From NCBI RefSeq assembly GCF_900114655.1, contig NZ_FOTT01000012.1:1-64000 (forward strand): a stretch of DNA of 64,000 nt, read 5' to 3'. Origin of the DNA: Candidatus Frackibacter sp. WG13 (GTDB taxonomy: Bacteria > Bacillota > Halanaerobiia > Halobacteroidales > Acetohalobiaceae). Made by a program: the position numbers and the translations under genes. This document shows positions 1-64,000 of the stretch, piece by piece; positions within the stretch are counted from its first letter, which is position 1, and each line of letters starts with the position of its first letter. Below the pieces are notes generated by a model that saw only the letters and a list, made by a program, of their open reading frames with translations, did no database searches and was not told where the DNA came from.

Positions 1-11
1 TATCTTAATAA

Positions 12-88
<77 letters not shown>

Positions 89-126
89 ATTTAAAATTGA
101 AATATAGGATAATTTATAAATCATAT

Positions 127-203
127 GCGGGAATAGCTCAGTTGGCTAGAGCACCAGCCTTCCAAGCTGGGTGTCGCCGGTTCGAGTCCGGTTTCCCGCT
201 CCA
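127..203 (+). tRNA. tRNA-Gly (TCC)
   Basis: A 77-nt cloverleaf. The anticodon stem CCAGC/GCTGG encloses the loop with anticodon TCC, the T arm is GCCGG-TTCGAGT-CCGGT, and CCA is encoded. It lies 38 nt after tRNA-fMet and probably shares its transcript. Confidence 0.95.
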
Positions 204-212
204 TTTTAATAT

Positions 213-301
213 GCCGGGGTGGCGGAATTGGCAGACGCATCGGACTTAAAATCCGATGGGCCTTAGTGCCCGTGTGGGTTCGAGTCCCACCCCCGGCACC
301 A
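213..301 (+). tRNA. tRNA-Leu (TAA)
   Basis: An 89-nt class II tRNA with a long variable arm (GGGCCTTAGTGCCC), anticodon TAA in the stem TCGGA/TCCGA, and encoded CCA. It starts 9 nt after tRNA-Gly. Confidence 0.95.
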
Positions 302-311
302 TTAATACTAT

Positions 312-388
312 CGGAGCGTGGCGCAGTTTGGTAGCGCACCTGGTTTGGGACCAGGGGGTCGAAGGTTCAAATCCTTTCGCTCCGACCA
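312..388 (+). tRNA. tRNA-Pro (TGG)
   Basis: A 77-nt cloverleaf with anticodon TGG in the stem CCTGG/CCAGG and encoded CCA. It is the last of the four-tRNA cluster. No clear hairpin terminator follows before cheY. Confidence 0.95.
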
Positions 389-528
389 TTTTTGCTTTCC
401 TTCTAGGATTAAGAGGGAAAGTTTTTTAATATATAGATATATTATTACATATTTTGACTTCACTTTTTCTTTTTTTTAATGTATAATGATATATAGTCAG
501 TACATATATGATATGGGGGGCATAATAG

Positions 529-891
529 ATGAGTAAAAGAATTTTGATTGTTGATGATGCGCAATTCATGCGTACTATGTTGAAACAATTAATTGAAGAT
601 AATGGATATGAGGTAGTTGGCGAAGGAGAAAATGGAAAGCAGGCTATTGAACTATATAAAGAACTTAATCCAGATGTAGTAACTATGGATATTACTATGC
701 CAGATATGGATGGCATTGAAGCAACTAAGGAGATTATTAATTTTGACCCGAACGCTAAAATTATTATGTGTAGTGCAATGGGACAAAAGCCTATGGTTTT
801 AGATGCTTTAGATGCCGGAGCTAAAGATTTTATTGTTAAGCCAATTCAACCGGAAAAGGTAAAACAAACATTAAAGTCAACTTTAGGGTAA
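529..891 (+). CDS. cheY: Chemotaxis response regulator CheY
   Basis: A 120-residue stand-alone receiver domain with no output domain. In the CheY family, phosphorylation by CheA lets the protein bind the flagellar switch and change rotation. Visible active-site residues are the acidic pair D9/D10, the phospho-acceptor D54 (in TMDITMPD), S82 and K104 (VKP). The sequence resembles the CheY of clostridia and Thermotoga. A GGGGGG-type ribosome site precedes the ATG, and a TATAAT box lies at 482-487 without a well-spaced -35. It is monocistronic, with its own terminator, and no other chemotaxis gene is in the window. Confidence 0.93.
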   Translation: MSKRILIVDDAQFMRTMLKQLIEDNGYEVVGEGENGKQAIELYKELNPDVVTMDITMPDMDGIEATKEIINFDPNAKIIMCSAMGQKPMVLDALDAGAKDFIVKPIQPEKVKQTLKSTLG

Positions 892-904
892 AAATTTAAT
901 ATAA

Positions 905-940
905 TATAAAAGGGTAGAGAATATTCTCTATCCTTTTATA
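905..940 (+). terminator. Terminator after cheY
   Basis: An 18-bp inverted repeat (TATAAAAGGGTAGAGAAT with ATTCTCTATCCTTTTATA, one G·U pair) starts 13 nt after the cheY stop. The 3' arm ends in a T-rich run, so it looks like an intrinsic terminator. Confidence 0.85.
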
Positions 941-1097
941 TTTAAAATAGTAATAATCGTCTAAAGAACTTACATTCTAAGAGGGTTTTGGCTTTTTATC
1001 ACGAATATGTATAAAGAAGGTTATTATTAATTAATCTTTCTATTATACTTATATATATATTATTAAATTTACTTCCTTTGGTAAGGAGGAATTATCA

Positions 1098-1517
1098 ATG
1101 AATTCAGAAGAAGAAAAGAGATTTCAACAGATTATGGAGCAGTTATTTGGTGAAACTAACTTGCATGAGGAGGGGGATGAATTTAACCCAATAGAAGACT
1201 ATACTCAACCTAAACAAAAGTTAGATAAAGAAATGAAAGAAGCGGCTATTGAAATGGCTAAATATGAACTTGATCAATTAAGGCAGGCTTTTATTAATTT
1301 TCAAAAAGAAATTCAAGATTTAGTTTTGTTAAAGTATTCTACTCAATTTTTATTAGATTATAGTAGTTATTGTGAAGAATTAGAGGGATTGTTATTGATT
1401 ACGGATGAATCTGAACAGGAAGATGGAAATAAATTTATTGCTGAACATGATCTTCGTAATCAGATTTTAAATGAGATTTATGAAAGGTATATGGGTCAAG
1501 TAAATGAAGATGAATAA
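1098..1517 (+). CDS. Acidic hypothetical protein
   Basis: I do not recognise this 139-residue protein. It is rich in Glu/Asp and Gln, predicted mostly helical, and has no signal peptide, membrane segment or cysteine-based metal site. There is one Cys, in SSYCEELEGLL. The central part (roughly residues 45-100) looks like a long amphipathic helix pair. The ribosome site AAGGAGGA lies 8 nt before the ATG, and a strong terminator follows, so it is probably a real single-gene unit. The acidity fits a cytoplasmic protein of a salt-adapted cell, but gives no function. Confidence 0.7.
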   Translation: MNSEEEKRFQQIMEQLFGETNLHEEGDEFNPIEDYTQPKQKLDKEMKEAAIEMAKYELDQLRQAFINFQKEIQDLVLLKYSTQFLLDYSSYCEELEGLLLITDESEQEDGNKFIAEHDLRNQILNEIYERYMGQVNEDE

Positions 1518-1552
1518 CAAATTAGTGAGAGATTAGTTTTTTATTTAATATT

Positions 1553-1582
1553 AAGACCTCTACTTTATAAAGTAGAGGTCTT
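1553..1582 (+). terminator. Intrinsic terminator
   Basis: A 13-bp perfect stem (AAGACCTCTACTT with AAGTAGAGGTCTT) with a 4-nt loop, ending in TTT, 35 nt after the acidic orphan. Confidence 0.85.
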
Positions 1583-1693
1583 TGGTAATTAGTAATATTT
1601 AAAAATGAATAGTAATTTTGTTTATAATTAAGACTATTATTGATATTTTTCTTTTTTACAGAAAGATATAAAAATTTATTTGAGGTGATAAGA

Positions 1694-2875
1694 GTGGACC
1701 TTCAAAAAAGATTTGATAAATTAAAGAAGTTAGGTCTTTGTGACCGCTGTTTAGGTAGACAGTTTGCTCGTTTAGGATATGGACTGCAAAACTATGAACG
1801 AGGCGCAATTCTTAAAGAGAGTAAGGAGATACATAAAAATATTTTTTCTCAAGAAAATATTCCGCAAGATATATCTCCTAAAGATGATTGTTTTCTCTGC
1901 AGAGGTTTTTTTAATAAACTAGATAAGTACGAAAAGATGGTAATTGCTGCTTTAACTAATTATGAATTTAATAATCTCTTAATTGGCACTCGTTTTCCCC
2001 AGAATATAAAAGATAAAGAAAAAGAGATTTGGGAAGTATGTGGCGATCAATATATAGAACCAATTAAGACTGAGTTTAATCGATTATTAGGAAAGAGAGT
2101 GTTAAAAAGATTAGATGTTACAGTTGAGTTTAATAATCCTGATATTACAGTATTGGTTGATTTAACTAAGGATAAAGTAGAATTACAGATTAGTTCAGTA
2201 TTTATTTACGGTCAATATAATAAATATTCGCGTAATTTACCACAGACTGAATGGCGATATAAGAATCAATATTCAGAATCAATACAAGAAATAGTCCAGG
2301 CTCCTTTTGTTGAAGCATCTAAAGCTAAAGAAGGTAAATTTCATGGTGCGGGAAGAGAAGATATTGATGTAAGATGTTTTGGCAAGCGAGAATTTGTTTT
2401 AGAGTTAGTAGCGCCTAAAAAGAGAAGTATCGCTCTTAAAAAATTACAAAAACAAGTTAATATGATTCAGGATAAAGTTGAGATTTTTAATCTCGATTTT
2501 ACCGTTAAAGATAAGAAAAAAGAACTTAAAGGAAAGAGAGCTAATAAGATCTATCGTGCTCTAGCAGTACTTTCAAAAGGTATTGAAGAAAAAGATTTTA
2601 AAAAATTAAAGCAAATAGTAGGAACTATTAAGCAAGATACTCCTCAGCGAGTTAGTCATAAACGAGCTAAACTGACTAGAAAAAGAGAGATTTATAAAAT
2701 AGATTATGATAAACTTACTTCTAAAAAGATTGACCTTACTATTAAAGCAGAAGCAGGGGCTTATATTAAAGAATTAATCTCTGGAGACGAGGGACGAACA
2801 AGGCCAAGTGTGAGTCAAATACTTGGTTGTGAGGCAAAATGTAAGCGTCTAGATGTACTTGACATAGAGAAGTAA
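1694..2875 (+). CDS. pus10: tRNA pseudouridine synthase Pus10 (archaeal type)
   Basis: A 393-residue protein. Pus10 converts U55, and in archaea also U54, of the tRNA T loop to pseudouridine. The N-terminal part has two CxxC pairs (CDRC 16-19, CFLC 66-69) that fit its zinc site, with LGRQFA next to the first. Residues about 170-188 (YGQYNKYSRNLPQTEW) are the typical archaeal RYNKxxRxxPQTxW stretch. The catalytic motif GREDIDVR is at 220-227, with D225 the likely nucleophile. The C-terminus has YIKELISGDEGRTRPSVSQ and KCKRLDVLDI, both characteristic of the family. I chose the GTG at 1694 because GAGGTGA precedes it and family homology begins there; an ATG at 1640 would add 18 residues. Bacteria normally use TruB for U55, so this gene suggests transfer from archaea. 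Confidence 0.9.
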   Translation: MDLQKRFDKLKKLGLCDRCLGRQFARLGYGLQNYERGAILKESKEIHKNIFSQENIPQDISPKDDCFLCRGFFNKLDKYEKMVIAALTNYEFNNLLIGTRFPQNIKDKEKEIWEVCGDQYIEPIKTEFNRLLGKRVLKRLDVTVEFNNPDITVLVDLTKDKVELQISSVFIYGQYNKYSRNLPQTEWRYKNQYSESIQEIVQAPFVEASKAKEGKFHGAGREDIDVRCFGKREFVLELVAPKKRSIALKKLQKQVNMIQDKVEIFNLDFTVKDKKKELKGKRANKIYRALAVLSKGIEEKDFKKLKQIVGTIKQDTPQRVSHKRAKLTRKREIYKIDYDKLTSKKIDLTIKAEAGAYIKELISGDEGRTRPSVSQILGCEAKCKRLDVLDIEK

Positions 2876-2970
2876 GAAGTTATTTAAACTAGCTATGAAG
2901 GATTTTATCGACATTTTGTTCAAATATAGTAATTAAGTTAAGTAATAGAATAGTGAAGGAGGAGAACTGG

Positions 2971-3441
2971 TTGTTAGATTGTGATATTCCTAATTTTATT
3001 TCTTTAGAGGTAGATAAGCTAGTCTTTGATTATAATGGGACCTTGGCTTGTGATGGGATTCCAATAGAGAGAGTTAAAGCTAAGTTAAATAAATTAGCAG
3101 TAGATTTTAAGGTTTATGTTTTGACTGCTGATACTTTTGGAACAGTAAAAGAAGAATTTAGCGATGTGGATGTTGAAGTTACTATTGTTGATTCTGTTAA
3201 AGGAACTGAGTTTAAAAAGAAATTTATTAAAGAGTTAGGCAGTAATAGTGTGATTGCAGTTGGTAATGGTAGTAATGATGCTTTAATGTTAGAAGAAGCA
3301 CGTTTAGGAATTTTAATTATTGGACCTGAAGGGGCAGCTACTAGAAGTTTATTAAAATCTGATTTAGTAATAAAAGATATCAATGAAGTCTTAGATATCT
3401 TATTAAATCCTACACGAATTATTGCTTCGTTACGAAGATAG
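2971..3441 (+). CDS. HAD-family protein, soluble P-type ATPase-like (COG4087 type)
   Basis: A 156-residue HAD fold without a cap domain. Motif I is FDYNGTLA, with the nucleophile D20. The second Asp of ordinary HAD phosphatases is Asn (N22), so the motif looks more like the DxTGT of P-type ATPases. Motif II is LTAD (T52) and motif IV is GNGSND (about 98-103). The overall pattern resembles the small archaeal 'soluble P-type ATPase' group. The TTG at 2971 is preferred because AGGAGG sits 7 nt before it; the in-frame GTG at 2953 lies upstream of that site. It follows pus10 by 95 nt. The substrate is unknown. Confidence 0.7.
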   Translation: MLDCDIPNFISLEVDKLVFDYNGTLACDGIPIERVKAKLNKLAVDFKVYVLTADTFGTVKEEFSDVDVEVTIVDSVKGTEFKKKFIKELGSNSVIAVGNGSNDALMLEEARLGILIIGPEGAATRSLLKSDLVIKDINEVLDILLNPTRIIASLRR

Positions 3442-3499
3442 TAATAAAGAATTAAAAGCCTAAATACAAGAAAAGAAAGTGGGATTGGAGGCTAATTAT

Positions 3500-4378
3500 A
3501 TGAAGTTAAAGACGTTGAAGATGTTAGTTAAGTTAATAGAGAAAGGAAGTTTTTCTGTAGTAGCTGATGAATTAGATTTAACACAACCAGCAGTTAGTAT
3601 GCAGATTAAATCTTTAGAAGAGACTTTTAATACTGATTTAGTTATTCGTGAAGGAGGAGAAATAAAATTAACTCCAGCTGGAAAGGTAGTATATCATAGA
3701 GCAAAACAGATATTAGATAATTGGGAACAGACTAAATTAGAGGTTAAAGAAGTAAAAGGAGAAGCCTATGGACAAATAGTTATAGGGGCTAGTACTATTC
3801 CGTCAGAATATCTTTTACCAAACTTACTAAGTGACTTTTGTAAAAAGCTTCCTGAAGTTGAGGTGTTAATGGAAGTAGATGATAGTAAGGAGATTGTTGA
3901 TAAATTAGATAACAGGAAGGTAGATGTTGCAGTAGTAGGTTCTAAGCCTACAAAAAAAGAGTTAGAGTTTAGGACAGTAGCTGAAGACAACCTGACTTTA
4001 ATTGTACCTAAAGATCATGGTTTACTTAAGAATGAAAGAGTGACTACTAATGACTTAGTGAAAGAAAGAATTTTGATTAGAGAAGAAGGGTCAGGGACAA
4101 GAAAGGCTATGTTAGATGGTTTGAAAGAAAGAGGTTTAAGTAAAAAAAATCTAAATATTATAGTAAGATTAGGTAGTACTGAGGCAATTATTTCTGCAGT
4201 TGAGGTTGGTTTAGGAATTTCCTTTGTTTCTGAATTAGCAGCTAAGAAAGCAGTAGTTAACAATCGAGTCGAAAGAATTAAAGTTGAAGACATGATAATT
4301 AATCGTAAGATATATTTAGCATATCGCCGTGAGCGAGCAGAAGAATTACTGATTAAAGAGTTTATCGGAATTTTTTAA
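3500..4378 (+). CDS. LysR-family transcriptional regulator
   Basis: A 292-residue LysR-type regulator. The N-terminal winged helix-turn-helix (about 1-60) contains DLTQPAVSMQIKSLE. The rest is a periplasmic-binding-protein-like effector domain, with IGASTIPSEYLLP and later GSTEAIISAVEVGLGISFVSE. It resembles CysB/YeiE-like clostridial regulators, including a group associated with selenium metabolism, but the effector cannot be read from sequence. The start is the ATG at 3500, with GGAGG 8 nt before it. The tryptophan transporter gene follows 78 nt downstream, so co-transcription is possible. LysR genes usually act on a neighbouring gene; which one here is not clear. Confidence 0.88.
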   Translation: MKLKTLKMLVKLIEKGSFSVVADELDLTQPAVSMQIKSLEETFNTDLVIREGGEIKLTPAGKVVYHRAKQILDNWEQTKLEVKEVKGEAYGQIVIGASTIPSEYLLPNLLSDFCKKLPEVEVLMEVDDSKEIVDKLDNRKVDVAVVGSKPTKKELEFRTVAEDNLTLIVPKDHGLLKNERVTTNDLVKERILIREEGSGTRKAMLDGLKERGLSKKNLNIIVRLGSTEAIISAVEVGLGISFVSELAAKKAVVNNRVERIKVEDMIINRKIYLAYRRERAEELLIKEFIGIF

Positions 4379-4456
4379 GATATAGCTTTACTTTTTATAA
4401 TTTTATGATAAAATATATTTAGACTAGAATAGATTAGAAAAGGAGAGATGAGAAAA

Positions 4457-5002
4457 GTGAAGATGAGAAAATTTGTAGAAGCAGGTTTAATGTTGGCTAT
4501 TGGTTTTGTCTTGCATAGTATTATGCCTCCAATTGTGATGGGTATGAGGCCAGATTTAAGTTTAGTGATGTTGTTTGTGGTGGTTATGTTGTATAAAGAT
4601 TTTAAATTAACTTTAGTTGCCGGAGTAGTAACGGGGATTATCTCTGCTTTTACTACTACTTTTCCTGGTGGTCAGGTTGCTAATATAATCGATAAACCAT
4701 TAACGGCTATTGCAGTTTTCCTTTTAGTTAGCTTAATTAGGAAAGCTAATGTGAATGAAAAATTAGAATCAGGGATTGTAGCGGCAATAGGTACACTTAT
4801 TAGCGGAACTTTATTTCTATTAAGTGCGTTAATATTTGTTGGTTTACCAGGTCCATTTAAAGGGTTATTCCTTTCAGTAGTTATTCCAACGACATTAATG
4901 AACATAGTATTTCTTTATATATTGTATCCAATTATTGTTAGAGTTAAGAGAATGGTTGGGAGTACAGAAATAAATAGTATGTCAACAGAGCAGCCTAGTT
5001 AA
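4457..5002 (+). CDS. trpP: Tryptophan transporter, TrpP family
   Basis: A small integral membrane protein of about 181 residues with five or six hydrophobic segments and the TrpP features RKFVEAGLMLAIGFVLH at the N-terminus and FPGGQVANIIDKPLTA near residue 75. The family member in Bacillus subtilis imports tryptophan. The start is uncertain: ATG 4448, GTG 4457 and ATG 4463 are in frame, and GTG 4457 has the best spacing to AGGAG at 4441. I see no T-box or TRAP-type leader. The terminator overlaps the stop codon. Confidence 0.8.
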   Translation: MKMRKFVEAGLMLAIGFVLHSIMPPIVMGMRPDLSLVMLFVVVMLYKDFKLTLVAGVVTGIISAFTTTFPGGQVANIIDKPLTAIAVFLLVSLIRKANVNEKLESGIVAAIGTLISGTLFLLSALIFVGLPGPFKGLFLSVVIPTTLMNIVFLYILYPIIVRVKRMVGSTEINSMSTEQPS

Positions 5003-5015
5003 TAGGCTGTTTTTT
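4991..5015 (+). terminator. Terminator overlapping trpP stop
   Basis: Stem CAGCCTA/TAGGCTG with a 5-nt loop followed by six T residues. The left arm is inside the last codons of trpP. Confidence 0.9.
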
Positions 5016-5182
5016 CATCTACATAGAGTGACTATACTTAATTTCAGGCGGAATGAACGACAAGTGGAATAGGTATATTGATTTTGTTCTTATATGACTT
5101 TATGTAAAAGATATGGATAATTAACTATGATTTAAGAGCAAAATAAGTAATATTAAAAAAGTGAAAGAAGGAGTGGTACTCA

Positions 5183-5737
5183 ATGAAGATAGGAGTGATG
5201 AGCGATACTCACGGTAGTTTATCAGCTTGGGAAGAAGCAACTGAATATTTAAAGGACACAGATATTATTTTGCATGCTGGTGATATACTGTATCACGGAG
5301 CAAGAAATCCATTACCATCAGGATATGATACAGCAGGATTAGTAAAAGCTTTAAATGAGTTTGATGGTGATTTGGTAGCAGTAAAAGGAAATGTAGATGC
5401 TTTAGTGGATGATTGGGTTCTGCCTTATGCTTTATCAGAATACTCAGTGGTGGTTGATAATGATTTAAGGATAGTTATCTATCATGGTTACCAACATGAA
5501 ACTGAGAAAGAAAGAGTTGAGTTTGCAAAGAGATTTGGAGCTGATGTTTTAGTTTTTGGTCATACACATATACCACTAATTAAGGAGAGAGACGGAGTTA
5601 TCCTATTAAACCCCGGTAGTACTTCTTTACCAAAGCAGGAACCAGCTCAACCAACTATAGCTGCAATAGAAGATAACAAAATTGAAATTATAGATTTAGG
5701 TAATAAGGAATTAATAGATGAATTGGAATTAAAATAA
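5183..5737 (+). CDS. yfcE: YfcE/MJ0936-type metallophosphodiesterase
   Basis: A 184-residue calcineurin-like phosphoesterase. The metal ligands are in the expected order: SDTHGS (7-12), HAGDI (31-35), KGNVD (73-77, the GN(H/V)D block), YHGY and GHTH (about 126-129), then LNPGSTSLPK. YfcE-type proteins hydrolyse phosphodiesters in vitro and their physiological substrate is unsettled. GAAGGAG precedes the ATG. It is a single gene, ending at a terminator shared with the converging selenoprotein gene. Confidence 0.9.
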   Translation: MKIGVMSDTHGSLSAWEEATEYLKDTDIILHAGDILYHGARNPLPSGYDTAGLVKALNEFDGDLVAVKGNVDALVDDWVLPYALSEYSVVVDNDLRIVIYHGYQHETEKERVEFAKRFGADVLVFGHTHIPLIKERDGVILLNPGSTSLPKQEPAQPTIAAIEDNKIEIIDLGNKELIDELELK

Positions 5738-5791
5738 GATTACTCTTTATAAGTAGTGAATATAATAACAAGGTGGCCTTAGAGAGGTAAA

Positions 5792-5814
5792 AAAGCCACT
5801 AGATTAGTGGCTTT
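5792..5814. terminator. Bidirectional terminator between converging genes
   Basis: A 10-bp perfect stem AAAGCCACTA/TAGTGGCTTT with a short loop. A-rich sequence on one side and T-rich on the other lets it serve both yfcE (plus) and the selenoprotein gene (minus), which converge here. Confidence 0.85.
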
Positions 5815-5818
5815 AAAG

Positions 5819-6130
5819 TTAAGCGGTGTAAGGAGAGATTCCTTGTAGAGATAAAGATTTAAACCAAAGGAAGCCGCTAGTCCCTATAATTATTGGTTTA
5901 TCTTTTAGTTGTAATCGTAATGAATTATGGATGTGTATGTTATAACCATCAATAGCATGAGACTGATAATTAGACATAATATCTGGCTTACCTACATTCA
6001 CGGTAGGTTTATAAGTCGTACCGCATCAGCCGCCACCTACTTTTAAAGTCTTAATAGTAATCTCTTTTACACTTGCCTTTTTGGCTAGAAGTTCTTTAGC
6101 ACTTTGTGTAATCTTAATTTCTTTTGACAT
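5819..6130 (-). CDS. HesB-like selenoprotein (CC/Se motif family), in-frame UGA read as Sec
   Basis: A 103-residue protein if the TGA at 6026-6028 is read as selenocysteine. Codons run from ATG at 6130 (AAAGGTGAGG upstream on the minus strand) to TAA at 5819 with only that internal stop. Residue 35 is the Sec, in GGG-U-CGTTYKP. The N-terminal half (MSKEIKITQSAKELLAKK) and the U-C pair match the HesB/IscA-like '(seleno)protein' family, where homologues carry Cys-Cys or Sec-Cys. A SECIS-like hairpin starts just after the UGA. The function is unknown; an HesB-like fold and the vicinal Sec-Cys suggest redox or metal binding. An ordinary gene caller would report only the part after the UGA. It is divergent from the nitroreductase gene. 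Confidence 0.85.
5987..6028 (-). promoter_or_regulatory. Bacterial SECIS element (candidate)
   Basis: Downstream of the UGA on the minus strand, ACCUAC pairs with GUAGGU around a 7-nt loop CGUGAAU that contains GU. A lower CUU/AAG stem is separated by a bulge. The loop starts 23 nt after the UGA. Known bacterial SECIS hairpins place a G/U-containing apical loop roughly 16-37 nt from the UGA, so position and shape fit. SelB binding is inferred. Confidence 0.7.
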
Positions 6131-6248
6131 AGACCTCACCTTTCTTTAGATAATAAGATTAGTTTCTTATACTATATTTATATATTATAATTTCTTGATT
6201 AATGTTAGTATTCCTTTATTTCATTAATAATATTAGGAGGTAGATAGA

Positions 6249-6851
6249 ATGAAAGTTAAAGAAGCAATTAAAAAGAGACGGAGTATTAGGGGTTTTAAAG
6301 ATGAGAAAGTAAGTCAAGAAGAGGTTAATCAAATTTTAGAAGCAGCAAGATTAGCACCTTCAGGAACTAATATTCAACCTTGGCGTTTTGTTGTTATTGA
6401 ATCGCAAAAGATGAGAGATGAATTAAAAGACTGCACGCTTGATTTTGTTGTTGAGGCGCCAGTAGTGATAGCTTGTTGTATTGATAAGACTTCAATTCAA
6501 AAGAGGAAGAGAAGAATTGTAGAATTACATAAATCAGGGGCTTTCAAAGGAACACAGCTAGAAAAGATGGATGCTTCAAAATATAAAGGTAGAAAGATGG
6601 ATGAGGCAGAAATTAAGACTTACCTGCAGTTAAATTGTGCTATTGCAATTGAAAATATGGTCTTACAGGCTACAAGCTTAGGCTTAGGGAGCTGTTGGAT
6701 TATGATGTTTAATAAGAAGAAAGTTAGTGAGCTGTTGGAATTGAAGGATAATTTAGAAGTTATGACTTTGTTACCAATAGGGTATCCAGAAGAAGTACCG
6801 CAGCAAAGACCTCGTTTGTCTTTAGATGAAATAGTTTTTGATAGAATATAG
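6249..6851 (+). CDS. Nitroreductase-family FMN oxidoreductase
   Basis: A 200-residue nitroreductase fold. FMN-binding pieces are KKRRSIRGFK near residue 8-17, APSGTNIQPW (about 36-45) and the C-terminal LGSCWIMMF...LLPIGYPEE. Family members reduce nitro compounds, quinones or flavins with NAD(P)H; the substrate cannot be predicted. TTAGGAGGT precedes the ATG. It is divergent from the selenoprotein gene, sharing a 118-nt promoter region. Confidence 0.88.
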   Translation: MKVKEAIKKRRSIRGFKDEKVSQEEVNQILEAARLAPSGTNIQPWRFVVIESQKMRDELKDCTLDFVVEAPVVIACCIDKTSIQKRKRRIVELHKSGAFKGTQLEKMDASKYKGRKMDEAEIKTYLQLNCAIAIENMVLQATSLGLGSCWIMMFNKKKVSELLELKDNLEVMTLLPIGYPEEVPQQRPRLSLDEIVFDRI

Positions 6852-6977
6852 TTAGTTGGTACAGTAGTAAGATTTTAAATTATAAATTATTATAAAAAAC
6901 ATCAATTTCGCAAGGAAAAATCACTTGTTAAATAGAATAAGTAAATGAGCATAGAAATTATAAAAGGTGGGAAATTG

Positions 6978-7772
6978 ATGAAGCTATTTATTGTAAAGTT
7001 ACTGTCTAGAATCTTACTGCCTCCAGGGTTATTTCTAGTTTTAATTGGGGGGATATTGTTATTTTTATGGGAACATAGGAATCGATATAGGTCACGTAAT
7101 TATAAAATGAATTATGTTTATAGTGGGTTAATAGTATTATTCTTAGTGATATATATTTTGAGTTCTTATGTAGGTGAATTTATTTTAGTTAGTCCTTTAG
7201 AAAATAGTTTCCCTCCTCGAACTTATACTGAAGTCAAGAGAAAGATTAATGATAAAAGTATAATTGTAGTATTAGGCGGGGGAGTAGTTAGAGGAACTCC
7301 ATTAGGCAGTGAAATAGGGAAGACAACTTTGAAGCGCTTATACGCTGGTTGGCAATTGCAGCAGAAGACTGGATTAGATATAGTAGTCAGCGGTGGTATC
7401 GTTCCTGGTGCAGATGCTACTTCTGGGGCAGATATTATGGAAAATGTATTGTTGGATTGGGGAGTAAATCAAGAGAAAATTATTACTGAAAGCCAGTCGA
7501 AGAATACATGGCAAAATGCTGTTAACACTACTGAGCTTTTAGAAAAGTTAGAATATGAAGAAATAATTCTTGTAACTAGTGCTGTACATATGAATCGGGC
7601 TATCTATTCATTTCAGGAGAATGGGAATTTATCATTAATTGCTGTACCGACAGATTATATATTAGATAAAGAACTTAGTTTATTAGATTTTTTGCCTAAT
7701 CGAATTTCTTTGCGAAATTCATTAAGCGCTCTACATGAGTGGGTAGGGTTAGTGTGGTATTATTTAAAGTGA
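6978..7772 (+). CDS. YdcF/ElyC-type membrane protein (DUF218)
   Basis: A 264-residue protein with two N-terminal membrane segments (about 3-28 and 45-68) and then a DUF218 domain: IIVVLGGGVVRGT, VSGGIVPGADATSGADIMENVLLDWGV, ESQSKNTWQNA and LVTSAVHMNRAIYSF. Proteins of this group (ElyC, SanA, YdcF) act in envelope or peptidoglycan-precursor biology in Escherichia coli, although the chemistry is not established. I chose ATG 6978 because AAAGGTGGG is 7 nt before it; ATG 6945 has no ribosome site. Confidence 0.83.
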   Translation: MKLFIVKLLSRILLPPGLFLVLIGGILLFLWEHRNRYRSRNYKMNYVYSGLIVLFLVIYILSSYVGEFILVSPLENSFPPRTYTEVKRKINDKSIIVVLGGGVVRGTPLGSEIGKTTLKRLYAGWQLQQKTGLDIVVSGGIVPGADATSGADIMENVLLDWGVNQEKIITESQSKNTWQNAVNTTELLEKLEYEEIILVTSAVHMNRAIYSFQENGNLSLIAVPTDYILDKELSLLDFLPNRISLRNSLSALHEWVGLVWYYLK

Positions 7773-7800
7773 TTAAATTAAAGGTAGAATATATAACAGA

Positions 7801-7834
7801 AAGACCATACAGATAGATTAAACTGCATGGTCTT
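7801..7834. terminator. Bidirectional terminator
   Basis: AAGACCAT pairs with ATGGTCTT around an 18-nt loop, with T residues on the plus strand and a T-rich run on the minus strand. It separates the converging ydcF-like and six-LysM genes. Confidence 0.75.
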
Positions 7835-7850
7835 TTGATATAGTTAAAAT

Positions 7851-9077
7851 TTAACCTAATAATGAATCTTTAGGTTTGCCATTTTCATATTCTACCCATT
7901 CAGTTATACTATCTTCAGTTAATGGAATAATAATAGTCGTTCCACTTTTTAATTTAGTATTACCATTTTTAAAATAATTTGCTTTAAGGATAGAATCGAT
8001 AGTCACACTGTGATTAAAAGCAATATCGAAGATATACTCTCCATTTGCTTTTACAGTATAAAGTTTATGCTTATTGAATAATGCTGGACTAATTGGCATT
8101 AATAATTTCTGTCCAGTAGCTACTTTTTCAGTCGCATCTAAGTTGTTAATTATTCTTAAGGCATCTTCATTTAGATTAAAAGATGTTTCAATATCTGGTA
8201 ATAATTCATTTCTCTTAACTCGATAATAGTTATCTAGTCTTTGACTAGCGTTTTTAAGATAAGAGAAGTTAAATCTTTGAGATCTATTTAATGGAATTAT
8301 GACTGTATTACCTACTTTAAGATCAACTGAATTAGAAATTTTATTTAATCTTACTAACAATTGAGGACTAATTCCAAATTTGTTAGCTACTTTATTTAGG
8401 TTCTCACCTTTTTGCACTTTGTAGAAGTAATACAAAGGGTATGAATAATTAGTTGATTCTTGATTATCGTTATCTTCGTTAGTATTTATAGGAAGAATTA
8501 ATTGACGTCCAGGATATACATCATAGGCATCTTGAATATTATTTAATTCAACTAATTTAGCAACTGTTGTATTATACTTCTGGGCAATATTCCATAAAAT
8601 ATCTCCTTTTTGAACAGTATAATAGCGATAATTATCATTAGTCTTCTCGCTATTATTTGTAGGCACTAATAATTGACGCCCAACATACATATCATTAGCA
8701 TCTTTAATATCATTTAACTTAACTAATCTTTTTACGGTTGTATTATACTTTTGTGCGATATTCCATAGAATATCTCCTGATTTGACTGTATAATAGCTAA
8801 ATATTTTTTTATTATTATTACTGTTGTCTTTTTCATAACTAACATCAATAGTAATTACTAATTTTTGACCTACATAAATATTGGATGGATTATTAATATC
8901 ATTTTGATTAACTATAACTTTGACTGGAATACCAATATTACGAGAAATTTTTACTAAAGTGTCTCCCCTCTTTACATGATAAACTTTACTAGTCTTTGTT
9001 TGATTGGCATCTGCTTGAGTGACGGGAATACTTACTATAACTGCTAATATTACTAAGATGATTAAATTTTTCTTCAT
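7851..9077 (-). CDS. Secreted protein with six tandem LysM repeats
   Basis: A 408-residue protein with an N-terminal signal peptide (MKKNLIILVILAVIVSIPV, cleavage probably after the following Ala residues), then only LysM repeats, which bind peptidoglycan glycan chains. Repeats 1-4 are clear (YHVKRGDTL, YYTVKSGDILWNIAQKYNTTV, YYTVQKGDILWNIAQKYNTTV, YKVQKGENLNKVA). Repeats 5 and 6 have lost the GDT core (YYRVKRNELL, LYTVKANGEYIF). Repeats 2 and 3 are almost identical, so they are a recent duplication. There is no catalytic domain. The start is the ATG at 9077, 10 nt after AAAGGAG; an upstream in-frame ATG at 9122 would break the signal peptide. It probably decorates or organises the cell wall. 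Confidence 0.88.
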   Translation of the reverse strand: MKKNLIILVILAVIVSIPVTQADANQTKTSKVYHVKRGDTLVKISRNIGIPVKVIVNQNDINNPSNIYVGQKLVITIDVSYEKDNSNNNKKIFSYYTVKSGDILWNIAQKYNTTVKRLVKLNDIKDANDMYVGRQLLVPTNNSEKTNDNYRYYTVQKGDILWNIAQKYNTTVAKLVELNNIQDAYDVYPGRQLILPINTNEDNDNQESTNYSYPLYYFYKVQKGENLNKVANKFGISPQLLVRLNKISNSVDLKVGNTVIIPLNRSQRFNFSYLKNASQRLDNYYRVKRNELLPDIETSFNLNEDALRIINNLDATEKVATGQKLLMPISPALFNKHKLYTVKANGEYIFDIAFNHSVTIDSILKANYFKNGNTKLKSGTTIIIPLTEDSITEWVEYENGKPKDSLLG

Positions 9078-9299
9078 AATTTTTATTCTCCTTTCTTTTT
9101 CTAACCTATATAAGGGTAACATAAACTTTAAAAGTAGACAATAACAAATTGTTTACTTTTGAAACAATAATATCCATCTATTAGTCTCCTAAATATTTGA
9201 TTTAGGCTTATTCAGATAGTGAAATACCCTTATAAATAAAATTATTAAGAAAGAAGAAATGCCAAAGTAATCAAGAAAAATATGAGATGAAGCAAAGAA

Positions 9300-9932
9300 T
9301 TAATTGCTAACTAATTTAATCAGTAAGCTAGTGGTATATTGTCCTAAAAAAGCTACGTCTTCTGTATGTAATTTAGTTATTACTGATGAATCAAAAAGAA
9401 TATTAGCTCCTCCATTTAATTCTTCATCACTAAACCAGATGATATAAGTTAATGGAATAGTAGGTAAAGTTTCAATAGTGAAACCTAAATCGCCTTTATC
9501 TATAAATTGAGCTCCTAGTTTTTTTGCTGCTTTTTTTAATTTATTTGGGTGTTGGCATAAATTATTGATAATTGGTTTAATTGCTTCTCTTTGGAAAGCA
9601 TCACTGTAAACATTACCACCGGGGAGTTCTTTATAAGAAATTAATTCGCCGTTTGGTTCCCAATTATTACCCCGAGTTAAAAAATGTAAGGTTACTATCT
9701 TCATTCCAATGGCTACTGGAATTTCTGGATTTGAACTACTCATTTCTCCAGTTGGGTAGTCTACGTAATACTTTTGATTTAGACTTGGGATAACAAATTT
9801 ATTTTCTTCTTCTATAAATTCTAATCCAGTTTTATCTATTATATCTTCAATTCCAGTTCTTTCTAAACGTCTTTGAGCTTTTTTAATAGCGGGTTTATAA
9901 GCGATAACATCTTCATGTTCTGATAAAGACAT
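9300..9932 (-). CDS. DUF3786-family protein
   Basis: A 210-residue cytoplasmic protein with the DUF3786 pattern: ILHFL-like TLHFLTRG in the middle, ISYKELPGGNVYSDAF, then KKLGAQFIDKGDLGF, LPTIPLTYIIWFSDEELNGGANILFDSSV and a final LHTEDVAFLGQ. The family occurs in anaerobes, sometimes near corrinoid or metal proteins, and its biochemical role is unknown. The start is ATG 9932, with AAAGGAG 9 nt away. Only 210 nt of AT-rich DNA with no visible gene separates it from the LysM gene downstream. Confidence 0.78.
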   Translation of the reverse strand: MSLSEHEDVIAYKPAIKKAQRRLERTGIEDIIDKTGLEFIEEENKFVIPSLNQKYYVDYPTGEMSSSNPEIPVAIGMKIVTLHFLTRGNNWEPNGELISYKELPGGNVYSDAFQREAIKPIINNLCQHPNKLKKAAKKLGAQFIDKGDLGFTIETLPTIPLTYIIWFSDEELNGGANILFDSSVITKLHTEDVAFLGQYTTSLLIKLVSN

Positions 9933-10201
9933 CAATATCAACTCCTTTAATTAAGATAATTTAGAATCTTTTGATTAATTATATCAGTTCACTGATAGAT
10001 AATCAATTACATTAAAAATTTAATTAAGTGCATTTCATAATTAGATTTTGAGTATAATTAACAAGGAATTTTTGGGCGTTAACAAGTAATTATGAAATTT
10101 TTGAAATGTAAAATATAAAAACTGAACTGTTAAAGCACTATTATTTATGGTATTATAAATATATAGTAATAGATACATAATTTTAATGGGGAGGAAGTAA
10201 C

Positions 10202-11452
10202 ATGCGCGCTGAAATAGTTTCTATTGGAACCGAATTATTATTGGGTCAAATTATCGATACTAATGCTGCTTATATTGCAGAGAAGCTAGCTGAATTAGGG
10301 ATTGATTTATACCATAGAAATACAGTTGGTGACAATAAGGAGAGGTTATATAAAAGTTTAAAGATGAGCTTGGAAAGGTCTGATATAGTATTAACTACTG
10401 GCGGTTTAGGTCCTACTGATGATGATTTAACTAGAGAGGTAGTGGCTGATGTAATGAAAGTGGAATTGATTAAAGATCAGGATCTAGTAGAGAGAATTGA
10501 GGGTTTTTTTAAAGATTTAGGAAGAGAGATGACTGAAAATAATCTTACTCAAGCTTATTTGCCAGCAGGAGCAGAACCAATTATCAATGAACAAGGGACA
10601 GCGGCAGGAATAATTTTAGAGAAAGATAATAATACTATCATTTCTATGCCAGGCGTTCCAGAAGAGATGAAGAAGATGATGAGCAAGACAGTAATTCCAT
10701 ATTTGAAGAAGAAATTAGGAAGTAATCAATTAATTAAATCAAAAGTTTTAAAAGTGTGTGGCTATGGAGAGTCATCATTGGAAACTGAAATTAAAGATAT
10801 CTTGGATGAACAGACTAATCCAACGATTGCTCTTTTAGCTGGTAAGGCAGAGGTTCATCTGCGTATCACAGCTAAATCAAAAGATGAAGAATTAGCAGAT
10901 CAGTTGATTAAAGAGGCAGAAGCTAAATTAAGAAGCCGTCTGGGAGTTAATATTTTTGGGGTTAATGATGAAACCTTAGAAGAAGTGATAGGGAATTATT
11001 TAAAGAACGAGAAATTAACTTTAGCTGTAGCGGAGTCTTGTACAGGAGGATTAATTGGAGATAGAATAACTGATATTCCTGGGAGCTCTTCTTATTTTGA
11101 GAGGGGAGTTGTAACTTACAGTAACCAAGCTAAGAAAGATTTATTGCGGGTTAAAGAAAAGACATTAAAAGAAGAGGGAGCGGTCAGTAAAAAGGTAGCT
11201 TTAAAGATGGCAAAAGGAGTTAAAGAATTAGCTAGTACAGATTTGGGTGTATCAGTAACCGGTATTGCTGGTCCTGGAGGCGGGAGTAAAGAAAAGCCAG
11301 TAGGGTTAGTTTATATGGGTTTAGCAACTTCAGAAGGTACTAAAGCCTTCAGATTTAAGTTTCATGGAAATCGCCAACAGATTAAATATCTTACATCGCA
11401 ATATGTATTAGATAAATTAAGAAGGTATTTAGAGGGTGCTTTAGAGTTATAA
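10202..11452 (+). CDS. cinA: CinA: competence/damage protein and NMN amidohydrolase
   Basis: A 416-residue two-domain CinA. The N-terminal MoCF-like domain (about 1-170) has GTELLLGQIIDTNAAYIAEKL and TTGGLGPTDDDLTRE. The C-terminal domain (about 255-412) has AESCTGGLIGDRIT, GVVTYSN, VGIAGPGG-like VTGIAGPGGG and KPVGLVYMG. The C-terminal part deamidates nicotinamide mononucleotide in NAD recycling; the N-terminal part is linked to pyrophosphatase activity. GGGAGGAAG precedes the ATG. cinA lies near recA in many Firmicutes, and here two genes separate them. A TATTAT-like -10 lies about 50 nt upstream, without a clear -35. Confidence 0.95.
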   Translation: MRAEIVSIGTELLLGQIIDTNAAYIAEKLAELGIDLYHRNTVGDNKERLYKSLKMSLERSDIVLTTGGLGPTDDDLTREVVADVMKVELIKDQDLVERIEGFFKDLGREMTENNLTQAYLPAGAEPIINEQGTAAGIILEKDNNTIISMPGVPEEMKKMMSKTVIPYLKKKLGSNQLIKSKVLKVCGYGESSLETEIKDILDEQTNPTIALLAGKAEVHLRITAKSKDEELADQLIKEAEAKLRSRLGVNIFGVNDETLEEVIGNYLKNEKLTLAVAESCTGGLIGDRITDIPGSSSYFERGVVTYSNQAKKDLLRVKEKTLKEEGAVSKKVALKMAKGVKELASTDLGVSVTGIAGPGGGSKEKPVGLVYMGLATSEGTKAFRFKFHGNRQQIKYLTSQYVLDKLRRYLEGALEL

Positions 11453-11490
11453 TAAAGAAAGAATAATTATAACTCTAGGTGGTATAAAAA

Positions 11491-12882
11491 ATGAAGAATG
11501 AAATAATTATTATATTTTTTATTGCAATTTTAGGGGCAGTAGTTGCGGTTAACTTAATGAGTGGTACGGTCTATAAACTAAGTGCTTTTGAAGTAGAATT
11601 AGCTGTGCAGATTTCTGGCAATAATTTTACACAGGTAAATTTTCCACCAATAGGCAAGGTAGTGGCTAATACTCATTCTTATCCTTTGAATTTAAAAGCT
11701 ACTGTTTTAAATGTAAATCCTGACCGACTAAGGAGTTTAGTAAAACAGATTGAAGATAAAGAAGAATTTATAAATGTCATCGAACGAAGAGGAAGAGATA
11801 TACTACAATTCTTTATCTTACGCACACTCTTAATTGCTTTTATGGGGGGCGTAGTTGGAGTTTTTATGTTAGGTAGAAGAGAATTCAAATATCTATTAGT
11901 TGGTGGATTGATTGGTTTAATTTTATTAGTAATTCTCTTTGCAGGTACTTATTCTACTTATAATCTTGATAGGTTTGATGATCCAAATTATAAAGGAATG
12001 TTATCTGCAGCACCTTGGATGATCGGTTTAATAGAGGAAGGATTAAATAATATTGATCAGTTAGGGAAAGAGATGGCGAAGATAACGACTAATATTTCTA
12101 ATCTCTTTACTGAGGTAGAGGCTTTAAAGACTTTAAGAGAAGTCAGTGGACAGATAAAAGTATTACACGTTAGTGATATTCACAATAATCCTGTAGCTTT
12201 AGATATTGTTGAAAAAGCAATTAATAGTTTTGATGTCGATTTAATCATTGATTCAGGTGATATAAGTGACTATGGAACTCCACTAGAAGCTAAGTTATTA
12301 GAGAGGATTGACAATTTAAAGATTCCTTATCTTTTTGTCCCTGGTAATCATGATTCACCAATTATTATAGAGAAGATGAAGAGCTTTGATAATGTAATTG
12401 TATTAGAGGCCGGGACAGTAAAAGTTAAAGGTTTAACAGTTACTGGGCTTGCTGACCCTGCTTCAATTACTAAGAATATTAAGCCACCAAAAGTAGATAT
12501 GATTAAAGAATATCAAGATGGTTTAAAAGAATTATTAGGCAAGTTAGCAACAGCACCAGACTTGGTAGTGATTCATAATATTTTGATTGCTACGCCAGTA
12601 GTAGGAAAAGTTCCAGTCTTATTACATGGTCATGACCATGAATTTAAGATTAGAGAAGAAAAGAGGACAGTTATTGCAGATGCTGGAACAACAGGTGCTG
12701 CTGGAATTAGGGGGTTACAAAGTGAAAATGGAATACCTTATACGTTAAATTTATTACATTTTAATAATAAAGATGGAATTCAATTAAAAGCTATTGATAC
12801 GATTACAATTTATAGTCGTGAGAGTAGTTTTATTTTAAAAAGAAAAGGGATTAGTAAAGAAGAACAATTAATTTCTAATTAG
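11491..12882 (+). CDS. Membrane-anchored metallophosphoesterase
   Basis: A 463-residue protein. Residues 4-24 form a membrane segment, an extracytoplasmic-looking stretch follows, then two close hydrophobic segments lie at about 108-126 and 132-152. The C-terminal half is a calcineurin-like phosphoesterase with VSDIHNNP (about 227-234), DSGDISD, VPGNHDS, HNILI and GHDHEF (about 375-380), so all metal-binding blocks are present. The substrate is unknown. It starts 38 nt after cinA and is probably co-transcribed. A strong bidirectional terminator follows. It could be a membrane-bound phosphodiesterase acting on lipids or nucleotides, but nothing in the sequence decides that. Confidence 0.82.
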   Translation: MKNEIIIIFFIAILGAVVAVNLMSGTVYKLSAFEVELAVQISGNNFTQVNFPPIGKVVANTHSYPLNLKATVLNVNPDRLRSLVKQIEDKEEFINVIERRGRDILQFFILRTLLIAFMGGVVGVFMLGRREFKYLLVGGLIGLILLVILFAGTYSTYNLDRFDDPNYKGMLSAAPWMIGLIEEGLNNIDQLGKEMAKITTNISNLFTEVEALKTLREVSGQIKVLHVSDIHNNPVALDIVEKAINSFDVDLIIDSGDISDYGTPLEAKLLERIDNLKIPYLFVPGNHDSPIIIEKMKSFDNVIVLEAGTVKVKGLTVTGLADPASITKNIKPPKVDMIKEYQDGLKELLGKLATAPDLVVIHNILIATPVVGKVPVLLHGHDHEFKIREEKRTVIADAGTTGAAGIRGLQSENGIPYTLNLLHFNNKDGIQLKAIDTITIYSRESSFILKRKGISKEEQLISN

Positions 12883-12932
12883 AAATTTTCTAAATCTTAG
12901 AGTTTATAATGGGAGTATAAGATATAATTTTT

Positions 12933-12955
12933 AAAAGCCGGTATCGCCGGCTTTT
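12933..12955. terminator. Bidirectional terminator
   Basis: A perfect 9-bp stem AAAAGCCGG/CCGGCTTTT with a 5-nt loop lies between the converging phosphoesterase gene (plus) and M23 peptidase gene (minus). It has the A/T tails needed for both strands. Confidence 0.92.
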
Positions 12956-12982
12956 AATGTATAAATATCTTTAGTTATTAAT

Positions 12983-14029
12983 TTACTTTAAATAATTAAG
13001 AGGATTAACTGGTCTACTATTGACCTGTATTTCAAAATGAAGATGTGGTCCAGTACTTCTACCAGTGTTACCAGATTTAGCGATAGGCTCTCCTCGATAT
13101 ACATTCTCTCCACTGTAAACAAGGAGTTTTGAATTATGAGCATATAATGTTCTCAACCCGCGCTGATGTTCTATAATTACTGTTTTACCATAACCTCTAG
13201 CCCAGCCACTATATACAATCTTACCACCTCTGGCTGCTCTAACTGTAGTACCAACATTAACAGCATAATCGATTCCCTCGTGTAATGTTCGTTTGCCAGA
13301 AATAGGGTGAACTCTATAACCAAAATAAGATGAAATTGGAGTATGAATAGGAGCAATAAATTGTTTTTTCAGTCTATCTTGATAACCAAATTCAGGTTTA
13401 GCCCCAGGAAGGATTATTAAATCACCTAATTGTACTTGTCCAGGATCTCTAATATTGTTAGCTTTGGTGATTCTATCTAAACTAATATCAAAACGTTGGG
13501 TAAGTTCCCATAAGCTATCTCCTGGATTAATCTTATATAAGATGCCTTTAACTGGTAGAATTTTAATTTTCATTCCTGGTTTAATTCTATTCATATTTGT
13601 TATATCATTAGCACCTAAAATAGTATCTATATTGATATTATACTTTTTAGCGATTGAAAAAAGATTTTCACCGTATTGGACAGTATGTTCGTGAATTTTA
13701 TCTACTAATGATGGCTCTTTTGTTGGTTTAGTAATTTTGTGTTTTGTGGTTTCTATATCCTTATTTTGATTAAATAATTTGGAGTTTTCTTGGGACTTAT
13801 TATTAGGCTTTGGAATAGATTGTTGATTTAAGTTATTATTGGGTTTTGATTTAATTCTATTATTTATAGTAGGTTGAATTTGTTCTTTGACGACTACTTT
13901 CTTTTTCTGTTGGGTTGTAGCTGACATTTGATTATTAATAGATTCTACTTTATTTTCTTTGAAATAAAGGTTATATCCACTAAGAAGAACAATAATAATT
14001 AAGAATATACTGATTGTATGTTTTTTCAT
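12983..14029 (-). CDS. LysM and M23 endopeptidase (cell-wall hydrolase)
   Basis: A 348-residue envelope enzyme. A single N-terminal membrane/signal segment (about 5-22) is followed by a Lys/Asn/Gln-rich linker to about 110. Two LysM repeats follow (HTVQYGENLFSIAKKYN and YKINPGDSLWELTQRFD), then a lysostaphin-type M23 domain from about 225. The zinc ligands are in HEGIDYA (H..D) and HLHFE near the end, so the site looks intact. These enzymes cut peptide cross-links in peptidoglycan. The start is ATG 14029, 8 nt after AGGAG; an in-frame GTG lies 9 nt further upstream. It is transcribed towards the phosphoesterase gene. Confidence 0.92.
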   Translation of the reverse strand: MKKHTISIFLIIIVLLSGYNLYFKENKVESINNQMSATTQQKKKVVVKEQIQPTINNRIKSKPNNNLNQQSIPKPNNKSQENSKLFNQNKDIETTKHKITKPTKEPSLVDKIHEHTVQYGENLFSIAKKYNINIDTILGANDITNMNRIKPGMKIKILPVKGILYKINPGDSLWELTQRFDISLDRITKANNIRDPGQVQLGDLIILPGAKPEFGYQDRLKKQFIAPIHTPISSYFGYRVHPISGKRTLHEGIDYAVNVGTTVRAARGGKIVYSGWARGYGKTVIIEHQRGLRTLYAHNSKLLVYSGENVYRGEPIAKSGNTGRSTGPHLHFEIQVNSRPVNPLNYLK

Positions 14030-14357
14030 TATCTTCACTCCTAATTACAATAATTAATTTAACTATAGTATTCTAAATATTAGAGAGTATTATAATAAAG
14101 GCATGTAAGAGTTAGCTTTTTATAATCACTATTAATTATTATATAATTAGGGTTAATTAGTGTCAAGAATTATGATAAGAACAAGGGGAAATAACATATT
14201 CTAATGAAATAAATAATAGGAAAAGTAGTAAATAGATTCTAACCAAGTTTGAAGTTTAAGAAGGTTGTTAAGAGTAGTAAAGTTATGTTAAAGTTATTTA
14301 AATAGCTTTAATCACCTTTAATTGTGGTTATTGCTCTGAATTGATTGATTTTAGCAA
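14030..14357. other. Gene-free stretch upstream of recA
   Basis: About 330 nt of very AT-rich sequence between the divergent M23 peptidase gene and the recA promoter. I see no convincing coding region, RNA gene or repeat in it. It must hold the M23 promoter. Confidence 0.5.
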
Positions 14358-14386
14358 TTGTAATTAAAGAACATTTGTTCTATAAT
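14358..14386 (+). promoter_or_regulatory. recA promoter with LexA/DinR operator
   Basis: -35 TTGTAA (14358-14363), a 17-nt spacer and a perfect -10 TATAAT (14381-14386). The spacer contains GAACATTTGTTC (14369-14380), an exact match to the Firmicute LexA (DinR) core GAAC-N4-GTTC. LexA bound here would block RNA polymerase, so recA is almost certainly in the SOS regulon. The leader to the start codon is about 125 nt. Confidence 0.9.
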
Positions 14387-14519
14387 ATACATGTTGTAGA
14401 TGTTTTTATATTACATTATTTTTTAGACATGAAGAAATAAATTAAGAAATAATTTTAAAATTTAGTAATCAAAAGTAATCTATTGGTTTTAAGATCTTAA
14501 ATTTAAGGAGTTGATAAGG

Positions 14520-15575
14520 GTGAGTGATGAAAAGAAGAAAGCTTTGGAAAGAACTTTAAAACAGATTGAAAAGGAGTATGGTAAAGGTTCTATTATGCGG
14601 TTAGGTGAAGCTAAAGCATTAGATGTGGAAACGATCCCAACAGGAGCTTTATCATTAGATATTGCTTTAGGTGTAGGTGGTATTCCTCGAGGAAGAATAA
14701 TAGAAATATTTGGACCGGAATCTTCTGGTAAGACGACACTGGCGTTACATGTAATTGCTGAAGCACAAAAGATGGGAGGAGTAGCGGCGTTTATTGATGC
14801 TGAACATGCTTTAGATCCTAAGTATTCTAAAGATTTAGGTGTAAATACTGATGAATTATTAATTTCTCAACCTAATACTGGGGAGGAAGCATTAGAGATT
14901 TGTGAGGCTTTAGTAAGGAGTGGAGCTGTAGATATTATTGTTGTCGATTCAGTAGCGGCATTAGTACCTGAGGCTGAAATTGAAGGTGAGATGGGGGATG
15001 CCCATGTGGGTTTACAAGCTCGTTTGATGTCACAGGCTATGAGAAAGTTATCAGGAAGTATTAGTAAATCGAAAGCAACTTGTGTATTTATTAATCAGAT
15101 TCGTGAAAAAGTTGGAGTTATGTTTGGTAATCCAGAAACTACTCCAGGTGGACGAGCTCTTAAGTTTTATTCATCAGTTCGGATAGATATTAGAAGAAGG
15201 AAGGCCATTAAAGATGGCGACGAAATGATAGGAAATAAGACAAAGATAAAAGTAGTTAAGAATAAGGTAGCACCGCCGTTTAAGAAGGCAGAAGTCGATA
15301 TTATGTATGGAGAAGGTATTTCTAAAGTAGGTTGTATTGTAGATGTAGCAGTGGATTACGATATTATTCAACGTTCTGGGGCATGGTATTCCTATGGTGA
15401 TGATATGACTTTAGGACAAGGGAGAGAAAACTCTAAACAAGCTTTAGAGGAGAATCCAGAATTATTGGCTGAAATAGAAAAGAAAGTAAAAATAAAAGCC
15501 GGCTTGGTCAATGAAGATGAAGTAGAAGTTGATGGAGATGAAAAAACTGAAGCTATAGAAAAAGATGAAGAATAG
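14520..15575 (+). CDS. recA: Recombinase RecA
   Basis: A 351-residue RecA of normal length with no intein. It has Walker A GPESSGKT (65-72), [18 protein letters not shown] (Walker B), the loop L1/L2 region with GEMGDAHVG and [21 protein letters not shown], and an acidic C-terminal tail. It pairs homologous DNA strands and activates LexA self-cleavage. The GTG at 14520 is chosen because AAGGAG lies 10 nt before it; the TTG at 14511 is too close to that site. A long leader and a LexA box precede it and a terminator follows, so it is monocistronic with no recX next to it. Confidence 0.98.
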
Positions 15576-15581
15576 ACTTAG

Positions 15582-15611
15582 AAAGGGTTGGTATGATTAT
15601 ATCAACCCTTT
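15582..15611 (+). terminator. recA terminator
   Basis: Stem AAAGGGTTG/CAACCCTTT with a 12-nt loop, followed by TTT, right after the recA stop. Confidence 0.9.
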
Positions 15612-15654
15612 TTAATTTTGGTGAAGACTGAAAAAATATTTGTGGTTGTACCAT

Positions 15655-15765
15655 TTATTTTTTCATTAGTAACCATTTTTTAACTTCAGGGATAATCACT
15701 TCAATTTTTTCTGCTTTGTCTACTACTTCAATGATTAAAGATAGTTCTTTTAAATAATTTTCTAA
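15655..15765 (-). pseudogene. C-terminal remnant of a DUF190 gene
   Basis: The frame overlapping the crcB stop by a few bases encodes 36 residues, including LSLIIEVVDKAEKIEVIIP, up to a TAA at 15655. This matches the last third of DUF190 proteins (LSxDLPLVIEIVD...EKI...LP), which often sit next to crcB. The N-terminal two thirds are absent and there is no ribosome site or start codon, so it looks like the leftover of a deletion that fused into the crcB 3' end. It is about 36 residues against a usual 100-110. Confidence 0.6.
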
Positions 15766-16133
15766 ACAGTTCTTCCTAAAAATATCCCGGCTAATACAAA
15801 TATTAAACCGATAATTAGATTACTAAAAATATTTATATTAGCTAAAAGAATTTCTTTATCTTCAAAGAGTGACATTGTTTCGTAGGCGAAAGTAGAAAAT
15901 GTTGTTAAAGCACCTAAAAATCCTGTTGTAATTGCTACTCGGAGATAGGGGGAGATGGTTGTTTTTTCAAAAAAGATGGTCATCAAAAAACCTAATAAAA
16001 ATGATCCTAATATATTCACTGTAAAAGTACCATAAGGGAAAGTACTATTCCATTGGGCCATCCATTTAGAAATCGTATAACGGCTTATAGCACCGAAAAA
16101 ACCTCCTAATCCTATGTAAAATAACTTTAACAT
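15762..16133 (-). CDS. crcB: Fluoride exporter CrcB/FluC
   Basis: A 123-residue protein with four membrane helices, the normal size of a dual-topology Fluc channel subunit. Conserved parts are GGFFGAISRY (about 10-19), the GTFTVNILGSFLLGF helix with the pore Asn, and TTGFLGALTTFSTFAYE with the TFS motif. It lets fluoride leave the cell. There is one copy here, so the channel would be a homodimer. A fluoride riboswitch lies just upstream, which independently supports the call. Confidence 0.96.
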   Translation of the reverse strand: MLKLFYIGLGGFFGAISRYTISKWMAQWNSTFPYGTFTVNILGSFLLGFLMTIFFEKTTISPYLRVAITTGFLGALTTFSTFAYETMSLFEDKEILLANINIFSNLIIGLIFVLAGIFLGRTV

Positions 16134-16189
16134 TATGTCTTCACCTCCCCTACCTTTTAATAAATTTATGGGATTATTAAATATAAAGA

Positions 16190-16274
16190 CTCCTATCCAC
16201 TACTAGACTTAGTAACAGATAGGAGCCATTATCTCATATTTATTTGAGCGTTTACTGGTGAGCTCCATCACCTT
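16190..16274 (-). promoter_or_regulatory. Fluoride riboswitch (crcB motif) with terminator switch
   Basis: Minus strand, 5' to 3': GGUGAUGGAGCUCACC, AAACGCUC, a short stem and then AUAAUGGCUCCUA give the crcB-motif aptamer (16272 down to about 16219). Its 3' strand overlaps CUCCUAUC, which can instead pair with GAUAGGAG (plus coordinates 16190-16197) to form a terminator stem followed by a U-rich tail. Fluoride binding should hold the aptamer and prevent the terminator, switching crcB on. Confidence 0.92.
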
Positions 16275-16293
16275 TTATTGATTTGTTGTATGT

Positions 16294-16321
16294 ATTATAT
16301 CATATGTATAATAATATTCAA
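16294..16321 (-). promoter_or_regulatory. crcB promoter
   Basis: Minus strand -35 TTGAAT (16321-16316), 16-nt spacer, -10 TATAAT (16299-16294). It sits about 20 nt before the riboswitch aptamer. Confidence 0.75.
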
Positions 16322-16462
16322 TATGAAATTAAGAATTAAATTAAAGGTATTTATTATTAATAATTATGCAAGAGATTTAATTAAATTATCTGCATAGAGG
16401 GATTAATTAGTTGTTTCGAGAATTAGAATCAAATAGGAAATATAAGAAGGAGGAATATATAG

Positions 16463-17437
16463 TTGAAAATTTTAGTCTTAACTGATACTCATATTCGCGG
16501 GACTACCCCTCGTAATCGTTTAGATGAATTTCCTACTATGCTAAAAAAGAAATTAATAGAAGTTAAAGATGTTATTGAGAAAAAAGAGATAGATTTTGTT
16601 TTACATGGAGGCGACCTTTTTGACCGTCCTGATACTGCTCCTTCAGTAGTTGGTGATTTTATTCATATATTACGTGACTTTAAGGTGCCTATTTATACTA
16701 TTGCTGGCAATCATGATCTTTATGGTCATAACCCTAGTACATTATCACGAACAATGTTAGGTTTGCTCAATGCTTCAGGTATTATCAATATTCTAGTTCC
16801 TGATGATGAGGAGATAATAGAGTTGAAAGGGGTAAAAGTTCAGTTAAATGGTTCATCATATCATTATGATTTAGATAAATCTAATCGTGTAAGCGATTAT
16901 TTAATTAAGAAACGCACTGATGTTGATTATGCTATTAATATAGTTCATGGTATGTTGCTGCCACGTCCTTTTCCAGTAGACTTAGATTATACATTGCTAG
17001 ACGATATAAAAGACACGGAAGCTGATATCACAATTACCGGACATTATCATACTGGCTTTGGAGTCAAAAGGCTGTCTGAAGATAAATACTGTTTAAATCC
17101 TGGGAGCTTAGTTAGAATCGGCGCTTATGCTAGTGAGTTAAAAAGAAAGCCGCAAGTGGCTATTATTAGTTTAGAAGAAGATATAGATATTTCATTGTAT
17201 AAATTAAAAGTTGCTGAAGCCGGAGAGCAAGTGTTAGACCGGAGTCAGATAGAGTTAAACGAGTATCGACAAAAAAAACTAGCTGGTTTTGTACAGGAGA
17301 TAAAGAGTGCTGGTTCATTCAATTCTTTAGGTTTAAACGATATTTTGAATGAACTAGCTAATAATAAAGATTTAGATAAAGCAATAAAAGATGAAGCAAG
17401 AAGACGCTTGGAGAAGGCAGAAGAGCGATTAGTTTAG
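16463..17437 (+). CDS. SbcD/Mre11-like nuclease
   Basis: A 324-residue metallophosphoesterase of the SbcD/Mre11 kind, with TDTHIRG (7-13), HGGDLFDRPDTAPSV (about 48-62), IAGNHDLYGHN (about 79-89), VHGM, TGHYHTGFG and LNPGSLVRI. The C-terminal 70 residues are helical and charged, as in the ATPase-binding end of Mre11 proteins. It would cut DNA ends as partner of the ATPase encoded directly downstream. The start is TTG 16463, with AAGGAGG upstream. It is the first gene of a four-gene set with spacings of 22, -1 and 12 nt. Confidence 0.85.
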   Translation: MKILVLTDTHIRGTTPRNRLDEFPTMLKKKLIEVKDVIEKKEIDFVLHGGDLFDRPDTAPSVVGDFIHILRDFKVPIYTIAGNHDLYGHNPSTLSRTMLGLLNASGIINILVPDDEEIIELKGVKVQLNGSSYHYDLDKSNRVSDYLIKKRTDVDYAINIVHGMLLPRPFPVDLDYTLLDDIKDTEADITITGHYHTGFGVKRLSEDKYCLNPGSLVRIGAYASELKRKPQVAIISLEEDIDISLYKLKVAEAGEQVLDRSQIELNEYRQKKLAGFVQEIKSAGSFNSLGLNDILNELANNKDLDKAIKDEARRRLEKAEERLV

Positions 17438-17459
17438 ATAGAGAGTTGAGGTGAACGTT

Positions 17460-18917
17460 ATGCAGATAATTAAGGAGATTACTATTGAAAACTTTCAATC
17501 CCATAATCAGACTATTATTGAATTAAGTGATGGATTGAATGTAATTACAGGGCCCTCTGATACCGGAAAATCAGCTATTATTAGAGCTTTAAGATGGGTT
17601 TTATATAATGAGCCATTAGGCGATGAATTTATTCAGGTAGGTACTAATCAGTGTCGTGTAGGTATATTATTAGCAAATGGATATCGAGTTATTAGAGAAC
17701 GGTCTAATAGAGAAAATAGATATGTAGTAATTGATCCTACAGGGGAGAAGGAAATCTATAGTGGATTTGGAACTAAAGTTCCAAAAGATGTAACAGAAGT
17801 TCATCAGATGCCGAAAGTAACTATAGATGATGATATGGAGACGACTTTAAATTTAGATTATCAGTTGGTTGGTCCCTTTTTGCTGAATGACAGTGGTTCT
17901 ACTAAAGCAAAAGTTATTGGTCAATTAACAGGAGTACATATTATTGATGCTGCTATTAAAGATGTGGCTATTGATCTAACACGGGCTAAGAGAAAGAAGA
18001 AACAAGAATTATCCGAGATAGAACGAATTGATGAACAGTTAAAAGAATATCAAGACTTACCAGCCTTAAAGAAAGAAATAAATAAGAAAGAGAAACTTTT
18101 AGGTCAGCTAAAAGAGGTTAACAATAGATTAAATAAATATTATAATCTACAAAGAGGATGGGAAGAGGTTGAAAAAGAGAGAGTTTATTTAAAAGAGGTA
18201 TTAAAGGAATTAAATCAATTAGAAAAGATGGAACGACTCCTTAAAAAAATGAGTAAAAAGAAAGAAAAACTTCTTATTTTAAAGAGGTTATGGAATGATT
18301 GGCAAAAAACCAATGCTAATATAGAGAAATTAGACCAAACGCTAAATAGATTAAGCAATTTAGACAAAGTAGGGAGCTATTATCAAAAGATAGATAGTGT
18401 AGCTGAAAGACGAAAGACTTTAAACAAATTAAAGCAAAGCTTTAATGAGGTTAAAGAAGAAATAATAACTACTCAATCCAAACTTAAAGAGACAACGAAT
18501 TTAGATAAGATTGAAAAGTCATTAAGTGAATTTAGTAAGTATAATAAGAAATATTTACAGCTTAAGAATATACAACAAGAGTGGAAGGTATTAATCACTG
18601 AATTAAATGAGAAGGAAAAAGTTTTAAAGAAATTAAATAATACAGATAGAGTGCAGAACTTAATTCAGCAGATGAAACAGATTAAAGATAGATTAAGAGA
18701 TTTAAAACAAATTAAAGAGGACTATATGGCTAATAAACAGAGTATCAATAAAGGTAGAGAGTATATTGAGACAGTGAAGCGAGATTTAAATAAGAACTTA
18801 AATAGATATGAAAATAAGCTCAAAGAATTAAAGAGGTGTCCGCTCTGCTTTAGCCAAATTGAAGAGGGAGTGTTAGAACGAATAATTGATAATTATCAAT
18901 TAGGGAGGGGTAAATAA
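17460..18917 (+). CDS. SbcC/Rad50-like ATPase, N-terminal half with zinc hook
   Basis: A 485-residue protein containing the front half of an SbcC/Rad50 ATPase: IKEITIENFQSH at the start, Walker A GPSDTGKS (31-38), a globular lobe to about 175, then long heptad coiled coil. It ends just after a zinc-hook CPLC at about 460-463. Signature and Walker B motifs are missing and are found in the gene two positions downstream, so the enzyme looks split at the hook. The start is ATG 17460, with GAGGTGA before it. It follows the SbcD-like gene and probably forms a DNA-end-processing complex with it. A sequencing frameshift is unlikely because each piece has its own ribosome site and start codon. Confidence 0.85.
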   Translation: MQIIKEITIENFQSHNQTIIELSDGLNVITGPSDTGKSAIIRALRWVLYNEPLGDEFIQVGTNQCRVGILLANGYRVIRERSNRENRYVVIDPTGEKEIYSGFGTKVPKDVTEVHQMPKVTIDDDMETTLNLDYQLVGPFLLNDSGSTKAKVIGQLTGVHIIDAAIKDVAIDLTRAKRKKKQELSEIERIDEQLKEYQDLPALKKEINKKEKLLGQLKEVNNRLNKYYNLQRGWEEVEKERVYLKEVLKELNQLEKMERLLKKMSKKKEKLLILKRLWNDWQKTNANIEKLDQTLNRLSNLDKVGSYYQKIDSVAERRKTLNKLKQSFNEVKEEIITTQSKLKETTNLDKIEKSLSEFSKYNKKYLQLKNIQQEWKVLITELNEKEKVLKKLNNTDRVQNLIQQMKQIKDRLRDLKQIKEDYMANKQSINKGREYIETVKRDLNKNLNRYENKLKELKRCPLCFSQIEEGVLERIIDNYQLGRGK

Positions 18918-19171
18918 TGACAGATAAAGACTTTGCGAAAGAGATTAAAGAGTTAAAGGATAACTTAGATGCTGCTAAGACAAAACAATATAAATTTGAA
19001 GCTAGAATGGATGAATTAAAGAAGAAACGAAAGCGATTATTGGAAGAATTAGAATCGTGTGGAGTAAAACCTGAAGAGTTAGAAGAGGAAATTAAGAACT
19101 TAGAAGATAAGTTACAAAAATTAATTAGTGAAGCTAATGAATTGCTTCCTCATGATATTCTTAATGAATAA
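18917..19171 (+). CDS. Small coiled-coil protein of the split SbcC-like set
   Basis: An 84-residue, highly charged protein that is coiled coil for nearly all its length, with one Cys (ESCGVKP) near residue 50. Its ATG overlaps the previous stop by one base (TAATG) and GGGAGGGG precedes it, so translation is coupled. It has no ATPase motif. It may replace part of the coiled-coil arm between the two ATPase halves, or regulate them; this is inferred from position only. Confidence 0.75.
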   Translation: MTDKDFAKEIKELKDNLDAAKTKQYKFEARMDELKKKRKRLLEELESCGVKPEELEEEIKNLEDKLQKLISEANELLPHDILNE

Positions 19172-19183
19172 GGGAGGAATTAG

Positions 19184-19846
19184 ATGCAAGTTAATAATGT
19201 AATAAGCAAGTTAGATAGGAACTTAATTAAACAGAAAGAAGAATACAATATTCGTAAAGGTGAGCGGAATCGATTATTAACTGATAAAGAGGAGCGAGAG
19301 AAAGAGATTAAAGAGCTTAAAGATGATATAGATATATTTGAGCAGACAAGAATTTTACTAAAAGAAGCTTCAGAATATGCTAGAGAGCAGGCTAAGCAAC
19401 AGATAGTGAGCTTAGTTACTAAAGCATTACAATTCGTATTTGGTCCAGAATTTAGTTTTGAAATAGAGATTGAAGAAAAGAGAGGTCGTCCTCATGTTGA
19501 ATTTTATGTAGTTTCTGATTATGGTGACCGTAGGTTAAAGAATAAACCTCAGACTGCAAGAGGGGGAGGGGTAGTGGACGTAGTTTCTTTGGCATTAAGG
19601 GTGGCAATCTTGGAATCGTATAATCCTAAAGTGGCTGGTCCTTTGGTGTTGGATGAGCCAGCTAAACATGTTAGTGCAGATTATATTGTTAATGTAGCTC
19701 AGTTTTTGAAGCATATTAACCAAATTTTTTCTCGCCAAGTAATTATAGTTACTCATGAGAACCATCTTAGTGAAATAGGGGATAAAGCATTTCGGGTAAA
19801 AGCAGAAGAAGGGGTTAGTAATGTAACAACTGATTTTCAAGCTTGA
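19184..19846 (+). CDS. SbcC/Rad50-like ATPase, C-terminal half
   Basis: A 220-residue protein with about 60 residues of coiled coil, then the back half of an ABC-type ATPase head: signature region TARGGGVVDVVSLALRVA (ARGGG at 125-129 in place of the usual LSGGE), Walker B PLVLDEP (153-159) and the H-loop His191 in VIIVTHE. It can only form an active site with the Walker A half encoded upstream. The coiled coil is much shorter than that of the N-terminal half, so the arms cannot match along their full length without another partner. GGGAGG precedes the ATG. Confidence 0.85.
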   Translation: MQVNNVISKLDRNLIKQKEEYNIRKGERNRLLTDKEEREKEIKELKDDIDIFEQTRILLKEASEYAREQAKQQIVSLVTKALQFVFGPEFSFEIEIEEKRGRPHVEFYVVSDYGDRRLKNKPQTARGGGVVDVVSLALRVAILESYNPKVAGPLVLDEPAKHVSADYIVNVAQFLKHINQIFSRQVIIVTHENHLSEIGDKAFRVKAEEGVSNVTTDFQA

Positions 19847-19871
19847 CATACCTTTTGGAAAAGTATACAAT
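19843..19871 (+). promoter_or_regulatory. rny promoter
   Basis: Consensus -35 TTGACA (19843-19848), 17-nt spacer and -10 TACAAT (19866-19871), beginning inside the last codons of the preceding ATPase gene. The leader holds a small AT-only hairpin (CATAAA/TTTATG, 19892-19906) followed by six T residues. This might be a weak attenuator, but I do not call it separately. Confidence 0.88.
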
Positions 19872-19956
19872 GAAAAAGAGCGTCCTCTCAGCATAAAAAA
19901 TTTATGTTTTTTGATAGAAAATAAGTACAATTTAATATGGAGGTGAATTTATATTT

Positions 19957-21492
19957 ATGGTGCAAACATTAATTCTAGTAATAGTTGCTTTAGTAGTTGG
20001 CGCAGGTGTAGGTTATCTAATTAGACGCCATATTGCTGAAGGCAAGATTGAATCTGCTGAAAAACGTGCAGAAAAAATTATAGATGATGCACATCGTGAA
20101 GCAGATTCTAAGAAAAGAGAAGTACTCTTAGAAGCTAAAGAGAAGGCTCACGAGATAAAAGAAGAAGTAGAAAATGAATGTCGTGAACGCCGTAATGAGC
20201 TACAACGTTTAGAGGGAAGGCTAGTTAAGAAAGAAGAAACTTTAGAATCGAAAATGGATAATGTTGAAAGAAAAGAAAAAGTTTTAAAGCAGAAAGCAAA
20301 GAAAGTCGAAGAAAAGAAAGAAGAGATTGATGAGTTACATCAAAAGCATGTTCAGCGGTTAGAGAAGTTATCAGGTTTAACTACTGAAGAGGCAAAAGAT
20401 ATCTTATTAAAGAGAATAGAAGATGAAGTCGAACATGAGTCAGCAAGAATGATTAAGGAGGTAGAAAGTCAAGCTCGTGAAGAAGCTGATAAACGAGCTA
20501 GAGAGATTGTATCTACTGCGATTCAAAGATGTGCAGCTGATCATGTAGCTGAGACGACGGTTTCTGTTGTTTCATTACCTAGCGATGAGATGAAAGGACG
20601 TATTATTGGAAGAGAAGGGCGTAATATTAGAGCTTTAGAGAATTTAACAGGTATTGATTTAATTATTGATGATACTCCAGAGGCAGTAATTCTTTCTGGT
20701 TTTGATCCGATTCGTCGTGAAATTGCACGAATAGCTTTAGAAAAGTTAATAGTTGACGGAAGAATCCATCCGGCTCGTATAGAAGAAATGGTTGAGAAAG
20801 CAGAAGAAGAGATAGATTCAAGAATCTATGAAGTAGGTGAACAAGCTACTTTTGATACAGGAGTACATGGGCTAGATAGTGAAATTATTAAGTTATTAGG
20901 TAGGCTTAAATATCGGACAAGCTATGGTCAAAATGTATTGCAACACTCAATTGAAGTATCTCACTTAGCTGGTGTTATGGCTTCTGAATTAGGAGTGGAT
21001 GTTAACTTAGCTAAGCGAGCAGGTCTTTTGCATGACTTAGGAAAAGCAGTTGATCATGATGTTGAAGGACCTCATGTTAAGATTGGGGCTGACTTGGCTA
21101 AAAAATATGGTGAATCAGACAAGATAATTCATGCTATTGCTGCTCACCATGGTGATATAGAAGCAGAATCAGTAGAAGCTGTATTAGTGGCGGCTGCTGA
21201 TGCAGTATCTGCTGCTAGACCTGGAGCAAGACGTGAGACATTAGAATCATACATTAAACGTCTTGAAAGCTTAGAAAAGATTGCTGATTCATTCAATGGA
21301 GTAGAAAATGCTTATGCTATTCAAGCAGGGCGTGAAGTGAGAATTATGGTTCATCCAGATCACGTTTCTGATAATAAATCTGCTAAATTAGCTTATGATG
21401 TTTCTCAGCAGATTGAGGATGAGCTAGAATATCCAGGCCAGATTAAAGTGACAGTCATTAGAGAGACCAGAGCAGTTGATTATGCAAAATAA
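19957..21492 (+). CDS. rny: Ribonuclease Y
   Basis: A 511-residue RNase Y of normal length. It has an N-terminal membrane helix (about 3-22), a long charged coiled coil to about 195, a KH domain ([22 protein letters not shown]) and an HD domain with [10 protein letters not shown] and LLHDLGKA (metal-binding His-Asp). It is the membrane-bound endonuclease that starts mRNA decay in many Firmicutes. It has its own promoter. The ribosome site GGAGGTGA is 10 nt from the ATG, and a terminator follows. rny and ymdB are close neighbours in many Firmicutes, as here. Confidence 0.97.
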
Positions 21493-21520
21493 TATACAAT
21501 TTATAAGTTAGTTATTTTTG

Positions 21521-21552
21521 AACGCTCTAATCTATTAGATTAGGGCGTTTTT
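21521..21552 (+). terminator. rny terminator
   Basis: A 13-bp stem AACGCTCTAATCT/AGATTAGGGCGTT with a 3-nt loop, followed by a T run. Confidence 0.92.
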
Positions 21553-21699
21553 TCTATTTGTAATATTTAACTTTATTGAATAGGCAGGATTTCAATGAAT
21601 TAATCTAGAAGATAATGATTTAATAGAGAGTTAAAGATTAATTAGGATAAGAAGTGTAGGTTTTTATTTATAAAATTTTTAGGGATGGTGAAAAATAAA

Positions 21700-22236
21700 A
21701 TGGAGCCTGTAGCTAAAAAATATAGCAATCAATCCGAGAGCATGGAATTAATTATTTCAATTTTAATTAGATATCCACAGATTAATAAAGTTAATATTGA
21801 TCCAGAAAATAAGGAATTATCATTTACTTTCTTAGTTGATTCTAAATTAGAAAAGAATCGGATTGAACAGTTTACAACTAAATTAAAGAAGAGTTTGGAA
21901 CTGTTTAATCGGTTGGCAAAAATAGAACCAAGTCATCTTAAGGTTGACTTTGATGATTATGAAGTTTTAACTAAGGTTAAGGTGATTACTAGCTTATTAA
22001 GTTTAACTAAAGATAAACTTTCTTTTTTTATTCAATTTTTTCAGTCTGAATTTAGTAATGACTTATTAGTTGAAAGTATTGAACCATTACCAGAAGATGC
22101 TTTAACAGAACAAGAAGAGACTATCAATAGTCTCTTAATAAAATTGGACCATAAAAGAATGCAGCAGTCACTAACTGGTTTTAGAGATGGTGATAAAGTT
22201 CTAGTATTTGATAAAGCAATTAAATCTGTTAGCTAA
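21700..22236 (+). CDS. Hypothetical protein between rny and ymdB
   Basis: I do not recognise this 178-residue protein. It has no signal peptide, membrane segment or Cys cluster. The N-terminal part alternates short helices and strands (LIISILIRYPQINKVNID, ELSFTFLV). The C-terminal part is helical and acidic and ends in a basic stretch. The ATG at 21700 has GGTG 9 nt upstream; an in-frame ATG at 21685 is possible but has a poor ribosome site. It is followed by ymdB after 73 nt and may share a transcript with it. Confidence 0.65.
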   Translation: MEPVAKKYSNQSESMELIISILIRYPQINKVNIDPENKELSFTFLVDSKLEKNRIEQFTTKLKKSLELFNRLAKIEPSHLKVDFDDYEVLTKVKVITSLLSLTKDKLSFFIQFFQSEFSNDLLVESIEPLPEDALTEQEETINSLLIKLDHKRMQQSLTGFRDGDKVLVFDKAIKSVS

Positions 22237-22309
22237 ATCTATAATTAATTATACAAAATCCTTAATAGATAGCTTTTGTATCTAAGTGTAGTTAGGAAGG
22301 AGAATTAGA

Positions 22310-23089
22310 ATGAAGGTCTTAGTGATTGGAGATATAGTTGGAAGGGCAGGAAGAAGAGCCGTTAGAGAACTATTACCTAATATTAAACAGGAAGAAGAGA
22401 TTGATTTTATAATAGCTAACGGTGAAAATGCTGCTGGTGGATTTGGACTTACGGAAAAAGTAGCACAGGAACTTTATGATTATGGTGTTGATGTTTTGAC
22501 AATGGGGAACCATACTTGGGATAACAAAGAGATCTTCAATTTTATTGATGATGATCAGAGGTTAATTCGGCCTTATAATTATCCTCCTGGAACGCCTGGA
22601 AGAGGATATGGAATTTATAAGTTAGAGTCTGGGGGTACAATAGCTGTAATTAATCTACTAGGGAGAATTTTTTTAGATGGTGTTGATTGTCCATTCCGGA
22701 GTTTAGAAGAGTTATTAGATGAGATAGAAGCAGATTTAATTTTGGTCGATTTCCATGCTGAAGCCACCTCAGAAAAAGTAGGCTTAGGTAGATATTTTGA
22801 TGGACAGGTAGCAGCGGTTTTTGGGACTCATACCCATGTCCAGACAGCCGATGAAAGAGTGTTAACTAGTGGGACAGCATATATAACCGATTTAGGCTTA
22901 ACTGGTGGGATAGAATCAATTTTAGGAATGAAAGAAGAGGATGTATTAAAGAAGATGGTCACAAAACTTCCTCAACGATTTTCAGCAGCTACCGGAGATA
23001 CTCAACTTTGTGGTGCAATTATTGAGTTGGATTTGAAGAATAAATTAGCTAATTCTATTACTAGGATTAGACGAGAACATTATAATTAA
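22310..23089 (+). CDS. ymdB: YmdB-family cyclic-nucleotide phosphodiesterase
   Basis: A 259-residue metallophosphoesterase of the YmdB/TIGR00282 family. Its motifs are GDIVGRAGRRAV (7-18), NGENAAGGFG, GNHTWDNKEIF, DFHAEATSEK and GTHTHVQTADERV, which carry the metal ligands. YmdB of Bacillus subtilis hydrolyses 2',3'-cyclic mononucleotides and affects biofilm and sporulation decisions. Genes of this family commonly follow rny, as here. AAGGAGAA precedes the ATG. Confidence 0.94.
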   Translation: MKVLVIGDIVGRAGRRAVRELLPNIKQEEEIDFIIANGENAAGGFGLTEKVAQELYDYGVDVLTMGNHTWDNKEIFNFIDDDQRLIRPYNYPPGTPGRGYGIYKLESGGTIAVINLLGRIFLDGVDCPFRSLEELLDEIEADLILVDFHAEATSEKVGLGRYFDGQVAAVFGTHTHVQTADERVLTSGTAYITDLGLTGGIESILGMKEEDVLKKMVTKLPQRFSAATGDTQLCGAIIELDLKNKLANSITRIRREHYN

Positions 23090-23222
23090 ATTAAGCTGCT
23101 TCCTCTTTAGTTAGAAAAGTCTGAAATTTTTTTAAAAAAGAAGGAATTTTTTTCTAGGTGTCTAAATAATATTATAGTAAAGCAAAGGTATTTTTAACAA
23201 AAAGAGGAGGTATTTAATTAAC

Positions 23223-23483
23223 ATGGAAGTACTAAAGGTATCATCTAGTTCCAGTCCAAATTCAGTAGCTGGTGCATTAGCTGGGGTTTTAAGAGAAAGG
23301 GGAGGTGCTGAACTCCAAGCTATAGGAGCAGGAGCAATTAATCAAGGAATTAAGGCAGTAGCAATTGCCAGAGGCTTTGTAGCACCGAGTGGTATGGATC
23401 TAATCTGTATTCCAGCCTTTACTGATATTGAGATTGATGGTGAGGAGCGAACAGCTATTAAGTTAATTGTGGAGCCGCGGTAA
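23223..23483 (+). CDS. spoVS: Stage V sporulation protein S
   Basis: An 86-residue, very conserved Alba-like small protein starting MEVLKVSSSSSPNSVAGALAG and containing AIGAGAINQGIKAVAIARG. Its length is typical. In Bacillus it is needed for spore coat assembly and septation control; it is thought to bind nucleic acid. It is monocistronic with a good terminator, and AGAGGAGG lies upstream. Homologues also occur in some non-spore-formers, but the neighbouring spmA/spmB support sporulation here. Confidence 0.97.
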   Translation: MEVLKVSSSSSPNSVAGALAGVLRERGGAELQAIGAGAINQGIKAVAIARGFVAPSGMDLICIPAFTDIEIDGEERTAIKLIVEPR

Positions 23484-23505
23484 ATTTAATAAATTTAAAC
23501 TTTTG

Positions 23506-23540
23506 CCTACCTATTCAAATGTTGAATAGGTAGGTCTTTT
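23506..23540 (+). terminator. spoVS terminator
   Basis: A perfect 13-bp stem CCTACCTATTCAA/TTGAATAGGTAGG with loop ATG, followed by TCTTTT. Confidence 0.93.
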
Positions 23541-23596
23541 AGGTGCATATAACTTCTCATTCTTAGCATATGATTAATTAAGGAGGAGAAGTAAAG

Positions 23597-24175
23597 ATGA
23601 TAAATCATATTTGGTTTGGATTAATTTTAATTGGAGTTATAACGGGAATGTTTACCGGAAATATGGACCAGGTTTCAGAAGCAGTCTTAAAGTCAGCTGA
23701 AGATGGAGCTATGATTCTAATTAAGTTAATAGGTCCAATGTCATTATGGTTGGGTATTATGAAGTTAGCTGAAGAATCAAATTTTACCGACTTAATATCT
23801 CGGGTTATTAGACCAATAACTACACGTTTATTCCCAGAAATCCCCCCCAATCATCCAGCATTAGGCGCAATTATGTTAAATATAAGTGCAAATATATTAG
23901 GTCTAGGAAATTCTGCTACGCCACTAGGGATTAATGCCATGCAGAAATTACAAACTTTAAATCCTGACTCCCAAAGGGCTACAAATTCAATGTGTACCTT
24001 TCTAGTAATAAATACTTCTAGTGTGACATTAATTCCAGCAACGATTATTAGCCTACGTTCTGCTGCTGGTTCTAGTGCTCCAATGGAGATTATAGGTACT
24101 ACTCTTTTTGCTACTACTTGTTCTACTATTGCCGGAATAATAGCAGATAGAATTTTGCGAAAAATTTGGTCTTAA
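23597..24175 (+). CDS. spmA: Spore maturation protein A
   Basis: A 192-residue membrane protein of the nucleoside-recognition (Gate) family. It contains GDAM-type EDGAMILIKLIGPMSLWLGIMKLAEES and NISANILGLGNSATPLGINAMQ, which are diagnostic of SpmA. SpmA and SpmB are needed for spore core dehydration in Bacillus. AAGGAGGAG precedes the ATG. spmB follows 12 nt later, so they form an operon. Confidence 0.95.
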   Translation: MINHIWFGLILIGVITGMFTGNMDQVSEAVLKSAEDGAMILIKLIGPMSLWLGIMKLAEESNFTDLISRVIRPITTRLFPEIPPNHPALGAIMLNISANILGLGNSATPLGINAMQKLQTLNPDSQRATNSMCTFLVINTSSVTLIPATIISLRSAAGSSAPMEIIGTTLFATTCSTIAGIIADRILRKIWS

Positions 24176-24187
24176 GGAGGCAGAGAG

Positions 24188-24718
24188 ATGGCTTTATATT
24201 TAAAGTATTTATCTGAATGGGCGATTCCGGTAATAGTTTTAACTATTGTTGCTTATGCTTATTTCAAGCAGGTTAAGGTTTATGAGGTATTTACTGAAGG
24301 CGCTGTAGAGGGAGTTACTACAGTGGTTAAGATAATTCCTTATTTGATAGCAATGTTAATGGCAATCAGTATCTTTAGGGCATCGGGGGCTTTAGATATC
24401 TTATTAAATATATTACAGCCTGTATTACAGTTTTTTGGGATTCCTAAAGAGATTGTTCCTTTAGGTTTAGTTAGACCACTTTCAGGGACCGGTTCATTAG
24501 GTATAGTAACTGAATTAATCCAGCAATATGGACCAGATTCGTTTATTGGTCGTTTAGCTTCTACACTTCAAGGAAGCACAGAGACTACTTTTTACATAGT
24601 AGCTGTTTATTTTGGAGCAGTTGGAATTAGAAATACTAGATATGCGATTGTAGCTGGTTTAATAGCAGATTTAGTAGGGTTTTTAGCAGCTATTTATATT
24701 ACAAGAATGGTATTCTAA
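24188..24718 (+). CDS. spmB: Spore maturation protein B
   Basis: A 176-residue membrane protein, second partner of SpmA. It has the Gate-type FTEGAVEGVTTVVKIIPYLIAMLMAI, RPLSGTGSLGIVTELI and GSTETTFYIVAVYFGAVGI. AAGGAGGCAGAG precedes the ATG, close to the end of spmA. It probably sits in the forespore membrane with SpmA. Confidence 0.95.
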   Translation: MALYLKYLSEWAIPVIVLTIVAYAYFKQVKVYEVFTEGAVEGVTTVVKIIPYLIAMLMAISIFRASGALDILLNILQPVLQFFGIPKEIVPLGLVRPLSGTGSLGIVTELIQQYGPDSFIGRLASTLQGSTETTFYIVAVYFGAVGIRNTRYAIVAGLIADLVGFLAAIYITRMVF

Positions 24719-24850
24719 ATTTCAAATAATTTCATATTAGATAAGAAATTATATTGGACAAGTTTAAAAATAAATTTGATATTTTAGCTAATAATCTTTA
24801 TAATAGTATATGGGTGTGAAAAATGTAGCAAAGTGAAGGTGGAGACTATA

Positions 24851-25696
24851 ATGATGAATGTTGACTTACATTTACACACTACTGCTTCTGATGGTAGTTT
24901 TACTCCTACTAAAGTAGTAGATAAGGCAGTTGAGCTAGGTCTTAAGACAATTGCTATCACAGACCATGATACTATTGGAGGAATAGAAGAAGCACAGTTA
25001 GCGGCAGTAGATAAAAATTTAGAAGTAATTCCAGGAATCGAATTAAATACTGATATATCTGATGCAGAAGTGCATATTTTAGGTTATTATATAAATACCA
25101 ATGATTTAAAGTTAACAGATACTTTAAGTAAATTAAGAAATAGCAGATATAATAGAGCACAAAGAATGGTAAAAAAATTAAATCAGTTAGGGATTGACAT
25201 TACTTTTAAGCGTGTCTGTCAGTTAGCAGGAGAAGGAAGCTTAGGACGAGTTCATATTGCTCAGGCTATAATAGAATCTGGTTATGTTAAAGAAATTAGT
25301 CAGGCGTTTGACCGTTATATTGGGAAAGGGTCTCCAGCCTATATTAATAGATATAAGTTGACCCCAGTAGAAGCGGTTAAGTTGGTTAAAAGGGCAGGAG
25401 GTGTACCAGTTTTAGCTCATCCCGCTTTAGCTAAGCGTGATTATTTAATACCTGAATTAGTTAATGCAGGTTTGCAGGGTTTAGAGGTTTATCATTCTGA
25501 ACATGATGAAGATGATGTGCAGCATTACGCTGCTTTAGCTGAGGAGTACGAATTGATTAAAACTGGAGGTTCTGACTGTCATGGGCCGAATAAAGGTAGG
25601 ACTTTAATTGGGACCGTTGATGTACCATCTTCAGTGGTCTTTAAATTGAAAGAGAGCACTTTAGATTTAGTTAGTCTTAATTCTATGAGTAGTTAG
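24851..25696 (+). CDS. PHP-domain phosphoesterase (TrpH/YciV type)
   Basis: A protein of about 281 residues with a full PHP domain: VDLHLHTTASDG, AITDHDTIGGI, VIPGIELN, HILGYY, HPAL, GLEVYHSEHD and GGSDCHG supply the metal-binding His/Asp/Glu set. Relatives hydrolyse 3',5'-nucleoside bisphosphates (RNase AM-like activity) in other bacteria. GGTGGAG precedes ATGATG, so the start is 24851 or 24854. A histidinol phosphatase role is less likely, because the domain order and length fit the TrpH group better. Confidence 0.87.
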   Translation: MMNVDLHLHTTASDGSFTPTKVVDKAVELGLKTIAITDHDTIGGIEEAQLAAVDKNLEVIPGIELNTDISDAEVHILGYYINTNDLKLTDTLSKLRNSRYNRAQRMVKKLNQLGIDITFKRVCQLAGEGSLGRVHIAQAIIESGYVKEISQAFDRYIGKGSPAYINRYKLTPVEAVKLVKRAGGVPVLAHPALAKRDYLIPELVNAGLQGLEVYHSEHDEDDVQHYAALAEEYELIKTGGSDCHGPNKGRTLIGTVDVPSSVVFKLKESTLDLVSLNSMSS

Positions 25697-25822
25697 TTTG
25701 TAATTAATTAGGTGTTACAAATTAATTATGTAAGAGTCTTAATTAATTTTTAATCTATAAAAGAGGGTATTATATTAAGGGATAGTAAAGGGCACTAAAT
25801 TAAATTACAAAGGAGAGATAAG

Positions 25823-26905
25823 ATGATTAAAAAGAAGAAAAAGTTAGTTGCGGTATTACTAGCATTAGGATTATTAGCAACTTTAGTAGTTGGTTGTAAT
25901 AGTTCTACGAAGAGCAGTAGTAAAAAGATTGATGAGAGTGAAGCAGTAGCTAAAGTAAATGGGGAATTAATTTCTAAAGCGAAGTTTGAGAAGAATTTAC
26001 AGCAGATTAAAGCTCAATATAAGGAACGATATGGGCTAGATTTTTCTAATAAAAAGTCTGCTGGAATGTTAGCTTCAATTAAGAAAAGATTATTAGACCA
26101 AATGATTCAAGAAAAAATCTTAATGCAGAAAGCTACTGAGAAAGGTGTAAAAGTTACTGAAAAAGATATTAAAGATAGATTGAATCAAATTAAGGCTCAG
26201 TATAAGACTGAAGACCTTAAGAAGAAACTTAAAGCAGCAGGTATTACACTTGAAGACGTTAAAGATAATATTAAGAAGAATTTAATAGTTAAAAAATTAG
26301 GAAATGAATTAACTAAAGATATTAAAGTGACTGACCAAGAGTTAAAAGATTACTTTAATAAGAATAAAGAAAAGTTTGTTCAGCCGGCTAAGGTGAAAGC
26401 TAGTCATATCTTAGTAGATACTAAGAAGAAAGCTGAAAAGATTAAAGCTAAGCTTGATTCTGGAGCTGATTTTGCTAAATTAGCTAAAGAAAATTCTACA
26501 GGCCCAAGTAAAAATAAAGGTGGTAATTTAGGATACTTTAGTAAAGGTCAGATGGTTCCTGCTTTTGAAAAAGTAGCTTTTAATCTTAAAGCAGGTGAAA
26601 TAAGTGATCCAGTTAAGACTAAATATGGTTATCATATTATTAAAGTAACTGATAAGAAGGAAGGTAAAAAGCTTAAATTTGCTGATGTTAAGAGTATGAT
26701 TAAAGATTCATTCGTTAGTCGTAAAAAACAGAAAGTATTACAGGATTATTTGAAGAAATCATATAATGAAAGTGATATCAAAGAATTGATTGAGATTAAA
26801 GTTCCTAAAGGCAAGACAAATCCACATGCTGGTGGGGGAAATAATAATGGAAAGAGCAACCCACATGCAGGATTAGATATGAAGAAGAAAGACTCAACAA
26901 AATAA
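25823..26905 (+). CDS. Parvulin-type peptidyl-prolyl isomerase lipoprotein (PrsA/SurA-like)
   Basis: A 360-residue lipoprotein. The signal peptide has lipobox VVGC with Cys25. A SurA-N-like helical chaperone region spans about 40-180, and one parvulin domain spans about 190-285 (VKASHILVDTKKKAE, GGNLGYFSKGQMVPAFE, TKYGYHIIKV). It would help fold exported proteins outside the inner membrane. The C-terminal tail is unusual: it holds two NPHAG units around an Asn/Gly-rich linker and a Lys/Asp-rich end. It is a single gene with a strong terminator. Confidence 0.92.
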   Translation: MIKKKKKLVAVLLALGLLATLVVGCNSSTKSSSKKIDESEAVAKVNGELISKAKFEKNLQQIKAQYKERYGLDFSNKKSAGMLASIKKRLLDQMIQEKILMQKATEKGVKVTEKDIKDRLNQIKAQYKTEDLKKKLKAAGITLEDVKDNIKKNLIVKKLGNELTKDIKVTDQELKDYFNKNKEKFVQPAKVKASHILVDTKKKAEKIKAKLDSGADFAKLAKENSTGPSKNKGGNLGYFSKGQMVPAFEKVAFNLKAGEISDPVKTKYGYHIIKVTDKKEGKKLKFADVKSMIKDSFVSRKKQKVLQDYLKKSYNESDIKELIEIKVPKGKTNPHAGGGNNNGKSNPHAGLDMKKKDSTK

Positions 26906-26942
26906 GATTTAAACGAGTAATCAGGTTTATCAGGTTAAAATC

Positions 26943-26978
26943 AATGCCTCTAATTTCCAGTAGGAGATTAGAGGCATT
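26943..26978 (+). terminator. Terminator after the parvulin lipoprotein gene
   Basis: A 12-bp perfect stem AATGCCTCTAAT/ATTAGAGGCATT with a 12-nt loop, followed within a few bases by a run of T residues. Confidence 0.88.
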
Positions 26979-27104
26979 AATTATTTTTTTGCAGGAATTC
27001 ACTCCTTCTATGTCGAAGCATTAGAAGTAGATGATAATAAGTTTAGATTCTGTTAACTTGTTAATAATTGAACGATATTTATTCTAATTTAAGGAGGAAT
27101 TTAG

Positions 27105-27776
27105 ATGTTGAAGGTTTTACTTAAAGGTGGACCAACTATGATTCCATTATTAATCTGTTCGGTGTTAAGTTTAGCAATTATAATTGAGAGATATTATTAT
27201 TTTCGCAAGCAGGACAATAATAATTTTAGACTGTTTAAAAAGATTGAGTTATTACTTTCAAATGGTAAGGTCTCTAAAGCTAAAAATGAGGCTAAGCAAG
27301 CTAATGGTCCAATAGCAGCTATGTTTTTAAGTGGATTAGAAAATTATGGGGAGAATAGGCAGACTTTAAAAGAATATATTCAGGCAACTGGTCAAGATCA
27401 GGTTAAAGCTATGGAGAAAAGATTAAGGATTTTAGACTTTATTGTTACTGTGGCTCCGTTATTAGGTTTATTAGGAACTGTAATAGGAATTATAAATAGT
27501 TTTAATATTTTGGCGGGAGCACAGGGAATAGCAGCACCTAGTGCTTTGAGCATGGGAATTGCGGAAGCATTGATTAGTACTGCTACGGGATTAATAGTTG
27601 CGATCCCATCTATGTTATTCTATACATATTTAGATAGTAAGGTAGAAGAGAAAGTTAATGAGATGAATCAATGGTCAACTAAATTAATTGAACTTTTATC
27701 TGAAGATAATAATGATTTCAAAAGAAGTCAAAGTGGTAACATCAGGGGTGAACGATATGTTTCACAGAAGTACTAG
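27105..27776 (+). CDS. exbB: ExbB/TolQ/MotA-family proton channel
   Basis: A 223-residue membrane protein with the three-helix ExbB plan: an N-terminal helix (about 10-30, MIPLLICSVLSLAIIIERYYYF), then two helices at about 110-135 (TVAPLLGLLGTVIGIINSF) and 155-185. With ExbD it uses the proton gradient to drive TonB. AAGGAGG precedes the ATG. exbD overlaps its end by 20 nt, which implies translational coupling. Confidence 0.92.
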   Translation: MLKVLLKGGPTMIPLLICSVLSLAIIIERYYYFRKQDNNNFRLFKKIELLLSNGKVSKAKNEAKQANGPIAAMFLSGLENYGENRQTLKEYIQATGQDQVKAMEKRLRILDFIVTVAPLLGLLGTVIGIINSFNILAGAQGIAAPSALSMGIAEALISTATGLIVAIPSMLFYTYLDSKVEEKVNEMNQWSTKLIELLSEDNNDFKRSQSGNIRGERYVSQKY

Positions 27777-28167
27777 AAAGAAGAGTAATATTCAGATTTT
27801 ACCTATGATCGATGTTATCTTCTTCTTGTTAGTATTTTTTATGCTATTTACTACATTTAAGACTACCCCTACAGGATTAGATATTAACCTACCAAAAGCT
27901 AAAACTGTTAATCAACAGAAACAAGAACAATTAATCGTTAATCTATCATCAAAAGGGCATATTTATTTAAATGATAAATTACTGACTAAGGCTGGTTTAA
28001 AAGATAAGATTGCTACAAAAATTAAAGAAGACCCAGCAACAGTAGTAATTATTAAAGCTGATAGAGAAGTAGTATATAATGAAGTGGTTGAGGTTATGGA
28101 TGTTGCTCGCCAGGTTGGTGCTTATAAATTAGCTCTAGCAGCAGATGATGAAATCAAGAAGCAATAA
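27757..28167 (+). CDS. exbD: ExbD/TolR-family biopolymer transport protein
   Basis: A 136-residue protein with one membrane segment (about 16-38, IDVIFFLLVFFMLFTTF) that carries the conserved Asp of the proton path, followed by a periplasmic domain ending in QVGAYKLALAA. The start is ATG 27757, with AGGGGTGA just upstream inside exbB; earlier in-frame starts would add residues unlike the family. It works with ExbB. Confidence 0.92.
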   Translation: MFHRSTRKKSNIQILPMIDVIFFLLVFFMLFTTFKTTPTGLDINLPKAKTVNQQKQEQLIVNLSSKGHIYLNDKLLTKAGLKDKIATKIKEDPATVVIIKADREVVYNEVVEVMDVARQVGAYKLALAADDEIKKQ

Positions 28168-28191
28168 CCAAAATTTAAGGTGGTTGGTTTA

Positions 28192-29130
28192 ATGAAAAGG
28201 TATATTTTGATTTCTTTGTTAATTCATATTTTGATACTAGCTTTCTTTCCTAGTGTTTATCAAGCAAAGCCTGGCTTCAAGGTTTCTCCATTAGAACAAC
28301 CAGGAGTAATAAGGTATGTTGAACTAGAAAAGAATGACCCTAACGTGATTAAAAAAATAGATTCTAAAGATAGTACTAAGAAGAATAAGAAACATGAAAA
28401 TGATAAGAAAGAAGAGGAAAAGGAAGAGAAAAAGAAGCAGAAGGAAGAAAAGAAACAAGAGAAACAAGAGAAACAAGAGGAGAAGGCTAAAACTAGTAAT
28501 AAAAAAGAACCGAAAGAAAAAACTAATATAGATGAGCAAAAGGTTGCTAAGCAAGAAGACGTTAATCAGAATGAATCCAAGTTAGAAAAGAACAATTCTA
28601 AATCTAAAACTTCTTCGGATGTATTGGATAGTCAAAAGGGTAAAGAGACGATAGAAGTTAGCAAGGATAAGGTAAATAAGCAAAGAGAAACTAATGATAA
28701 AGCAGATTCTAATCGAAATAAATCAGAATCTAAAAATCAACAGAGCAATACTGAGAAAGCAGATAATAAATCAGGTCAAGCTAATAATAAAGATACAGAT
28801 GATAATAGTAAAGAAGAATCAAAACCACAGAAGAAGACTCCACAGATGATGGTTGCTAAGAAGTTAGTACCTGTTTATCCTAAAAATGCAGCTAATCAGA
28901 ATGTAGAAGGAACTGTTAAGCTAAGAGTTGATGTGAGTGCAACAGGAAAGATTATGGATATTAGAATTCTTAAATCTTCAGGAAATAGTAGTTTAGATGG
29001 AGTAGCTAAATTAACAGTAGAGAGAGGTTGGAACTTTCATACGGCTATCAATAGTTATTCAGTCTTCTTAACTATAAATTTCCAGGCAGGAGAGAATGTA
29101 AAGGTTCAATTTAATAAGCTTGATTTATAA
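28192..29130 (+). CDS. tonB: TonB-like energy transducer
   Basis: A 312-residue protein with an N-terminal membrane anchor (about 4-24) and a very long, extremely charged Lys/Glu/Gln/Asn linker (about 55-215) in place of the usual Pro-rich rod. A C-terminal TonB domain (about 225-312) carries YPKNAANQNVEGTVKLRVDVSATGKI and ILKSSGNSSLDGVA. It links ExbB/ExbD to outer-membrane receptors, so it implies an outer membrane. The start is ATG 28192, with AAGGTGG before it. Low-complexity codon use in the linker reflects its composition rather than transfer. Confidence 0.9.
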   Translation: MKRYILISLLIHILILAFFPSVYQAKPGFKVSPLEQPGVIRYVELEKNDPNVIKKIDSKDSTKKNKKHENDKKEEEKEEKKKQKEEKKQEKQEKQEEKAKTSNKKEPKEKTNIDEQKVAKQEDVNQNESKLEKNNSKSKTSSDVLDSQKGKETIEVSKDKVNKQRETNDKADSNRNKSESKNQQSNTEKADNKSGQANNKDTDDNSKEESKPQKKTPQMMVAKKLVPVYPKNAANQNVEGTVKLRVDVSATGKIMDIRILKSSGNSSLDGVAKLTVERGWNFHTAINSYSVFLTINFQAGENVKVQFNKLDL

Positions 29131-29160
29131 TAATTAAGCAAATTAAGAGGTGACTAAAGT

Positions 29161-31164
29161 ATGAGACAAAAGAAACTGGGAATAATACTTATATTAATAT
29201 CAATATTATTCCTAAGTAATATTAGTTATGCAGCAATTGATAAAAATGGCAATTTGCAGATTAAGAATAATTATATTTCAATTATTGTTAATCAAGATAA
29301 AGAGAATAATGGCAGATTTGCTGTTGATGTTACCGGAGGTAATCCAGTTCGTAATAGTGATAATGGTAAACCTTTAATTTATGGAAGACCTAAACCATGG
29401 ACTTCTTATACAACGATAAAGATTGATGGAGAAAATTATATTTTTGGGGGTAAAACGGAGAAACGGGCTGGACAATTTGGGAAGTATGGTACACAAGTAA
29501 AGGCTCCTTACATAACCGACCAAGGTGGTATTGAAACTGTTTATAAGTATGGTGATATAACTGTAATTCAGAGTTTAAGTTTTGTTAAGAGTAATACTAC
29601 TGGTCTACCAGATACTGCTCAGATCAAGTATAAGATTAAAAATAATGGTAAGCAGCGTCATAAAGTTGGGTTGCGAGTTATGTTAGATACCATGTTAGGT
29701 ACTAATGATGGTGCGCCTTTTAGAATTGGAGCTAATTCAGTTATTAGTGATAAAGTATATACTAAGAATGAATTGCCAGTTTTTTGGCAAGCGTTTGACC
29801 AGTTAACTAATCCCCATGTAACTGCTCAAGGAACAGTTAGAGGTAACCAGGTAACTGCACCTGATAAGCTTTATTTTGCAGACTGGGGTAGTCTAGCTGA
29901 TGGTGTATGGAACTTTGATTATAATCCTGGAGAGAAATTTATGCGTAAAGGTGAGTTTCAACTAGATAGTGCTTTGGCTCTCTTTTGGGAACCGAACTCT
30001 ATACCTCCTGGACAGAGTAGAACTTATATTACTAATTATGGATTAGGTGGAATTACGATTGTACCAGGAATCTTATCCTTAGGCGTTAGTTCACCAGCAG
30101 AAGTAGTCTTGGATAAACAGACGAAATCATTTCCAGTTGTTGCATATATCCAAAACACTGCAGAAATCAAGGCTAAAGAAGTAGTGGCTAAGATCGAATT
30201 GCCACCAGAACTAACTTTAGCAGAGGGAGAAAATCGAGATAAAAAATTAGGTAATTTAAAACCTAGTTCAACTGGACAGGTAGTATGGGAAGTAGTTCCT
30301 AAGGAAGGAACAGGAGAAGGATTAAAGTATACTGTAAAAGTAATTGCTGATAATACTGATGATAATTCGGTTGATAGGTCAGTTAAGGTTGTTGGGCCGC
30401 CGAAATTAGAGCTATCAGTATTAGGTCCTAAGGAATTAAAGGTAAAAGATAAAATTTTAAATCCAAATCCATTTAAGGTAGTAGCTAATATAAAGAATAG
30501 TGGAGCGTCTATGGCTTATGACCCTACGGTTTCTATAATTTTACCACCAGGATTAAAGTTAGTTAATGGTGAGAAAAAAGTAAAGTATTTAGGTTATTTA
30601 GAAGCGAAAGAAGAGTTAGAGATTCCTTGGCAGGTTGAAGCTACTGGAATTAATGGTGAATTGCCTTACGCTATTAAATTAAATTCAATTAATACTACTT
30701 CAAAATCGAAGTTAAATTTTTTAACCGTACCTAAATTAGAACCGGTAATCTATTTAGAGGCGCAGAATAGAGATGTTGAAGTAGGGAATTATTTAAAAGT
30801 AATCTTTAGAGCAGCTAATATTAAAGATTTTTATAGATTTCATTCTAAACTAAAGTATGACACAGATAATTTAGAAGCTGTTTATGTTTCAAGAGGAACA
30901 TTATTTGTTGAAGGAAATAGATTATTAAATTGGCAACAGCCATCAATAGATAACCAAAAAGGATTGATTACTTTAGCTGGTAACTTAGATAAGGAACGAA
31001 ATACTTCTGATACTATTGCTGTAATGTATTTTAAAGTGAAGAAGGCCGGAGCAGCTAACTTTAAATTAAATGAGTTATCGGTAAAGAATGAAGCGGGTAA
31101 TGAAGTTGATTATAATAGTCAAGGTTTAGACTTGGTAATTAAAGGTGGAGAAGAATATGATTAA
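29161..31164 (+). CDS. Large secreted protein with CARDB/DUF11-like and cohesin-like domains
   Basis: A 667-residue exported protein with a signal peptide ending near SYAA (24-25). Residues about 30-290 form a beta-rich domain I do not recognise (with GGNPVRN and RVMLDTMLGTNDGAPF). Two Ig-like domains at about 300-410 and 415-525 (PPELTLAEGENRDKKLGNL, LPPGLKLVNGEKKVKYLGYL) resemble CARDB/DUF11 repeats. The last 140 residues (EAQNRDVEVGNYLKVIFRAAN, YDTDNLEAVYVSRGTLF, ITLAGNL) resemble a cohesin domain. There is no anchor at the C-terminus. It sits 30 nt after tonB, so it is probably part of the same unit and may act at the cell surface. Confidence 0.72.
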   Translation: MRQKKLGIILILISILFLSNISYAAIDKNGNLQIKNNYISIIVNQDKENNGRFAVDVTGGNPVRNSDNGKPLIYGRPKPWTSYTTIKIDGENYIFGGKTEKRAGQFGKYGTQVKAPYITDQGGIETVYKYGDITVIQSLSFVKSNTTGLPDTAQIKYKIKNNGKQRHKVGLRVMLDTMLGTNDGAPFRIGANSVISDKVYTKNELPVFWQAFDQLTNPHVTAQGTVRGNQVTAPDKLYFADWGSLADGVWNFDYNPGEKFMRKGEFQLDSALALFWEPNSIPPGQSRTYITNYGLGGITIVPGILSLGVSSPAEVVLDKQTKSFPVVAYIQNTAEIKAKEVVAKIELPPELTLAEGENRDKKLGNLKPSSTGQVVWEVVPKEGTGEGLKYTVKVIADNTDDNSVDRSVKVVGPPKLELSVLGPKELKVKDKILNPNPFKVVANIKNSGASMAYDPTVSIILPPGLKLVNGEKKVKYLGYLEAKEELEIPWQVEATGINGELPYAIKLNSINTTSKSKLNFLTVPKLEPVIYLEAQNRDVEVGNYLKVIFRAANIKDFYRFHSKLKYDTDNLEAVYVSRGTLFVEGNRLLNWQQPSIDNQKGLITLAGNLDKERNTSDTIAVMYFKVKKAGAANFKLNELSVKNEAGNEVDYNSQGLDLVIKGGEEYD

Positions 31165-31186
31165 TAAAGAAGGAGATGAAATAAGA

Positions 31187-31846
31187 ATGAAGAGGTTAAT
31201 TAGTACATTAATTGTTATAAGCATGATTTTAACTTTTACTCTTCCAGCCTTAGCAGTAGAAAAGATTAAAGATGTCCCTAAGAGTCATTGGGCATATCAA
31301 GATGTCAAAAAATTAGTAGATAATGGATTAATGTCTTTATATGAGGATAATACGTTTAAAGGTGAAAAGAAAGTTAATAGGTATCAATTAGCTGAAGTTG
31401 TAGCTAAGATTTTAGTGGCTATTGACCAAGAAAAGGTTAACGCTTCTAAAAGTGATATTAAAACTTTACGTAAACTGTCTACTGAATTTAGGACTGAGTT
31501 AGTAGAATTAAATCAACAAACAGATATTTTTAATAAAAGGATTAAAAAGTTGGAAGAAAAGAATAAGATTATTAAGGAAGATTTAGTTAGTACCAAAGGA
31601 GAATTAATGGAAGTTAGAAAAGAAGTTGATAAAATAATAGAAGATATTAGGGTAGAGATTGAAAATAATCTCAACGCTAGATTAAATAGAATAGAAAGAC
31701 AGAATCAAAATTTAAGCAATAGAGTAACAGCATTAGAAGAAAAATTAGCAGATACTAAAGCCGAAAATTCTGGATTACAAAATAAAGTGAAGAATTGGAA
31801 ATTTGCTCTAATTGGAGTAGCAGCCTTATTAATTAGTAGTCAATAA
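31187..31846 (+). CDS. Exported SLH-domain coiled-coil protein
   Basis: A 219-residue protein with a signal peptide (cleavage near PALA), one S-layer-homology domain (about 25-85, DVPKSHWAYQDVKKLVDNGLM, RYQLAEVVAKIL), about 110 residues of coiled coil, and a short hydrophobic helix at the C-terminus. In diderm Firmicutes, SLH proteins such as OmpM tie the outer membrane to peptidoglycan. This one has the SLH and spacer but no beta-barrel, so a tether or periplasmic spacer role is inferred. The start is ATG 31187, with AGGAGATG before it; ATGs at 31145 and 31157 would disrupt the signal peptide. Confidence 0.78.
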   Translation: MKRLISTLIVISMILTFTLPALAVEKIKDVPKSHWAYQDVKKLVDNGLMSLYEDNTFKGEKKVNRYQLAEVVAKILVAIDQEKVNASKSDIKTLRKLSTEFRTELVELNQQTDIFNKRIKKLEEKNKIIKEDLVSTKGELMEVRKEVDKIIEDIRVEIENNLNARLNRIERQNQNLSNRVTALEEKLADTKAENSGLQNKVKNWKFALIGVAALLISSQ

Positions 31847-31940
31847 TTAACTAATGCTTTTGTGTAATTGAATTAAGTTATTTAGTTTAAAAGTTTTTAA
31901 TCTTTAGATACAATATAAAAATCTATAGGAGGGAATAAGT

Positions 31941-32354
31941 GTGGAACAGACGTTTTTTATGATTAAACCAGATGGAGTAAAAAGAAATTTAGTTGGAAAG
32001 GTGGTTAGTAGAGTTGAAGAGAGAGGTTTAAATATTAAAGCTATGAAGATGTTACAGATTTCTGATGAATTAGCTAAAGAACATTACGCTGAACATGTTG
32101 ATAAACCTTTCTTTCCAGATTTAAAAGAATTTATTACTTCTGGACCAGTAGTAGCTATGGTAGTAGAAGGAGCACAAGCAATTAAGACTGTTAGAAATAT
32201 GATGGGAGCTACTGATCCATTTGAAGCAAAGCCAGGTACTATTAGAGGAGATTATGCATTAATTATTGATGAGAATGTTGTACATGGTTCTGATTCACAA
32301 GAAAGTGCAGAAAGAGAGATCAACTTATTCTTTACAGAAGACGAATTAGTATAA
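31941..32354 (+). CDS. ndk: Nucleoside diphosphate kinase
   Basis: A 137-residue enzyme of standard length with [15 protein letters not shown] at the start, [10 protein letters not shown] and the catalytic His in [16 protein letters not shown]. It moves phosphate between nucleoside di- and triphosphates through phosphohistidine. The start is GTG 31941, with AGGAGGGAA upstream. sleB follows after 31 nt. Confidence 0.97.
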
Positions 32355-32385
32355 AATCTTAATTCGGAAAAAGGAGTAATTATCT

Positions 32386-32985
32386 ATGAATAAACTACAG
32401 CAATTATTTAATATAAAAGTCTTAATATTCACTTTAGTATTTACTTTAATATTTCCGTATTTATCTGTGATATTGCCAGTTGCCAATAATTCAACTGCTT
32501 ATGCTGCAGAGCTTACTAATAAGGATGCTTATAAAGGAGTAGCACTATTCTTATTACTTACTTTAATAACTAAATATGCTGATGGAAAAGAAAGCGTTGA
32601 AAGAGGACAAGTTGAGACAGGAGAAATTGCAGATAGTGAATTAAGGATGCTAGCTAAAGTTATTCATGCTGAAGCAAGAGGAGAACCATATGAAGGACAA
32701 GTTGCAGTAGGAGCTGTAGTTTTAAATCGTGTAGAAAACTCCGGATTTCCTAATACTATCCGTGGTGTTGTCTATCAAAAAGGACAATTTACTTCAGTAA
32801 AGAATGGTCAGATTAATTTAAAGCCGAACAAGACTGCATATAAAGCAGCTAAAGAAGCTTTAAATGGTAGAGACCCATCTAAAGGGGCAATATATTTTTA
32901 TAACCCTAAGAAAGCTAAGACATTATGGTGGTTATCTACTAGGGAAACCACAGTTAAGATAGCAAACCATACGTTTGCTAAGTAA
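32386..32985 (+). CDS. SleB/CwlJ-type cell-wall hydrolase
   Basis: A 199-residue exported protein with an N-terminal signal/membrane segment (about 12-35). The SleB-like hydrolase domain (about 82-199) carries LAKVIHAEARGEPYEGQVAVGAVVLNRV with the catalytic Glu, KGQFTSV and GAIYFYNP. Family enzymes are germination-specific transglycosylase-type cortex hydrolases or vegetative wall hydrolases. There is no separate peptidoglycan-binding repeat as in B. subtilis SleB, so a vegetative role is also possible. A terminator follows. Confidence 0.9.
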   Translation: MNKLQQLFNIKVLIFTLVFTLIFPYLSVILPVANNSTAYAAELTNKDAYKGVALFLLLTLITKYADGKESVERGQVETGEIADSELRMLAKVIHAEARGEPYEGQVAVGAVVLNRVENSGFPNTIRGVVYQKGQFTSVKNGQINLKPNKTAYKAAKEALNGRDPSKGAIYFYNPKKAKTLWWLSTRETTVKIANHTFAK

Positions 32986-32991
32986 GAAATT

Positions 32992-33030
32992 AAGACCTCT
33001 AACATTTAATTATTAAATGTTAGAGGTCTT
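32992..33030 (+). terminator. Terminator after the SleB-type gene
   Basis: A 17-bp perfect stem (AAGACCTCTAACATTTA and its complement) with a 5-nt loop, then TTTATTT. Confidence 0.94.
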
Positions 33031-33064
33031 TTATTTAATTTTATAATTAAATTTGCTAAAGTAG

Positions 33065-33093
33065 TTGACATTAAGAATAGAGTATGTTATATT
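33065..33093 (+). promoter_or_regulatory. his operon promoter
   Basis: -35 TTGACA (33065-33070), 17-nt spacer, -10 TATATT (33088-33093). The leader to hisZ is only about 45 nt, too short for a T-box or attenuator, so control must come from an operator protein, feedback, or elsewhere. Confidence 0.85.
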
Positions 33094-33142
33094 TTAGTAT
33101 ATCATTACTTTAATGTGTTAAACTAATAAAGAGGTGAACAAA

Positions 33143-34405
33143 ATGGAAAAAGAATTAAGTTTTACTAAAATGCAGACACCTAATGGAACTAAAGATTATT
33201 TACCTCTAGATGCTAAGAAGAAGCGATATTTAGAGAATAAGATTAACTCTATTTTTACTAATTGGGGTTATGATGAGGTTGTAACGCCAACTTTTGAGTT
33301 TTTTGCCGCTCTATCAGTTGGCACTGGAGCTAAATTGCAAGAAAAGATGTATAAATTCTTTGATCGTGATGGTCATATACTAGCCTTGAGACCAGAAATG
33401 ACAGCACCGATTGCTAGATTAGTAGCAAATCGAATGAAAGAAGTACCAAGACCATTACGGCTATCTTACCAAGCTAATGTCTTTAGGTATGAAGCAACTC
33501 AGGCTGGAAGACAGAGAGAATTCTATCAAGCAGGTATTGAGTTAATTGGAGCTAAAGATTCTTTAGCTGATGCTGAAATTATAGCGATTGCTGTGCAAAT
33601 TTTAAAGAGTGTAGGTTTAGAGAATTTTTATATTGATATTGGACAAATAGATTACTTTATAGGTCTCATGGAAGAACTCGAATTAGATAGTGAAGCAAAG
33701 GGGAAGTTACGAAAGGTATTAGCAAATAAGGATTTTGTAGCATTAAAAGAATTAATAGCTAATGCAGATTTAACAGAGGTTCAGAAAGAGAGTATACTTG
33801 TATTACCTGAGTTAAGAGGTGGAAAAGAGATTTTAAATAAAGCTAGAAAGTTCATTAATAATCAGAAATCTGAAGCGGCTTTAGATAATCTAGATGATAT
33901 ATACCAAAACTTGGAAAATACAGGAGTGGCAGAATATATTCATCTAGACCTTAGTATAAATCGAGGTCTTGATTATTATACTGGAATGGTTTTTGAAGGA
34001 TATACACAAGATTTAGGGTTTACTATCTGTGGCGGAGGACGTTATGATAACTTACTTGAACAGTTTGGAACTGAGAGTCCAGCTACTGGTTTTGCAGTAG
34101 GAATAGATAGGTTATTACTCTCATTAGAGAATCAAAATATTCAGCTGCCAATTCAAGAAGAAAGAATATTTCTCTGTTATGAAGAGAACAAAAAAGAAGA
34201 AACAATTAATCTTGCTACAAAACTAAGAGCAAATGAAAAAGCAGTAGTTTTAGAGGTAGAAGAATGTAGTATAGATGAGAGTATCAAGTATGCAAGAGAA
34301 AAGAACTTTAATCAAGTTCTTTACTTAGGTTCAGAAGATAAAGTAGATAATTATCAATACTCTGTTGAAGAGATATTAGGTATAGAAGTTATTAAAATCA
34401 GCTAG
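33143..34405 (+). CDS. hisZ: ATP phosphoribosyltransferase regulatory subunit HisZ
   Basis: A 420-residue HisRS-like protein (TPNGTKDYLPLDA, RPEMTAPIAR, YQANVFRYE, INRGLDYYTGMVFEGY). HisZ is a catalytically inactive paralogue of histidyl-tRNA synthetase that completes the short form of HisG. The operon position directly before a short hisG, rather than next to aspS, makes HisZ the right call over HisS. The start is ATG 33143 after GAGGTGA. It is the first gene of hisZGDBHAF-hisIE. Confidence 0.93.
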   Translation: MEKELSFTKMQTPNGTKDYLPLDAKKKRYLENKINSIFTNWGYDEVVTPTFEFFAALSVGTGAKLQEKMYKFFDRDGHILALRPEMTAPIARLVANRMKEVPRPLRLSYQANVFRYEATQAGRQREFYQAGIELIGAKDSLADAEIIAIAVQILKSVGLENFYIDIGQIDYFIGLMEELELDSEAKGKLRKVLANKDFVALKELIANADLTEVQKESILVLPELRGGKEILNKARKFINNQKSEAALDNLDDIYQNLENTGVAEYIHLDLSINRGLDYYTGMVFEGYTQDLGFTICGGGRYDNLLEQFGTESPATGFAVGIDRLLLSLENQNIQLPIQEERIFLCYEENKKEETINLATKLRANEKAVVLEVEECSIDESIKYAREKNFNQVLYLGSEDKVDNYQYSVEEILGIEVIKIS

Positions 34406-34417
34406 GAGGTTTTATAG

Positions 34418-35068
34418 ATGGTTCCATTAAAGATTGCTTTACCGAAAGGAAGGCTCTTTGACCCAGTTGTTAATATTTTGCGAAAAGCTGGGGTAGTTAA
34501 AGAGGAGTTAAGTGATGATTCGAGAAAGTTAATATTAAATAGTAAAGATGGTAAATTTAAGTTTATATTATCTAAAGCAGTAGATGTACCTACATATGTA
34601 GAGTATGGAGCAGCCGATATCGGAGTTGCTGGAAAAGATGTCTTATTAGAAGCAGGCAAGAATGTTTGTGAAGTAGTCGATTTAGGATTAGGTGCTTGTC
34701 GTTTAGTGGTAGCAGTACCTAAGGAAAGAGGAATCACTACTTTAGAAGAGCTACCAGCTAAGGGAAGAGTAGCTAGTAAGTATCCTAAGACAGCAGAGAA
34801 GTTCTTTAATCAACATGGAATTCAAGTAGAAACCATTAAGCTAAATGGTTCTATTGAATTAGCGCCAGCCGTCGATTTGGCAGAAATGATTGTAGATATT
34901 ACTTCTACTGGAACTACTTTGCGGGAAAATAATCTAATTGAGATTGCTGAAATTGCTAAATCTTCAGCAAGGTTAATAGTTAATAAGGTTAGCTATAAGA
35001 CGCGATTTAATGAAGTACAGGAGATTATTAAAGGAATAGAAAGGGGTTTGGGAGAAAGAGATGATTAG
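34418..35068 (+). CDS. hisG: ATP phosphoribosyltransferase, short form
   Basis: A 216-residue HisG without the C-terminal ACT-like regulatory domain of the long form, so it needs HisZ, encoded just upstream. Motifs are IALPKGRLFDP, VEYGAADIGVAGKDVL and the PRPP loop VDITSTGTTLREN. It catalyses the first step of histidine synthesis. AGGAGG precedes the ATG, and its end overlaps hisD by 8 nt. Confidence 0.97.
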   Translation: MVPLKIALPKGRLFDPVVNILRKAGVVKEELSDDSRKLILNSKDGKFKFILSKAVDVPTYVEYGAADIGVAGKDVLLEAGKNVCEVVDLGLGACRLVVAVPKERGITTLEELPAKGRVASKYPKTAEKFFNQHGIQVETIKLNGSIELAPAVDLAEMIVDITSTGTTLRENNLIEIAEIAKSSARLIVNKVSYKTRFNEVQEIIKGIERGLGERDD

Positions 35069-36356
35069 ATTAATTAAAGCTAATGCAAAAGGGGTAGAAA
35101 AGGAGTTAGAGAAGGTATTAAATCGTTCTTCGTTTGATGAACCAGAAAAGTTAGAAGCAGTGCAAGATATTTTAGATAATATCCAACAAAATGGAGATGA
35201 AGCCGTTTTAGATTATACAGCTAGGTTTGACCAAGCAGAATTCAGTGCTAAAGAACAGTTAGTTTCAGAAGCAGAGATTAAAGAAGCGTATACGAAAGTA
35301 GATGATGAATTCCTAGCTGCTTTAGAAACGGCAATTAATAATATAAAAGATTTTCATGAACGTCAGACGAGGGAAGGGTGGATGAAGACTGACGAAGATG
35401 GAGTCATTTTAGGTCAAGTCTTTCGACCATTAGAGAAGGTAGGACTATATGTACCTGGTGGTACAGCGGCTTATCCATCTTCGGTATTAATGAATGGGGT
35501 TCCAGCTAAAGTAGCAGGAGTTGAGGAAGTAGTGATGGTTTCGCCACCAAGTGAGACAGGAGAGATGAACCCTTATACTTTAGTAGCAGCAGATAAGGTA
35601 GGAGTAGATAAGATCTACAAAGTAGGTGGAGCGCAAGCAGTAGGAGCCTTGGCTTTTGGGACGAAGACTATTCCTAAGGTAGATAAGATAGTAGGACCTG
35701 GCAACATTTATGTTACTCTGGCTAAAAAGTTAGCTTATGGTTATGTAGATATTGATATGTTAGCTGGACCTAGTGAAGTATTAGTTTTAGCTGATAAAAC
35801 CGCAGTTCCACGTCATGTAGCTGCTGATCTCTTATCACAGGCTGAACATGATCCAATGGCATCGTCAATCTTAGTGACCGATTCTAAGGAATTAGCTAAT
35901 GAAGTTAAGGTAGAATTAGAAGAGCAGTTAGCTGAATTATCTAGAAAGGAGATTGCGGGACAAGCGATTGAAGATTACGGTGCTATTATCTTAACTAAAA
36001 ATTTAGAAGAATCAATCGAAATTACTAATCGCTTTGCTGCTGAACACTTAGAAGTAGCAGTAGACAAACCATTCGAGGCGTTAGGCAAGATTAAGAATGC
36101 CGGTGCTATCTTCTTAGGACATTATACTGCAGAGCCAATAGGAGATTATATTGCTGGTCCTAATCATGTCTTGCCAACAGGAGGTTCAGCTAGATTTTAT
36201 TCGCCATTAAATATAGATGACTTTGTTAAAAAGTCCAGTATTATTTCTTATTCGAAAGAAGGCTTAGCTAAAGTAAAAGATAAAGCTATTAAGTTGGCTG
36301 AAGTAGAAGGTTTAGATGCTCATGCTAACTCAGTCCGAGTTAGATTTGAAGAGTAG
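35061..36356 (+). CDS. hisD: Histidinol dehydrogenase
   Basis: A 431-residue zinc enzyme that oxidises L-histidinol to L-histidine with two NAD. It has RPLEKVGLYVPGGTAAYPSSVLMN, VGPGNIYVTLAKK, DMLAGPSEVLV, LSQAEHDP, AAEHLEV and the C-terminal LDAHANSVRVR, which supply substrate and zinc ligands. Length is normal. It overlaps hisG by 8 nt. Confidence 0.97.
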   Translation: MIRLIKANAKGVEKELEKVLNRSSFDEPEKLEAVQDILDNIQQNGDEAVLDYTARFDQAEFSAKEQLVSEAEIKEAYTKVDDEFLAALETAINNIKDFHERQTREGWMKTDEDGVILGQVFRPLEKVGLYVPGGTAAYPSSVLMNGVPAKVAGVEEVVMVSPPSETGEMNPYTLVAADKVGVDKIYKVGGAQAVGALAFGTKTIPKVDKIVGPGNIYVTLAKKLAYGYVDIDMLAGPSEVLVLADKTAVPRHVAADLLSQAEHDPMASSILVTDSKELANEVKVELEEQLAELSRKEIAGQAIEDYGAIILTKNLEESIEITNRFAAEHLEVAVDKPFEALGKIKNAGAIFLGHYTAEPIGDYIAGPNHVLPTGGSARFYSPLNIDDFVKKSSIISYSKEGLAKVKDKAIKLAEVEGLDAHANSVRVRFEE

Positions 36357-36378
36357 AAGTTGAGAAAGGAAGGATAGA

Positions 36379-36963
36379 ATGAGAAGTGCAGAGATCAAAC
36401 GCCAAACATCTGAAACGGATATTAAATTAAATTTGGACTTAGATGGGGAAGGGAGAAGCCAAATCAATACTGGCGTTCCTTTCTTAAACCATATGTTAGA
36501 CTTATTTACTAAGCATGGACTATTTAATTTAGAATTAGAAGCTAGTGGTGACTTAGAAATTGATGCTCACCATACAGTCGAGGATATCGGAATCTGTTTA
36601 GGGAAAGCTATTAATGAAGCAGTAGGAGATAAAGCAGGAATTAAGCGTTATAGTACAGAATATGTTCCTATGGATGAAGCTTTAATTTCAGTTTCACTAG
36701 ATCTAAGTGGTAGAGCATACTTAGCATATGGACTAGAATTAACTAAAGAGCGAGTAGGAGACTTCGATACAGAATTAGTAAGGGAATTTATGCGAGCTGT
36801 TAGTTATAATGGAGGTATTACTCTTCACTTACGTCAATTAGCGGGAGAGAATACTCATCATATCATTGAAGCAGCTTTTAAAGCATTAGGGAGAACACTA
36901 AGGCAAGCAGTAGAGAAGGATGACCGTATTGACGGAGTGATGTCAACGAAAGGGAAACTTTAA
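36379..36963 (+). CDS. hisB: Imidazoleglycerol-phosphate dehydratase
   Basis: A 194-residue monofunctional HisB, without the histidinol-phosphatase domain fused to it in enterobacteria. Metal-binding His motifs are DAHHTVEDIGICLG and ENTHHIIEAAFKALG. Histidinol phosphatase must come from another gene; none is in this operon. GAAAGGAAGG precedes the ATG. Confidence 0.97.
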   Translation: MRSAEIKRQTSETDIKLNLDLDGEGRSQINTGVPFLNHMLDLFTKHGLFNLELEASGDLEIDAHHTVEDIGICLGKAINEAVGDKAGIKRYSTEYVPMDEALISVSLDLSGRAYLAYGLELTKERVGDFDTELVREFMRAVSYNGGITLHLRQLAGENTHHIIEAAFKALGRTLRQAVEKDDRIDGVMSTKGKL

Positions 36964-36985
36964 TAGGCGATAGCGAGGTGAGATT

Positions 36986-37594
36986 GTGATTGCGATTATA
37001 GATTATGGCATGGGTAATCTGCGTAGTGTGCAGAAAGGATTTGAAAAAGTAGGAGTTGAAGCTCAAATCACTTCTGATGCTGATGAAATATTAGAGGCAG
37101 ATGGGGTTGTTTTACCAGGTGTAGGTGCTTTTGGTGATGCTATGGATAATTTGGATTCTACTGGGTTGATTCCTGTGATTAAGAAAGTAGTAAACAAAGG
37201 AACGCCATTCTTAGGTATCTGCCTTGGACTTCATTTGCTCTTCTCTACTAGTGAGGAGTGGGGAACTCAAGAGGGTTTAGATATTATTTCGGGAAATGTA
37301 GTTAAGTTTCCTAGCGATTTGGATAAGAAGATACCGCATATGGGTTGGAATCAATTAGAGATAAAGAAAGAGACGGAGATATTTAAAGGATTGGAGTCAG
37401 GAACTTTCCAATACTTCGTTCATTCTTATTATGTTCTTCCTGATGATGAGGAAGTGGTAGCTACTACAACTGATTATGGTATTGAGTTTGTATCGAGTAT
37501 ACAAAAAGATAATATTTATGCTGTTCAATATCATCCAGAGAAGAGTAGTCAGAAAGGATTGCAGATTTTACGTAATTTTGGGGAGTTGATATAG
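36986..37594 (+). CDS. hisH: Imidazole glycerol phosphate synthase, glutaminase subunit
   Basis: A 202-residue class I glutamine amidotransferase. The nucleophile Cys is in FLGICLGLHLLF and the partner His/Glu in YHPEKSSQKG. It supplies ammonia to HisF. The start is GTG 36986 with GAGGTGA upstream. Its TAG overlaps the hisA GTG by one base. Confidence 0.96.
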   Translation: MIAIIDYGMGNLRSVQKGFEKVGVEAQITSDADEILEADGVVLPGVGAFGDAMDNLDSTGLIPVIKKVVNKGTPFLGICLGLHLLFSTSEEWGTQEGLDIISGNVVKFPSDLDKKIPHMGWNQLEIKKETEIFKGLESGTFQYFVHSYYVLPDDEEVVATTTDYGIEFVSSIQKDNIYAVQYHPEKSSQKGLQILRNFGELI

Positions 37595-38319
37595 TGGAGG
37601 TTATTCCAGCAATAGATATTCGTAATGGGAAATGTGTAAGGTTATATAAAGGAGATTTTGAGCAGGAGACAGTTTATGGTGAGCCATTAGAGATGGCTAA
37701 ATTATGGGCTGATAAAGGAGCGACAAGACTACATATTGTTGATCTAGATGGCGCTTTAGATGGGAAACCACAGAATTTAGGCTTGATTTCTGAAATTACC
37801 GATGAAGTTGATTTGCCGGTACAGGTTGGCGGGGGAATTAGAGACTTAGAGACGATTAAGCAATACTTAGAGATTGGTGTAGAACGTGTGATTATTGGTA
37901 CTGCAGCTATAGAGAATCCAGAATTAGTGGTAGATGCGATCGAAGAATTTGGCTCGAAGGCAATAGTAGTAGGTATTGATGCTAAGGATGGTTATGTAGC
38001 TACTGAAGGCTGGTTAGAAACTTCGGATACTACTGCTGTTGAACTAGGTAATGCGATGAAGGAAAGAGGAGTAGAGTGGGTAGTATTTACCGATATTAGT
38101 AAAGACGGTACTCTTAGTGGTCCTAATATAGAGAGCACTCAGGAGTTAGCACAAGAGACAGAATTAAAAGTAATCGCTTCTGGAGGAGTATCTAAGTTAG
38201 CTGATATTGAAGCATTGCAAAAGATAGAAGAGTTTGGCGTTAAAGGTGTAATTACAGGTAAAGCATTATATAGTGGTAATTTAGATTTAGAAGATGCAAT
38301 CGAAGTTAGTAGCAAGTGA
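37594..38319 (+). CDS. hisA: Phosphoribosylformimino-AICAR-P isomerase
   Basis: A 241-residue (beta/alpha)8 barrel. The catalytic Asp residues are in VIPAIDIRNGKCVRLYKGD and VFTDISKDGTLSGPN, with the phosphate site at VGGGIRDLET and IASGGVS. It starts at GTG, overlapping hisH by one base. Confidence 0.96.
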   Translation: MEVIPAIDIRNGKCVRLYKGDFEQETVYGEPLEMAKLWADKGATRLHIVDLDGALDGKPQNLGLISEITDEVDLPVQVGGGIRDLETIKQYLEIGVERVIIGTAAIENPELVVDAIEEFGSKAIVVGIDAKDGYVATEGWLETSDTTAVELGNAMKERGVEWVVFTDISKDGTLSGPNIESTQELAQETELKVIASGGVSKLADIEALQKIEEFGVKGVITGKALYSGNLDLEDAIEVSSK

Positions 38320-38329
38320 GGTGTAAAAT

Positions 38330-39103
38330 ATGTTAGCTAAACGAATAATTCCTTGTCTCGATGTCGATAAGGGTAGAGTGGTGAAGGGGATTAATTTTGT
38401 TGATATTAGGGACGCTGGTGACCCGGTAGAATTGGCTGCTTTTTATGATCAAGCAGGTGCCGACGAATTAGTGTTTTTAGATATTACTGCTTCATCAGAG
38501 AAACGGGAGACAATGGTTGATGTGGTTAAGCGAACCTCTGAGAAGGTCTTTATTCCTTTTACTATTGGAGGAGGAATTCGAACGGTAGATGATATGCGTG
38601 AACTTTTAAAAGCAGGTGCCGACAAGACGTCAATTAATTCGGCAGCTGTTAAGAATCCGGATTTAATTGCCCAAGGAGCAAAAAGATTTGGTAGTCAATG
38701 TATTGTCGTAGCAATTGATGCCAAAAGAAAAGAAGATAGTGCAGATGATAATCCAGAATGGGAAGTATACATCCATGGTGGACGCAAGGCTACTGGTTTA
38801 GATGCTGTAGAGTGGGCTAAAAAAGCTGAAGATTTGGGAGCCGGTGAGATTTTGTTGACTAGCATGGATGGAGATGGGACTAAAGATGGATATGATAACG
38901 AGTTAAATTGTGCTATTTCAAGTAGTGTAGATATTCCAGTAATAGCATCTGGAGGGGCAGGTAGCCCTGATGATATCCTAGATGCTTTTGTAGATGGAGA
39001 AGCGGATGCTGCATTAGCAGCTTCAATCTTTCACTTTGATGAATATTCAATTCAAGAAGTTAAAGAATATCTACAAAAAGAGGGGGTAGTAGTTAGGATA
39101 TGA
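38330..39103 (+). CDS. hisF: Imidazole glycerol phosphate synthase, cyclase subunit
   Basis: A 257-residue barrel with [54 protein letters not shown] and [11 protein letters not shown]. It makes imidazole glycerol phosphate and AICAR with HisH. The start is ATG with GAGGTG upstream, and its end overlaps hisIE by 4 nt. Confidence 0.97.
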
Positions 39104-39828
39104 GTTACTTAACAAGTTTAAATTTTAATGATAAGGGATTAATCCCAGCAATTATTCAGGATGTCGAAAGTGATAAAGTATTGATGATGGCCTATATGAA
39201 TGAAGAGGCTGTCAAGAGAACTATTGAAACCGGTTATACTTGGTTTTGGAGTCGTAGCCGACAGAAATTATGGAGAAAAGGAGAATCTTCTGGACATTTA
39301 CAGCAAGTAGAAGATATCTCTATCGATTGTGATGGCGATACTTTATTGGTTAAAGTAAAGCAGACTGGTGGTGCTTGTCATACTGGTTATTATTCTTGTT
39401 TCTATCAACACTTAAATTCTGATTTAGAGTTTGAGGAAGAGGGTGAGAAAGTATTTGACCCAGGAGAAGTTTATGAAGAGAAGACAGATGAAACTTCAAC
39501 TGGCGAAGCACAGAATAAGAATCAATTGGTACCACAAGGACAGTTACCTCTAATCTTACAAGAAATTTATCAAGTAGTACTAGATCGTAAGAAGAATCCA
39601 GTAGAAGGTTCTTATACTTGTTATTTATTCGATGAAGGATTGGACAAGATTCTTAAGAAGATAGGTGAAGAAGCAGCAGAAGTGATTATTGCTTCTAAGA
39701 ATGATGAAGATGATGAGATTATTTATGAGGTTTCAGACCTATTATATCATTTGCTGGTCTTGCTTAATTATCATCAGATTAATTTAAATCAGATTTATAA
39801 TGAGTTAGCTGATAGATTTGGCAAGTAA
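39100..39828 (+). CDS. hisIE: Bifunctional phosphoribosyl-AMP cyclohydrolase/phosphoribosyl-ATP pyrophosphatase
   Basis: A 242-residue fusion. The HisI domain (about 1-110) has [27 protein letters not shown] and the zinc Cys in [14 protein letters not shown] linker of about 40 acidic/Gln-rich residues follows, then the HisE domain (about 150-242) with [15 protein letters not shown] and [13 protein letters not shown]. It performs steps 2 and 3 of histidine synthesis. The long low-complexity linker is slightly unusual. It is the last gene of the operon. Confidence 0.96.
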
Positions 39829-39869
39829 GGTTGTAAAGAGAGTAGTTTTTAATGAAGATATTTGATCAG

Positions 39870-39899
39870 GAGATAGTTCCTATATTTAGGAGCTATCTC
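39870..39899 (+). terminator. his operon terminator
   Basis: GAGATAGTTCCT pairs with AGGAGCTATCTC (one G·U) around a 6-nt loop, followed by TTT. Confidence 0.85.
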
Positions 39900-39992
39900 T
39901 TTCGCATATAAAATATATAGATGCAGAATAAACTTTCAAATTCAATTGAATAACATTATTCAAAATCTAAATGAAATAGGAGTGGAAAAAAG

Positions 39993-40745
39993 ATGTCAGC
40001 GTTTAAATTAATTCTAATTTTGTTAGCAGGAACTGCAGCGGGGTTTTTAAATACTTTAGCTGGTGGAGGTTCTTTAATTGCAATTCCGGCTTTAATTTTT
40101 TTAGGATTACCTTCTGCAGTTGCGAATGGAACTAATCGAATTGCAATCTTAGTGCAGAATATTGTAGCAGTTACCAACTTTAAACGAAAAGGATATTCTG
40201 ATTTCAAATTTAGCTTAAAGTTGAGTATTCCAGCATTTGCAGGTGCGATCATTGGTTCAAGTATTGCTGTTAACTTGCCAGAAGAACTCTTTAATAAAAT
40301 TTTAGGGATAGTAATGATTGTAGTATTAGCTCTTATCCTTTATAATCCGAAGAAGAGATTAGAGTCTACTATAGAAAAGTTAAGCTCTAGACGACAGTTA
40401 GGTGCAATGGTTGCTTTCTTTTTTGTAGGAATTTATGGTGGATTCATTCAAGCAGGAGTAGGTTTCTTATTTATTGTTACATTATCTTTAATTACAGGAC
40501 TTTCTTTAGTAAGAATTAATAGTATTAAAGTCTTTGTTATTGCAGTATATACGATATCTTCATTAGCAGTATTTATTAGTAATGGCAAAATTGATTGGAT
40601 GTTAGGTTTAGTTTTGGCTGTAGGAAATAGCTTAGGTGCCTATTTAGGTAGTAATTTTGCAGTTAATAAAGGAGATAAATGGATTCGTGTTATACTTACA
40701 ATTGCAGTATTAATCATGGCTGGAAAGTTGTTATTAGGTATTTAA
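39993..40745 (+). CDS. TSUP-family transporter (TauE/SafE)
   Basis: A 250-residue membrane protein with about eight hydrophobic segments and the two TSUP motifs: GGGSLIAIPALIFLGLPSAVANGTNRIA near the N-terminus and GIYGGFIQAGVGFLFIVTLSLITGLS in the middle. The family exports or imports sulfite, sulfoacetate or related organosulfur anions; the substrate is not predictable. It is a single gene, with GGAGTGG before the ATG. Confidence 0.9.
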   Translation: MSAFKLILILLAGTAAGFLNTLAGGGSLIAIPALIFLGLPSAVANGTNRIAILVQNIVAVTNFKRKGYSDFKFSLKLSIPAFAGAIIGSSIAVNLPEELFNKILGIVMIVVLALILYNPKKRLESTIEKLSSRRQLGAMVAFFFVGIYGGFIQAGVGFLFIVTLSLITGLSLVRINSIKVFVIAVYTISSLAVFISNGKIDWMLGLVLAVGNSLGAYLGSNFAVNKGDKWIRVILTIAVLIMAGKLLLGI

Positions 40746-40866
40746 ATCATCATAATACTAATAAATTTTAATTGATAACCTCCTTAGTATTTTAAATAAT
40801 TTACATACACAAAGATACGATTATTACATATATATGTACTACAGATGAATAAAAGGAGGTTGAAAA

Positions 40867-41766
40867 ATGCCAGGTTTAGAAACAGCACGTGAAATTTTAA
40901 GTAGAGAAAGGGAATTACTTTCCTTATATAGACGGTTAGACAGTCAAGTAACAGATAGGGATTTAAATGAAATAGTTGATCAATTAATTAGATGTCAAGG
41001 AAATCAAATTGACATGTTAAATGAATTAATTGATGAATTAGAACCAGTACCACCACCGCCAACTGTTAATTTAGCACAGCATGTTGTGCAACCAGGAGAA
41101 ACTTTATTCTTGATTGCACAAAAGTATGGCACCACTGTAGCTAATCTATTACGAGTTAATCCGGATATTGAAGACCCTGATGAAATCGAAGCAGGAATGA
41201 TAATTAATTTGCCTATTCTGCTTCCATCACCACCTGATTGCTTCTTCAGGTATACAGTAGAAGAAGGGGATACATTATTTGAATTAGCGCAAAGGTTTAA
41301 TACAACTGTTAATGAATTAGTCTTCTATAATAGTATTAGAAATCCTGATTTAATCTTCCCAGGAAGGATATTGATTATCCCTTGTCCAGAACCAGGAGAA
41401 GGAGACTTAGATTTTGAAACTATAGCGCAAGATAATACTATTAACTTTACAGGCTCAGTTGAAGATAGGCTCTTTGGAGCTGTCAGCAGAAGACAATTAA
41501 GAAGAAGATTAGACTCATTTGATATTCCAGTACCGAGAGGTATTGACTTTAATGACAATATAGTTATTGGTGGTATTGAATATGATATTGATGAATTGAG
41601 TCTTGCTGATGATATGGTTATTAGGGCAGAAGTAGAACGAAAAAGAAGAGGTTACCATTTGATTGAAGTACCAAAAGAACAATTACCTGAAGAAGGAACT
41701 TATATGTTAGAATTTGCATCAGATGGAGTAACTTTAGATGAAGATAGAATAAGGATTAGATTTTAA
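40867..41766 (+). CDS. LysM protein without signal peptide
   Basis: A 299-residue protein. Residues 1-60 are helical (REILSRERELLSLYRRLDSQ), followed by a short Pro-rich stretch and two LysM repeats (about 74-115, HVVQPGETLFLIAQKYGTTV, and 127-172, YTVEEGDTLFELAQRFNTTV). About 120 residues I do not recognise follow, rich in beta-like segments. There is no signal peptide or membrane segment. Cytoplasmic LysM proteins in spore formers are often spore-coat proteins made in the mother cell (SafA-like), so that role is plausible but inferred. GGAGG precedes the ATG; it is monocistronic. Confidence 0.75.
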   Translation: MPGLETAREILSRERELLSLYRRLDSQVTDRDLNEIVDQLIRCQGNQIDMLNELIDELEPVPPPPTVNLAQHVVQPGETLFLIAQKYGTTVANLLRVNPDIEDPDEIEAGMIINLPILLPSPPDCFFRYTVEEGDTLFELAQRFNTTVNELVFYNSIRNPDLIFPGRILIIPCPEPGEGDLDFETIAQDNTINFTGSVEDRLFGAVSRRQLRRRLDSFDIPVPRGIDFNDNIVIGGIEYDIDELSLADDMVIRAEVERKRRGYHLIEVPKEQLPEEGTYMLEFASDGVTLDEDRIRIRF

Positions 41767-41785
41767 AAATTAAAAAACTTATCTA

Positions 41786-41816
41786 AAAGATGGCTGCTGA
41801 TTCAGTAGCCATCTTT
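41786..41816 (+). terminator. Terminator after the LysM protein gene
   Basis: Stem AAAGATGGCTGCTGA/TCAGTAGCCATCTTT with one G·U pair; its top base pairs open to form the loop. Confidence 0.9.
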
Positions 41817-42021
41817 AGCTAATTTATTAAAATTTAGTTTAGCACTTATAAAAGAATCATATATATTTTACTAATAATTATTAAATTCAGAAAATAGAAT
41901 CTTTAGACATAAATTAGCATAAAACAAGGAAACTATATATATAGTGTAGTATTGTATTAAGGTAGTACAAATCATCATAATTTAAATAATTATTCAATAT
42001 AGGAAGAAGGAGGATATATTA

Positions 42022-43026
42022 ATGGGATTTGTAGCAGAAATTAAAGAAAAAGCTAAAGCAGCAGGTAAGACTATTGTGTTACCAGAGGGAATAGAACCAA
42101 GAATGATTAAAGCTACTCCTGAAATTTTAAAAGAGGGATTGGCTGAAGTTATTTTATTAGGTGATGAGGATGAATTAAATGGTATAGCTAAACAAGAAGG
42201 AGTAGATATTTCTGGAGCAGAGATAATTAATCCAGAAACAGCTGAAAAATTAGATGAATTTGGTCAATCCTATTATGAATTAAGGAAGCATAAGGGGATT
42301 TCGAAGGAAGAAGCAAAAAAACAAATGACAGATTCACTCTATTTTGGAGCTATGCTAGTTAAGAAAGGGATAGCGGACGGGATGGTAGCAGGTGCATTAA
42401 ATACTACGGCTAATGTCTTGCGTCCAGTAATCAGAATAATTGGTACAGCCGATGATGTTTCTATAGTTTCTGGTTCTTTCTTAATGATTGTGCCAGATTG
42501 TGAATATGGTGTTAATGGTAAGATGTTATTTGCTGATAGTGGTGTCTTTCCCGAGGGGTCTCCAGAAGAATTAGCAGAATTAGCTATTTCCTCAGCGGAA
42601 ACTTTTGAAGCATTAACGGGGGAAGAGCCAGTAGTTGCTATGTTATCTTTTTCTACTAAAGGAAGTGCTGAACATCCATTGGTAGATAAGATGAAAAAAG
42701 CAGCTGAAATTTGTAAAGAAAAAGCACCAGAATTACAAGTTGATGGAGAGATGCAAGCTGATGCTGCTTTAGTGCCGGAGATTGGAGCTAAGAAGGCACC
42801 AGATAGTGATGTGGCTGGTAAAGCTAACGTTCTAATCTTTCCTGATTTAAATGGAGGAAATATTGCTTATAAGCTAGTGCAGAGATTAGCTAAAGCTGAT
42901 GCCTTTGGTCCATTAATTCAAGGGACTGCTTTACCTGCTAATGATTTATCACGAGGATGTAGTGTAGATGATATAGTAACAGTAGCGGCAATTACAGCTG
43001 TACAAGCTGTCTTTAAAGATAACTAA
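42022..43026 (+). CDS. pta: Phosphate acetyltransferase
   Basis: A 334-residue short-form Pta (catalytic domain only, no N-terminal DRTGG domain). It has IVLPEGIEPRMIKA, DGMVAGALNTTANVLRPVIRIIG, FADSGVFPEG and the C-terminal LIFPDLNGGNIAYKLVQRL. It converts acetyl-CoA and phosphate to acetyl phosphate. GAAGGAGGA precedes the ATG. ackA follows 43 nt later, giving the usual acetate-ATP pair. Confidence 0.97.
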   Translation: MGFVAEIKEKAKAAGKTIVLPEGIEPRMIKATPEILKEGLAEVILLGDEDELNGIAKQEGVDISGAEIINPETAEKLDEFGQSYYELRKHKGISKEEAKKQMTDSLYFGAMLVKKGIADGMVAGALNTTANVLRPVIRIIGTADDVSIVSGSFLMIVPDCEYGVNGKMLFADSGVFPEGSPEELAELAISSAETFEALTGEEPVVAMLSFSTKGSAEHPLVDKMKKAAEICKEKAPELQVDGEMQADAALVPEIGAKKAPDSDVAGKANVLIFPDLNGGNIAYKLVQRLAKADAFGPLIQGTALPANDLSRGCSVDDIVTVAAITAVQAVFKDN

Positions 43027-43069
43027 AATTAAATTACTAAGAGATAACCTAGAGGGAGGATATTAATTT

Positions 43070-44269
43070 ATGAGAGTTTTAGTACTTAATTGTGGAAGTT
43101 CTTCATTAAAGTATCAACTAATTAATATGGAAGATGAATCTGTGTTAGCTAAAGGTTTAGTAGAGAGAATCGGTATTGATGGTGCTTTTCTAGAGCATGA
43201 ACCTACTAGCGGTGAAGAGGTTAAGATTGAAAATAAGATTGCTGACCATAGTGTAGCTATTAAGATGGTGATTGATGCTCTTTTAGATGATAAGCATGGT
43301 GTAATTGAAAGTATGGATGAAATTAATGCTGTCGGACACCGAGTTGTACATGGTGGTGAGAAGTTTGCTGATTCAGTTTTAATTGATGATGAGGTTTATA
43401 ATGCTATTGATGCAGTTAAAGATTTGGCTCCGTTACATAATCCACCTAACTTATTAGGAATTGAAGTTAGCCAAGAGATGATGCCTGAAACACCAGATGT
43501 AGCTGTCTTTGATACGGCATTTCACCAGACGATGCCGGCTAAATCTTATATATATGCTTTACCTCATGAATTGTATAAAGAGCATGGAATTCGTCGTTAT
43601 GGTTTCCATGGTACTTCTCATAAATACGTTTCTCAAAGGGTAGCAGAAATACTTAATAAACCGATTGAAGAACTGAAGATAATTACTTGTCATTTAGGGA
43701 ATGGTGCTAGTATGGCTGCTGTTGATGGTGGCAAAGTAATTGATACTAGTATGGGTTTAACACCGTTAGAGGGTTTGGTAATGGGAACTCGTTGCGGGGA
43801 TATTGACCCGGCAATAATTCCATTTGTGATGGATAAAAAAGATTTAGATATTAATGAAGTAGATAATCTAATGAATAAAGAGAGCGGCGTAGCGGGAGTG
43901 TCTGGAATTAGTAATGACTTTAGAGATTTAGAGGAAGCAGCTAAAGAAGGTAACGAACGGGCTCAACTAGCTATTGATCTTTTCTGCCAGCGGGTGAAGA
44001 AGTATATTGGTTCTTATTCTGCTGTCTTAGGTGGGGTAGATGTTATTGTCTTTACTGCTGGGATAGGTGAAAATGGAATTGAAATTAGGGAAGATATTTT
44101 GGAAGGATTGAATTATTTAGGTGTTAAGTTAGATAAAGAGAAGAATGATATTCGAGGAGAAGAACAGATAATTACAACTGACGACTCAGATACTATAGCC
44201 ATGGTAGTGCCGACTAACGAGGAATTAATGATTGCTCGCGATACTAAACGACTAGTAGAAGAAGAATAA
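43070..44269 (+). CDS. ackA: Acetate kinase
   Basis: A 399-residue enzyme with [14 protein letters not shown] (7-16 region), [46 protein letters not shown] and FTAGIGENG. It makes acetate and ATP from acetyl phosphate, a main energy-yielding step in a fermenter. GAGGGAGGA precedes the ATG, and a terminator follows. Confidence 0.98.
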
Positions 44270-44300
44270 ATAATTTAAGTTTAAATTTAAGTAAAAATTA

Positions 44301-44336
44301 TGGCTTCTAGCTCAAGTTTATGTGTGCTAGAAGCTA
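44301..44336 (+). terminator. ackA terminator
   Basis: TGGCTTCTAGC pairs with GCTAGAAGCTA (one U·G) around a 14-nt loop, followed by TTTTTAA. Confidence 0.9.
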
Positions 44337-44408
44337 TTTTTAATAATAAATATACCTAATATTAGATAAACTAATTAAGAAGCTTATTGCAAAAATTTTT
44401 TTTAAACC

Positions 44409-44438
44409 TTGACAAGATAATAATCTCTGTATTATAAT
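44409..44438 (+). promoter_or_regulatory. Promoter of the DUF177-rpmF unit
   Basis: -35 TTGACA (44409-44414), 18-nt spacer, consensus -10 TATAAT (44433-44438), about 23 nt before the ribosome site of the DUF177 gene. Confidence 0.9.
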
Positions 44439-44467
44439 TAACAGTGGTAAACATGAGGTGAGTTATA

Positions 44468-44950
44468 ATGAAAATTGATATTAGTGATATTAGAGGAGAT
44501 ATTGGCGCTTTTAAAGAAGTGCATTTGACAAAAGAAGATGTTGATGTTCAATTAAAAGGACGGGATATTGAGATAGAGAATCCGGTAGAGATGGATCTTC
44601 AGGTGATTAATACTGATGAATCATTCTTGGTTACTGGTACTATTGATCTGTACTTAGCGGTCAAATGTAGTCGTTGCTTAAAGCCATTTGAAATGGCGGT
44701 GGAAGCTAAAGTTGAAGAGGAAGTATCAAAGGACAGGGTTGAAGTTGGGCAACTGACTACTATTGATATTGAAGATGAAGTAATCGATAGTATAATGTTA
44801 GCAGTTCCGATGAAACCGGTCTGTGATGATGAATGTGCTGGTTTGTGTCCAAGCTGTGGTATAAATTTAAATTTTGAAGACTGTGATTGCTTTATGCATA
44901 CGGTAGATCCGAGATTAGCTAAATTAGAAGAATTATTAGATAATGATTAA
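44468..44950 (+). CDS. DUF177/YceD-family protein
   Basis: A 160-residue protein of the family typically encoded just before rpmF and linked to rRNA/50S metabolism. It carries Cys pairs that may bind zinc: CSRC near residue 67 and CDDECAGLCPSCGINLNFEDCDC (about 118-140; the middle residues are the strongest motif). AACATGAGGTGAGTTATA precedes the ATG. rpmF follows after 51 nt. Confidence 0.9.
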   Translation: MKIDISDIRGDIGAFKEVHLTKEDVDVQLKGRDIEIENPVEMDLQVINTDESFLVTGTIDLYLAVKCSRCLKPFEMAVEAKVEEEVSKDRVEVGQLTTIDIEDEVIDSIMLAVPMKPVCDDECAGLCPSCGINLNFEDCDCFMHTVDPRLAKLEELLDND

Positions 44951-45001
44951 TCTATTTATATATATTATGACTGCAAGCGAATCTATAAGGAGGTGTTAGG
45001 A

Positions 45002-45169
45002 ATGGCAGTACCTAAGCGACGTACTTCAAAGACTAGAAAGCGAAAGAGAAGAACACACTGGAAGTTGAATGCACCTAATTTAGTAGAATGCCCACAATGT
45101 GGTGAAGCTAAATTATCGCATAGAGTATGTAAGGAATGTGGACACTATAAAGGTAAAGCTGTTAAGTAA
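45002..45169 (+). CDS. rpmF: 50S ribosomal protein L32
   Basis: A 55-residue basic protein starting [17 protein letters not shown], with a zinc ribbon CPQC...CKEC and the usual short basic end. Length and position between DUF177 and the fatty-acid genes are standard in Firmicutes. AAGGAGGTG precedes the ATG. Confidence 0.98.
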
Positions 45170-45182
45170 ATAGATTGAGATA

Positions 45183-45213
45183 AAAGTTCAGGGGATATAT
45201 CCTTCTGAACTTT
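45183..45213 (+). terminator. rpmF terminator
   Basis: AAAGTTCAG pairs with CTGAACTTT, enclosing a smaller GGATATATCC hairpin, followed by TTCTT. Confidence 0.88.
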
Positions 45214-45274
45214 TTCTTATTTTTGCTTGAATCTTTAATTTCTTTAATATATAATAATCAATGATGGTTAAGTT

Positions 45275-45300
45275 AGTACTAGGTCTTAATACTAGGTCAT
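45275..45300 (+). promoter_or_regulatory. FapR operator (candidate)
   Basis: TTAGTACTAGGTCTTAA (45275-45291) resembles the FapR consensus TTAGTACCTGNTACTAA with an imperfect dyad. The unit TACTAGGTC occurs twice (45279 and 45292) as a direct repeat. It sits just before the fapR ribosome site and about 20 nt after a TATAAT (45252-45257), where FapR would block the whole fapR-plsX-fab unit. Malonyl-CoA should release it. Confidence 0.6.
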
Positions 45301-45316
45301 AGAGTTAGGTGGTAAT

Positions 45317-45895
45317 ATGGTTAAAAATTTGTCTAAAAAAGAAAGACAGAAAGTTTTACAAAAGAAAATAAGAGAGAATCCCTTTCTAATTGACCGAGAA
45401 CTAGCAGAAATATTTGATGTTAGCATTCAAACTATTCGTTTAGATAGATTAGAGCTTAATATTCCTGAAGTTAGAAAGCGAACTAAGAATTTGGCTAAAC
45501 AAGCATATTCCAAAGTTAAATCTATTAGTGGTTGTGAGATTATTGGTAAATTAGTCGATATAGAGTTAAATAATTCAGGAATATCTATATTAGAAACGAA
45601 TGAAGATATGGTTTTAGAGAAGACTAAAATTGTTAGAGGGCATCATATCTTTGCTCAAGCTAATTCATTAGCAGTAGCTATACTTGATATTGACGCCGCT
45701 TTAACTGGTTCAGCTAAGACTAAATTTAAACGACCAGTTTATGTAGGAGAGAGATTAATTGCCGAGGCAACTGTTAATAATATAAGAGGAGATAAGTTTC
45801 GAGTTAAAGTTAAGACTAGAGTAAATCAAGAGGAAGTCTTTAGTGGAAAATTTCTTGTTTTTTCTGGTGAAAAGTTAAGCAAGGAGGGGCACTAA
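45317..45895 (+). CDS. fapR: Fatty-acid synthesis repressor FapR
   Basis: A 192-residue regulator with an N-terminal helix-turn-helix (about 22-55, LIDRELAEIFDVSIQTIRLDRLELNIPE) and a hotdog effector domain (HHIFAQANSLAVAILDIDAALTGSAKTKFKRPVYVGE). It senses malonyl-CoA and represses fatty-acid and phospholipid genes. It is the first gene before plsX, the arrangement of B. subtilis. The nearby repeat is its likely operator. Confidence 0.95.
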   Translation: MVKNLSKKERQKVLQKKIRENPFLIDRELAEIFDVSIQTIRLDRLELNIPEVRKRTKNLAKQAYSKVKSISGCEIIGKLVDIELNNSGISILETNEDMVLEKTKIVRGHHIFAQANSLAVAILDIDAALTGSAKTKFKRPVYVGERLIAEATVNNIRGDKFRVKVKTRVNQEEVFSGKFLVFSGEKLSKEGH

Positions 45896-45896
45896 A

Positions 45897-46889
45897 TTGC
45901 AAATTGCGGTTGATGTTATGGGGGGAGACCATGCTCCAACTGAAATTATAAAAGGTGTAATTGAGGCGATACCAGAAGTTAAAGGAAGAATAATTTTAGT
46001 TGGACCAACGGAAATTATTAAGAATGAGTTAGCCAATTATGATTATAATAATGATAAATTAGAGGTAGTAGAAGCACCGGATATAATCGAAATGGAAGAA
46101 GAACCAGCACGTGCTGTTCGAAAAAAGAAAGATTCTTCAATTGTAGTAGGAGCTAATTTAGTTAGGAGAGGTAAAGCAGATGCGTTAGTTTCAGCAGGAA
46201 GTACAGGTGCAATGATGGCAGCAGGATTACTGAAGATAGGTAGAGTTAAAGGAGTAAAAAGACCAGCCATTGCTACAGTTATGCCTGCTTTAGAGGGAGA
46301 AACTTTAGTTTTAGATGTAGGAGCTAATGTAGATAGCAAACCAATAAATTTAGCTCAATATGCTTTAATGGGTAGTATTTATGCTGAACAGATATTACAT
46401 AAAAAAGAACCAAAAGTTGGACTGTTAAGTGTAGGAGAAGAAGAGAAAAAAGGAAATGACTTAACTAAAGAAGCACACCAATTACTTAAAGAATTAGATA
46501 TTAATTTTATTGGAAATGTAGAGGGAAGAGATATATTTTCTGGTGATTGTGATCTGATTGTTTGTGATGGGTTCATAGGCAATATAGTTTTGAAGACAGC
46601 AGAAGGTTTAGGTAATGCTTTATTTACAATGTTAAAGTCTGAATTAGAAGAAAGTGTAATTGCTAAGGCAGGAGCTTTTTTAATGAAGTCTGGTTTAAAA
46701 AATTTGAAAAAGAAGATGGATTATGCTGAATATGGTGGAGCTCCTTTATTAGGAGTTAATGGGGTAGTTATTATCAGTCATGGGAGTTCAAAAGGTAAAG
46801 CAATCAAGAATGCAATTAATGTAGCTCAAGAAGCAATAGAGAAGCAAGTTGTGCAGCGAATAAAAGAAAACATTAAACGAAAGGAATGA
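45897..46889 (+). CDS. plsX: Phosphate acyltransferase PlsX
   Basis: A 330-residue enzyme starting IAVDVMGGDHAPTEI with VSAGSTGAMMAAGLL, GANVDSKP, GNVEGRDIFSGDCDLIVCDGFIGNIVLK and the C-terminal GGAPLLGVNGVVIISHG. It makes acyl-phosphate from acyl-ACP for PlsY. The start is TTG 45897, one base after the fapR stop, with AAGGAGG inside the fapR end, so it is translationally coupled. Its stop overlaps a possible earlier fabH start. Confidence 0.96.
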   Translation: MQIAVDVMGGDHAPTEIIKGVIEAIPEVKGRIILVGPTEIIKNELANYDYNNDKLEVVEAPDIIEMEEEPARAVRKKKDSSIVVGANLVRRGKADALVSAGSTGAMMAAGLLKIGRVKGVKRPAIATVMPALEGETLVLDVGANVDSKPINLAQYALMGSIYAEQILHKKEPKVGLLSVGEEEKKGNDLTKEAHQLLKELDINFIGNVEGRDIFSGDCDLIVCDGFIGNIVLKTAEGLGNALFTMLKSELEESVIAKAGAFLMKSGLKNLKKKMDYAEYGGAPLLGVNGVVIISHGSSKGKAIKNAINVAQEAIEKQVVQRIKENIKRKE

Positions 46890-46897
46890 TAGAGCAG

Positions 46898-47890
46898 ATG
46901 GGTAAAGAATTAAGAAATGCGGGAATTACGGGTGTTGGCTCTTATGTTCCGGAGAAAGTCTTGACTAATCACGATTTAGAGAAGATAGTAGATACTAGTG
47001 ATGAATGGATTCGGAGTAGGACAGGAATTGAGGAACGTAGAGTTGCTGATGATGATACAGCAACATCAGACTTAGCTTATGAAGCGGCAAAAGTTGCTTT
47101 AGACGATGCTGGATTAGATGCTGAAGATTTAGATTTAATTATAGTTGCAACAATAACGCCAGATATGCAATTTCCAGCGACAGCCTGCTTATTACAAGAC
47201 AAGTTGAATGCAGAAGGAGCTGCTGCCTTTGATTTAGGTGCTGGGTGTTCAGGGTTTGTTTATGCATTATCAGCAGCTACTCAGTTTGTTGAAACTGGTG
47301 CTTATGATAATGTATTAATTGTAGGAGCAGAAACATTATCTAAGATTGTTAATTGGGAAGATAGGAATACTTGTGTATTATTTGGTGATGGTGCCGGGGC
47401 TGCTGTGGTACAGCCGGTAGAGTCAGGTGGAGTTTTGTCCAATGTATTAGGAGCCGATGGTTCCGGTGGTGAATTACTACAACTACCTGCTGGGGGTTCT
47501 AGACAACCTACTTGTTTAGATACAGTTGAAAATAATCTTCATTATATAGAGATGGAAGGTAACTCAGTATTTAAATTTGCGGTTAGAATTATGGGAAAAG
47601 CAGCTTTAAGAGCATTGAAGGAAGCTGATTTAGACCGGGAAGATGTTGATTTCTTCATTCCGCACCAAGCAAATACAAGAATTATAGATGCAGCTGCTAA
47701 GAGGCTAAAGTTAGATTCTGATGATGTCTTCGTTAATCTTAATAAATACGGAAATACTTCGGCTGCTTCTATTCCAATAGCTTTAGCGGAGGCAATAGAG
47801 GCCGGTGAAATTAATAAAGGAGACAATATTGTTTTAGTCGGATTTGGTGCTGGTCTGACTTGGGCAGCAAGTGTTATAAAATGGTCGTAA
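46898..47890 (+). CDS. fabH: Beta-ketoacyl-ACP synthase III (KASIII)
   Basis: About 330 residues. The catalytic Cys is in GAGCSGF, the His in FIPHQANTRI and the Asn in KYGNTSAAS, so all three catalytic residues are present. It condenses acetyl-CoA (or branched primers) with malonyl-ACP to start fatty-acid synthesis. Two starts are possible: ATG 46886, too close to AAAGGA, and ATG 46898, favoured by spacing and family alignment. fabK follows directly. Confidence 0.96.
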   Translation: MGKELRNAGITGVGSYVPEKVLTNHDLEKIVDTSDEWIRSRTGIEERRVADDDTATSDLAYEAAKVALDDAGLDAEDLDLIIVATITPDMQFPATACLLQDKLNAEGAAAFDLGAGCSGFVYALSAATQFVETGAYDNVLIVGAETLSKIVNWEDRNTCVLFGDGAGAAVVQPVESGGVLSNVLGADGSGGELLQLPAGGSRQPTCLDTVENNLHYIEMEGNSVFKFAVRIMGKAALRALKEADLDREDVDFFIPHQANTRIIDAAAKRLKLDSDDVFVNLNKYGNTSAASIPIALAEAIEAGEINKGDNIVLVGFGAGLTWAASVIKWS

Positions 47891-47901
47891 GGGGGAAAAC
47901 T

Positions 47902-48849
47902 ATGTTTAAAACTGAACTTTGTGATAAACTAGGGATTGAATATCCGATTATTCAAGGGGGTATGGCTTGGATTGCTACTGGGGAATTAGCAGCGGCTGTT
48001 TCTAACGCTGGTGGATTAGGTGTAATTGGTGCTGGTAATGCACCTGGTGAAGTAGTTCAAGAAGAGATTCGTAAAGCAAAAGAATTAACAGATAAGCCTT
48101 ATGGTGTTAATGTTATGTTATTATCACCTCATGTTGATGATGTGGTAGATGTTATTTATGAAGAAGAAGTTCCTGTGATTACTACTGGAGCAGGGAATCC
48201 TGGTAAGTATATAGAGAGATTAAAGGAAGTAGGGACTAAAGTTATTCCAGTGGTACCCTCGGTAGCATTGGCTAAACGAATGGCTAGATTTGATGTTGAA
48301 GCGATTATTGCTGAAGGAACTGAGGCTGGAGGACATATTGGAGAATTAGCAACTATGGCTTTAATTCCACAGATAGCGGATGCGGTAGATTTACCGGTTA
48401 TTGCGGCTGGAGGTATTGCAGATGGACGTGGCTTAGCAGCGGCTTTGGCTTTAGGAGCAGTAGGTGTACAGATTGGAACTAGATTTGTCTGTGCTGAAGA
48501 ATGTACGGTACATCCAAATTATAAAGAGGCTATTATTAATGCTAGAGATAGAGATGCAATTGTGACTGCTCGTTCTACCGGTCATCCTGTTCGGAATTTA
48601 AAGAATAAATTAACTCGTCAAATCGAAAAGTTAGAGCGAGAAGGAGCCGATAAAGAGAAGATTGAGGAGTTAGGTGTCGATAGATTGAGAGTAGCAGCTG
48701 AAGAAGGCGATGTAGAAGAAGGTAGTGTTATGGCAGGGCAGGTAGCTGGAATGGTAAATAAAGAAGAATCTGCAGAAGAAATTATTAAGAGTTTTATTGA
48801 AGAAGCGGAAGAAGTCTTTAAAGAGAAATATCAATTAATTAATATATAA
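47902..48849 (+). CDS. fabK: Enoyl-ACP reductase FabK (FMN)
   Basis: A 315-residue FMN-dependent enoyl reductase of the nitronate-monooxygenase fold. It has YPIIQGGMAWIATGELAAAVSNAGGLGVIGAG, EAGGHIG (active-site His) and AAGGIADGRG, QIGTRFVCAEEC. FabK replaces FabI in many clostridia and is insensitive to triclosan. The start is ATG 47902 with AAGGGGGA upstream, 11 nt after fabH. No fabI is in the window. Confidence 0.95.
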   Translation: MFKTELCDKLGIEYPIIQGGMAWIATGELAAAVSNAGGLGVIGAGNAPGEVVQEEIRKAKELTDKPYGVNVMLLSPHVDDVVDVIYEEEVPVITTGAGNPGKYIERLKEVGTKVIPVVPSVALAKRMARFDVEAIIAEGTEAGGHIGELATMALIPQIADAVDLPVIAAGGIADGRGLAAALALGAVGVQIGTRFVCAEECTVHPNYKEAIINARDRDAIVTARSTGHPVRNLKNKLTRQIEKLEREGADKEKIEELGVDRLRVAAEEGDVEEGSVMAGQVAGMVNKEESAEEIIKSFIEEAEEVFKEKYQLINI

Positions 48850-48881
48850 GATAATAATTATTCTGATTTAGGAGGATTAAT

Positions 48882-49814
48882 ATGACAGAGAAGATTGCTT
48901 TTTTATTTCCAGGGCAAGGAGCCCAAAAAGTAGGAATGGGAGAAGAGTTAAGTAATGAATATTCCGAAGCAAAAGAGATATTTACTAAAGCAGATGAAGC
49001 CTTAGGATTTGAAGTGTCTGAACTCTGTTTTAAAGGACCTAAAAGTGAATTAAAGAAGACTGAAAATACACAACCAGCTATCTTAACAATGAGCATAGCA
49101 GCTTGTGAAGTATTGAAAGCAAAAGGAGTGAAGCCAGCAGTAGTAGCTGGACATAGTTTAGGTGAGTATTCAGCTTTAGTAGCTGGTGGGGTATTAGATT
49201 TTGAAACAGCGGTTCAATTAGTACATAAACGAGGTAAGTTCATGGAAGAAGCAGTACCAGAGGGGAAAGGTGCTATGGGAGCAGTTATTGGCTTAAAGCG
49301 TCAACAAATCGAAGAGGTAGTTGAAGAAGGTAGTAAATTTGGAATTGTAGAGCTAGCTAATTATAATACACCGATACAGACTGTAATTTCAGGGGCAAAA
49401 GATGCTGTACTTAAGACTCTTGAATTAGCTAAAGAAGAAGGTGCTAAAAAGGCAGTACAATTGCGAGTTAGTGGTCCATTTCATTCAAGCTTAATGAAAC
49501 CTGCTGGAGAAAAATTAGCAACTGAATTAGAGAAAGCAGAGTTTAACAAGCCTGAAATTCCAATTATCGCTAATGTAACTGCTGACTATGTTAAAGAGCC
49601 AGAAGAGATTAGAGACACTTTAATTAAGCAATTAGATGGTTCAGTATATTGGGTAGATACGATTAGACAGATGATAGATGATGGAGTTGACACAGTAATT
49701 GAAGTTGGTCCAGGCAGAACTCTTAAGAAATTTATGAAGCGAATTGATCGTAGTGTAACAGCTTTAAATGTAAAAGATCTTTCTTCTTTAGAAAAGACAT
49801 TACAAAAATTATAG
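48882..49814 (+). CDS. fabD: Malonyl-CoA:ACP transacylase
   Basis: A 310-residue transacylase with FLFPGQGAQKVGMG at the start, the nucleophilic Ser in GHSLGEYSAL and the His in VSGPFHSSLM. It moves malonyl from CoA to ACP. GGAGG precedes the ATG. Length is standard. Confidence 0.97.
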   Translation: MTEKIAFLFPGQGAQKVGMGEELSNEYSEAKEIFTKADEALGFEVSELCFKGPKSELKKTENTQPAILTMSIAACEVLKAKGVKPAVVAGHSLGEYSALVAGGVLDFETAVQLVHKRGKFMEEAVPEGKGAMGAVIGLKRQQIEEVVEEGSKFGIVELANYNTPIQTVISGAKDAVLKTLELAKEEGAKKAVQLRVSGPFHSSLMKPAGEKLATELEKAEFNKPEIPIIANVTADYVKEPEEIRDTLIKQLDGSVYWVDTIRQMIDDGVDTVIEVGPGRTLKKFMKRIDRSVTALNVKDLSSLEKTLQKL

Positions 49815-49868
49815 GTTTTAGAATAAATTCTAATTATATTTATGATAATAGGTAAGGAAGGTGAAAAT

Positions 49869-50618
49869 ATGCAACTGACAGATAAGGTAGCGGTAGTTAC
49901 TGGAAGCTCAAGAGGGATTGGTAAAGCAATAGCTCTAGGTTTAGCTAAACAAGGAGCAAATATAGTAGTTAATTATCCAGTAGAAGCTGAAAAAGATAGT
50001 GCTACAGAAGTTGTGAGTGAAATTAAAGAATTAGGAAGTGAAGCAGTTGCTATGAAAGCAGATGTTTCTAATTTAGATGAAGTAAAATCAATGATGAAGA
50101 AAGTAAAAAATGAATGTGGCTCTATAGATATTTTAGTTAATAATGCTGGCATCACTAGAGATGGTCTATTAATGAGAATGAAAGAGACGGATTGGGATGC
50201 GGTACTTAACGTCAACTTAAAAGGAGTATTTAACTGCACTAAAGCAGTAACAAGAACGATGATGAAACAGCGTAGTGGAAAGATTATTAACATTTCTTCG
50301 GTAGTAGGAGTAATGGGTAATGCTGGGCAGGCTAACTACTCTGCATCTAAAGCAGGAGTAATCGGTTTTACTAAGTCGACTGCTAAAGAGTTAGCAAGTA
50401 GAGGCATTAATGCTAATGCTATTGCTCCTGGATTCATTAAATCAAAGATGACTGAAGAATTATCAGATGATGTAAAGGAACAGATGCTAAGTTCGATACC
50501 AGCAGCTGAATTTGGAGAACCAGAAGATGTAGCTAATTTAGTTACATTCTTAGCTTCAGATGCTGCTAATTATATTACAGGGCAAGTGGTTCATGTTGAT
50601 GGAGGAATGGTTATGTAA
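49869..50618 (+). CDS. fabG: 3-oxoacyl-ACP reductase
   Basis: A 249-residue short-chain dehydrogenase with cofactor loop [22 protein letters not shown], the catalytic Ser in INISSVVG and YxxxK in [11 protein letters not shown]. It reduces 3-oxoacyl-ACP with NADPH. The start is ATG 49869 after AAGGAAGGTGA. Confidence 0.97.
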
Positions 50619-50652
50619 CTGTCAATTATCACTGAAGGGAGGTGAAGGAATA

Positions 50653-50883
50653 ATGTCAGTTTTAGAAACAGTTAAAGAGATTGTTGTTGAAGAGTTAGCC
50701 GTTGATCCTGATGAGGTGACAGAAAATGCTTCTTTCATTGATGATTTAGGAGCTGATTCTTTAGATATTGTTGAGCTAGTAATGGCTTTTGAAGAAGAGT
50801 TTGATATTGAAATTCCTGATGAGGATGCTGAAGATATTGCAACAGTAAATGATGCTGTTGAGTATATTGAAAATAATGCTTAA
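50653..50883 (+). CDS. acpP: Acyl carrier protein
   Basis: A 76-residue acidic four-helix protein with the phosphopantetheine Ser36 in [18 protein letters not shown]. The start is ATG 50653 with GGGAGGTGAAGGA upstream. A terminator-like hairpin follows, which may let ACP be made in excess over downstream genes. Confidence 0.98.
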
Positions 50884-50904
50884 TTATTAATTTGTGTTTT
50901 TGGG

Positions 50905-50922
50905 AAGCCTCTTTTGAGGCTT
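50905..50922 (+). terminator. Terminator-like hairpin after acpP
   Basis: A 7-bp stem AAGCCTC/GAGGCTT with loop TTTT, followed by TCCTCAT, a weak T tail. It probably only partly terminates, as fabF and rnc follow on the same strand. Confidence 0.65.
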
Positions 50923-50991
50923 TCCTCATAAATAATAGTTTGGGCTTGGCTAGGGAGAGGCTAAATTATCTAAATATATGGGGGAATTATT

Positions 50992-51966
50992 TTGAATTTG
51001 CCAGAATTAAGGATAGGAGATTTAGTAGCTAAAGTTCCTATTGTCCAGGGTGGAATGGCTGTTAAAGTATCTACAGCACCTTTAGTTGCTGCGGTAGCAG
51101 ATGAAGGTGGTATAGGTTTAATAGCAGGCTCTGGTATCTCAGTTGATGAACTAAGAAATGAAATCAAAAGAGCACAAGAATTAACCGAAGGTATTATTGG
51201 TGTTAATATTATGGTGGCAGCTAGTGAATTTAAAGATTTAGTTAAGGCTTCGATCAATGAAGGAATAGACCTAATAGTTGCTGGGGCAGGGTTCTCTAGA
51301 GATCTATTTACACTAGGTAAAGAAAATAATGTACCAGTAGTACCAATAGTATCCTCAGTTAGACTAGCTAAGATTTCAGAGAAATTGGGAGCTTCAGCTA
51401 TAGTTGTGGAAGGTAAAGAGGCTGGTGGTCATTTAGGTACTGATAAGCCAATGAAGTCTTTGATTAAAAAGATTGTAGATAAAGTAAAGATTCCTGTAAT
51501 TGCTGCTGGTGGAATTATTGATGGTGAAGATATTGCAGAAGTTTTGAGGATGGGAGCCGATGGTGTTCAGATGGGGTCGCGTTTTGTAGCGACTGATGAA
51601 TGTGAGGTTGTGCAAGAGTTTAAAGATTTATATATAAATTCTACTAAAGAGGATAGTATCTTAATTGAGAGTCCAGTTGGGTTACCAGGTCAAGCATTAA
51701 GTAATGAATTTACTGATAAATTAGATGCTGATGAGGTAGACACTGGTAATAGTTGTGACTATTTATGTTTAAAGAAGTGTTCTCGTTACTTCTGTATCGT
51801 TAAGTCACTTGTTAAAGCTAAAGAAGGCGATATGGCTAATGGGTTAGTCTTTGCCGGTGAAGAAGCTCATAGAGTTAATGAAATTTTACCGGTTAAAGAG
51901 GTTATTAAAAATCTAGTTACGGAAGCAAAGAATTATTTGAATAGGGAGGAAGCTAAGGATGAGTAA
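50992..51966 (+). CDS. FabK-like/nitronate monooxygenase paralogue with Cys cluster
   Basis: A 324-residue FMN-barrel enzyme of the NMO/FabK fold: [41 protein letters not shown] and [21 protein letters not shown]. It is a paralogue of fabK in the same gene cluster. It has an extra region near residue 255-270 with four Cys (C-x3-C-x3-C-x4-C, in [14 protein letters not shown]) that could bind a metal or Fe-S cluster. The specific reaction is unknown; it might be a second enoyl reductase or a nitronate oxidase. The start is TTG 50992, a poor ribosome site. Its end overlaps fabF by 8 nt. Confidence 0.82.
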
Positions 51967-53200
51967 TCGAGTTGTAGTAACCGGAATGGGAGTGATTTCA
52001 CCTGTAGGAAGTGGATTGGATAATTATTGGTCTTCTTTAATAGCAGGTGAGTCTGGAATAGATAAGATTACACATTTTAATGCTGATGAGTATGACTCGC
52101 AGATTGCCGGTGAGGTTAAAGATTTTGATGCTAAAGATTATATGGACCGCAAAGAAGCAAAGCGAATGGATAAGTTTGCTCAATTTGCTGTAGGCGCAGC
52201 TAAGATGGCGGTTGATGATGCTGAATTAGAGATAGATGAAGGTAATTCTGAACGCATAGGAGTACTGATTGGTAGTGGAATTGGTGGAATGGAGACTTTT
52301 GAAGCTCAAGCTAAAAGGTTAGTAAAAAGAGGGCCAGGACGAATTAGTCCTTTCTTCATTCCGATGATGATTGCTAATATGGCTTCAGGACAGGTTTCAA
52401 TTCATACCGGAGCAAAAGGTCCTAATACAACAACAGTTTCTGCATGTGCATCTGGAACTAATGCTATTGGTGATGCTTTTGAGATTATTCAACGAGGCGA
52501 TGCAGATATCATGATTACTGGGGGAGCAGAAGCATCAGTAACTCCTCTATCTTATGCTGGGTTCTGTGCTATGAAGGCAATGTCTACTCGTAATGATGAC
52601 CCACAAAGGGCTAGTAGACCTTTCGATGCTGAAAGAGATGGGTTTGTTATGGGTGAAGGTTCTGGAGTTTTAATCTTGGAAAAACTTGAGAGTGCTTTAG
52701 AGCGAGGAGCTAAGATTTATGGTGAGGTAGCTGGTTATGGTATGTCTGGTGATGCTTATCATGTAACTGCTCCTGACCCTAATGGAGAAGGTGCAGCACG
52801 TTCAATGCAGATGGCTATTGATAATTCTAATTTGAACCTAACAGATATTGATTACATTAATGCTCATGGAACCTCTACTCCACAGAATGATAAGCTAGAG
52901 ACAATGGCTATTAAATCAGTCTTTGAAGAGCATGCTAATAAATTGGTTATCAGTTCCACAAAGTCAATGACTGGACACTTGTTAGGAGCAGCTGGTGGTA
53001 TTGAAGCTATTGCTTCTATATTAGCTATTAAAGAAGGGGTAGTACCGCCGACAATTAACTATGAAAATGAAGATGAAGATTGTGATTTAGACTATATTCC
53101 TAATGAAAAACGGGAAATGGAAGTTAATGCTTCGCTATCGAATTCATTAGGTTTTGGAGGTCATAATGCAACTTTGATCTTTAAAAAATATCAAGAGTAA
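51959..53200 (+). CDS. fabF: Beta-ketoacyl-ACP synthase II
   Basis: A 413-residue KAS II with catalytic Cys in [14 protein letters not shown] and His in [11 protein letters not shown] and [12 protein letters not shown]. It elongates acyl-ACP. The ATG at 51959 overlaps the preceding gene's stop, with GGGAGGAAG before it. rnc follows at once. Confidence 0.97.
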
Positions 53201-53216
53201 TTAAGGTGTGAGAATT

Positions 53217-53921
53217 ATGGTTGATTCCAAATATCAAGATAAATTAACGGAATTACAGAATAAGATAGGTATTCATTTTAATGATTTAGATTTACTTCGT
53301 AAATCTTTAACACATAAGTCATTTGCTAATGAAAATAGAAATTTAGGTTTAAAGGATAATGAACGATTAGAATTTTTAGGTGATTCAGTACTTGATATCG
53401 TCATTAGTGAGTATATGTTTAATCGTTATCCAGATTACCAAGAAGGCGAGTTAGCTAAGATGAGAGCAGTACTTGTTAGTGCTCCGATCTTAGCTGATAA
53501 GGCGAAAGAGTTGAATTTAGGCAAATACTTATTATTAGGCAAAGGTGAAGTAATGACTGGAGGTCGCAATAGAAGTTCTATTCTTGCTGATGCTTTTGAG
53601 GCTTTAGTTGGTAGTATTTACTTAGATAGTAGCTTAGATACGGCACGTAGTTTTATTCTAAGATTAATGAAAGAAGATATTGAAACTGTAGAAGCCGGGG
53701 AACATATTCAAGATTATAAGACTGCTTTACAAGAGAAGATTCAAAAGGCTTCTAATTCAAGACCAGAATATTATGTAATTAACGAAGAAGGTCCTGATCA
53801 TAGTAAAGAATTTACTATTCAAGTTAAATTTAACGATAAGTCGTTAGGTCAAGGTTCTGGTTCTAGTAAGAAAGAAGCACAACAAGAGGCAGCTAAAAAT
53901 GCGTTGAAGAAATTAAAGTAG
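53217..53921 (+). CDS. rnc: Ribonuclease III
   Basis: A 234-residue RNase III with the signature NERLEFLGDSVLDIVIS and downstream catalytic acids (ILADAFEALVGSIYLD), then a C-terminal double-stranded RNA-binding domain (about 158-232, KTALQEKIQ...GSGSSKKEAQQEAAKNALK). It cuts rRNA and mRNA duplexes. The start is ATG 53217 after AAGGTG; rnc next to fab genes is typical. Confidence 0.97.
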   Translation: MVDSKYQDKLTELQNKIGIHFNDLDLLRKSLTHKSFANENRNLGLKDNERLEFLGDSVLDIVISEYMFNRYPDYQEGELAKMRAVLVSAPILADKAKELNLGKYLLLGKGEVMTGGRNRSSILADAFEALVGSIYLDSSLDTARSFILRLMKEDIETVEAGEHIQDYKTALQEKIQKASNSRPEYYVINEEGPDHSKEFTIQVKFNDKSLGQGSGSSKKEAQQEAAKNALKKLK

Positions 53922-53951
53922 CTTGCATATCAATATGTGAGCTGCTTTTTT
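53918..53951 (+). terminator. rnc terminator
   Basis: An imperfect hairpin AGCTTGCATAT/ATATGTGAGCT that takes in the stop codon, followed by six T residues. It closes the fatty-acid cluster. Confidence 0.8.
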
Positions 53952-53972
53952 CATTAGGAAGGGAGAGATAAT

Positions 53973-55205
53973 ATGGCAGACATAATAGTAGTAGGCGGCG
54001 GTGCTGCTGGAATGATGGCGGCTGGTGTTGCTGCTAACCAAGGCGCTGAAGTCTTATTGTTAGAGAAGAATGAACAGTTAGGTAAGAAGATATTAATCAC
54101 TGGTAAAGGTAGATGTAATTTGACTAATAACTGTGGAATCGAAGAAATTATTGCAAACTTTCCTAAGAACGGTTCTTTTCTGTATAGTGCTCTTTATACA
54201 TTTACAAACCAACAGTTACGTGATTTTTTTGCTGAATTAGGAGTACCAACGAAAGTGGAACGAGGTGGTCGTGTCTTTCCGGAGTCTGATTCAGCCCGGG
54301 ATATAGTTGCTGCTTTAAAGAGATATTTAGAGGAGAATGGAGTTAAGATTAAGTTAAATACTGCAGTTGCTAAAGTATTAGTTGAAGAGAAGCAGGTTAC
54401 TGGAGTTGAAGATAGAGATGGTAATTGTTACTTAGCTAAGAGAGTAATTCTAACACCTGGGGGCGCTGTCTATCCTAGCACCGGTTCTTCTGGTGATGGT
54501 TATCAGATGTTAGAAAGAATTGGACATACTATTACTTCAATTAAGCCTTCTTTAGTCCCCTTAAAGGTTAAAGAAGAATGGGCTAGTGAAGCCCAAGGCC
54601 TAACGCTTAAGAATGTAGAAGCATCGTTATACTTTAATGATGAGATGATTAGGACTGAATTTGGTGAACTCTTATTTACTCATTTTGGTGTTTCAGGGCC
54701 AATAGTATTAACTTTGAGTCGTAATGTAGTCAACAATTTAGGTAAAGGTAGTCTAAAGTTAGAGATTGATCTAAAGCCTGTTTTAACAGAGCAACAACTA
54801 GATGATAGAGTACAAAGAGATTTTGAGCAGTATAGTCGTAAACAGTTCAAGAATAGTCTTAGTGATCTCTTGCCTAGTAAATTAATCCCAATAGTAATCG
54901 AACTGTCATCTATTCCCGAAGATAAGTTTGTAAACCAAATTACGAAAGAAGAGAGAGCTGAATTAGTAAGAATCTTAAAAGGATTGACTTTGACTATTAT
55001 TGGGACTAAAGGATTAAAACAAGCAATTGTTACTAAAGGTGGGGTTAGCACCGATGAAATTGATTCTAGTACTATGGAATCAAAATTAATTTCTGGTCTT
55101 TATTTAGCTGGAGAAGTGGTTGATATTGATGCTTATACAGGCGGTTTTAATTTGCAGGCAGCTTTTTCTACTGGTTATTTAAGTGGGATTAATAGTATTA
55201 ATTAA
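53973..55205 (+). CDS. HI0933/YhiN-family flavoprotein oxidoreductase
   Basis: A 410-residue FAD/NAD(P)-binding protein. It has the dinucleotide fold VVGGGAAGMMAAGVAA (5-20), LLEKNEQLGKKILITGKGRCNLTNN and later GGAVYPSTGSSGDGY, with a C-terminal GEVVDIDAYTGGFNLQAAFSTGY. This large family (also called BaiN/RdsA-like) has few characterised members, and the substrate here is unknown. GGGAGAGA precedes the ATG. It is not clearly tied to the fatty-acid genes. Confidence 0.88.
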   Translation: MADIIVVGGGAAGMMAAGVAANQGAEVLLLEKNEQLGKKILITGKGRCNLTNNCGIEEIIANFPKNGSFLYSALYTFTNQQLRDFFAELGVPTKVERGGRVFPESDSARDIVAALKRYLEENGVKIKLNTAVAKVLVEEKQVTGVEDRDGNCYLAKRVILTPGGAVYPSTGSSGDGYQMLERIGHTITSIKPSLVPLKVKEEWASEAQGLTLKNVEASLYFNDEMIRTEFGELLFTHFGVSGPIVLTLSRNVVNNLGKGSLKLEIDLKPVLTEQQLDDRVQRDFEQYSRKQFKNSLSDLLPSKLIPIVIELSSIPEDKFVNQITKEERAELVRILKGLTLTIIGTKGLKQAIVTKGGVSTDEIDSSTMESKLISGLYLAGEVVDIDAYTGGFNLQAAFSTGYLSGINSIN

Positions 55206-55276
55206 TTATAATTGGGATATTTTTGTTATTGAGGACATAATATTATAAATAGAAATGACTATTATGAGGTGATATT

Positions 55277-55846
55277 ATGTCCCGGGGGTTTTATGATTTT
55301 GTAATAAGATTAATTGAAAGGATAGAGAGTCTTTTAATTAAAGGCACAATAGCATTAATTATCCTATTAATTACTGTACAAGTTGCTTTAAATGACCCAC
55401 TAAATGTTAATTTGAAGCTAAGCGAGTTACCAGTAGTAGAAAAAGTATTAACCTATTTGCCACTGGAGAAATTGGATCTAGAATATCAGCAAACTCAGCA
55501 AGGAGTTGCTAAACATAAAGAAGCCAGTAGAATATCTAGTCAAGTAATGGGGGAAAAGAAGGGATTAATTGAGTTAACAGTCTTAAATTTAGACCAAGTT
55601 AATCAGAATAATATTAGAATTATAGTTAATGGGAAGCGAATAGATAATTTTATAGGTAATCAAATACAAATTTTTGTTTCAGATGGTGATAGAGTCATAG
55701 TAGATACTCGTGGTGTGCAAAGAGGACTATGGTTTAAGGTTACAGATATTTCTGGTGGTATTCAGAACTTTAGAGTTGGAGAGCAGATCTGGATTCAGGA
55801 TAATTTAAAGAGTTTAGGTCGGGTAGAGTTTCAAAAAAGATATTAA
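55277..55846 (+). CDS. Membrane-anchored hypothetical protein
   Basis: I do not recognise this 189-residue protein. It has one N-terminal membrane helix (about 20-41, LIKGTIALIILLITVQVAL), a helical charged stretch, and a C-terminal beta-rich region (LIELTVLNLDQ, NIRIIVNGKRID, IQIFVSDGDRVIVD) that looks like a small extracytoplasmic Ig- or PEGA-like domain. GAGGTGAT precedes the ATG. It is 72 nt after the flavoprotein gene and has no hairpin terminator of its own. Confidence 0.65.
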   Translation: MSRGFYDFVIRLIERIESLLIKGTIALIILLITVQVALNDPLNVNLKLSELPVVEKVLTYLPLEKLDLEYQQTQQGVAKHKEASRISSQVMGEKKGLIELTVLNLDQVNQNNIRIIVNGKRIDNFIGNQIQIFVSDGDRVIVDTRGVQRGLWFKVTDISGGIQNFRVGEQIWIQDNLKSLGRVEFQKRY

Positions 55847-55990
55847 AATATGGTTGTAAAACTTAAAGCTTTATGTTAATATAGTAGAAAGGTTTATGGT
55901 ATTATGGTAGTACGGTAGGTTGGTAGATATGGTATTTAACTAATTTTTCATTTAAAAAATTTAATATTTTAGGTAACTTGGTTTGCTAGG

Positions 55991-56083
55991 ATGGTTATAT
56001 TAAAAGGTAGGAGTGCCAAGTTAATTCTATTAGTCATTGGTATTGTAATGCTAATAGTAATTTATAATATTAATCTTTATTAA
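55991..56083 (+). CDS. Possible 30-residue small membrane protein
   Basis: An ATG-started frame of 30 codons in the hutP leader. The peptide has a basic start and a single hydrophobic stretch (LILLVIGIVMLIVIY). The stop lies 3 nt before the terminator stem at 56087. It has no good ribosome site and may be chance coding in an AT-rich leader; the hydrophobic, membrane-like composition is the only positive sign. Confidence 0.3.
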   Translation: MVILKGRSAKLILLVIGIVMLIVIYNINLY

Positions 56084-56086
56084 TAC

Positions 56087-56112
56087 ACACTCCTATTGGG
56101 AGTGTTTTTTTA
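56087..56112 (+). terminator. Leader terminator before hutP
   Basis: Stem ACACTCC/GGAGTGT with loop TATTG and a following run of seven T residues, 32 nt before the hutP ATG. With the promoter upstream it forms an attenuator arrangement. Confidence 0.88.
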
Positions 56113-56136
56113 TTTCAAAGAGGGAGGAATTAAATA

Positions 56137-56553
56137 ATGAAAGATGATCAAGCAAGTAAAGATGTGGCGGCAGCAGCAATTAAGATGGCGTTAACTGATA
56201 GGAAAGAAGAGGATATATTAAAAAAAGATTATGCTAAGGAAGGTTTAAAAGTAGCGGCTGTAGATTTTGGGGGAGAGTTTACTTCTTCAGTAAAGAAGAT
56301 TATAGAACGAGCAGTAGTTGCTGCTAAGCGGGAGTCAGTGATTAAAGAGACTCATACCGACCAAGGAGCAGTTGCAGGTGCTGCTCGTGAAGCTCTATCA
56401 CAGATTACTCCTAAAGCGATTGGCTTTAATGTAGGAGGGAAGATCGGTATTGCGAGGAGAGGCGATCACATTAGTGTTTCGGTCTTCTTTGCAATTGGTC
56501 TATTACATCTTAATGAAATAGCAATTGGATTAGGTCATCGCGCAGTGCCTTAA
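56137..56553 (+). CDS. hutP: HutP-family histidine-responsive antiterminator
   Basis: A 138-residue HutP homologue with THTDQGAVAGAAREALSQI (about 72-90), KAIGFNVGGKIGIARRGDHISVSVFF and LLHLNEIAIGLGHRAVP at the end. In B. subtilis, HutP binds L-histidine, a Mg ion and UAG-repeat RNA and lets RNA polymerase read through a terminator before the hut genes. His73 and His134 look equivalent to two of the Mg-binding His residues; the third (77 in Bacillus) is Gly here. It is the first gene of hutP-aroH-hisC-aroF-tyrA-aroA, i.e. linked to synthesis, not histidine breakdown. GAGGGAGGA precedes the ATG. Confidence 0.9.
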   Translation: MKDDQASKDVAAAAIKMALTDRKEEDILKKDYAKEGLKVAAVDFGGEFTSSVKKIIERAVVAAKRESVIKETHTDQGAVAGAAREALSQITPKAIGFNVGGKIGIARRGDHISVSVFFAIGLLHLNEIAIGLGHRAVP

Positions 56554-56585
56554 AGTTAATATTTTGAAGGGAAGGGGTTTAGAGA

Positions 56586-56954
56586 ATGAGTGTTAATGTT
56601 TATGCAATTAGAGGAGCCACTACAGTAAAGGAGAATAATAAAGAGGAGATTTTAACTAGTACGCAAGAATTATTACTAGAAATTATTGAGCAAAATAGAT
56701 TAGCAGAAGATGAGATAGTATCTATATTTTTTACTATGACTCAGGATCTAAATGCTGTCTTTCCAGCGCAAGCAGCTCGGCGACTAGGGTGGAAATTTAT
56801 TCCTCTGATGTGTGCTACCGAGGTTGATGTACCAGGTTCTCTTTCCAAATGTGTTAGAGTATTAGTACATATTAATCCTGATCACGAAATGTCAAAGATA
56901 GAACATGTCTATTTGAGAGAAGCAGAGAAGTTAAGACCAGATTTAGTGAACTAA
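56586..56954 (+). CDS. aroH: Chorismate mutase, AroH type
   Basis: A 122-residue monofunctional AroH-class mutase with VYAIRGATTVKENN at the start (active-site Arg), SIFFTMTQDLNAVFPAQAAR and the C-terminal VYLREAEKLRPDL. It converts chorismate to prephenate for Phe and Tyr. GAAGGGAAGGGG precedes the ATG. hisC follows by 14 nt. Confidence 0.95.
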   Translation: MSVNVYAIRGATTVKENNKEEILTSTQELLLEIIEQNRLAEDEIVSIFFTMTQDLNAVFPAQAARRLGWKFIPLMCATEVDVPGSLSKCVRVLVHINPDHEMSKIEHVYLREAEKLRPDLVN

Positions 56955-56968
56955 GGAGGAGAAGGATA

Positions 56969-58054
56969 ATGATTAGAGAAGAAATCTTAGATATTAAACC
57001 ATATGTACCAGGAAAGCCAATTGAAGAGGTGAAGAGGGAATTAGGATTAGATGATGTAATTAAGATGGCTTCTAATGAAAATCCAGTTGGACCATCTAAA
57101 GAAGCAATTAAGACTATGCAAGAAGTTGCTAAACAAGTACATATCTATCCTGACGGCAACTGTCACGTTCTTAGAAGGAGTTTAAGTGATAAGTTAGGAG
57201 TAGAAGAGGAGCAGTTAATCTTCGGTAATGGTTCAGACGGTCTATTAAGTTTAGTAGCAGAAGCTTTTTTAACTTCTAATGATGAGGTAATTATGGCTGA
57301 ACCATCATTTAGTCAATATGAGTTTGTAACTAATGTAATGGGTGGCGAGATAGTAACAGTTCCATTAGATAACTATACTCATGATTTATCAGCAATGTTA
57401 GAAGCAATTACAGATAAGACTAAATTAATCTTTGTCTGTAATCCTAATAATCCAACAGGAACTATTGTAGATAGAACAGAGATAGAGGAATTTTTAACTA
57501 AAGTACCAGAAGATATAGTTGTTATTTTTGATGAAGCTTACAAAGAATATGTAGATACAGGAGAATATCCAGAGAGCCTTAATTATTTAGATGAATATAA
57601 TAATATAATCGTTTTAAGAACATTTTCGAAAGCATATGCTTTAGCAGGGTTAAGGATTGGTTATGGAATTGCTAATGAAGAGTTAATAGGCTACATGAAT
57701 CGAGTTCGGCATCCGTTTAATGTTAACTTAATGGCCCAAAGAGCAGCAGAAGCAGCATTAAAAGATGAAGAGCATTTAAATAAAAGTAAGCAAGTGAATG
57801 AAACAGGTAAAGAATATTTATATCAAGAATTTAAAAGACTAGGTTTAGATTATGTGCCTACACAGACTAATTTTATTTTGGTCGACATTGAAGAAGATGC
57901 CGGTAAAGTATTTGAAAATATGCTAAAAGAAGGAGTAATTATTCGTAATGCTCAAGCTTTTGGCTATGAAACTAAGATTAGAGTAACAGTTGGAACTGAG
58001 GAGCAGAATAAAAGGTTTATTGAGACTTTAGAAAAAGTGTTAAATAAATCTTAA
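56969..58054 (+). CDS. hisC: Histidinol-phosphate aminotransferase
   Basis: A 361-residue PLP aminotransferase of HisC type. It has IKPYVPGKPIEEV, LASNENPxGPS as MASNENPVGPS, CNPNNPTGT, the PLP Lys in RTFSKAYALAGLRIGYG, and ITVG-like VTVGT at the end. It is missing from the his operon, so it probably serves histidine synthesis and, from its place between aroH and aroF, also aromatic amino acid transamination, as known for some HisC enzymes. GGAGGAGAAGG precedes the ATG. Confidence 0.95.
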   Translation: MIREEILDIKPYVPGKPIEEVKRELGLDDVIKMASNENPVGPSKEAIKTMQEVAKQVHIYPDGNCHVLRRSLSDKLGVEEEQLIFGNGSDGLLSLVAEAFLTSNDEVIMAEPSFSQYEFVTNVMGGEIVTVPLDNYTHDLSAMLEAITDKTKLIFVCNPNNPTGTIVDRTEIEEFLTKVPEDIVVIFDEAYKEYVDTGEYPESLNYLDEYNNIIVLRTFSKAYALAGLRIGYGIANEELIGYMNRVRHPFNVNLMAQRAAEAALKDEEHLNKSKQVNETGKEYLYQEFKRLGLDYVPTQTNFILVDIEEDAGKVFENMLKEGVIIRNAQAFGYETKIRVTVGTEEQNKRFIETLEKVLNKS

Positions 58055-58100
58055 TTATTAATTCAATTTTAAATAGTTGAATTTATAGGAGGTTATGAAA

Positions 58101-59111
58101 GTGGTAATTGTAATGGAGAATGATGCTACTGAAGCACAAATTAATAATGTAGTTAATCGAGTAGAAGATTTAGGATTAAAAGTTCATCTTTCAAGAGGCA
58201 AAGTTAAGACAATCATTGGCGTAATAGGTGAAGATAAAAGAGAAAAAATACAATCTATAGCATCTTTGCGAGGGATCGAAAAAGTTGTGGAAATTACAAA
58301 ACCGTATAAATTAGCTGGAAAGCAGTTTAAAGAAGAAACAGTTGTTGATATTGATGGTGTTAAGATAGGTGGAGGTTCATTTGCAGTTATGGCTGGCCCT
58401 TGTGCTGTTGAAAGTAAGGAGCAATTGTTTGAGGCAGCAGAGATAGTTAAGGATAAAGGTGGGCATATTTTAAGAGGAGGTGCTTTTAAACCCCGAACTT
58501 CGCCATACAGTTTTCAAGGATTAGCTGAAGAAGGATTAAAAATGTTAGCTGAGGCTAGAGAGAGAACCGGCCTTAAAATAGTGACTGAAGTTATGGATAC
58601 TCGTAGTGTAGACTTGGTTAGTAATTATGCAGATGTCTTACAGATTGGTGCGCGTAATATGCAGAACTATCCTTTATTGAAGGAGGCCGGGAAACAGGAC
58701 AACCCGGTACTGTTAAAGAGAGCAATGACAGCAACTTATAAAGAGTTGTTGATGGCAGCAGAGTATATAATGGCTGGAGGAAACTATAATGTTATCCTCT
58801 GTGAAAGAGGGATTAGAACTTTTGTTGAGCATACAAGAAATACAGTAGATATCTCAACTGTACCAGTCATTAAAGAATTAAGCCATTTACCGGTTATTGT
58901 TGATCCTAGTCATGGTACTGGCAAGTGGAATTTAGTTAATCCAATGGCTAAGGCTGCTTTAGCTGCTGGAGCCGATGGTTTAATGGTAGAAGTCCATCCA
59001 GACCCTGCTACTGCTTTATGTGATGGACCTCAGTCTTTAACTCCTACTAACTTTACTAAGTTGATGGATGAGTTAAGACCGCTAGGTGAAGTAGTAGGGA
59101 AGAAGTTATAA
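58101..59111 (+). CDS. aroF: DAHP synthase (AroF, type I beta)
   Basis: A 336-residue protein with an N-terminal ferredoxin-like regulatory domain (about 1-70) and the catalytic barrel with [41 protein letters not shown] and [10 protein letters not shown]. It condenses PEP and erythrose-4-phosphate at the start of the shikimate pathway; the N-terminal domain is the likely feedback site. The start GTG 58101 has AGGAGG 8 nt before it; ATG 58095 is too close. Confidence 0.95.
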
Positions 59112-59136
59112 CGTGGATAGTGGAGTTGAAAAGAGA

Positions 59137-60258
59137 ATGCAAGAGATTAAAGAGGTAGCGATTATCGGGGTAGGACTGCTAGGTAGTTCATTGGGGCTTG
59201 CTTTACGGAATTTGACTCCAGTCAAAAAGGTAATCGGATATGATAACCATGAAGAACATATAAAGACAGCGCTAGAGATAGGTAGCATTGACCAAGGTAT
59301 TAGTAGTCTTGATCTTGATAGTTTTGATGGTAACCAAGGATTTAAGGAAGTAGATTTAGTCTTTTTAGCTACACCTGTAGGAGTGATTCCGGAGCTAATT
59401 GAAAAGATTCAGCCTCAATTAAAATCTGGGGCGATTATTACTGATGTAGGGAGTACTAAAAGACAGTTAGTAAAAGAAATTGATTCAGTATTAAGGGATG
59501 ACTTGGTATACATTCCAGGTCATCCTATGACTGGATCTGAGATTAGTGGCCCTGAAGGAGCTGATTTGTATCTTTTTGAAAATGCAGTCTATGTTTTAAC
59601 TCCTTCAGAAGATATAGAAGAAGAAAAGATAGAATTATTAAGGGACTTGCTACAGATAATAGGAGCTAAATTACTCTTTATGTCGCCTAAGCAACATGAC
59701 CAAATTGTTGCTGCTGTTAGCCATTTACCTCATATTATGGCGTGTACTTTAGTTGATACAGTTGGCGAGGTTGCTAAAGAAGAGGAACGAGTATTTTCTT
59801 TAGCAGCTGGTGGTTTTAGAGATACAACTAGAATTGCCAGCGGAAGTTCTAAAATGTGGACTGATATCTGTCTTCATAATAAAGAGGCAATTCAAATAAT
59901 GATTAAAGTTTTTAAAGAGCGATTAACTGAATTTGAAGATTTATTAACTGCTACAAATACTAATGAGTTATTAAAAAAATTTGATCATATTAGAAATCTG
60001 CGTCGTCAGATTCCTAAAAAGAAAAGAGGATTAATTTCTCCTAATTATGAAATAATATTAACTCTACCTGACCGTCCAAAAGCTATCGGTGAGGCAACAT
60101 CACTTTTAGGAGAAGCAGGAATTAATATTGTTGATATTGAGATTTTAAGAGTAAGGGAACAAGGTGGAACTTTACGATTAGTCGTTGCTACAGAAGAAGA
60201 GTTAAAAACAGCAGAAAATTTATTGATTAAAGCAGGATATAAGTTACAGATAAAGTAG
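59137..60258 (+). CDS. tyrA: Prephenate dehydrogenase with ACT domain
   Basis: About 373 residues. The NAD fold GVGLLGSSLGLAL is at the N-terminus, followed by GHPMTGSEISGPEGAD and QHDQIVAAVSHLPH (catalytic His). A C-terminal ACT domain (about 295-370, NYEIILTLPDRPKAIGEA) is the likely tyrosine feedback site. It oxidises prephenate to 4-hydroxyphenylpyruvate. ATG 59137 has GTGGAG upstream; GTG 59113, two bases after aroF, is also in frame, so the start is uncertain. Confidence 0.94.
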   Translation: MQEIKEVAIIGVGLLGSSLGLALRNLTPVKKVIGYDNHEEHIKTALEIGSIDQGISSLDLDSFDGNQGFKEVDLVFLATPVGVIPELIEKIQPQLKSGAIITDVGSTKRQLVKEIDSVLRDDLVYIPGHPMTGSEISGPEGADLYLFENAVYVLTPSEDIEEEKIELLRDLLQIIGAKLLFMSPKQHDQIVAAVSHLPHIMACTLVDTVGEVAKEEERVFSLAAGGFRDTTRIASGSSKMWTDICLHNKEAIQIMIKVFKERLTEFEDLLTATNTNELLKKFDHIRNLRRQIPKKKRGLISPNYEIILTLPDRPKAIGEATSLLGEAGINIVDIEILRVREQGGTLRLVVATEEELKTAENLLIKAGYKLQIK

Positions 60259-60275
60259 TCTGAGGAGTGAGTATT

Positions 60276-61559
60276 ATGGAACTAAAAATTAAACCTAAAG
60301 GTAATTTACAAGGAAATATTAAAGTGCCAGGTGACAAATCAATCTCTCATCGGTCAGTAATGTTAGGAGCATTATCTAATGGGGAGACTGAGATAGAGGG
60401 ATTTTTAACTGGTGAAGACTGTTTGAATACTGCCCGTGCGTTCCAAAGTATGGGGGTTAAGATTGAAGGCTTAGGTTCAGAGAAGATGATTATTCATGGC
60501 GTAGGTTTAGATGGGCTGCAAGAACCGACTTCTATTTTAGATGTAGGTAATTCTGGAACTTCCATGCGATTAATGCTAGGTATTTTAGCAGGTCAAAACT
60601 TCTACTCAGTAATTACAGGTGATGAATCTTTATCTCAACGACCAATGGCGCGAGTAACCAAGCCTTTAAGTGATATGGGAGCTAAGATTTATGGAAGAGA
60701 TAATGGTAATCTGGCTCCATTAACAGTAATAGGACAAGAACTTACTAATCAAGAGTATCATTCACCTATTGCTAGTGCACAAGTTAAATCATGCATTCTA
60801 TTAGCTGGATTATATGCAGATGGAACGACAACAGTTATAGAACCAGAAAAATCCCGAGACCATACAGAAAGAATGTTAGAATACTTTGGAGCCGAAATAG
60901 AAGTTGAAGGGTTAAAGGTCAAAGTAAAAGGGAAGCCTAATTTACAGGGTAAGAGGATTAAAGTACCTAGCGATATATCTTCGGCTGCTTTCTTTATTGT
61001 AGCCGCATTAATTAATCAAAATTCAGAACTGGTTCTAAAAGATGTAGGTTTAAATCCAACGAGAGATGGAATTTTAGAAGTGTTACAGGACATGAAAGCT
61101 GACTATGAATTATTAGATAAAAGATTAGAGAATAAAGAGCCAATAGCAGATATCAAAGTTAAGAGTAGTAATTTACAGGCAACAACTATCGGCGGAGAAG
61201 TAATTCCTAAGCTAATAGATGAGATTCCAATATTAGCTATAGCTGCCACTCAAGCTGAAGGCGAAACGATAATTAAAGATGCTGAAGAACTAAGAGTTAA
61301 AGAAACAGACCGTATTAAAGCTATGGTTACAGAAATGAAAAGGTTAGGTATTGAAGTTGAAGAACGAGAAGACGGCATGGTCATTCCCGGGTCACAGACG
61401 ATTAAAGGCGGGTGTCGTTGCCAAAGCTACGGTGATCACAGGATAGCAATGTCTTTAGCCATCGCCGGTTTAATTGCTGAAGAGGAAGTAATCATTCAAA
61501 ATACGGAATGTATTAATACTTCTTTTCCTAGTTTTAGTGATTTGATAGCTCAAATTTAA
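60276..61559 (+). CDS. aroA: EPSP synthase (3-phosphoshikimate 1-carboxyvinyltransferase)
   Basis: A 427-residue enzyme with VPGDKSISHRSVMLGAL (substrate Lys/Ser/Arg), GNSGTSMRLMLGIL, SLSQRPMARV, SAQVKSCILLAGL, VKETDRIKAM and YGDHRIAMSLAIAG. It makes EPSP from shikimate-3-phosphate and PEP. The ATG at 60276 is preceded by GAGGAG; an in-frame GTG at 60267 would add three residues. The sequence looks closer to the class II type, though the class is not certain. Confidence 0.97.
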   Translation: MELKIKPKGNLQGNIKVPGDKSISHRSVMLGALSNGETEIEGFLTGEDCLNTARAFQSMGVKIEGLGSEKMIIHGVGLDGLQEPTSILDVGNSGTSMRLMLGILAGQNFYSVITGDESLSQRPMARVTKPLSDMGAKIYGRDNGNLAPLTVIGQELTNQEYHSPIASAQVKSCILLAGLYADGTTTVIEPEKSRDHTERMLEYFGAEIEVEGLKVKVKGKPNLQGKRIKVPSDISSAAFFIVAALINQNSELVLKDVGLNPTRDGILEVLQDMKADYELLDKRLENKEPIADIKVKSSNLQATTIGGEVIPKLIDEIPILAIAATQAEGETIIKDAEELRVKETDRIKAMVTEMKRLGIEVEEREDGMVIPGSQTIKGGCRCQSYGDHRIAMSLAIAGLIAEEEVIIQNTECINTSFPSFSDLIAQI

Positions 61560-61681
61560 TTTAAGTAAATTTCCTAATTATGCAGGAAGTCAATTTAACA
61601 ATTTAAGCAGGATTTATGCTTTCTTTCACGAAATAGTTATTTGATATAGGTAGAGAACAGTTGTGAAAGGAATTGATAGAT

Positions 61682-62341
61682 ATGAAATCAGATTTAGTAA
61701 TTGCAATTGATGGACCAGCGGGAGCAGGAAAGAGTACTATAGCTAAGCAGGTAGCCGAGGAGTTAGGTAGCATTTATATAGATACCGGTGCTATGTATCG
61801 TGCTTTAACTCTTAAGGCTCTGCGTTTAGAGATTGATATAGGTTCTGAACAAGAACTAGCGAATTTAGCTAAGAATACAGAGATTCGTTTCCGAAAGGTG
61901 GATAATCAAGACCGGATATTATTAGATAATGAAGATGTAAGTGAAGAGATTAGAAGCCAAGCAGTTAGTAATCATGTTTCTTTAGTTGCTAAAGTACCAG
62001 CAGTTAGAAAAGAGTTAGTTAATTTGCAACGAAAGATGGCGAAAGATACTAGTGTAGTAATGGATGGACGTGATATTGGTACTGTTGTTTTACCTAATGC
62101 AGATGTTAAAATATTTTTGACCGCGTCTGTAGAAGAGAGAACAAAGAGAAGGTATGAGGAGTTGAAGCTCAAAGGTGAAGAGATAGATTTTTTTCAGTTA
62201 AAGTCAGAAATTATAAGAAGAGATAAGTTAGACAGGGAACGAGTAGTGGCTCCTTTAAAGAAAGCAGATGATGCCATTGAATTGGATTCGACAAAGCTAA
62301 CGATTCGAGAGGTTGTTGAAGAAGTATTAAGATTATGCTAG
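61682..62341 (+). CDS. cmk: Cytidylate kinase
   Basis: A 219-residue (d)CMP kinase with P-loop IDGPAGAGKSTIAK (8-21), YIDTGAMYRALTLKAL, VMDGRDIGTVVLPNADVK and SVEERTKRRYEEL. The ATG at 61682 is 9 nt after AAAGGA. The gene follows aroA after a 120-nt gap with no gene or clear terminator; the aroA-cmk order is common in Firmicutes. plsC starts 11 nt after its stop. Confidence 0.97.
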   Translation: MKSDLVIAIDGPAGAGKSTIAKQVAEELGSIYIDTGAMYRALTLKALRLEIDIGSEQELANLAKNTEIRFRKVDNQDRILLDNEDVSEEIRSQAVSNHVSLVAKVPAVRKELVNLQRKMAKDTSVVMDGRDIGTVVLPNADVKIFLTASVEERTKRRYEELKLKGEEIDFFQLKSEIIRRDKLDRERVVAPLKKADDAIELDSTKLTIREVVEEVLRLC

Positions 62342-62352
62342 GAGGAGTTAGT

Positions 62353-62949
62353 ATGAAGGAAGGAAACTTAACCTATAAGTTTGGTCATTTTGCTTTTAAT
62401 ACTTTCTTTAGATTTGGGACTGGTTGGCAGATAGATGGTAGGGAGAATATTCCTCAGCAGGGACCATTAATTGTAGTTGCTAATCATATTAGTAATTGGG
62501 ACCCACCAATTGTAGGAAGTGCTTTGAACAGGCCTGTACATTTTATGGCTAAAAAAGAACTATTTGAGGCTCCTGTTATAGGTGGGGTTTTAAATCATAT
62601 AGGTATGATTCCTGTAAATCGAAGTAAGTCTGCTCGGGGAGCGATTCGTTCGGCATTAAAGATATTGAACGAAGGTAAAGTTTTAGGTGCTTTTCCCGAA
62701 GGTACTAGAAGTAAGACAGGTAAATTAAAAAGAGCTAAGTTAGGAATCGTTATGATTGCTTTAAAGGCGGAGGTTCCATTATTACCTATTGGTTTATCTA
62801 ATACTAAGCAGCCTTTTAGTGAAGATGTTAAAGTAAGGATAGGAGAGCCATTTACTTTAGATAAATATTATGGTAAGAAATTAGATAAGAAGGAAATGAA
62901 AGCAGTCGGTAGAGAGATTATGAGTGAGATTAAGACTTTAATTGAATAA
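62353..62949 (+). CDS. plsC: 1-acyl-sn-glycerol-3-phosphate acyltransferase
   Basis: A 198-residue acyltransferase with the HX4D motif NHISNWDPP (about 47-55) and FPEGTRSKTGKLKRAKLG (about 108-125). It acylates lysophosphatidic acid in phospholipid synthesis. The ATG at 62353 has AGGAGGAG directly before it. The cmk-plsC order is frequent in this group. Confidence 0.95.
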   Translation: MKEGNLTYKFGHFAFNTFFRFGTGWQIDGRENIPQQGPLIVVANHISNWDPPIVGSALNRPVHFMAKKELFEAPVIGGVLNHIGMIPVNRSKSARGAIRSALKILNEGKVLGAFPEGTRSKTGKLKRAKLGIVMIALKAEVPLLPIGLSNTKQPFSEDVKVRIGEPFTLDKYYGKKLDKKEMKAVGREIMSEIKTLIE

Positions 62950-63030
62950 TATACTAATTTTAGAATTAATTTTGTAATTAAATTATAGATGAACTTTTAG
63001 TTAAGTATAGATTAGAAAGTAGGTATAGTA

Positions 63031-64000
63031 ATGATATTTGATCTATTAATTACTTTACTACAGAATATGTCAGTGATTGCTGTATTTGCTTATTTATTAA
63101 GTCGGACTGAAATATTTAAGAAGGTAGTTTATGAACAGTCTAGTCCTAGAATTAAGATATTTCTAATTATATTCTTTGGGCTTCTTTCGGCCTTAGGAAC
63201 TTACTTAGGAGTTTATATCTTTGGTGCTTATGCAAACATTAGGGCTATTGGTGCGGTGGTAGCTGGCTTATTAGGTGGTCCAATAGTTGGTTTAACTACT
63301 GGTTTAATTGGAGGTTTGCATCGTTATACTTTAGGTGGCTTTACAGCTTTTGCTTGTGCAGTGGGGACTACTTCGTCTGGTTTAACGGCTGGTTTAGTCC
63401 GTAAGTATCGTTCATTTAAGCAGATTAATGCCAAATTTGCTTTTGGATTAGGAATCTTAATTATGGTTATTGAAATGATATATGTTTTATTTTTAAGTGA
63501 ATCTTTTGTAGACGCTCAAAGACTAGTGAAAGTAATCGCTTTACCTATGATTTTGAATAATGCTTTAGGTATTGCTATCTTTATTAACATTTTGAAAACT
63601 ACCAAAAATGAAGAAGAAAAAGTAAGAGCTTTACAATCACAGAAAGCCTTAGAGATTGCTAATCGGACCCTTCCTCATCTGCGAGAGGGTCTTAATTATG
63701 ATTCAGCAGCTAAAGCTGCGGCAACGATCTTAAGTATGACGGATATAAAAGCAGTCTCTATTACTAATCGTAATGAAGTTTTGGCCCATAAAGGCTTAGC
63801 AGAGGATCATCATCAACCAGGAGAGAAGATTATAACTGAGGCTACTAAGCGGGCTATTGCAGATAGAGAATTAGCTGTTATTGATAAGCGTACGGATATT
63901 GGTTGTCCAGTTAAAGGTTGTGAATTGGCATCAGCAGTAGTAGTTCCTTTGAAATTTGATGAAGAGTTAATTGGAACTTTAAAATTTTATAAAGATAATG
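63031..64000 (+). CDS. LytS/YehU-type sensor kinase, 5' part (cut by window end)
   Basis: The open frame runs off the window after 323 codons. It starts with five or six membrane helices of the 5TMR-LYT domain: FGLLSALGTYLGVYIFGAYANIRAIGA, GGPIVGLTTGLIGGLHRYTLGGFTAFAC. A GAF-like domain follows from about residue 205, with SITNRNEVLAHKG. The histidine-kinase part would lie beyond the edge. Such proteins act in cell-wall or nutrient sensing, usually with a LytR response regulator. A weak GAAAGTAGG precedes the ATG. Confidence 0.85.
   Translation, partial: MIFDLLITLLQNMSVIAVFAYLLSRTEIFKKVVYEQSSPRIKIFLIIFFGLLSALGTYLGVYIFGAYANIRAIGAVVAGLLGGPIVGLTTGLIGGLHRYTLGGFTAFACAVGTTSSGLTAGLVRKYRSFKQINAKFAFGLGILIMVIEMIYVLFLSESFVDAQRLVKVIALPMILNNALGIAIFINILKTTKNEEEKVRALQSQKALEIANRTLPHLREGLNYDSAAKAAATILSMTDIKAVSITNRNEVLAHKGLAEDHHQPGEKIITEATKRAIADRELAVIDKRTDIGCPVKGCELASAVVVPLKFDEELIGTLKFYKDN

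Follow-up and report, generated by a model that had tools for sequence, protein, structure and literature searches.

Is the TGA that interrupts a minus-strand reading frame at positions 5819 to 6130 of our window (the whole 64,000-nucleotide stretch of DNA analyzed here, from Candidatus Frackibacter sp. WG13) a true stop or a selenocysteine (Sec) codon and, in the latter case, what might the protein do? The evidence set out below makes it nearly certain that the frame is a selenoprotein gene of the CC/Se motif family (NF041239), a judgment that concerns the identity of the gene and excludes its biochemical role. The selenoprotein reading proposed by the initial annotation is thus supported, and none of the three refutation tests that it set, all of which we ran, spoke against it.

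The reading frame and its flanks

Translation bore out the 103-residue minus-strand frame described earlier. It comprises 103 codons followed by TAA, and its sole internal stop is the TGA at 6028-6026, which lies within the motif GGG-U-CG and corresponds to residue 35 of the conceptual protein MSKEIKITQSAKELLAKKASVKEITIKTLKVGGGUCGTTYKPTVNVGKPDIMSNYQSHAIDGYNIHIHNSLRLQLKDKPIIIGTSGFLWFKSLSLQGISPYTA. A Shine-Dalgarno-like sequence, AAAGGTGAGG (6134-6143, minus strand), ends 3 nt before the ATG at 6130. On the other side, the stop codon is followed by an intrinsic terminator (5789-5814, minus strand) made of a hairpin at 5792-5814 with a 10-bp stem (−12.4 kcal/mol, z −5.0) and a T-run. A pattern scan did not pick up this terminator, probably because the stem uses part of the T-run. 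The gene stands alone between a divergent upstream gene of the nitroreductase family (6249-6851, plus strand), an arrangement also kept in the relative G004, and a convergent downstream gene (5183-5737, plus strand), which by eye resembles a YfcE-type phosphoesterase and bounds the transcription unit.

That open reading frame callers would cut this gene was also correctly anticipated, but the loss is greater than the 34 residues first given. Indeed, a mechanical finder reports a 60-amino-acid piece at 5819-6001 that starts at the GTG at 6001, and 43 N-terminal residues would therefore be lost. Comparison with G004, which belongs to the same family but to another genus, yielded a dN/dS of 0.26 for the part upstream of the UGA and of 0.15 for the part downstream, with synonymous sites near saturation; these values indicate purifying selection on both flanks of the codon.

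Family assignment

The window protein matches the NCBIfam model NF041239, "CC/Se motif family (seleno)protein," with 54.6 bits (cut-off, 40), its residues 4 to 97 aligning to positions 2 to 90 of the 91 in the model. It shares with this family the Sec/Cys column, the size, and a near full-length profile match. Published inventories of prokaryotic selenoproteins (PMC9312934; PMC13188914) already carry it under the name "hypothetical protein predicted in Moorella thermoacetica," so that as a family it is known. The review gives its motif as CxxU with one Sec, whereas the window member carries U-C.

The proposed HesB-like (CC/Se) assignment held for its CC/Se half only. The window protein gave no match to TIGR01911 (HesB_rel_seleno) at an E-value limit of 10, and it reads UCG where the classical HesB-like proteins of TIGR01911 have UxGP. 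What it shares with them is a Sec at the first A-type cysteine position, within a fold that is predicted for the window protein; the link to HesB and IscA is thus at the level of the fold. The match to the Pfam family PF01521 (E 0.06) is only a hint. Elsewhere in the same genome lies another UGA gene, which is of IscA/HesB type (C1:51751-52023) and has the motif GUGGPN and a hairpin of −7.8 kcal/mol; it scores under the TIGR01911 cut-off. The window gene is thus a real addition to a selenoprotein family that is already on record, and an ordinary one.

Selenocysteine machinery and the UGA/Cys column

The initial annotation implied that selA, selB, selC and selD should be present, as required for a bacterial selenoprotein gene, and all four were found in the genome. 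On contig C29, selA (625 bits) and selB (398 bits) cluster with a tRNA-Sec bearing the anticodon UCA. Both selD (C19:7617-8537) and the glycine reductase gene grdA (C11:840-1280) contain one in-frame TGA each and are therefore probable selenoproteins themselves. The genome also encodes a Cys-Cys paralogue of the window protein without an internal stop (C18:222430-222735).

NF041239 has matches in 89 of the 398 genomes of the phylum. About 140 matches were inspected, and nearly all have UGA or Cys at the Sec column, with UGA in about 100 homologues; the motifs formed by this column and its neighbors are U-C, U-A, U-G, C-U, U-U, and C-C. Neither UGA nor Cys occupies that column in L094, L107, L134, L136, and L148, which are among the most distant matches. 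Every one of 57 aligned sequences has Sec or Cys in column 35. The homologue alignment had been set beforehand as a test of the proposal, and in it the frame is kept across a column that holds UGA or Cys. The UGA forms, moreover, follow the machinery: selA is present in 74 of the 77 genomes with a UGA form versus 182 of the 321 other genomes (Fisher p = 6e-13; counts transcribed by hand). Of the three UGA-form genomes without selA, two are drafts with a completeness of 90% and 92%; the remaining one is 99% complete but has only a 51-residue partial match. Two genomes of the same order (G011 and G012) have the Cys form only and no selA. In-frame TAA and TAG codons in two homologues of genome G390 were considered as other recoded stops and rejected, as they lie at the N-terminal edge, off the Sec column. 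A scan of public genomes with the single window protein found nothing, probably because peptide patterns drawn from one sequence are too strict.

The searches also brought up a subfamily in which two in-frame UGAs stand side by side, mostly in the motif [HR]G-U-U-[NTH] (L051-L061, L150-L159, and L166). It comprises at least 11 loci from several families, in genomes that are selA positive where checked, and most members have a conserved hairpin about 21 nt past the second UGA. Its scores fall around or under the NF041239 cut-off, and the UU motif is absent from the portion of the 2026 family table covered here.

The SECIS hairpin

The hairpin reported 3′ of the UGA is present, but not at the distance first given: its stem begins at nt 18 after the UGA and its apical loop at nt 24. 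The structure occupies 5990-6008 on the minus strand (nt 18 to 36 after the UGA) and consists of a 6-bp stem (ACCUAC paired with GUAGGU) closed by the 7-nt loop CGUGAAU at nt 24 to 30. The UGA-to-loop distance is 23 nt, and GU occupies loop positions 2 and 3. The bacterial SECIS model quoted in PMC13188914 has a 3- to 9-nt loop with G in the first two positions, 16 to 37 nt after the UGA, on a stem of 4 to 16 bp, with an energy of at most −7.5 kcal/mol. Loop, spacing, and stem of the window hairpin all fall within the geometry so quoted. Against the threshold quoted there, the local hairpin reaches −5.4 to −5.7 kcal/mol and the 51-nt region −8.0.

By energy alone, then, the window hairpin is unremarkable. 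Some other family members have equally weak hairpins, the fold of the 51 to 54 nt around the window hairpin is not better than shuffles, and a competing hairpin appears in the longest fold of the region. Four of the six stem pairs are already dictated by the protein sequence P-T-V-x-V-G, and an Rfam search of the region returned chance matches only. Across the family, Sec and Cys members cannot be told apart by their best energy under the SECIS model (medians of −9.0 and −9.1, respectively), but they can by the fixed register.

Five inner pairs around a 7-nt loop at nt 24 to 30 are found in 64 of 92 single-UGA members versus 1 of 28 Cys members, and other registers are far behind, except for the same stem scored with a 9-nt loop. 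The window hairpin sits at this family-wide register. Of the 92 single-UGA members, 73 have GU in the loop, and in 66 the codon over it is GTG. Both GTG and ACC are little used in the window, where they make up 9% of the codons for Val and 6% of those for Thr, respectively, and the six-pair, in-register stem with a CGTG loop arises in 0.12% of synonymous recodings. With near-identical sequences removed, although relatedness remains, pairing of the stem across the family is 76%, compared with 65% in shuffles (maximum, 69%). Double-sided changes at paired positions number 52 cells versus 20 in shuffles (maximum, 36), subject to the same relatedness. When the 3′ arm is slid out of register, pairing falls to 25 to 41%. 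The protein itself follows suit: the eighth and eleventh residues past the Sec are mostly coupled as Ala-Ala or Thr-Val, matching the demand of the stem.

The evidence for the window SECIS is thus its shared register, covariation, and rare codons. Together, the conservation of the codon against Cys in dozens of homologues, the selection on both sides, and the in-register hairpin show that the UGA exceeds chance. As the sequence suggests, codon 35 would be decoded by SelB and tRNA-Sec, under the direction of the SECIS hairpin with its CGUG loop 24 to 30 nt downstream of the UGA.

Predicted fold

The AlphaFold model of the window protein has a pLDDT of 89 and is predicted to adopt the A-type (IscA/SufA/HesB) beta fold. 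Foldseek matched it to SufA and IscA with a probability of 1.00, and A-type carriers make up most of its top PDB matches, with these two in the lead (TM scores of 0.52 to 0.62 for the top three and 0.42 to 0.62 in the top ten). No sequence relative came up when solved structures were searched by profile. An overall weak profile comparison (probability 15%, E 0.0017) aligns GUCGTTY to GCSGMAY of IscA, which would place Sec35 at C35 of IscA. The IscA sequence used was verified with PDB 1s98 and 1r94. IscA and SufA (PF01521) have three cluster-ligand cysteines, the last two in a C-terminal Cys-Gly-Cys; by contrast, this pair is present neither in the window protein nor in the family alignment.

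Gene neighborhoods and possible role

Among 77 neighbors of UGA forms, 9 match thioredoxin and 5 match pyridine nucleotide-disulfide oxidoreductases. Because the set was hand-picked and close relatives are among its members, these figures are leads and carry no statistical weight. Some Cys forms keep different company, adjoining ACR3 arsenite exporter genes in the window genome (G000), G059, G087, G012, and G011 (in the last, acr3 was recognized by sequence similarity to the others). The Cys paralogues directly beside ACR3 genes are L018, which is the window genome's own, and also L016, L017, L181, and L193. The window gene has neither a thioredoxin nor an ars neighbor.

In the mechanism that we favor, Sec35 would replace the first cluster-ligand cysteine of IscA, with Cys36 next to it, and the pair most likely serves as a site of thiol redox chemistry or of soft-metal(loid) binding that thioredoxin keeps up, rather than as a classical Fe-S carrier site. 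Judging from neighborhood and fold, we hold it about evenly balanced whether Sec35-Cys36 is a redox or soft-metal-binding site of some kind. Of these roles, a redox or soft-metal(loid) site linked to thioredoxin ranks as the likeliest, ahead of an Fe-S carrier. A broader proposal is tentative and on the whole unlikely: that CC/Se proteins are distinct redox or soft-metal(loid) carriers of A-type fold, with a Cys branch in ACR3 operons and a Sec branch alongside thioredoxin, and that the SECIS stem imprints the Ala-Ala or Thr-Val choices.

Another reading is a metalloid chaperone like ArsD, in which As(III) is bound by vicinal Cys pairs: the vicinal Cys-Cys or Sec-Cys pair of this family might carry As(III), Hg, or a Se species and deliver it to a pump or to thioredoxin. 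The position of the window genome's Cys paralogue (C18:222430-222735), between a gene for an ArsA-type ATPase and acr3, argues for such a role, as do the Cys forms beside acr3 in G011, G012, G059, and G087. However, the window gene lacks an ars neighbor, UGA forms more often adjoin thioredoxin genes, and Ala or Gly replaces the second Cys in many of them, which leaves this reading possible but doubtful. It is rather improbable that the protein is a true A-type Fe-S carrier with Sec as a cluster ligand: the fold and the Sec position agree with C35 of IscA, but the other two IscA ligands are missing from the family alignment and Fe-S assembly genes are not among the frequent neighbors listed. 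Least of all would the frame be a decayed gene, its TGA a real nonsense mutation in a Cys-coding pseudogene; one mutation suffices to turn TGC or TGT into a stop and an intact CC paralogue is kept elsewhere in the genome, but about 100 homologues with UGA at this very column, the complete Sec system, dN/dS below 1 on both sides, an intact start, ribosome-binding site, and terminator, and a SECIS in the family register make this extremely improbable, and we reject it since the conserved UGA and the constraint contradict it.

Concluding remarks

As a selenoprotein gene, the locus gives a selenium-using bacterium one more selenoprotein with good support and exemplifies how callers ignorant of UGA recoding truncate a gene. 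The comparative work outweighs the single gene. The family gains a predicted fold, a SECIS whose register is fixed and conserved, and two recurrent neighborhoods, thioredoxin for the Sec forms and ACR3 arsenite export for the Cys forms. With these in hand, the role of the CC/Se family becomes testable.
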